Shown: positions 1 to 34,968 of the stretch, one piece after another
Layout of the letters: each line of letters begins with the position of its first letter
How positions within the stretch are numbered: the first letter of the stretch is position 1
Assembly: GCA_012521935.1 (NCBI GenBank)
Contig: JAAYLJ010000024.1
Location: 1-34,968, forward strand
Source of the DNA: Campylobacteraceae bacterium
GTDB lineage: Bacteria > Campylobacterota > Campylobacteria > Campylobacterales > Campylobacteraceae
DNA length: 34,968 nt
Direction of reading: 5' to 3'
Made by a program: the position numbers and the translations under genes
The notes under the pieces: model-generated
Seen by the model: only the letters and a program-made list of their open reading frames with translations
Database searches by the model: none
What the model was told of the DNA's origin: nothing

Positions 1-1038
1 AACTTTGTTTGGGTTTGGGCTACGGAGTGGGTCTTTTTTATTTATGAAGTCATCGGTGTTTTTGTATTAGTTTACTTCATGAATAGAATTGATAAAAAAA
101 CACACCTTCAACTCACTTATACTTTTGCAATAGCTTCAGTTGGAACTTTGGCTCTTATCATTGGCATTATTAGCTTTATGATGTGGCCTGGTACTGATGC
201 ATATTATGTAACAGGTAGTGCAAGTGACGCATTTTTTGGAATAAACACCTTTCCGCATATGTTTTTGCGCCTTGGTTTCATGTTTATGATGTCTGGAGTA
301 ATTGGCCTTGTCATCTCTAGCGCTATGCGCAAAGAAAACGCGGCTTTATCAGATGAATTAAGCAAAAAAATGGGATATGTAAGCATCATAGGTGGTTTTG
401 TTACACTATTTTTCTTCATTTGGTATATGGGAACCTTGCCAGACAATGCTCATGATGTTTTTGCATTCTCAAAAGATTCTATCATCCAAAATAGAATCAT
501 CCTAACGCTTGTTTTTATGGCATATTTTGCAATTGCTATCATTAAACCAAAACTAATTAATCCAGCTATTGCAAGCTCAATGATAGCTGTTATTCTTATT
601 GCAGGTTTATGGTCTGGTGAAAAGCTTAGAGAGTCTATGAGAAAGCCATATGTGGCAGGACAATACATTTACTCTAATCAACTCATAAGTAGAGATGTTC
701 CAGGGAAAAACATTAAAAGTGAGCTTCCTATTGTTGCAGAAAAAGGGCTTTTGCAGGTAAATCCTTTTGTGCCAGAGCATCTTAAGAGCATTACAGATGA
801 AAATAGACTTGAAGCTGGAGAACTTTTAGCAAAACTAGCTTGTTCAAACTGCCACTCATTAGAGCCAACTGGTGTTTTTAGACCTTTAAAAGATAAGCTA
901 ATAGAGATGGACAAAGAGAGCGTTATGGCTATCTTGTATGCTATTGGGGAGGGTGCATTTTCCTATATGCCAACCTTAAAATTACCTGATACTGAATATG
1001 ATGCTATGGCAGAATACTTAGCATCGCTTAAATACTAA
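1..1038 (+). CDS. CydA-like membrane subunit with C-terminal c-type cytochrome domain (5'-truncated by window edge)
   Basis: Frame 1 is open from base 1 (NFVWVWATEWVFFIYEVIGVFVLVYFMNRID...), so the ATG at 79 is internal. Several TM helices; C-terminal CSNCH (CxxCH) heme c motif followed by SYMPTLKLP (possible Met ligand). FFIYEVIG resembles the CydA helix carrying the conserved Glu. Confidence 0.7.
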   Translation, partial: NFVWVWATEWVFFIYEVIGVFVLVYFMNRIDKKTHLQLTYTFAIASVGTLALIIGIISFMMWPGTDAYYVTGSASDAFFGINTFPHMFLRLGFMFMMSGVIGLVISSAMRKENAALSDELSKKMGYVSIIGGFVTLFFFIWYMGTLPDNAHDVFAFSKDSIIQNRIILTLVFMAYFAIAIIKPKLINPAIASSMIAVILIAGLWSGEKLRESMRKPYVAGQYIYSNQLISRDVPGKNIKSELPIVAEKGLLQVNPFVPEHLKSITDENRLEAGELLAKLACSNCHSLEPTGVFRPLKDKLIEMDKESVMAILYAIGEGAFSYMPTLKLPDTEYDAMAEYLASLKY

Positions 1039-1047
1039 GGAGAAACA

Positions 1048-2241
1048 ATGGACGCATCTGTATTATTAGCACTAAGAGACCCAGCGGGAGTCCCTTTTTA
1101 TCCTGTTGTCTTTCAAATACTCTATATCTTAACATGGGCTTTGCATATTGCTTTTGTCCTTCTATCTTTAGGTTCATTAGGCTTATCGCTTTATGGCTCA
1201 TCTAAGGGGAGTAGCGATAGAAACTGGCGTATTTTAACACCTCATCTTATTCAAACTGGAAAAATTAGCGTGTCTATTTTGATAGTTTTAGGTGTTGCGC
1301 CTCTTTTGTTTACACAAGTTATTTATGATCTTAACTGGTATGTCACAAATACACTCTCAGGCATGTGGATATTTATCTTTATATATGCTCTAATTGTAGG
1401 ATACTCTATGTACTATTGGTACTACTATGCTAATAAAGCTCAAAAATCTAGTAGTACTCTTATTGGTTTGATTTCTTTTGCTATCTTAATTTTTTCAGGT
1501 ATTTTGATGCACAATTTTACAGTAATATCACTAATGCCTAATGAGTGGATGAATATGTACGCACCAGGTGGAGTGGTAGATACGAGTGGTTGGGTATTTA
1601 GTGTTGATGCAATTAGGCTTGCATTTATGGTTAGTTTGAGCATTCCTGTTGTGGGTATCTTTTTGCAAAACTATAGTCAATTCTTATCCACTAGAAAAGA
1701 TTTTGAAAACTCTTTTATTCAATATAGCGCTAATTTAGGAACTAAACTAGCCATCATTGGGCTACTTATTAGTGCGGTGCTGTTTGTTCTATGGATGCTA
1801 AAAGTTGGATACTTATTCCATCCAATATCTTTAGTCACCATAGCAGGGGTTGTAATGCTATTAGTAATGTCTAAAATGAATAACAATAGTTACTACACAA
1901 CTCTTATTTTGGTTGTGGTTGCTCTTTTAATCTCAAGCGTAAGAGAGCTCATTCGCTTTGATCTTATGATGGATTTGGGCTATAACATTTATGATTATCC
2001 TGTTAATTTGGAAATTCCAACAATCGTTATGTTTCTTGCCACATTTCTTATTATGGGGTTTGTAGGGGTAGCTTATCTTTTAACTATGGCTTGGAAAGTG
2101 GGTAAAAATGAGGGTGTTTTTGATGGATCAAAAGATGCTCTTGTTAGCAAGCTAGGACAATCTACTCTTTATATTATGATAGCGTGGATTGCAATATATT
2201 TTGCATGGGGAATTGGTATTTTATTTAGCAATATTCTCTAA
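1048..2241 (+). CDS. CydA-superfamily-like polytopic membrane protein, partner of the upstream cytochrome subunit
   Basis: 397 aa, many TM helices; LHIAFVLLSLG resembles the CydA first-helix His region; LMPNEWMNMY resembles the CydA ANGWMQ region; starts 9 bp after the upstream stop. Confidence 0.6.
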   Translation: MDASVLLALRDPAGVPFYPVVFQILYILTWALHIAFVLLSLGSLGLSLYGSSKGSSDRNWRILTPHLIQTGKISVSILIVLGVAPLLFTQVIYDLNWYVTNTLSGMWIFIFIYALIVGYSMYYWYYYANKAQKSSSTLIGLISFAILIFSGILMHNFTVISLMPNEWMNMYAPGGVVDTSGWVFSVDAIRLAFMVSLSIPVVGIFLQNYSQFLSTRKDFENSFIQYSANLGTKLAIIGLLISAVLFVLWMLKVGYLFHPISLVTIAGVVMLLVMSKMNNNSYYTTLILVVVALLISSVRELIRFDLMMDLGYNIYDYPVNLEIPTIVMFLATFLIMGFVGVAYLLTMAWKVGKNEGVFDGSKDALVSKLGQSTLYIMIAWIAIYFAWGIGILFSNIL

Positions 2242-2247
2242 AACTAC

Positions 2248-2281
2248 TGTGCCAGACACTCTTTGTTTGGCACATCTTTTT
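2248..2281 (+). terminator. Rho-independent terminator after the cytochrome operon
   Basis: TGTGCCA-(13 nt)-TGGCACA perfect 7-bp stem followed by TCTTTTT. Confidence 0.8.
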
Positions 2282-2418
2282 AAACTCATCTTCTTCATTT
2301 ATTATCCTAAGATTTGCATTAAGTCTTTGCATTTGAAAATTTAAGCCCATATGTTTATTGTGAATTTACTAATTAGATAGTTGATACATTAGAATAGGAG
2401 TGTAAGTTTTAATTTAAA

Positions 2419-2495
2419 TGGTGTCCCCAGCAGGAGTCGAACCTGCGGCCTCAAGATTAGGAATCTTGTGCTCTATCCAGCTGAGCTATGAGGAC
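2419..2495 (-). tRNA. tRNA-Arg(CCT), CCA encoded
   Basis: Minus strand GTCCTCATAGCTCAGCTGGATAGAGCACAAGATTCCTAATCTTGAGGCCGCAGGTTCGACTCCTGCTGGGGACACCA; acceptor pairing GTCCTCA/TGGGGAC; anticodon CCT. Confidence 0.95.
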
Positions 2496-2498
2496 ATA

Positions 2499-2518
2499 GC
2501 TAGGGCAAAAGCCCTAGC
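2499..2518 (-). other. Hairpin between fusA stop and tRNA-Arg
   Basis: GCTAGGGC-4 nt-GCCCTAGC, 8-bp perfect stem; no U-tract afterwards. Confidence 0.7.
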
Positions 2519-2521
2519 AGT

Positions 2522-4600
2522 TTAACCATTTCTTCTTTTAATAATCTCTTCAGTTACATTTCGTGGAACTTCTGCGTAGTGATCAAACTCCATTGAATAG
2601 CTAGCTCTTCCTTGAGTTTGACTTCTAAGATCAGTTGCATACCCAAACATTTCTGATAGTGGGCAAAACGCATTAACTATCTTATTGCCAGATCTCTCAT
2701 CCATTGAGTTAACTTGACCGCGTCTTCTATTGATATCTCCAATAACATCGCCCATGAAATCTTCTGGAGTCTCTACTTCAACCTTCATGATAGGCTCTAA
2801 AATGACTGGATTAGCCTTTTTAGCACCAGCCTTAAAACACATTGAAGCAGCTAGTTTAAACGCCATTTCGGAAGAGTCAACCTCATGGTAAGAACCATCA
2901 TAAACAGTAACCTTAACATCTTCCACTGGATATCCTGCCAAGATACCACTTTGCATAGCTTCTTGACACCCTTTATCAACAGCAGGGATATACTCTCTTG
3001 GAATCACCCCACCCTTAATTTCATTTACAAACTCATATCCAGTACCTTGATCTTTTGGCTCAAGTCTTAAGTAAACATGTCCATATTGTCCTCTACCACC
3101 AGACTGTTTTGCATACTTATGCTCTTGTGTAACAGTTTGTTTAATAGTCTCTCTATATGCAACTTGTGGTTGTCCAACTTCAGCATCAACTTTAAACTCT
3201 CTAAGAAGTCTATCGATAATAATTTCAAGGTGTAGCTCACCCATACCAGATATGATAGTCTGTCCACTCTCTTCATCTGTTTTAACTTGGAAAGATGGAT
3301 CTTCTTGGGCTAATTTTTGTAAAGCTGTTCCCATTTTTTCTTGATCTGCTTTTGTTTTTGGCTCAACTGCAACAGAGATAACAGGATCTGGAAAATCCAT
3401 TCTCTCTAAAATAACCTTATCTTTTTCAGATGATAAAGTTTCACCAGTTAAAGTCTCTTTAAGTCCTACTACAGCGCCAATTTCACCTGCATAAAGAGCT
3501 TTAATCTCTTCTCTTTTATTTGCATGCATTTTAAGAAGTCTTCCAACTCTCTCTTTCTTATTTTTCAAGCTGTTGTAAGCATAACTTCCACTTTCTAAAA
3601 TACCTCTATATACTCTAACAAAAGCAAGTTGTCCTACAAAAGGATCTGTCATGATTTTAAATGCAAGTGCTGCAAATTCACCATCATCAGTAGATTTAAC
3701 AATTGTTTCAGAGCCATCCTCATACTCACCTTTAATGGAAGCAACCTCTGTTGGGGCAGGCATGTACTCAACTACTGCATCAAGCAAAGGTTGTACACCC
3801 TTATTTTTAAATGAAGTACCACATACCATAGGAACAATTGTCATTGCGTGGCAAGCTGCTTTAATACCTGCTTTTATCTCTTCAATACTAAGCTCTTCAC
3901 CAGATAGATACTTTTCCATTAATTCATCACTTGTTTCAGCGATGGATTCAACTAAATGATCTTTATATGAATTTGCTTTTTCAACTAAATCAGCTGGGAT
4001 TTCTACTGTTTGATAGTTTGAGCCTAAAGCTGCATCATCTTCCCAAATATATGCTTTCATTTCAACTAAATCCACTACGCCTTTAAAGTTCTCTTCTGCG
4101 CCTATTGGGATTTGAATTGGAACTGGATTAGCTTTTAATCTCTCTTTAATTTGCTTTTCAACTGTATAAAAATCTGCTCCTGTTCTATCCATTTTATTTA
4201 CATAGACCATTCTTGGAACTTTATATCTATTTGCTTGTCTCCAAACAGTTTCAGATTGTGGTTGAACTCCACCAACTGCACAAAACACTGCAACTGCTCC
4301 ATCTAAAACTCTCATAGATCTTTCAACTTCAATAGTAAAGTCAACGTGTCCTGGAGTGTCTATAATGTTTATTTGATGATCTTTCCATGAGCAAGTTACC
4401 GCAGCAGAAGTAATAGTAATACCTCGTTCTTTCTCTTGATCCATCCAGTCTGTAGTTGCTGAACCCTCGTGAGTTTCACCTAGTTTATGTGACATACCTG
4501 TATAAAAAAGTATTCTTTCAGTTGTTGTTGTTTTACCAGCATCAATATGTGCTGCAATTCCTATATTTCTTACCTTTTCAATTGGGGTTTTTCTTGACAT
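2522..4600 (-). CDS. fusA: Elongation factor G
   Basis: [35 protein letters not shown]; classic EF-G G-domain motifs, 692 aa. Confidence 0.98.
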
Positions 4601-4624
4601 TTTAAGTTTCCTTGTCTTTTATTC

Positions 4625-4646
4625 AAAAGGTGGCAAAGATGCCACC
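4625..4646 (-). terminator. Attenuator-like hairpin between rpsG and fusA
   Basis: Minus strand GGTGGCA-TCTT-TGCCACC then TTTT; 7-bp perfect stem in the 56-nt intergenic gap. Confidence 0.55.
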
Positions 4647-4656
4647 ACTACATTTT

Positions 4657-5133
<477 letters not shown>

Positions 5134-5201
5134 TCAAATTGATTGGCAATTTTACTCAAACGCTACCTACACTCAAAAATGGGCAGCATCTGCATTAATT
5201 G

Positions 5202-5576
5202 TTATTTTTTAGGTCTTTTTGTACCGTACTTACTTCTTGAAACCTGTCTATTAGCAACACCTGCTGTATCAAGCGCTCCACGCACAATGTGATACTTAAC
5301 ACCTGGTAAGTCTTTAACACGACCGCCTCTTACTAAAACAATGGAGTGCTCTTGTAAGTTGTGGCCTTCACCACCAATGTAACTAATGACTTCAAAACCG
5401 CTTGTTAGTCTAACTTTAGCAACTTTTCTAAGTGCTGAGTTTGGTTTTTTAGGGGTTGTTGTATAAACCCTAGTACAAACTCCTCTTCTTTGTGGGCAAT
5501 TAACAAGTGCTGGTGATTTTGATTTTTTAATCACTTTTTTGCGCTCATTTCTTACCAATTGATTAATGGTTGGCAC
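5202..5576 (-). CDS. rpsL: Ribosomal protein S12
   Basis: [14 protein letters not shown]...[21 protein letters not shown]...[12 protein letters not shown]. Confidence 0.98.
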
Positions 5577-5670
5577 ATTCTTTCCTTCATCTTTTTAAGT
5601 TTCGTATCTGCAAAAATACGCGCTATTTTATTTAAATAATCCTTATAAAAAGGTTAATTTAAGCATATTT

Positions 5671-5701
5671 AAAGCCCTTTATGTTTTATGAAAAGGGCTT
5701 T
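5671..5701. terminator. Hairpin downstream of rpoC
   Basis: AAAGCCCTTT-11 nt-AAAGGGCTTT, 10-bp perfect stem; the T-tract is clear on the plus strand (CTTTTTTATT) and only weak on the minus (transcribed) strand. Confidence 0.6.
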
Positions 5702-5705
5702 TTTA

Positions 5706-14358
<8,653 letters not shown>

Positions 14359-14398
14359 CTACCTCGTAGTATAAAGTTTTAGAAGAAAAGTGGTTAAA

Positions 14399-14414
14399 TT
14401 TGCCAAAAGGCAAA
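14399..14414 (-). other. Second hairpin in rplL-rpoB gap
   Basis: TTTGCC-4 nt-GGCAAA perfect stem. Confidence 0.45.
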
Positions 14415-14421
14415 GAATTGT

Positions 14422-14454
14422 TTTTTACCTAGAACTTGATGCTCTAGGTAAAAA
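14422..14454 (-). promoter_or_regulatory. Attenuator / processing hairpin between rplL and rpoB
   Basis: TTTTTACCTAGA-9 nt-TCTAGGTAAAAA, 12-bp perfect stem immediately downstream of the rplL stop. Confidence 0.65.
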
Positions 14455-14457
14455 TAG

Positions 14458-14832
14458 TTACTTAAGCTCGACGCTAGCGCCTGCCTCTTCAAGCAGTTTT
14501 TTAGCCTCTTCAGCCTCTTCTTTAGTAGCTCCCTCTTTTAAAGTTGTTGGGGCTCCCTCAACTGCATCTTTTGCCTCTTTTAATCCAAGGCCTGTTAATG
14601 TTCTAACAGCTTTAATAACATTGATCTTTTTAGCACCTGCATCTTTTAAGATGACATCAAATTCAGTCTTCTCTTCAGCAGCTTCAGCAGCAACAGCAGC
14701 GCCACCACCTGCTACCATTACTGGTGCAGCAGATACGCCAAATTTCTCTTCAAACTCTTTAACTAATTCACTAAGTTCTAAAACAGATAAATTAGAAATG
14801 TACTCAAGTACATCTTCTTTAGTAATAGCCAT
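14458..14832 (-). CDS. rplL: Ribosomal protein L7/L12
   Basis: [36 protein letters not shown]...[24 protein letters not shown]. Confidence 0.98.
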
Positions 14833-14844
14833 TTATTTCTCTCC

Positions 14845-15327
14845 TTAAGCAGATTCTTCTTTTTTTGCACGCAGTGCATCAAGGCCAATTGTAAAGTTAG
14901 CAATTGGAGCTTTCCAAACTTGCAACAACATAGCGATAAGCTCTTCTTTAGATGGCAATTTCGATAGTGCTTCTACTTTTGCAACATCTTCCATAGATCC
15001 ACCAATATAGGCAGACTTAATAGTGAAAATTTGATTTTTTTCTGCAAACTTTGAAACAACTTTTGCAACATTTAACTGATCATCGCCCCAAGCTAAAATA
15101 TTTGTATCTTTTAGCTCAAAGCCTTCAACTCCTGCCTCTTTTAAAGCAATGGTTGCTAAAGTATTTTTAACAACTTGTATTTTTACATTTGCTTCTCTTG
15201 CACTTTGGCGTAAAGTTTCTAAATCTATAACCTTTAAGCCTTTATATTCGCAAGCTACGATAGCGTCGGAGGATTTGAATCCTTCAGTTAATTCTAAAAC
15301 AATTTTCTCTTTTTCTTTGCGAGTCAA
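14845..15327 (-). CDS. rplJ: Ribosomal protein L10
   Basis: [31 protein letters not shown]..., located between rplA and rplL. Confidence 0.96.
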
Positions 15328-15413
15328 CTCTTCTCCTTTCCGACTGGTGATTTCAAGTAGAGCCAGATATTCTGAATTAAGCTACGCCTCTACTGTCTCC
15401 AATCAAAGATTAA
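15328..15413 (-). promoter_or_regulatory. Candidate L10 leader (r-protein autoregulatory RNA) upstream of rplJ
   Basis: 86-nt gap; minus strand AGTAGAG...CTCTACT 7-bp stem nested inside GATT...AATC with asymmetric internal loops; position is that of known L10 leaders. Confidence 0.5.
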
Positions 15414-16115
15414 CTATTTTAAATCTATCAACTCTTGAGTATCAATTTTAACTGATGGACTCATAGTTAATGATAGTGCTGCATTTTTAATGTATCTTCC
15501 TTTTGCAGCAGAAGGTTTGTGTCTATTAATTGCTTTTACAAAAGTAGTTAGGTTTTCGCTTAAATTTTCTACGCTAAAGCTAGCTTTACCAACTCCAGCA
15601 TGAATATTTCCTTGTTTATCAACTCTAAAGTTTACCTGACCACCTTTAGCATTTTCAACAGCTTTTGCAACATCCATAGTTACTGTTCCAGTTTTTGGAT
15701 TTGGCATCAAGCCCTTAGGCCCTAAGATTCTACCAACTTTACCAACTAATCCCATTAGATTTGGTGTAGCAATTAAAACATCAAAATTAATATTTCCAGC
15801 TTGAATCTCATCTACTAAATCCTCAGCTCCAACAATCTCAGCTCCAGCGGCTTTTGCTTCATCTGCTTTAACATCTTTAGCAATAACAGCAACTCTAACG
15901 CTCTTGCCAGTACCTGCTGGAAGAACTACTGAGCCTCTAACCATTTGATCAGCATGTCTTGGATCAACATTTAAACTAAGCGCTATTTCAACTGTTTCAT
16001 CAAATTTTGCTGAAACTAACTCTTTTACTAGGCTAGTTGCTTCACTTAAACTATAAACTTTCTCAATATCAACTTTTTGCAATAATGATTTAAATCGTTT
16101 TGATTTTTTAGCCAT
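15414..16115 (-). CDS. rplA: Ribosomal protein L1
   Basis: [16 protein letters not shown]...[19 protein letters not shown]. Confidence 0.98.
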
Positions 16116-16167
16116 TTTTATCTCCGCACTATTTTGCTTCCGCCTTACCCTGGCGGTAAAGGGTTTT

Positions 16168-16593
16168 TTATTCGACTATTTCAACACCCATACTGCGCGC
16201 GCTACCTTCAACAATAAGCGCAGCAGCATCTTTATCTTTAGTGTTCATATCCACAATTTTTCTCTCAACAATCTCCATAACTTGAGCTTTCGTAAGCTTT
16301 GCCACTTTATTTTTAAGTGGGTTATCAGAGCCTTTTGTAAAACCAGCACTCTTTTTAATCAAGTCTGTTACTGGAGGTTGTTTTGTGATGAAGGTAAAAC
16401 TTCTATCTGCATAAACTGTAATTACAACAGGAACATTAAATCCCATCAAATCTTTTGTTTTTTCATTGAAAGCTTTACAAAACTCCATTATATTTACACC
16501 TTGTTGTCCTAAAGCTGGACCAACTGGTGGTGATGGATTTGCTTTACCTGCTGCGATTTGGAGCTTTATTTCACCAATCACTTTCTTAGCCAT
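16168..16593 (-). CDS. rplK: Ribosomal protein L11
   Basis: [43 protein letters not shown]. Confidence 0.98.
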
Positions 16594-16607
16594 TAACTAT
16601 CCTTTTA

Positions 16608-17138
16608 TTAAACTATTTTTTCAACTTGTGAGTATAAAATTTCAACTGGAGTACTTCGTCCAAAAATTGATACATTTAATCGAAGTTTTCCATGCTCCAT
16701 ATCATACTCTTCTACAATGCCAGTAAAATTTGCAAAAGGCCCTTCTGTAATTCTTACACTCTCACCCTCATCAAAATAGATTTTTGGCTTTGGTGCACCT
16801 TTTTTCTGGGCTTTTTCTAAAATCAAGGCTATATCGCTCTCACTTAAAGGTGTAGGTTTTTTAGCCTCACCAATGAAGCGACTCACTTTAGGTAAGGATT
16901 GTATTTTGTGCCAAAGAGTTGTATCTAAGTCTAAACAAGCAAAAGCATATCCTGGATATAGGCTTCTTTCAGTTATTTTTTTCTTTCCATTTTTTACTTC
17001 AATCACATCCTCAGTTGGAACAATTATCTCTTTTAATTGGTTTTCTATGCCATTTTGTTCAACTAATGTTTCAATAGCATTTTTAACACTCATTTCACTG
17101 CCAGCATAAGTTTGAATAGCATACCATTTATAGTTCAT
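16608..17138 (-). CDS. nusG: Transcription termination/antitermination protein NusG
   Basis: MNYKWYAIQTYAGSEMSVKNAIE... with KOW region FDEGESVRITEGPFANFTGIVEEYD; start set at the internal Met. Confidence 0.96.
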   Translation of the reverse strand: MNYKWYAIQTYAGSEMSVKNAIETLVEQNGIENQLKEIIVPTEDVIEVKNGKKKITERSLYPGYAFACLDLDTTLWHKIQSLPKVSRFIGEAKKPTPLSESDIALILEKAQKKGAPKPKIYFDEGESVRITEGPFANFTGIVEEYDMEHGKLRLNVSIFGRSTPVEILYSQVEKIV

Positions 17139-17148
17139 TGCTCTTCTC

Positions 17149-17325
17149 TTATAAGGCTGATAGTGCAAAAGACATAATTACATCAATTAAAGCTAAAAAT
17201 AGCGACACAATAGTAACAACAATAAAGACAGATATAAAAGCATTTCTTATCTGCTCTTTTATTGGGAAAATAACTTTACTCAATTCTGCTCGTGAAAGTC
17301 TTATATAACTACTTAGTTTTTCCAT
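17149..17325 (-). CDS. secE: Preprotein translocase subunit SecE
   Basis: MEKLSSYIRLSRAELSKVIFPIKEQIRNAFISVFIVVTIVSLFLALIDVIMSFALSAL; single TM; between nusG and tRNA-Trp. The track start (17373) lies inside tRNA-Trp and is artefactual. Confidence 0.93.
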   Translation of the reverse strand: MEKLSSYIRLSRAELSKVIFPIKEQIRNAFISVFIVVTIVSLFLALIDVIMSFALSAL

Positions 17326-17343
17326 TAAAATACCATCCTTTGG

Positions 17344-17419
17344 TGGCAGGGCAAGAGGGATTCGAACCCCCAACCATCGGATTTGGAATCCGGAGCTCTA
17401 CCGTTGGAGCTATTGCCCT
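17344..17419 (-). tRNA. tRNA-Trp(CCA), CCA encoded
   Basis: Minus strand AGGGCAATAGCTCCAACGGTAGAGCTCCGGATTCCAAATCCGATGGTTGGGGGTTCGAATCCCTCTTGCCCTGCCA; acceptor AGGGCAA/TTGCCCT; anticodon CCA. Confidence 0.96.
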
Positions 17420-17425
17420 AAGCTT

Positions 17426-17454
17426 AAGTTAAATCCCTTTTTGGAATTTAACTT
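17426..17454 (-). other. Hairpin spanning the rpmG stop, upstream of tRNA-Trp
   Basis: AAGTTAAAT(CC)...(GG)ATTTAACTT, 9-bp plus 2-bp stem with one bulge. Confidence 0.5.
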
Positions 17455-17606
17455 TTTAATTTTACCTCTTTATGCAAGGTATGTCGTCTTAATCTTGGTG
17501 AATACTTCTTTGTTTCAAATTTTTCAGTCATAGTTTTACTATTTTTTGTAGTAGTATAATTTATATCACCACTCTCTTCACACTTTAAACCAATTTTAAT
17601 TCGCAT
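17448..17606 (-). CDS. rpmG: Ribosomal protein L33
   Basis: Own translation: [52 protein letters not shown]; 52 aa, absent from the ORF track; between tuf and tRNA-Trp. Confidence 0.92.
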
Positions 17607-17650
17607 AAATTATCCTTGAAAGCTCTGGAGAGTCTCCTCTCCAGAAAAAC

Positions 17651-18850
17651 TTATTTTATTATTTTTGAAACTACCCCTGAACCTACCGTTCGTCCACCTT
17701 CACGAATTGCAAATCTTGTGCCCTCGCTTAGTGCTACTGGAGCAATTAAAGTAACATTAATCTTTAAGTTATCACCTGGCATAACCATCTCAGTTCCTTC
17801 TGGTAGAGTAATTGAGCCAGTAACATCAGTTGTTCTTACATAAAACTGTGGTCTATAGTTATTGAAAAATGGAGTGTGTCTTCCACCCTCTTCTTTTGAT
17901 AAGATATAAACCTCTGCTTCAAATTCAATGTGTGGAGTAATTGAGCCTGGTTTACATAAAACCATTCCTCTTTCAACATCTTCTTTCTTAGTTCCTCTAA
18001 GTAAGATACCGCAGTTATCTCCTGCTTGTCCTTGCTCCATCTCTTTTCTAAACATTTCAACGCCAGTAACTGTAGTTTTTTGAGTATCTCTAATACCTAC
18101 AATTTCTACTTCTTGTCCAACTTTGATTGTACCTTTTTCAATTCTACCTGTAACAACAGTTCCACGGCCTGCAATTGAAAAAACATCCTCAACTGGCATT
18201 AAGAAATCTTTTTCAGTATCTCTTACTGGAGTTGGGATAAAGCTATCTACACTATCCATTAATTCTAAAACTTTTTCTGCCCACTTGCCTAAAGTTCCAG
18301 TTTTAGCTTCTTCTAAAGCTTGCAAAGCTGATCCAGCTACTATTGGAGTATCATCTCCTGGGAAGTCATATTCGCTTAATAGTTCACGAATTTCCATCTC
18401 AACTAACTCTAAAAGCTCCTCATCATCAACCATGTCTGCTTTATTCATAAACACAACAATGTATGGAACTCCAACTTGACGAGATAGCAAGATATGCTCT
18501 CTAGTTTGTGGCATTGGGCCATCCGCAGCAGATACAACTAAAATAGCACCATCCATTTGAGCAGCACCTGTAATCATATTTTTTACATAGTCGGCGTGAC
18601 CTGGGCAGTCAACGTGTGCATAGTGTCTATTATCAGTTTCATACTCAATGTGAGAAGTAGCGATAGTTATACCTCTTTCTCTCTCTTCTGGTGCATTGTC
18701 AATCCCAGCATAATCTTTAAACTCTGCATATCCTTTAGTAGCAAGTACTGCAGAAATTGCAGCAGTAAGAGTAGTTTTACCGTGGTCAACGTGACCGATG
18801 GTACCAATGTTTACGTGTGGCTTGTTTCGTTCAAATTTAGCTTTAGCCAT
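17651..18850 (-). CDS. tuf: Elongation factor Tu
   Basis: [32 protein letters not shown]..., 399 aa. Confidence 0.99.
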
Positions 18851-18926
18851 TTCTTCCTCCGTTTGATTTTGGAAATTTTACTTTAATAATGCCTAATAAG
18901 GCTTGACAACATTCAAATAATTAAGG

Positions 18927-19001
<75 letters not shown>

Positions 19002-19108
19002 ACAATGATTATTTAAATGCAAATATAGCTTGGCTCCAATGGTTTAAAACTAGCAGAGTTTGTAGAATATACGAAGTACACTTACACAGCTCCCAGTTGC
19101 GATACCGT

Positions 19109-19185
19109 TGGAGCGGGAAACGGGGCTCGAACCCGCGACCCTCAGCTTGGAAGGCTGATGCTCTAGCCAACTGAGCTATTCCCGC
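19109..19185 (-). tRNA. tRNA-Gly(TCC), CCA encoded
   Basis: GCGGGAATAGCTCAGTTGGCTAGAGCATCAGCCTTCCAAGCTGAGGGTCGCGGGTTCGAGCCCCGTTTCCCGCTCCA on minus strand. Confidence 0.95.
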
Positions 19186-19197
19186 ACATAGCAATGA

Positions 19198-19283
19198 TGG
19201 TGGTGAGAGAAGGATTCGAACCTTCGAAGGCGAAAGCCAGCAGATATACAGTCTGCCCTCGTTGGCCACTTGAGTATCTCACC
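19198..19283 (-). tRNA. tRNA-Tyr(GTA), CCA encoded, long variable arm
   Basis: GGTGAGATACTCAAGTGGCCAACGAGGGCAGACTGTATATCTGCTGGCTTTCGCCTTCGAAGGTTCGAATCCTTCTCTCACCACCA on minus strand. Confidence 0.95.
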
Positions 19284-19327
19284 TCTAAATTGCTACACCA
19301 TATTTCTGGTCAAACACTGTTACAAAA

Positions 19328-19403
19328 TGGAGCTGGTGAACGGACTTGAACCGCCGACCGGCTGCTTACAAGGCAGCTGCTCTACCAACTGAGCTACACC
19401 AGC
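19328..19403 (-). tRNA. tRNA-Thr(TGT), CCA encoded
   Basis: GCTGGTGTAGCTCAGTTGGTAGAGCAGCTGCCTTGTAAGGCAGCCGGTCGGCGGTTCAAGTCCGTTCACCAGCTCCA on minus strand. Confidence 0.95.
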
Positions 19404-19422
19404 ACCCGTTTTGTGAGGTGAA

Positions 19423-19451
19423 ATTATATCTCAAATGAATGTTCAAGTCAA
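19423..19451 (-). promoter_or_regulatory. Sigma70-type promoter of the tRNA-tuf operon
   Basis: Minus strand TTGACT-17 nt-TATAAT, -10 box about 20 nt upstream of the tRNA-Thr 5' end; very A/T-rich upstream DNA. Confidence 0.8.
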
Positions 19452-19558
19452 GAGATTTTAATTAATTTTTTAATAAAAACATTTTTCTAAAATAAAAGCT
19501 TTAAATTATCTATTTTTATCAATTGTTTTTACTAAAAGTTAAAAATATATATTTTGGC

Positions 19559-19564
19559 TATAAT
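19559..19564 (+). promoter_or_regulatory. -10 box for the small coiled-coil gene
   Basis: TTTTGGCTATAAT upstream of AAGGA and ATG at 19595. Confidence 0.6.
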
Positions 19565-19594
19565 TAACAACTACTTTCTTAAAAAGGATGTGCA

Positions 19595-19834
19595 ATGTTT
19601 TCATGGTTAATTGTCGCTATTTTGATACTCATAGTTATCTATCTTGTCACTAAGTATGAAAAAAGAATAGATCTTTTACAAGAGCTTATTGAGTTAAATC
19701 AACAAGCTATCAAGGCTAACAAAGAAGGAATTGAGCAAAATAGACAAAATATTGACAAAAATGCGCAGGGAGTGCAAAAAAACAAGCAAAACCTTGAGCT
19801 TAGTCAAGCAATGCTAGAAAAGCTCAAGGATTAA
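19595..19834 (+). CDS. Small membrane-anchored coiled-coil protein, Asn-at-d heptads
   Basis: 79 aa: N-terminal TM helix WLIVAILILIVIYLV, then heptads with a=I25,I32,I39,I46,I53,V60,L67,L74 and d=L28,N35,N42,N49,N56,N63,S70,L77; AAGGA RBS and TATAAT promoter. Confidence 0.75.
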   Translation: MFSWLIVAILILIVIYLVTKYEKRIDLLQELIELNQQAIKANKEGIEQNRQNIDKNAQGVQKNKQNLELSQAMLEKLKD

Positions 19835-19859
19835 GCTAGAGGATTATAACCCTCTAGCT
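19834..19859. terminator. Hairpin at the convergent 3' ends of the coiled-coil gene and putA
   Basis: AGCTAGAGG-8 nt-CCTCTAGCT, 9-bp perfect stem; the putA stop lies in the loop and its last sense codons form one arm. Confidence 0.55.
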
Positions 19860-22800
19860 CCTAAGTTACCATATCTATGGTAGCTATGTGAAATGCTTTG
19901 CTCTTGATAGTAGTTAAGTAACTCTAATCTTCCATCCATCATAGGTTGTTGTCTTACAATGTATTTAACCGCTTTAGCTGCTTTAGAAAATACATTCTCG
20001 CTCACTTTTGAAATATCAGAGTAGATAATTCTCTCAACTTCATTAAAAAGCTTAATGAAACTCTCTTCATCCTCTCTAACTAAACTATCAGTTGAAGTTA
20101 AAAGTTTATCTTTGTTTTCAAAAAGAAATGAAACAACGCTATTATCTAGCCCTGCATCAATGCTAATGTGAATATTTACCTTACTTATCTTAGCTGCTAA
20201 TACTCTAGAAATTACATCAAAGAGTGAATCATCTTTACAAACTCTTAGAGCTACTTTTGAGAGTGGAAGATATCTAAATATATTATCTTCACCCCTAATT
20301 TTAAAGTAATCATGCTCTTTGCTAAACTCATTCTCATACTCTTTTAAATAGCTTTGAACGGCAGCTTGTAATTTTTCAAATTCAGAAGCGAAACTCTCAT
20401 GTACTCCTTTTTTTGCATCTTCAACCCATGAATTTACAACTGCTGCTAAAGGGTGAGAGTATGTTTTTTCAACATATGGCTTAGCCACCTCTTTATAGTT
20501 CATAAATTGTGTTATATAGTTATGAACCCCAGCTTTTCTGCCTGCACCAACAGCAGATTTGCCCATCCCGCCAAATGGTTGTCTTAATACAATAGCTCCT
20601 GTAGTCCCTCTATTTATGTATAAATTGCCAGCTTTTAAATTCTCTTTCCAGTAATCTGTCTCTCTTATATCAAGTGATTCAATCCCAGAAGTTAGCCCGT
20701 ATCCAGTCATATTTACTATCTCAATAGCTTCTTTTAAATCTTTTGCCTTCATAACGCTAAGCACTGGCCCAAAAAGCTCAGTCATGTGGGTAAAATTTCC
20801 TGGTTTTACTCCATATTTAATTGAAGGCTTTAACATATACTCATTATCATATGCAAACTCTGGTGCCAAAGCCCACTCTTCACCCTCTTCTATGGTTTCA
20901 ATTCCTTGCTTTAAAGCTCCACTAACTGGATTTGCTAGAGTGGAAATTCTATTTTTATAATCCCAAACTGGGCCTACATTTATGCTTCTTGCTGCGTCAA
21001 CTAATCCATTTTTAAAGCTCTCATCATTATAAACTTCCTCTTCAAGAACCAATAAAGAAGTAGCTGAACACTTTTGACCACTATTGTTAAATGCTGAAGC
21101 TATAACATTTTTAATAGCTTGATCTCTATCTGCCATTGCTGTTACTATGGTTGCACCTTTTCCACCTGTTTCTGCGCTTAAGTGTAGGTTCGGTCTTGAT
21201 TTAAGCATTGCATAAGCAGTATCTTCACCACCAGTTAAGATAACAAAATCAACCTTCTCATTTGGGATTAAATGCTCTCCTGCAAGTCTTCCTGGACATG
21301 GTAAAAATTGTAGTGTATTTTTACTAATTCCAGCATCCCAAAAACATTTACAAAGCTCATATGCGCATAGTACTGCGGATGAAGCTGGCTTAACAATAAC
21401 TGTATTTCCAGCTGCTAGCGCAGATGAAATGCCTCCTGTTGGGATAGCTATTGGAAAGTTCCAAGGTGGCACAACAACTCCAACTCCCTTTCCTTTAAAC
21501 TCTAAATTTTCGCGCTCAAAAGTTCTAACTGCGTATGAGTAGTATTCGATAAAGTCAATCGCTTCACTTACTTCAACATCAGTTTCAGTATAAACTTTTC
21601 CAACCTCAGCTGCTGCAACACCTATTAAATCAGCTCTTCTTTCTCTAAAAACATTTGCCGCTTTGCAAAGAAACTCATGTCTTTGTGCGTGAGTTAATTC
21701 TCTCCACCCATCCACATCTTGGTGCGCAACTTCAACAGCTTGTTTAATATCTTCTGCATTTGCTTGGGTATATTTTCCACAAATGACGCCCTCTTTTAAT
21801 TGAGATTTATCTATGATTTCATCTACTTTTCTATCATCTCCAAATAGATCAATCCCGCCAACTACGATAGGCAAAGTCTCTACACTATCATTTGGCTTTT
21901 TCATCCATTTATCTTTAATCTTCTTGGCCCACTCTTGATTTGCTGGCAAAACAAAGTCAGTATCAGGCTCAGCTTTATAGCTATTTGTATAAAAACTTCC
22001 ACCTTTATAATCTTTCCAATCTTCACTATTTCTATCTTGGATTCTATATGGCCCAGTGTGGATATTTGGCTCATTATCTATGGAGTCTAAAAACTTTTGT
22101 TTCTGCTCTTCCCAAGCCTTACTTCCAACTTTTAAACCAAAGCTATATCTAATGAAGTTCTCATCCCCAGTATTCTCATCAAGCCTTCTTACTAAATATG
22201 CAATAGCATTTGTAAACTGCTCCTCTTTAGCTGTTGGCCCATAAAGAATAACCTCTTTACTTATCTCTTTTATAGCAAGTCTAGCCGACTCACTCATCCC
22301 CTCAAGCATTTCAAATGTGAAGTACTCATCTGTTCCAAACTCTTTTGATATTTCATAAGCATAAGCTAACTCAAAAAGATTATGTGACGCGGCACCTAAA
22401 TGAGTATATGGAGCATTTTTAGGATCAAGTGCGTATCTAGCCATTCTTTTATAGTTACTATCAGTATCTATCTTTTTTCTATATGGAGCAATTTCCCAGT
22501 TTCTAAGAGATGCTTCAGTCTCCTCCATCTCCATATTTGCACCTTTTACAAGTCTTATTTTGATTGGTTTTCCACCATTTTCAACTCTTTCTTTAGCCCA
22601 TTTAGTAAGTTTTTCTTGCCAAAGAAAAGAATCAGGCAGATAAGCTTGCATAACAATTCCAGCATAAAAATCTTTCAACTCTTCATCTTCAAGTGCCCTC
22701 ATGAAAGATTTGCAAGTTATAGCAACATCTCTATACTCCTCCATGTCTAAGTTAATGAATTTATTCTCTTTTTCACCATTTGCATTAGTGAAGCTAAATT

Positions 22801-23434
22801 TTTTAGCTTGAAGGAAGATTTTTTTGATTCTATTTGATAATTCATTTAAAGTATCTTCAAATGAGAGTGGATTTATTTGGGAAAATATAGTTGAAATTTT
22901 AATTGAAATGTAGTCAATATTTGGATTTTCTAGTGCGTCAAGGTACATTTTCATTCTACCTTCTGCCTCTTCCTCTCCTAAAACTATCTCACCAATTAAG
23001 TTAATATTTACCCTAGTTCCCTCTTTATGTCTTTTTTCTAAATGGGCATTAAATGGCCCATCTTCGCCATGTAAAACTACAGTTTTTGTATCTTGTCTTA
23101 TCTTTTTAACAAATAGTGGTATGGATATATTTGGCATATAAATTCCAATATTATCAAAAAGCCACATTAAAAACCTCTCAGTAGAGGTAAAAAAGGTTGC
23201 CATTCCATACTTATCAAAAAGAAACTGAACTTGATCTGCCACTCTTTTTGGAGTAGCACTTCTAAAGCTTTGATCCATTAGTTCAATTAATAAAACTTTA
23301 TCTAATGGATTACTTAACATTTTATTCATTTGGATATGAAATTTGCTATCGTGATCATTTACAAGCTCATTAGCTCTATCTTGCCACTTAGCTGCAAGTT
23401 CAACTGCGCGCTGAGCTATAACTTTAGAATCCAT
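19844..23434 (-). CDS. putA: Bifunctional proline dehydrogenase / delta-1-pyrroline-5-carboxylate dehydrogenase
   Basis: PRODH region (KIRLVKGANMEMEETEASLRNWEIAPYRKKIDTDSNYKRM) followed by ALDH region (VVVPPWNFPIAIPTGGISSALAAGNTVIVKPASS; NSGQKCSATSLLVLEE). Start MDSKVIAQRAVEL with AAGGAGAT RBS. Confidence 0.95.
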   Translation of the reverse strand: MDSKVIAQRAVELAAKWQDRANELVNDHDSKFHIQMNKMLSNPLDKVLLIELMDQSFRSATPKRVADQVQFLFDKYGMATFFTSTERFLMWLFDNIGIYMPNISIPLFVKKIRQDTKTVVLHGEDGPFNAHLEKRHKEGTRVNINLIGEIVLGEEEAEGRMKMYLDALENPNIDYISIKISTIFSQINPLSFEDTLNELSNRIKKIFLQAKKFSFTNANGEKENKFINLDMEEYRDVAITCKSFMRALEDEELKDFYAGIVMQAYLPDSFLWQEKLTKWAKERVENGGKPIKIRLVKGANMEMEETEASLRNWEIAPYRKKIDTDSNYKRMARYALDPKNAPYTHLGAASHNLFELAYAYEISKEFGTDEYFTFEMLEGMSESARLAIKEISKEVILYGPTAKEEQFTNAIAYLVRRLDENTGDENFIRYSFGLKVGSKAWEEQKQKFLDSIDNEPNIHTGPYRIQDRNSEDWKDYKGGSFYTNSYKAEPDTDFVLPANQEWAKKIKDKWMKKPNDSVETLPIVVGGIDLFGDDRKVDEIIDKSQLKEGVICGKYTQANAEDIKQAVEVAHQDVDGWRELTHAQRHEFLCKAANVFRERRADLIGVAAAEVGKVYTETDVEVSEAIDFIEYYSYAVRTFERENLEFKGKGVGVVVPPWNFPIAIPTGGISSALAAGNTVIVKPASSAVLCAYELCKCFWDAGISKNTLQFLPCPGRLAGEHLIPNEKVDFVILTGGEDTAYAMLKSRPNLHLSAETGGKGATIVTAMADRDQAIKNVIASAFNNSGQKCSATSLLVLEEEVYNDESFKNGLVDAARSINVGPVWDYKNRISTLANPVSGALKQGIETIEEGEEWALAPEFAYDNEYMLKPSIKYGVKPGNFTHMTELFGPVLSVMKAKDLKEAIEIVNMTGYGLTSGIESLDIRETDYWKENLKAGNLYINRGTTGAIVLRQPFGGMGKSAVGAGRKAGVHNYITQFMNYKEVAKPYVEKTYSHPLAAVVNSWVEDAKKGVHESFASEFEKLQAAVQSYLKEYENEFSKEHDYFKIRGEDNIFRYLPLSKVALRVCKDDSLFDVISRVLAAKISKVNIHISIDAGLDNSVVSFLFENKDKLLTSTDSLVREDEESFIKLFNEVERIIYSDISKVSENVFSKAAKAVKYIVRQQPMMDGRLELLNYYQEQSISHSYHRYGNLGARGL

Positions 23435-23476
23435 CTTATCTCCTTTTTGTACTACCTTTAGTAGTTCTTTTTTTAT

Positions 23477-23482
23477 ATTATA
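23477..23482 (-). promoter_or_regulatory. Candidate putA -10 box
   Basis: Minus strand AATTATAATATAAA, about 45 nt upstream of the putA ATG. Confidence 0.5.
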
Positions 23483-23492
23483 ATTTTTGAGC

Positions 23493-23521
23493 AAAAAAAT
23501 CCCACCGTTTTAATGGTGGGA
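23493..23521 (-). terminator. Rho-independent terminator of the liv operon
   Basis: Minus strand TCCCACC-8 nt-GGTGGGA followed by TTTTTTT, immediately after the livF stop. Confidence 0.88.
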
Positions 23522-23525
23522 CAAC

Positions 23526-24245
23526 TTAACTTTTTTTACCTAAATATGCCTCTTGAATTGTTTTAGAATTTAGCAACTCTTCACTGCTTCCCTCATGGGT
23601 AATCTTACCAAGTTCTAGCACATATCCTCTATCTGCAAGCTTTAGAGCTGCTCTAGCATTTTGTTCAACTAATAAAACTGTAACACCTCTATCTGCAATA
23701 TCTTTTACAGCTTTAAAAATAACTTTTACAAGCACTGGGGCAAGCCCTAAGCTTGGTTCATCTAAGATTAAAAGCTTTGGATTGCTCATTATGGCTCTTC
23801 CAATGGCTAACATTTGCTGCTCTCCACCACTTAAAGTTCCTGCAAGTTGCTTTTCTCTCTCTTTTAATCTTGGAAGTATCTCATATATCCACTCTAAAGT
23901 TTTTAAATCTGGTTTTTTTAGTGTAAAAGAGCCCATCATTAAATTCTCTTCAACACTTAGTGTTCCAAAAACCCTTCTACCCTCTGGAGAGTGACTCATG
24001 CCTAGTGGAACTATGTCGTGCGCTGGGGTTTTAGTAATATCTTTTCCATCAAAGATGATTGATCCCTCATTTGATTTTAAAAGACCACTAATAGTTCGTA
24101 AAGTCGTGGTTTTTCCAGCACCATTTGCACCTAAAATGGTAACAACCTCTCCACGATTTACATGAAGAGAAATTCCTTTAATGGCTTTAATAGCTCCGTA
24201 ACTAACATGCAAATTATTTACTTCTAGTAGTTTTTCTGCACTCAT
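23526..24245 (-). CDS. livF: Branched-chain amino acid ABC transporter ATPase LivF
   Basis: GANGAGKTTTLRTISGLL Walker A, LSGGEQQMLAIGRAIMSNPKLLILDEPSLGLAP. Confidence 0.93.
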   Translation of the reverse strand: MSAEKLLEVNNLHVSYGAIKAIKGISLHVNRGEVVTILGANGAGKTTTLRTISGLLKSNEGSIIFDGKDITKTPAHDIVPLGMSHSPEGRRVFGTLSVEENLMMGSFTLKKPDLKTLEWIYEILPRLKEREKQLAGTLSGGEQQMLAIGRAIMSNPKLLILDEPSLGLAPVLVKVIFKAVKDIADRGVTVLLVEQNARAALKLADRGYVLELGKITHEGSSEELLNSKTIQEAYLGKKS

Positions 24246-25024
24246 AGCTCATCCTCTTCATCTATACTTCCAATGTAAGCTTCAACTACTACTGGATCAT
24301 TTTGTACAAAAGATGGCACACCCTCACTAATCTTAGCTCCAAAGTTAATTACAGTTATATACTCTGTTAAACTCATCACCATATCCATATCATGCTCAAT
24401 CATCATGACTGTAACGCCTTGCTTTTGGATCTCTTTAATAGTGTTAGCTAACTCTATAGTCTCATTCTCATTAAGTCCAGCAGCTGGCTCATCTAAGATT
24501 AAAAGTTCAGGCTCAGCCGCTAGTGCTCTTGCCATCTCTATCCGTCTTTGAACCCCATATGAAAGATCTCCAGCAGGTAAAGCAGCATATTCGCTTAGGT
24601 TGAAAAACTCCATCATTTTAGCAACCTCTTCCCACTGCTTTTTTTCATCTTTAAAGTATGAAGGGGTATGGATAATGCCGTGATACCACTTTTGGTTTGA
24701 CTTAATATGTCTGCCTGACATAATGTTTTCAGCCACGCTCATCTCTTTAAAGAGTCTAATGGTTTGAAAGGTTCTCAAAATGCCTAAATTTGCAATCTTA
24801 TGGGGAGGAGTCCCTTTTATCTCTTTTCCTTTCCATAAAATCTGCCCCTCTTCAGGAGTATAAATCCCTGTTATGCAGTTAAAAAGAGTGGTTTTTCCAG
24901 CACCATTTGGGCCAATTATTCCATATATTTGACCTTTTTTAACCTTCATTGAAAGATTATCAATGGCAACTAAACCTGAAAAGAATTTTGATACATTTCT
25001 AATCTCTAATAGTGGAGTGCTCAT
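24242..25024 (-). CDS. livG: Branched-chain amino acid ABC transporter ATPase LivG
   Basis: MSTPLLEIRNVSKFFSGLVAIDNLS...GPNGAGKTTLFNCITGIYTPEEG...LSYGVQRRIEMARALAAEPELLILDEPAAGLN; internal Met start. Confidence 0.93.
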   Translation of the reverse strand: MSTPLLEIRNVSKFFSGLVAIDNLSMKVKKGQIYGIIGPNGAGKTTLFNCITGIYTPEEGQILWKGKEIKGTPPHKIANLGILRTFQTIRLFKEMSVAENIMSGRHIKSNQKWYHGIIHTPSYFKDEKKQWEEVAKMMEFFNLSEYAALPAGDLSYGVQRRIEMARALAAEPELLILDEPAAGLNENETIELANTIKEIQKQGVTVMMIEHDMDMVMSLTEYITVINFGAKISEGVPSFVQNDPVVVEAYIGSIDEEDEL

Positions 25025-25983
25025 TTGCTCTCCTTTTTCAAAAATGAGGGAATATTGCCAAATTTGACTGGCCAAATTCCTCTAGGTCTTAAAATCATAG
25101 TTAAAATCATCGCAATACCAAAGACTAAATATCTAGCCTCTTCAAAGCCTCTAAATATCTCTGGCAAGATGAACATGATGAAAGTTCCTATTAAAACTCC
25201 TGGCAAAGATGCTGATCCACCAACTAAAACGATGGTAAAGAACATGATTGATTGTAAGAAGTTAAAAGCTTCAGGACTAACAGCTGAGTATTGTACTGCA
25301 AACATGCTTCCAGCAGCTCCTGCAATGCCAGCTCCTAGGGCAAAAGCGTATAGTTTATAAAATCTTATGCTAATCCCCATACTTTGAGCCGCAACATCAT
25401 CTTTATTTATGAAAAACATTGCCCTACCAAACTTGCTTGCATCTAAGCTTCTCATAATAAAAAGTGTTATTAGAAGCAAAATGAAGGCTAGGTAGTACAT
25501 ATGAGTTTGGGTAAAAAACTCAATTCCAAAAGCATTTATGACATCTATCCCAAAGATTCCATTTGGGCCGCCAGTTAAGCCAAATATATCATTTTCTAAA
25601 AGTTGTAAAAATATTATGTTAAATCCTATGGTTGCAACTAAAAGATAATCTCCTCTTAGATGGATAATTGGTCCTGCTAAGATTAAAGAAAAAATCACTG
25701 GCACTAAAACTGCGGGTGCCCATGTTGCAAGGATAGGCCATCCAAAATGTACATTTAAAATTGCAGTAGTGTAGGCTCCAAGTCCAAAAAATACTGCATG
25801 TCCCATATTAAAAGCTCCAGCTCTTCCTAGGATAATATCTTGAGAAAAAGCTACACAAGCATAGACTAAAAATGTAGTTCCAATAGCTATCCACGCTTCA
25901 TTTGCAAGTAGTGGATAAGCTCCCATTATAAGTATAAATCCAATGGCGATTTTTGTTGTTAATGTAATATTTTTTAGCATCAT
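25021..25983 (-). CDS. livM: Branched-chain amino acid ABC transporter permease LivM
   Basis: 320-aa polytopic permease with GRAGAFNMGHAVFFGLGAY and GGPNGIFGID. Confidence 0.92.
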   Translation of the reverse strand: MMLKNITLTTKIAIGFILIMGAYPLLANEAWIAIGTTFLVYACVAFSQDIILGRAGAFNMGHAVFFGLGAYTTAILNVHFGWPILATWAPAVLVPVIFSLILAGPIIHLRGDYLLVATIGFNIIFLQLLENDIFGLTGGPNGIFGIDVINAFGIEFFTQTHMYYLAFILLLITLFIMRSLDASKFGRAMFFINKDDVAAQSMGISIRFYKLYAFALGAGIAGAAGSMFAVQYSAVSPEAFNFLQSIMFFTIVLVGGSASLPGVLIGTFIMFILPEIFRGFEEARYLVFGIAMILTMILRPRGIWPVKFGNIPSFLKKESK

Positions 25984-26882
25984 ACCTTCTCCGCCACTTT
26001 TTCACCCAAGATTCCAGTTGGGCGAAAGATTAAGATAGCAATTAAGAGTATAAAAGTAAAAGCTTCTGCCCATTGACTTGAGATATAGCCACTTATCATG
26101 GCATTAAAGAGTCCTAAAATTAGCCCACCTACCATAGCTCCTGGTATATTTCCAATTCCACCCATGATTGCTGCAACAAAAGCATTTAAGCCATATTGCC
26201 ATCCCATGTCAAAGGTGATGCCTCTATAGTAAATTCCTAAAAATAGTCCAGCAACTGCGCCTAGGGCTGAGCCAATGATGAAGATAATCATAATAATTCT
26301 ATTTACATTTATACCCATGAGTCTTGCGGCGTCTTGATCTATGGCCACAGCTCTAATGGCAGTTCCAATTTTTGTTCTATTTATGAAAATATAAAGAGCT
26401 ACCATTAGAATAGATGAGAGTCCTAAAATCATCACTTGAGTAAAGGTAAAAACAACGCCTCCAAACTCATAAACAGTTGATGGGAGTAAATTAGAAGGAA
26501 AAACTCTCATATTTGGACCCCATATGAGCATAACTGCATTTTGTATGACAAGTCCAGCTCCAAGAGCAGATACAACTGCGCTAAGTCGTGGTGCCGTTCT
26601 TAAAGGCCTGTAAGCTAGGCGTTCAAGAAGAACACCCACCATTGCAATTAAAGCAGCAGTAAAGGAAAAAACTGTAACTACCGCTACAATAGAGGTTACA
26701 CCCTCCCCAAAGATTTGCGTATAGATTGTAAGTCCAACAAAGGCAGAAAAGGCCACGAGGTCTCCGTGGGCAAAGTTAATAAGCTTCATTACCCCGTAGA
26801 CCATCGTGTAGCCTAAAGCAACCAATGCATATAAACTTCCAATCGTCAAACCGTTGATCAATTGTTGAAGAAATATATCCAT
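25980..26882 (-). CDS. livH: Branched-chain amino acid ABC transporter permease LivH
   Basis: MDIFLQQLINGLTIGSLYALVALGYTMVYGVMKLINFAHGD, hallmark LivH N-terminus. Confidence 0.94.
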   Translation of the reverse strand: MDIFLQQLINGLTIGSLYALVALGYTMVYGVMKLINFAHGDLVAFSAFVGLTIYTQIFGEGVTSIVAVVTVFSFTAALIAMVGVLLERLAYRPLRTAPRLSAVVSALGAGLVIQNAVMLIWGPNMRVFPSNLLPSTVYEFGGVVFTFTQVMILGLSSILMVALYIFINRTKIGTAIRAVAIDQDAARLMGINVNRIIMIIFIIGSALGAVAGLFLGIYYRGITFDMGWQYGLNAFVAAIMGGIGNIPGAMVGGLILGLFNAMISGYISSQWAEAFTFILLIAILIFRPTGILGEKVAEKV

Positions 26883-26900
26883 GTTTCCCTGCTTTAGAGA

Positions 26901-28025
26901 TTAATAGATGATTTTATAAGTTTTATCATCTTGAATTTGATAAACATTAAACTTAGTATTTACCCTCTCTCCATCTTCACGGAAAGATACTGGACCTGTA
27001 ATTCCTGGGAAGTCAACTAAAGTGTGTAAAAAGTCTGAAATCTTTTTAGTATCTTCAGTTTTTAACTCTTCCATAGCATGTAAGATAGCTAGCATTCCAT
27101 CAACATTCATAAGAGCCCAAATTGACGCTGGTTCTTGATTATATTTTGCTCTATAATCTGCTAAGAACTTTTTAGCTGTATCGTATGGTAAAAACTCTGG
27201 AGTTGGGAAGTTAACTAAGATTGAACCTACAGCGCTATCACCTGCTAATTTTATAAAATCAGGGTTATCGTTTGAGTCTCCACCTACATAGTCTGCATCT
27301 ATTTTAAGCTGAAGTTGTTGTGCTCTTAAAAGACCACCTTCATTGTAGTAGCCTGCATAGTAGATTACATCTGGGTTTAATGATTTTAACTTAGTTAAAG
27401 TAGCTGTGTAGTTTTGAGCACCTGCTTTAATCTTTTCAACCGCAATGATGTTTGCATTTAATTTTTTTAACTCACTAACTACTGCGTCAGCTAATCCTGT
27501 TGAGTAGCTTGAGTAGTCTGACATAATGGCAATTCTTTGGTATTTTTTTACATTTACAAAATAATCAGCTGTAAACTCTGCTTGAGCACTATTTTGAAAT
27601 GAGTTTCTAAAAAATGTCCAATACTTATGTTTTGTTAGTGAATCACCTGTTCCATCACTTGTTTGTAAAACTTTATTTCTAAAGTATGTTGTTTGAGCTG
27701 CTTCAGTTGCTCCTGTTGTATAAGAGCCAATAACAGCAATAACGCCTTCATTAACTAATCTTCTAGCACAAATCGCAGCTTTTTGAGCAGTTCCCTCATC
27801 ATCACAAGATACAACTTCAATCTTTTTACCTAAAATTCCACCTTTAGCATTGTACTGCTCAGCAATTAGCTTTACACCATTATCAATGCTTTGTCCTTCA
27901 TTGGCATATTGACCTGTAATTGGTGCTTGAACGCCAATTTTAACTACATCTGCAGCATAAGTTGCAGAAACTAAAGCCATACCAACTGCGGCAGTTGTGG
28001 CAAATTTAGAAAATAGTCCTTTCAT
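26901..28025 (-). CDS. livK: Branched-chain amino acid ABC transporter periplasmic binding protein LivK/LivJ-type
   Basis: Signal peptide then VVKIGVQAPITGQYANEGQSIDNGVKLIAEQYNAKGGILGKKIEVVSCDDEG. Confidence 0.92.
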   Translation of the reverse strand: MKGLFSKFATTAAVGMALVSATYAADVVKIGVQAPITGQYANEGQSIDNGVKLIAEQYNAKGGILGKKIEVVSCDDEGTAQKAAICARRLVNEGVIAVIGSYTTGATEAAQTTYFRNKVLQTSDGTGDSLTKHKYWTFFRNSFQNSAQAEFTADYFVNVKKYQRIAIMSDYSSYSTGLADAVVSELKKLNANIIAVEKIKAGAQNYTATLTKLKSLNPDVIYYAGYYNEGGLLRAQQLQLKIDADYVGGDSNDNPDFIKLAGDSAVGSILVNFPTPEFLPYDTAKKFLADYRAKYNQEPASIWALMNVDGMLAILHAMEELKTEDTKKISDFLHTLVDFPGITGPVSFREDGERVNTKFNVYQIQDDKTYKIIY

Positions 28026-28034
28026 GCTTTCTCC

Positions 28035-28742
28035 TTAAGATTTTTTAAGACAACCATTCAATGCGCCTTGACGCCCTGAAAAGTTATCTTTTGGAGATAT
28101 TTCATAAACCCCTGCACTCCACTCGCCAGCTTCTAAAACTTGCTTTATGCCAATAGTATGAAAAGAGGATTGTAAGTTTGGAAAATTTGCAACAACCCTA
28201 TCAAAACTCTCAACTATCTTTGGAACTCTAGCGCCAAGTTTTTTTCTAGCGCCCTCAGTCAAATCTGCGTAAAATGCAAAAAGAGCGTAGTCAAGTTTAC
28301 TTAAGCTAGGATCATCTGGGCTGAGCATTTTGCAAAGTCTTTCTACTTCTTTGGAGTACTCATTCTTTACATTTCTAACACCATTTTTGATTGAGATTAT
28401 GACTCTAGAGATTGAATCATTATCATTTTCATGCGGAAACCTCTCATCTAAAGTAATATTAAAAACACTCTGTTTAAGCCCCATTTTTTGCATATATTCA
28501 GGGAATGCTTTTCTATCTGGTAAAGAACATCTTAAAATATCCGCAACCGTAGCATCAATGAAAACCTCAGGCGCTTCTTTTAGTTTGCCTAAAGCTTGCG
28601 CTACATGGATAGTTATGATTTTATTTGGCCCATAAGATAGAAACAATCTATCATTTGTCCAAAAAAAATAGTTTTCTTTTGCCATTTTAATACCTTCAAG
28701 CACGGCATCAATGACACTTTGTTTAGAGGGAAACTCATTCAA
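28035..28742 (-). CDS. Protein of unknown function, operon partner of RHH protein
   Basis: Open frame of the 253-aa track ORF; probable TTG start at 28742 (LNEFPSKQSVIDAVLEG...) preceded by GAGGAG. It overlaps the upstream RHH gene by 8 nt. Product family not recognised. Confidence 0.7.
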   Translation of the reverse strand: MNEFPSKQSVIDAVLEGIKMAKENYFFWTNDRLFLSYGPNKIITIHVAQALGKLKEAPEVFIDATVADILRCSLPDRKAFPEYMQKMGLKQSVFNITLDERFPHENDNDSISRVIISIKNGVRNVKNEYSKEVERLCKMLSPDDPSLSKLDYALFAFYADLTEGARKKLGARVPKIVESFDRVVANFPNLQSSFHTIGIKQVLEAGEWSAGVYEISPKDNFSGRQGALNGCLKKS

Positions 28743-28962
28743 AGTAATTCTCCTCAACCTCTTGCACAATCCCACTTTGAGTAAGAATATCTTCAATTAG
28801 TCTATTTTTAGATATTCCAAGAGCGGTAGAGAGTTTTACTAAAGCTTGATCAATTCTGGAATCTATCTTAATAGTTAGTTGCGATACTTCTCTTTTTTTT
28901 TGTCCACTATTTTTCGCAATAACTTGCTTGATGATAGAGTCATGCTGCTTTAGTTTTGCCAA
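28735..28962 (-). CDS. Small ribbon-helix-helix-like DNA-binding protein
   Basis: VSQLTIKIDSRIDQALVKLSTALGISKNRLIEDILTQSG has RHH (CopG/Arc-like) pattern; TTG start at 28962 with AAGGAG RBS. Confidence 0.65.
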   Translation of the reverse strand: MAKLKQHDSIIKQVIAKNSGQKKREVSQLTIKIDSRIDQALVKLSTALGISKNRLIEDILTQSGIVQEVEENYFE

Positions 28963-28976
28963 ACTTGCTCCTTATG

Positions 28977-29011
28977 TACAAAAAGTATTTCTTTAGGTAT
29001 TCCTTTTTGTA
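28977..29011 (-). promoter_or_regulatory. Inverted repeat in promoter/leader of the RHH operon, candidate operator
   Basis: TACAAAAAG-17 nt-CTTTTTGTA, overlapping the probable -10 (ATTATACA on minus strand) and just upstream of the RBS. Confidence 0.5.
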
Positions 29012-29246
29012 TAATTTGCATTATTTCGTAAATATCTTCATTAAAACTTAAAAAAAACTACTAATCACTCTTGATATAACTTATTTCTATAATAAAAAAC
29101 TCTTTTTTTGATAAATTATCTTTGATGAAACTATTTTTTCGTAACTTTTTTAGTCACAATTGTTTCATTTTAGCCTTTTTAGTAAGGTTTTTGGGAGTTA
29201 AGCTTATGTAGAACTTAAAATGATAGTTGGCAAAGTAGTATTGAAA

Positions 29247-30551
29247 CTATTTTTTACCTATGTTACATAATGTATCAAGTGAACCCTCATAAAGAGTTAG
29301 ACGCTCATTATTAAAAATCAGTGTAATTGAAAGATTTATGGAGTTTGAAAAATCACCGCTACTACTTTCATATCTTAAAGTTTTTAGCAACTCTTTGCAT
29401 GAATTAGCGCTCATTGTGCCATTAAAACTTACAAATAGCCCATCATTATCAATTCCATAGTTAAGTTTAATGTTTGAGGGGAGTTCCCTTCTATCAAATA
29501 GTAAAAAATCTTTTCCTTGCCTAGTTCCCTTAGCTTCAAAAAGTAACTCTTCTATGCTTTGCATAGTTAGTTTGAAAAAGCTAATGTTTTTTCCAAAATT
29601 AAAATCTACTTTTTTATTTTCTGGAAAAAGTAAAAGATCTACTGCGGCATTTGTAAAAAGCACCTTTTGAATAGGCTCATACACTACAAATGATTTTTTA
29701 CTGATTTTGTCATTTATGAGTAAAGATGCTAACTCTTTTGAATAGATAAGTTCACAATCTTCAATACTTCTATCTATGCTAAGAGTTGCATCTTTTTTTA
29801 AACCTTTTCCCTCTTCTACGGTGAATGAGTATAAAGAGCTGTTTTTGTTATCTTTTAATTCAATCTCTTTACTTGTAGCATCAATCAAACTCTCTTTGCC
29901 AACATTTATATAAAATGGTTTATGAGGAGAAAATAGTGGATTGGAAAATATTTTTAACTCTTTATTTAACCCATCTTCATGCACGCTCTCATCTAAAAAA
30001 AGAGCCTCTTTTCCTTGAAGATCAATTGTAGATCCTGAATCTAAAACTATGGAAGCTACTCCATTAAAAAGCGATAATTTTTGGTTTGATTTTAATCTTT
30101 GCCCATTTTTTAATCTATTTTTACTCTCATCTTCTAAGCTGCCTTGTAAAAAAGTTATGGTTGCTACCTCTTTATTTTCAACGCTAAGCTCTTCTTGAAG
30201 TGGGAAAATCCAATTTTCTCCTTTAGAAATAGTCATGATAGCTTCATTTAGATAGCTTGGGCAGATAAATATATTTCCATATCCGCTAACTCCTAAAGAT
30301 AGTGCTTTTTGCGCTTTGCTAAGGGTAGGAGTATTTGATAGGGTAAAAATCTTTATTGAAGGAAAACTCTCTTTAATTTCAAGAATCTCATGACTCATTA
30401 ACTCTTCTTCATGCACAAATAGCAATATTAAAGATTTAGGAGTTGTTAAGTTTTTTATTAAATCTTTGCCATTTTTTATAAATTTGGCCCCTTCAAGTTT
30501 AGAGGCCAAATTACGAAACATGGAAGGTTTTTTGGTATAGATGAAATTCAT
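29247..30551 (-). CDS. Chimeric protein: degenerate response-regulator receiver-like N-terminus, FecR/retention-module-like middle, VCBS/cadherin-like tail
   Basis: KALSLGVSGYGNIFICPSYLNEAIMTISKGENWIFP matches the tail of NarL-type receivers; VATITFLQGSLEDESKNRLKNGQRLKSNQKLSLFNGVASIVLDSGSTIDLQGKEALFLDES resembles FecR-like domains; NDGLFVSFNGTMSANSCKELLKTLRYESSSGD...SINLSITLIFNNERL resembles adhesin repeat ends. Start at Met4, overlapping the nitroreductase stop (TGATG). Confidence 0.55.
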   Translation of the reverse strand: MNFIYTKKPSMFRNLASKLEGAKFIKNGKDLIKNLTTPKSLILLFVHEEELMSHEILEIKESFPSIKIFTLSNTPTLSKAQKALSLGVSGYGNIFICPSYLNEAIMTISKGENWIFPLQEELSVENKEVATITFLQGSLEDESKNRLKNGQRLKSNQKLSLFNGVASIVLDSGSTIDLQGKEALFLDESVHEDGLNKELKIFSNPLFSPHKPFYINVGKESLIDATSKEIELKDNKNSSLYSFTVEEGKGLKKDATLSIDRSIEDCELIYSKELASLLINDKISKKSFVVYEPIQKVLFTNAAVDLLLFPENKKVDFNFGKNISFFKLTMQSIEELLFEAKGTRQGKDFLLFDRRELPSNIKLNYGIDNDGLFVSFNGTMSANSCKELLKTLRYESSSGDFSNSINLSITLIFNNERLTLYEGSLDTLCNIGKK

Positions 30552-31207
30552 CAATACCACTTTACTATCTCTTCTTTTGTCTGTCTTGTTTTTACTCTTT
30601 GTGGATTTACCCTATATCCAAAAGCTGCCATTAAACTAATGCCATACTCTTTTGGATCTATCTTTAACTCTTTTTCCAAAAACTCCTGGGCCTCTTTGGC
30701 TAAAAATCCTTCAACTGGGCAAGAGTCAATCCCCATATAAGCAGCTCCAGTCATCATGTTTGCTAGGGCAATATAAGTCTGCTTTGAAGCCCAATCAAAC
30801 ATAGTTCTGTCACTTTCTAAAAGGTTTTGATCCTCTTTTTGAAACTTTTCATAAGTTCCACCTCTTAATTTCACAACATCTTCAGGCAAAGAGTGTACCT
30901 CTTGCATCATTTTTAAAATATGCTTACTTCCATATATCATGCTTGGTTTTTTTCTAGCTAAAATAACTAGATAATGGCTAGCTGTTGGCAAGCTACCTTG
31001 CGCTCCCCATGTAAAAACTTTCAATTTTTCTCTTAAAGAGCTATCTTGAATTACTAAAAACTTCCATGGTTCAAATCCAAAAGAACTAGGGCTTAGGCGA
31101 CCAATCTCTAAGATGGTTTCAAAATCCTCATCGCTTATCTTTTTGTTTGGGTCAAAACTTTTGCATGCATGCCTAAAAAGCATCGCATCTATAAACTTAC
31201 TACTCAT
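30551..31207 (-). CDS. Nitroreductase-family NAD(P)H-dependent oxidoreductase
   Basis: FRHACKSFDPNKKISDEDFETILEIGRLSPSSFGFEPWKFLVIQD..., NfsB-like, 218 aa. Confidence 0.88.
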   Translation of the reverse strand: MSSKFIDAMLFRHACKSFDPNKKISDEDFETILEIGRLSPSSFGFEPWKFLVIQDSSLREKLKVFTWGAQGSLPTASHYLVILARKKPSMIYGSKHILKMMQEVHSLPEDVVKLRGGTYEKFQKEDQNLLESDRTMFDWASKQTYIALANMMTGAAYMGIDSCPVEGFLAKEAQEFLEKELKIDPKEYGISLMAAFGYRVNPQRVKTRQTKEEIVKWY

Positions 31208-31325
31208 GAAAATCCTTTATGAAAAGATAATGTAATCTTATATTGTGTTTAGTTAGTTGTCAAGTATGGTGGCTTAGTTAAGAACTGCTGTGATAAAATG
31301 GACAAATTATCTTTAAGGAAAAAAG

Positions 31326-32252
31326 GTGTTAGTTCTTGGTAGAAAATATAAATTTACCGCTAAAGAGAGATTGGAATTAAAAAGAAAATTTGGTAAATTT
31401 AATATCATAAGATACACAAATAAAACCCCAGATGAAGTACTAGAAGAGTTAAACTCTCATTTAGATAGTAAAAACTTACACACTATCATTTTAAACACTA
31501 AGGCAAAAGTTCCAAATGAACTTATAAAATATTTAACAAATCTCCAATTTAAAAAAAATATTGAGCTTATAACCATAGAGAGATTTTTAGAAAAATACCT
31601 ATACAAATGCTATATTCCAGATGATTTTGCGGATTTAAACTATTTGCAAAACATTAAACCATACAGTTTTTTTGAGCTTTTTTTAAAAAGGGTTGTTGAT
31701 TATATGGGGGTTATCGCCATATCTTTTTTAACCGCACCCCTTATGTTTTATGCAAGATACAAAATCAAAAAAGAATCTCCCGGAGAGAGTATATTTAAAC
31801 AAGCTAGAGTTGGGGTAAATGGTAGCGAATTTGAGTGTTTTAAATTTAGAAGTATGATTTTAAATGCTGAAGAAAGTGGCGCAATGTTTGCAAGTAAAGA
31901 TGATCCAAGAGTGTTTAAATGGGGTGAAGTTATGCGAAAAACTCGCATAGATGAACTTCCTCAACTTCTAAATGTTTTTAAAGGAGATATGCACCTTATT
32001 GGCCCAAGACCCGAGAGAAAAGTTTGGATAGAAAAGTTTGAAAAAGAGATACCTTACTACCATGAAAGGCATTTAGTTCGCCCTGGCATTACTGGTTGGG
32101 CACAGGTAAATTATCCGTATGGGGCTAATGCTTATGATGCAAAACAAAAGCTAATGTATGATCTTTACTACATTAAGTATTGGTCGCTTTGGCTTGAATT
32201 TAAGATAGTTTGGAAAACTGCGGTGGTAATTTTTAAAAAAAGAGGGCTTTAG
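31326..32252 (+). CDS. Undecaprenyl-phosphate sugar phosphotransferase (bacterial sugar transferase family)
   Basis: LKRVVDYMGVIAISFLTAPLM...FKQARVGVNGSEFECFKFRSM...RKTRIDELPQLLNVFKGDMHLIGPRPER...HLVRPGITGWAQVNY; GTG start. Confidence 0.92.
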   Translation: MLVLGRKYKFTAKERLELKRKFGKFNIIRYTNKTPDEVLEELNSHLDSKNLHTIILNTKAKVPNELIKYLTNLQFKKNIELITIERFLEKYLYKCYIPDDFADLNYLQNIKPYSFFELFLKRVVDYMGVIAISFLTAPLMFYARYKIKKESPGESIFKQARVGVNGSEFECFKFRSMILNAEESGAMFASKDDPRVFKWGEVMRKTRIDELPQLLNVFKGDMHLIGPRPERKVWIEKFEKEIPYYHERHLVRPGITGWAQVNYPYGANAYDAKQKLMYDLYYIKYWSLWLEFKIVWKTAVVIFKKRGL

Positions 32253-32618
32253 TTAAAATCTACTCTTTCTTTTTATCTTAAGAACTGCAACTCTTGCTAC
32301 TTTAAGTAGTGGATAGAGTGCTAATTTAAAAAGAGCGGATTTTAATAAAATTGAATTTATCTTATCTATAAAATTTGTTTTATATAGCATTTTATCAATC
32401 TCTTTTAGGGCATCAACTCCTTGAAAAAGAGCTAAAGGAGTCTCTAAAATCAAACCATCTTCCATATCTAGCCCCATTTCTTTAAACTCTTCAATCTTTT
32501 TAGAGTCTCTTGCATTAATCAAAGTAATTTCATACTCTTTTTTTAAATTCACATAATTGCTATATTTTTCACAAAAAGGGCACTCTTTATCATAATAAAG
32601 CGTAAGTGGTTTTTTCAT
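32253..32618 (-). CDS. DCC-family (DUF393) thiol-disulfide oxidoreductase
   Basis: LTLYYDKECPFCEKYSNYV has the D-x-x-C-x-x-C start motif of the DCC family. Confidence 0.8.
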   Translation of the reverse strand: MKKPLTLYYDKECPFCEKYSNYVNLKKEYEITLINARDSKKIEEFKEMGLDMEDGLILETPLALFQGVDALKEIDKMLYKTNFIDKINSILLKSALFKLALYPLLKVARVAVLKIKRKSRF

Positions 32619-32694
32619 AAACGCTACCTTTATAATAGAAGCTAAATCAAGAAAAATTAATATTTTTACTAAATGGTTTTTGAAGTTTAAAAAG

Positions 32695-32769
32695 TGGCTC
32701 CGGATACTGGATTCGAACCAGTGACCAAGCGGTTAACAGCCGCCTACTCTACCGCTGAGCTAATCCGGA
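32695..32769 (-). tRNA. tRNA-Asn(GTT), CCA encoded
   Basis: TCCGGATTAGCTCAGCGGTAGAGTAGGCGGCTGTTAACCGCTTGGTCACTGGTTCGAATCCAGTATCCGGAGCCA on minus strand. Confidence 0.96.
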
Positions 32770-32797
32770 ATGTCTTAAAAAGAGTCGAAATTATAGT

Positions 32798-33718
32798 CTA
32801 AAACCTTTGCTTTGTCAAGCAAATAAACTCCATTCCCGCAACATTTTCAATTTTTACTAACCCTTCTTCGAATAGTTCATTTAAAAATATTTTAGACTCT
32901 TTAGTAAATGAGCTATCAATATCTACTCTACTTTGAGGTCTTCTTTCTACCAATTTTAAAATCTCATCTTTGTCTAAATTAATACTTGTTTTATATTCTG
33001 CTTTTTTATTAATAGATATGGGCAGCCCTTTTATGTGACTAGCTAATTCATTTAACCTCTTAGCACTAACTCCTTCAACTTTATATGCTGGCGGCCTATC
33101 TATGGTGCCAATGTCTATTCTAGCAGGCTTAATGAGGTTAAAAACTTCATTTAACTCTTTAAAATCTTTAGTAGTATCATTTAAGCCTTTAACAACTAAA
33201 ACCTCAAGAATAAGCTCACCTTCATACTCTTTTGCAAACTTTATAATTCCATCAATAATATTTGAAATCTTTATACCCTTAATAGGTCTATCTAGCTTTT
33301 TAAATATCTGCTCATTTGCTGTATCTAAAGATAGTTTTACGCTATCTATTTTATGTAAGATTTTAATGATTTTTTCATCATTTATGGTTGAACTGTTGCT
33401 TAAAATAAGGAGTTTTTGAGGAAGTTTTAAAGCTTTTATTCCATCTACTACTTCATTTAAATGAGGATATAAAGTTGGCTCTCCATTTGCAGTTAGGGTG
33501 ATGTATTTGACATCTTGATGTAAAAAAATACCCTTTTTTACAGCCTCTATTACATCTTTTGGATTTGGGAAATTAGTAGAACTAGCTACAACTTTTGCTG
33601 GAGCTAGTTCGCAATATAGACAGTCAAAATTACACTGCTTATCTTTAGGACTTAAATCAACCCCTAAAGATAAGCCAAAGCGTCTTGAAGTTACTGGCCC
33701 AAAAATGAGGGCTTGCAT
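32798..33718 (-). CDS. Radical SAM protein
   Basis: FGPVTSRRFGLSLGVDLSPKDKQCNFDCLYCEL: CxxxCxxC cluster motif; start 1 nt after hemE stop. Confidence 0.9.
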   Translation of the reverse strand: MQALIFGPVTSRRFGLSLGVDLSPKDKQCNFDCLYCELAPAKVVASSTNFPNPKDVIEAVKKGIFLHQDVKYITLTANGEPTLYPHLNEVVDGIKALKLPQKLLILSNSSTINDEKIIKILHKIDSVKLSLDTANEQIFKKLDRPIKGIKISNIIDGIIKFAKEYEGELILEVLVVKGLNDTTKDFKELNEVFNLIKPARIDIGTIDRPPAYKVEGVSAKRLNELASHIKGLPISINKKAEYKTSINLDKDEILKLVERRPQSRVDIDSSFTKESKIFLNELFEEGLVKIENVAGMEFICLTKQRF

Positions 33719-33719
33719 A

Positions 33720-34742
33720 TTAACTCTTTGTTCTTTTTTGAACGCTTTTTATAAAATACTTTGCATTCTCAACTGGAATATCTGGCAAAATTCCATGCCC
33801 TAAATTAAATATATGTCTGCTATTTTTCATCACTGAATATATATGATCTATGCCAACATCTATGGCATCTTTATCATAAAGTCTTGTTGGTTCCATATTT
33901 CCTTGAAGTACATATTTACTTCCAAGTTTCTCTTTAGCAAGCTCTATTGGAGTTGACCAATCCACTCCAAAAACATCAAAATCCCCATCTATTTTCTCCA
34001 AATATGCGCTTATGCCTTTTGGGAAAACAATGATTGGAATGTGTGGATATTTCTCTTTTAAATAGCTGCAAAGCTCTTTTATATATGGCCAGCTAAACTC
34101 AAAAAACGCACTCTCTTCTAATGCTTGTGCCCATGAATCAAATATTTGTACTGCATTAGCTCCTGCTTCAATTTGTCTGCTCATATAGACTTTTAAAGCC
34201 TTTGTAATTTTTCTTAAAATTGCATGCAAAAGTTGTGGATTTGAGTAAAGCATCTTTTTAGATACTGCATAATTTTTCGTACCCTTGCCCTCAATCATAT
34301 ATGTTGCTAAAGTCCATGGTGCCCCACAAAAACCAATTAGAGCCTTGCTAGGATCAAGCTTTGATCTAATCATTTTTACAGCTTCATATACATAGCTTAA
34401 ATTATCAACCCCTTTTTCAACATTTAAAGCATCTAAATCTGCTTGAGATTTAATTGGGTTATCAAAAATAGGACCCTCTCCTGCTTCAAATCTTAAATCC
34501 ATTCCCATTTCCATTGGGACAACTAAAATATCACTAAATAGTATTGCAGCATCAACGCCTAAGATATCCACTGGCTGTAAGGTAACCTCACAAGCTCTTT
34601 CCACATCTTTACAAAGACTTAAAAAATCACCTGCTTCGCCTCTAACTCTCATATATTCTGGAAGATATCTTCCAGCTTGCCTCATCATCCAAACAGGAGT
34701 GTATGGAGTTTTTTTACCTAAACACGCATCAATAAAAATCAT
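33720..34742 (-). CDS. hemE: Uroporphyrinogen decarboxylase
   Basis: [19 protein letters not shown] and [16 protein letters not shown]. Confidence 0.97.
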
Positions 34743-34783
34743 CTATTTTCATCCTTTATAAAATTTACCAAACAAAACAGCCC

Positions 34784-34968
34784 TTAGCCTTCAGTCTCTA
34801 TCCATTTAAGGGCAATTCTTACAGCATTTGTAGCTGCTCCAACTCTAATTTGATCTGCAACACACCAAAGGTGCAAAACATTTGATCTATAGATATCTTT
34901 TCTAACTCTTCCCACATAAGTTAAATCAGTATCGCTTGCCCAAATTGGCATTGGGTAAATGTTTTTTG
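34784..34968 (-). CDS. asd: Aspartate-semialdehyde dehydrogenase, C-terminal part (truncated by window edge)
   Basis: Own translation of minus strand: ...YPMPIWASDTDLTYVGRVRKDIYRSNVLHLWCVADQIRVGAATNAVRIALKWIETEG*. Not in the ORF track because its start is outside the window. Confidence 0.9.
   Translation of the reverse strand, partial: KNIYPMPIWASDTDLTYVGRVRKDIYRSNVLHLWCVADQIRVGAATNAVRIALKWIETEG

Follow-up and report, generated by a model that had tools for sequence, protein, structure and literature searches.

Locus and features

The analysis concerns a 34,968-nucleotide stretch of DNA from a Campylobacteraceae bacterium, referred to here as the window, and within it a small open reading frame (ORF) flanked by a tRNA cluster on one side and by a convergent putA gene on the other. 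The features of interest, with their basis in brackets, are as follows.

17651-18850, tuf, beyond the tRNA cluster (neighbourhood comparison)
18927-19403, minus strand, tRNA-Thr(ggt)-Gly-Tyr-Thr(tgt) cluster, conserved upstream neighbour of the ORF (same order in relatives)
19559-19564, plus strand, TATAAT, a -10-like hexamer 5' of the ORF (sequence)
19581-19588, plus strand, AAAAAGGA, a ribosome-binding-site-like stretch 6 nt before the ATG (sequence)
19595-19834, plus strand, ORF of 79 aa: N-terminal transmembrane (TM) helix, then a coiled coil of eight heptads, of which heptads 2-6 have Asn at d (translation, orthologs, dN/dS)
19595-19651, plus strand, residues 1-19, predicted transmembrane helix, putatively N-out (hydropathy, Kyte-Doolittle mean 2.79; K/R charge bias)
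19652-19666, plus strand, residues 20-24, KYEKR, a conserved basic motif next to the membrane, which anchors the heptad register (alignment)
19667-19831, plus strand, residues 25-79, coiled coil, a = IIIIIVLL, d = LNNNNNSL (translation, register from the KYEKR anchor)
19697, 19718, 19739, 19760 and 19781, plus strand, d-Asn codons of the ORF (sequence)
19834-19859, no strand assigned, hairpin AGCTAGAGG / CCTCTAGCT where the ends of the ORF and putA converge, without a T-run (folding -16.9 kcal/mol, z = -3.4)

The translation agrees with the first-pass annotation of a 79-residue protein in which one TM helix precedes eight heptads, residues 1-19 being the only hydrophobic segment and lying ahead of the coil. 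When the register was rechecked, position a was again found to be always I/V/L (I25, I32, I39, I46, I53, V60, L67, L74) and position d to read L28, N35, N42, N49, N56, N63, S70 and L77, as had been described. AlphaFold2, run on the monomer with ten window/locus sequences as input, predicted a single helix over residues 3-78 with a mean pLDDT of 90.6, and a Foldseek search with this single-helix model gave no match.

The ORF had also been credited with a TATAAT promoter and a ribosome-binding site of its own. Both the hexamer and the AAAAAGGA stretch are present, while the -35 partner was not found, the sigma-70 scan returning no -35/-10 pair on the plus strand for the ORF. Since the -35 box is frequently absent in this bacterial group, TATAAT alone leaves an own promoter plausible. 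The hairpin was not called as an intrinsic terminator; it is possibly a terminator shared by the ORF and putA.

Orthologs and evidence for a genuine gene

Searched in a tblastn-like manner, 153 family genomes gave clear matches to the ORF, with 65-67% identity in the nearest genera. Most members of its own family (f1) carry an ortholog, and orthologs also occur in one sister family (f10). A profile built from 24 orthologs (A1) and used to search the class gave no convincing matches beyond these two families; four loci giving weak profile matches elsewhere in the order were examined and rejected as unrelated. The degenerate-pattern scan of named genomes returned two matches with a Campylobacter-only alignment and none with the window protein alone. 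What emerges is an uncharacterised yet widely conserved small membrane protein of Campylobacter, Sulfurospirillum-like bacteria and their relatives.

Pairs of orthologs gave dN of 0.01-0.38 with high or saturated dS, and a dN so well below dS indicates that the protein is under purifying selection. A small, AT-rich frame (32% GC) adjoining tRNAs might be suspected of being a chance or non-coding ORF, but the reading frame is conserved under that low dN, orthologs occur in two families and indels are quantised by heptads, which together refute this explanation and reduce its probability to almost nothing. By these comparisons the ORF is a real gene; a refuting condition named at first pass, lack of conservation of the ORF in related genomes, is ruled out by orthologs at a syntenic locus in both families.

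Scans against Pfam, NCBIfam and PHROG returned only sub-threshold coil or TM matches, and no Pfam or NCBIfam model covers the protein. YvrJ, Holin_LLH and DUF6249 were rejected, the ORF protein scoring 14-16 bits against gathering cut-offs of 25-33, and so was YebO, which matched only other family members weakly (best E 4e-4).

Asparagine at position d

Asn occupies 68% of d positions in the nearest genera, 69% in f10 and 73% in genus g3, compared with at most 15% at any other heptad position, and two or more consecutive heptads with Asn at d (N@d) occur in 52/54 distinct proteins; retention of Asn at d in orthologs, the second check proposed at first pass, is thereby borne out. With the register read from the juxtamembrane KYEKR alone, no alignment being used, the d-strings are LNNNNNSL in the window and LNNNNNNL, LNNNNNL, LNNNNNNNNL and others elsewhere. 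Measured from the first a, the end motif L.[LI][NS]Q lies 35, 42, 49, 56 or 70 residues away, multiples of 7 in all informative sequences (the value of 7 obtained for L001 and L032 reflects an internal I.LNQ match), and gaps in the ortholog alignment are blocks of seven residues. Length changes by whole heptads, which yield 4-8 Asn layers in the closest groups, with the d-Asn retained, show that selection keeps the I..N repeat while its copy number varies.

The number of N@d layers ranges across the family from 1 to 8, so that the earlier description of a "minimal" coiled coil understated its extent. Of the Asn layers, Campylobacter-type orthologs (g5) retain just the final two or three, in the motif IExNRxLIEKNRSNIE, with Leu/Ile at earlier d positions, from which it follows that a long polar core is not required throughout the family; those of g9 have two Asn layers followed by a Lys-rich tail. 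The e residue after Asn is basic in 64% of sites (R 34%, K 30%).

Five consecutive [ILVM]xxN heptads arose in 0/200,000 shuffles of residues 25-79, the maximum being four, seen three times. With the hydrophobic positions held fixed, placement of five of the seven Asn on the six free d positions had p = 0.0002. At the DNA level, the 3x(ATH..AAY) pattern occurs in the whole 1.69 Mb assembly only inside the ORF, and a 4x I..N pattern was found in 14 of 61 family genomes, with all places among the matches listed at the ORF's locus, some of them also on the reverse strand; the reversed control gave six scattered single matches in the 61 genomes.

As a separate observation, genome G391 carries a second copy (L095, 2738-3076) of 112 aa in which Asn and His alternate at d (MNHNNHNNNHMH), a pattern that recalls the polar core layers with His in adhesin stalks.

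Structural matches and oligomeric state

A coil-only profile (A4) was searched against 177,635 distinct PDB sequences, with the same profile carrying Leu in place of the d-Asn (A5) as control. At E<=0.03, A4 matched four PDB sequences, all of them N@d homotrimers: UspA1 (2qih, E = 3.5e-5), GCN4 with three N@d layers (2wq0-2wq3, E = 0.011) and the SadA stalk (2wpr/2wps, E = 0.012; 2wpq, E = 0.03). The A5 control found none of those four in the PDB and returned generic coiled coils, both designed and natural, whose oligomer states varied. The A4 matches are short and of the coiled-coil kind, and reflect analogy, not homology. The likeness to N@d trimer stalks proposed in the first-pass annotation accordingly has strong sequence support, being found with the Asn and lost without it.

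Trimers with Asn at d and Ile/Val at a hold chloride (PMC6839023; PMC12933892), and N@d helps to define trimer state and register (PMC5940361). Stability falls with each added N@d layer, two or more of which block trimer formation by GCN4 in solution (PMC12933892). In the ORF protein, Ile/Val-type a residues and Asn at d stand in unbroken heptads, and the d-Asn is conserved in homologs. On sequence, the protein matches the N@d class of trimeric coiled coils in every feature that can be judged at that level, and we infer, with good support, that the coil trimerises and binds anions.

Core Asn is generally a specificity device, and in some orthologs it is mixed at d with Leu/Ile. The coil could accordingly be part of a hetero-oligomer, or form a dimer or tetramer, with another membrane or cytoplasmic protein, its d-Asn serving partner specificity and not ion binding. 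At E<=0.03, nevertheless, the only PDB matches of runs of five to eight I..N heptads are homotrimers, no neighbouring gene has matching heptads, and the fourfold pattern, among the matches listed for the 61 genomes, is confined to the ORF locus; such a partnership is rather unlikely, and a homotrimer is preferred.

Topology

Over the 54 orthologs, 12 K/R residues precede the TM helix compared with 207 in the 15 residues after it; 53/54 sequences agree, and the sole exception (L098) is probably a start-site artefact. By the positive-inside rule this bias places the coil in the cytoplasm, and the Lys-rich C-terminal tails of g9 fit the cytoplasmic side. The coil therefore most likely faces the cytoplasm and not the periplasm or the surface (N-out, C-in), which would set the family apart from adhesin stalks, SadB and spanins.

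The same trimeric rod could instead have its C-terminus in the periplasm (N-in, C-out) and act as an envelope spacer in the manner of SadB or spanins, given that those N@d stalks and polar-core membrane-tethered trimers which have been characterised lie outside the cytoplasm (PMC6839023; PMC3953254) and that 21/24 members give weak spanin-like matches (phrog_739, best 5.5e-5). Against this arrangement, which we regard as unlikely, stand the charge bias, the g9 tails and a vertical synteny with no holin/endolysin neighbours and no more than one weak coil match in phage records. An Rz-like spanin was rejected in view of the chromosomal tuf/tRNA/putA synteny, the opposite charge bias and the lack of phage homologs beyond that one weak match. 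The match is to a hypothetical protein of a Vibrio phage (OL762410.1, 18407-18571), with 34.5% identity to the coil at E 3e-3, and probably reflects coiled-coil likeness only.

Gene neighbourhood

The common order in most ortholog groups is tuf - tRNA Thr/Gly/Tyr/Thr - yaaA - ORF, with putA beyond the ORF in close relatives and in some of f10. The yaaA gene (PF03883) was found in 145/153 family genomes, usually directly upstream of the ORF; in close relatives and many others it runs in the same direction at a distance of 33-50 bp. Such proximity could point to the ORF product as a functional partner of YaaA, a peroxide-stress protein, but a PF03883 search of the window and of its whole assembly found no yaaA while the ORF is nevertheless present, genera g2 and g7 carry yaaA with no clear ORF, and alr instead precedes the ORF in C. 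lari-like genomes and one C. jejuni isolate (L081). In the window the place of yaaA (19404-19594) is just a 191-bp gap of 20% GC. With neighbours that vary between yaaA, alr and none, an obligate operon partner is argued against, and the YaaA partnership is mostly rejected; we consider it very improbable. No partner gene is constant among the neighbours of the orthologs.

A CRISPR array lies beside yaaA in genome G015 (L111, 3457-5001), with at least 24 copies of GTTTGCTAATGACAATATTTGTGTTGAAAC at a spacing of about 66 nt.

Proposed mechanism

The reading we favour, at a probability of roughly 60%, is that of an N-out/C-in inner-membrane protein whose cytoplasmic coil is a parallel homotrimer with anion-holding N@d layers, acting as a tether, spacer or scaffold. 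The gene, its conservation, the register, the d-Asn, the heptad-wise change of length and the specific sequence match to N@d trimers are established; we infer the topology, trimeric state, ion binding and metastability of the protein, and the scaffold role of the rod is a guess. Counting against this reading are the short polar core of the g5 orthologs, K/R at e where known N@d motifs usually have Thr, the merely analogous PDB matches and the lack of a constant partner gene.

In such a trimer, Ile layers (a) would alternate with Asn layers (d) in the core, and Ile at a together with Leu at the first and last d would clamp the rod. Each Asn layer would be expected to hold chloride or another small anion, which the basic residue at e would favour further, and the layers would fix trimer state and register at the cost of stability. 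The Asn layers would thus leave the rod marginally stable, so that trimers form mainly because the TM helix concentrates the chains at the membrane and offsets the weak polar core; for SadB, too, the membrane anchor was proposed to raise local concentration and so permit a polar-core trimer (PMC3953254). Rod stability would then depend on cytoplasmic anion or ionic strength, and the rod, at about 1 nm per heptad, could serve a partner as tether, spacer or scaffold.

A bolder and decidedly doubtful version would make the protein an anion-responsive membrane switch in the cytoplasm, in which 4-8 Asn layers are stacked in a tethered rod and each has K/R at e next to it; the rod would assemble or dissociate with cytoplasmic chloride or ionic strength and relay its state to a partner in the membrane.

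The best-known examples of Asn-at-d layers come from surface adhesins and from fusion proteins of viruses, and one view is that N@d in adhesins leaves the chains loose enough for export. If the coil is cytoplasmic, as in the favoured reading, the family would be a natural case of five to eight consecutive N@d layers for which export is not the reason, so that export competence could be separated by experiment from register setting and ion-tuned stability.

Comparison with known systems

The N@d motif is already known; the libraries and literature searched yielded no conserved small protein that crosses the membrane once, apparently faces the cytoplasm and consists almost wholly of this motif. 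A close likeness is to the stalks of trimeric autotransporters (UspA1 2QIH, SadA 2WPQ/2WPR), which share consecutive [I/V]xxNxxx heptads, are the best PDB matches of the profile and have N@d layers described by Hartmann et al. 2009, as cited in PMC6839023. Family homologs L088, L091 and L095 resemble them further in having His at some d positions. Unlike those adhesins, the ORF protein has no outer-membrane beta-barrel anchor, head or signal peptide, and unlike their long fibres it is 79 aa with an N-terminal inner-membrane helix and a putatively cytoplasmic coil. In N@d motifs of adhesins Thr is typical at e, whereas the family has K/R there in 64% of sites. The YadA-type outer-membrane anchor PF03895 was found neither in the protein, which ends in coil, nor in the window's genome, and in place of a Sec signal peptide and a surface-exposed passenger there is an uncleaved-type anchor with N-out/C-in charge bias. 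A trimeric autotransporter adhesin (type Vc) was rejected on the missing PF03895 in protein and genome and the missing signal peptide. Among relatives, genomes G131 and G076 (L103, L104) hold trimeric-autotransporter open frames of 3424 and 4493 aa with a YadA anchor.

Three further systems are comparable by analogy. The SadB / YajI inner-membrane lipoproteins are likewise membrane-tethered trimers with a coil rich in polar core residues (PMC3953254), but SadB is periplasmic and lipid-anchored, with mainly Gln among its core residues and a MATH-like domain at the C-terminus (PMC3953254). The L1ORF1p coiled coil offers an intracellular, metastable trimer with an N@d chloride layer (PMC5940361); unlike the ORF protein it is a eukaryotic RNA-binding protein with a single N@d layer and no membrane helix (PMC5940361). 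Designed GCN4-N@d peptides (2WQ0-2WQ3) are alike in their three consecutive IxxN heptads, with anions in the trimer core, and unlike in being designed soluble peptides whose multi-layer versions are trimeric only in crystals (PMC12933892).
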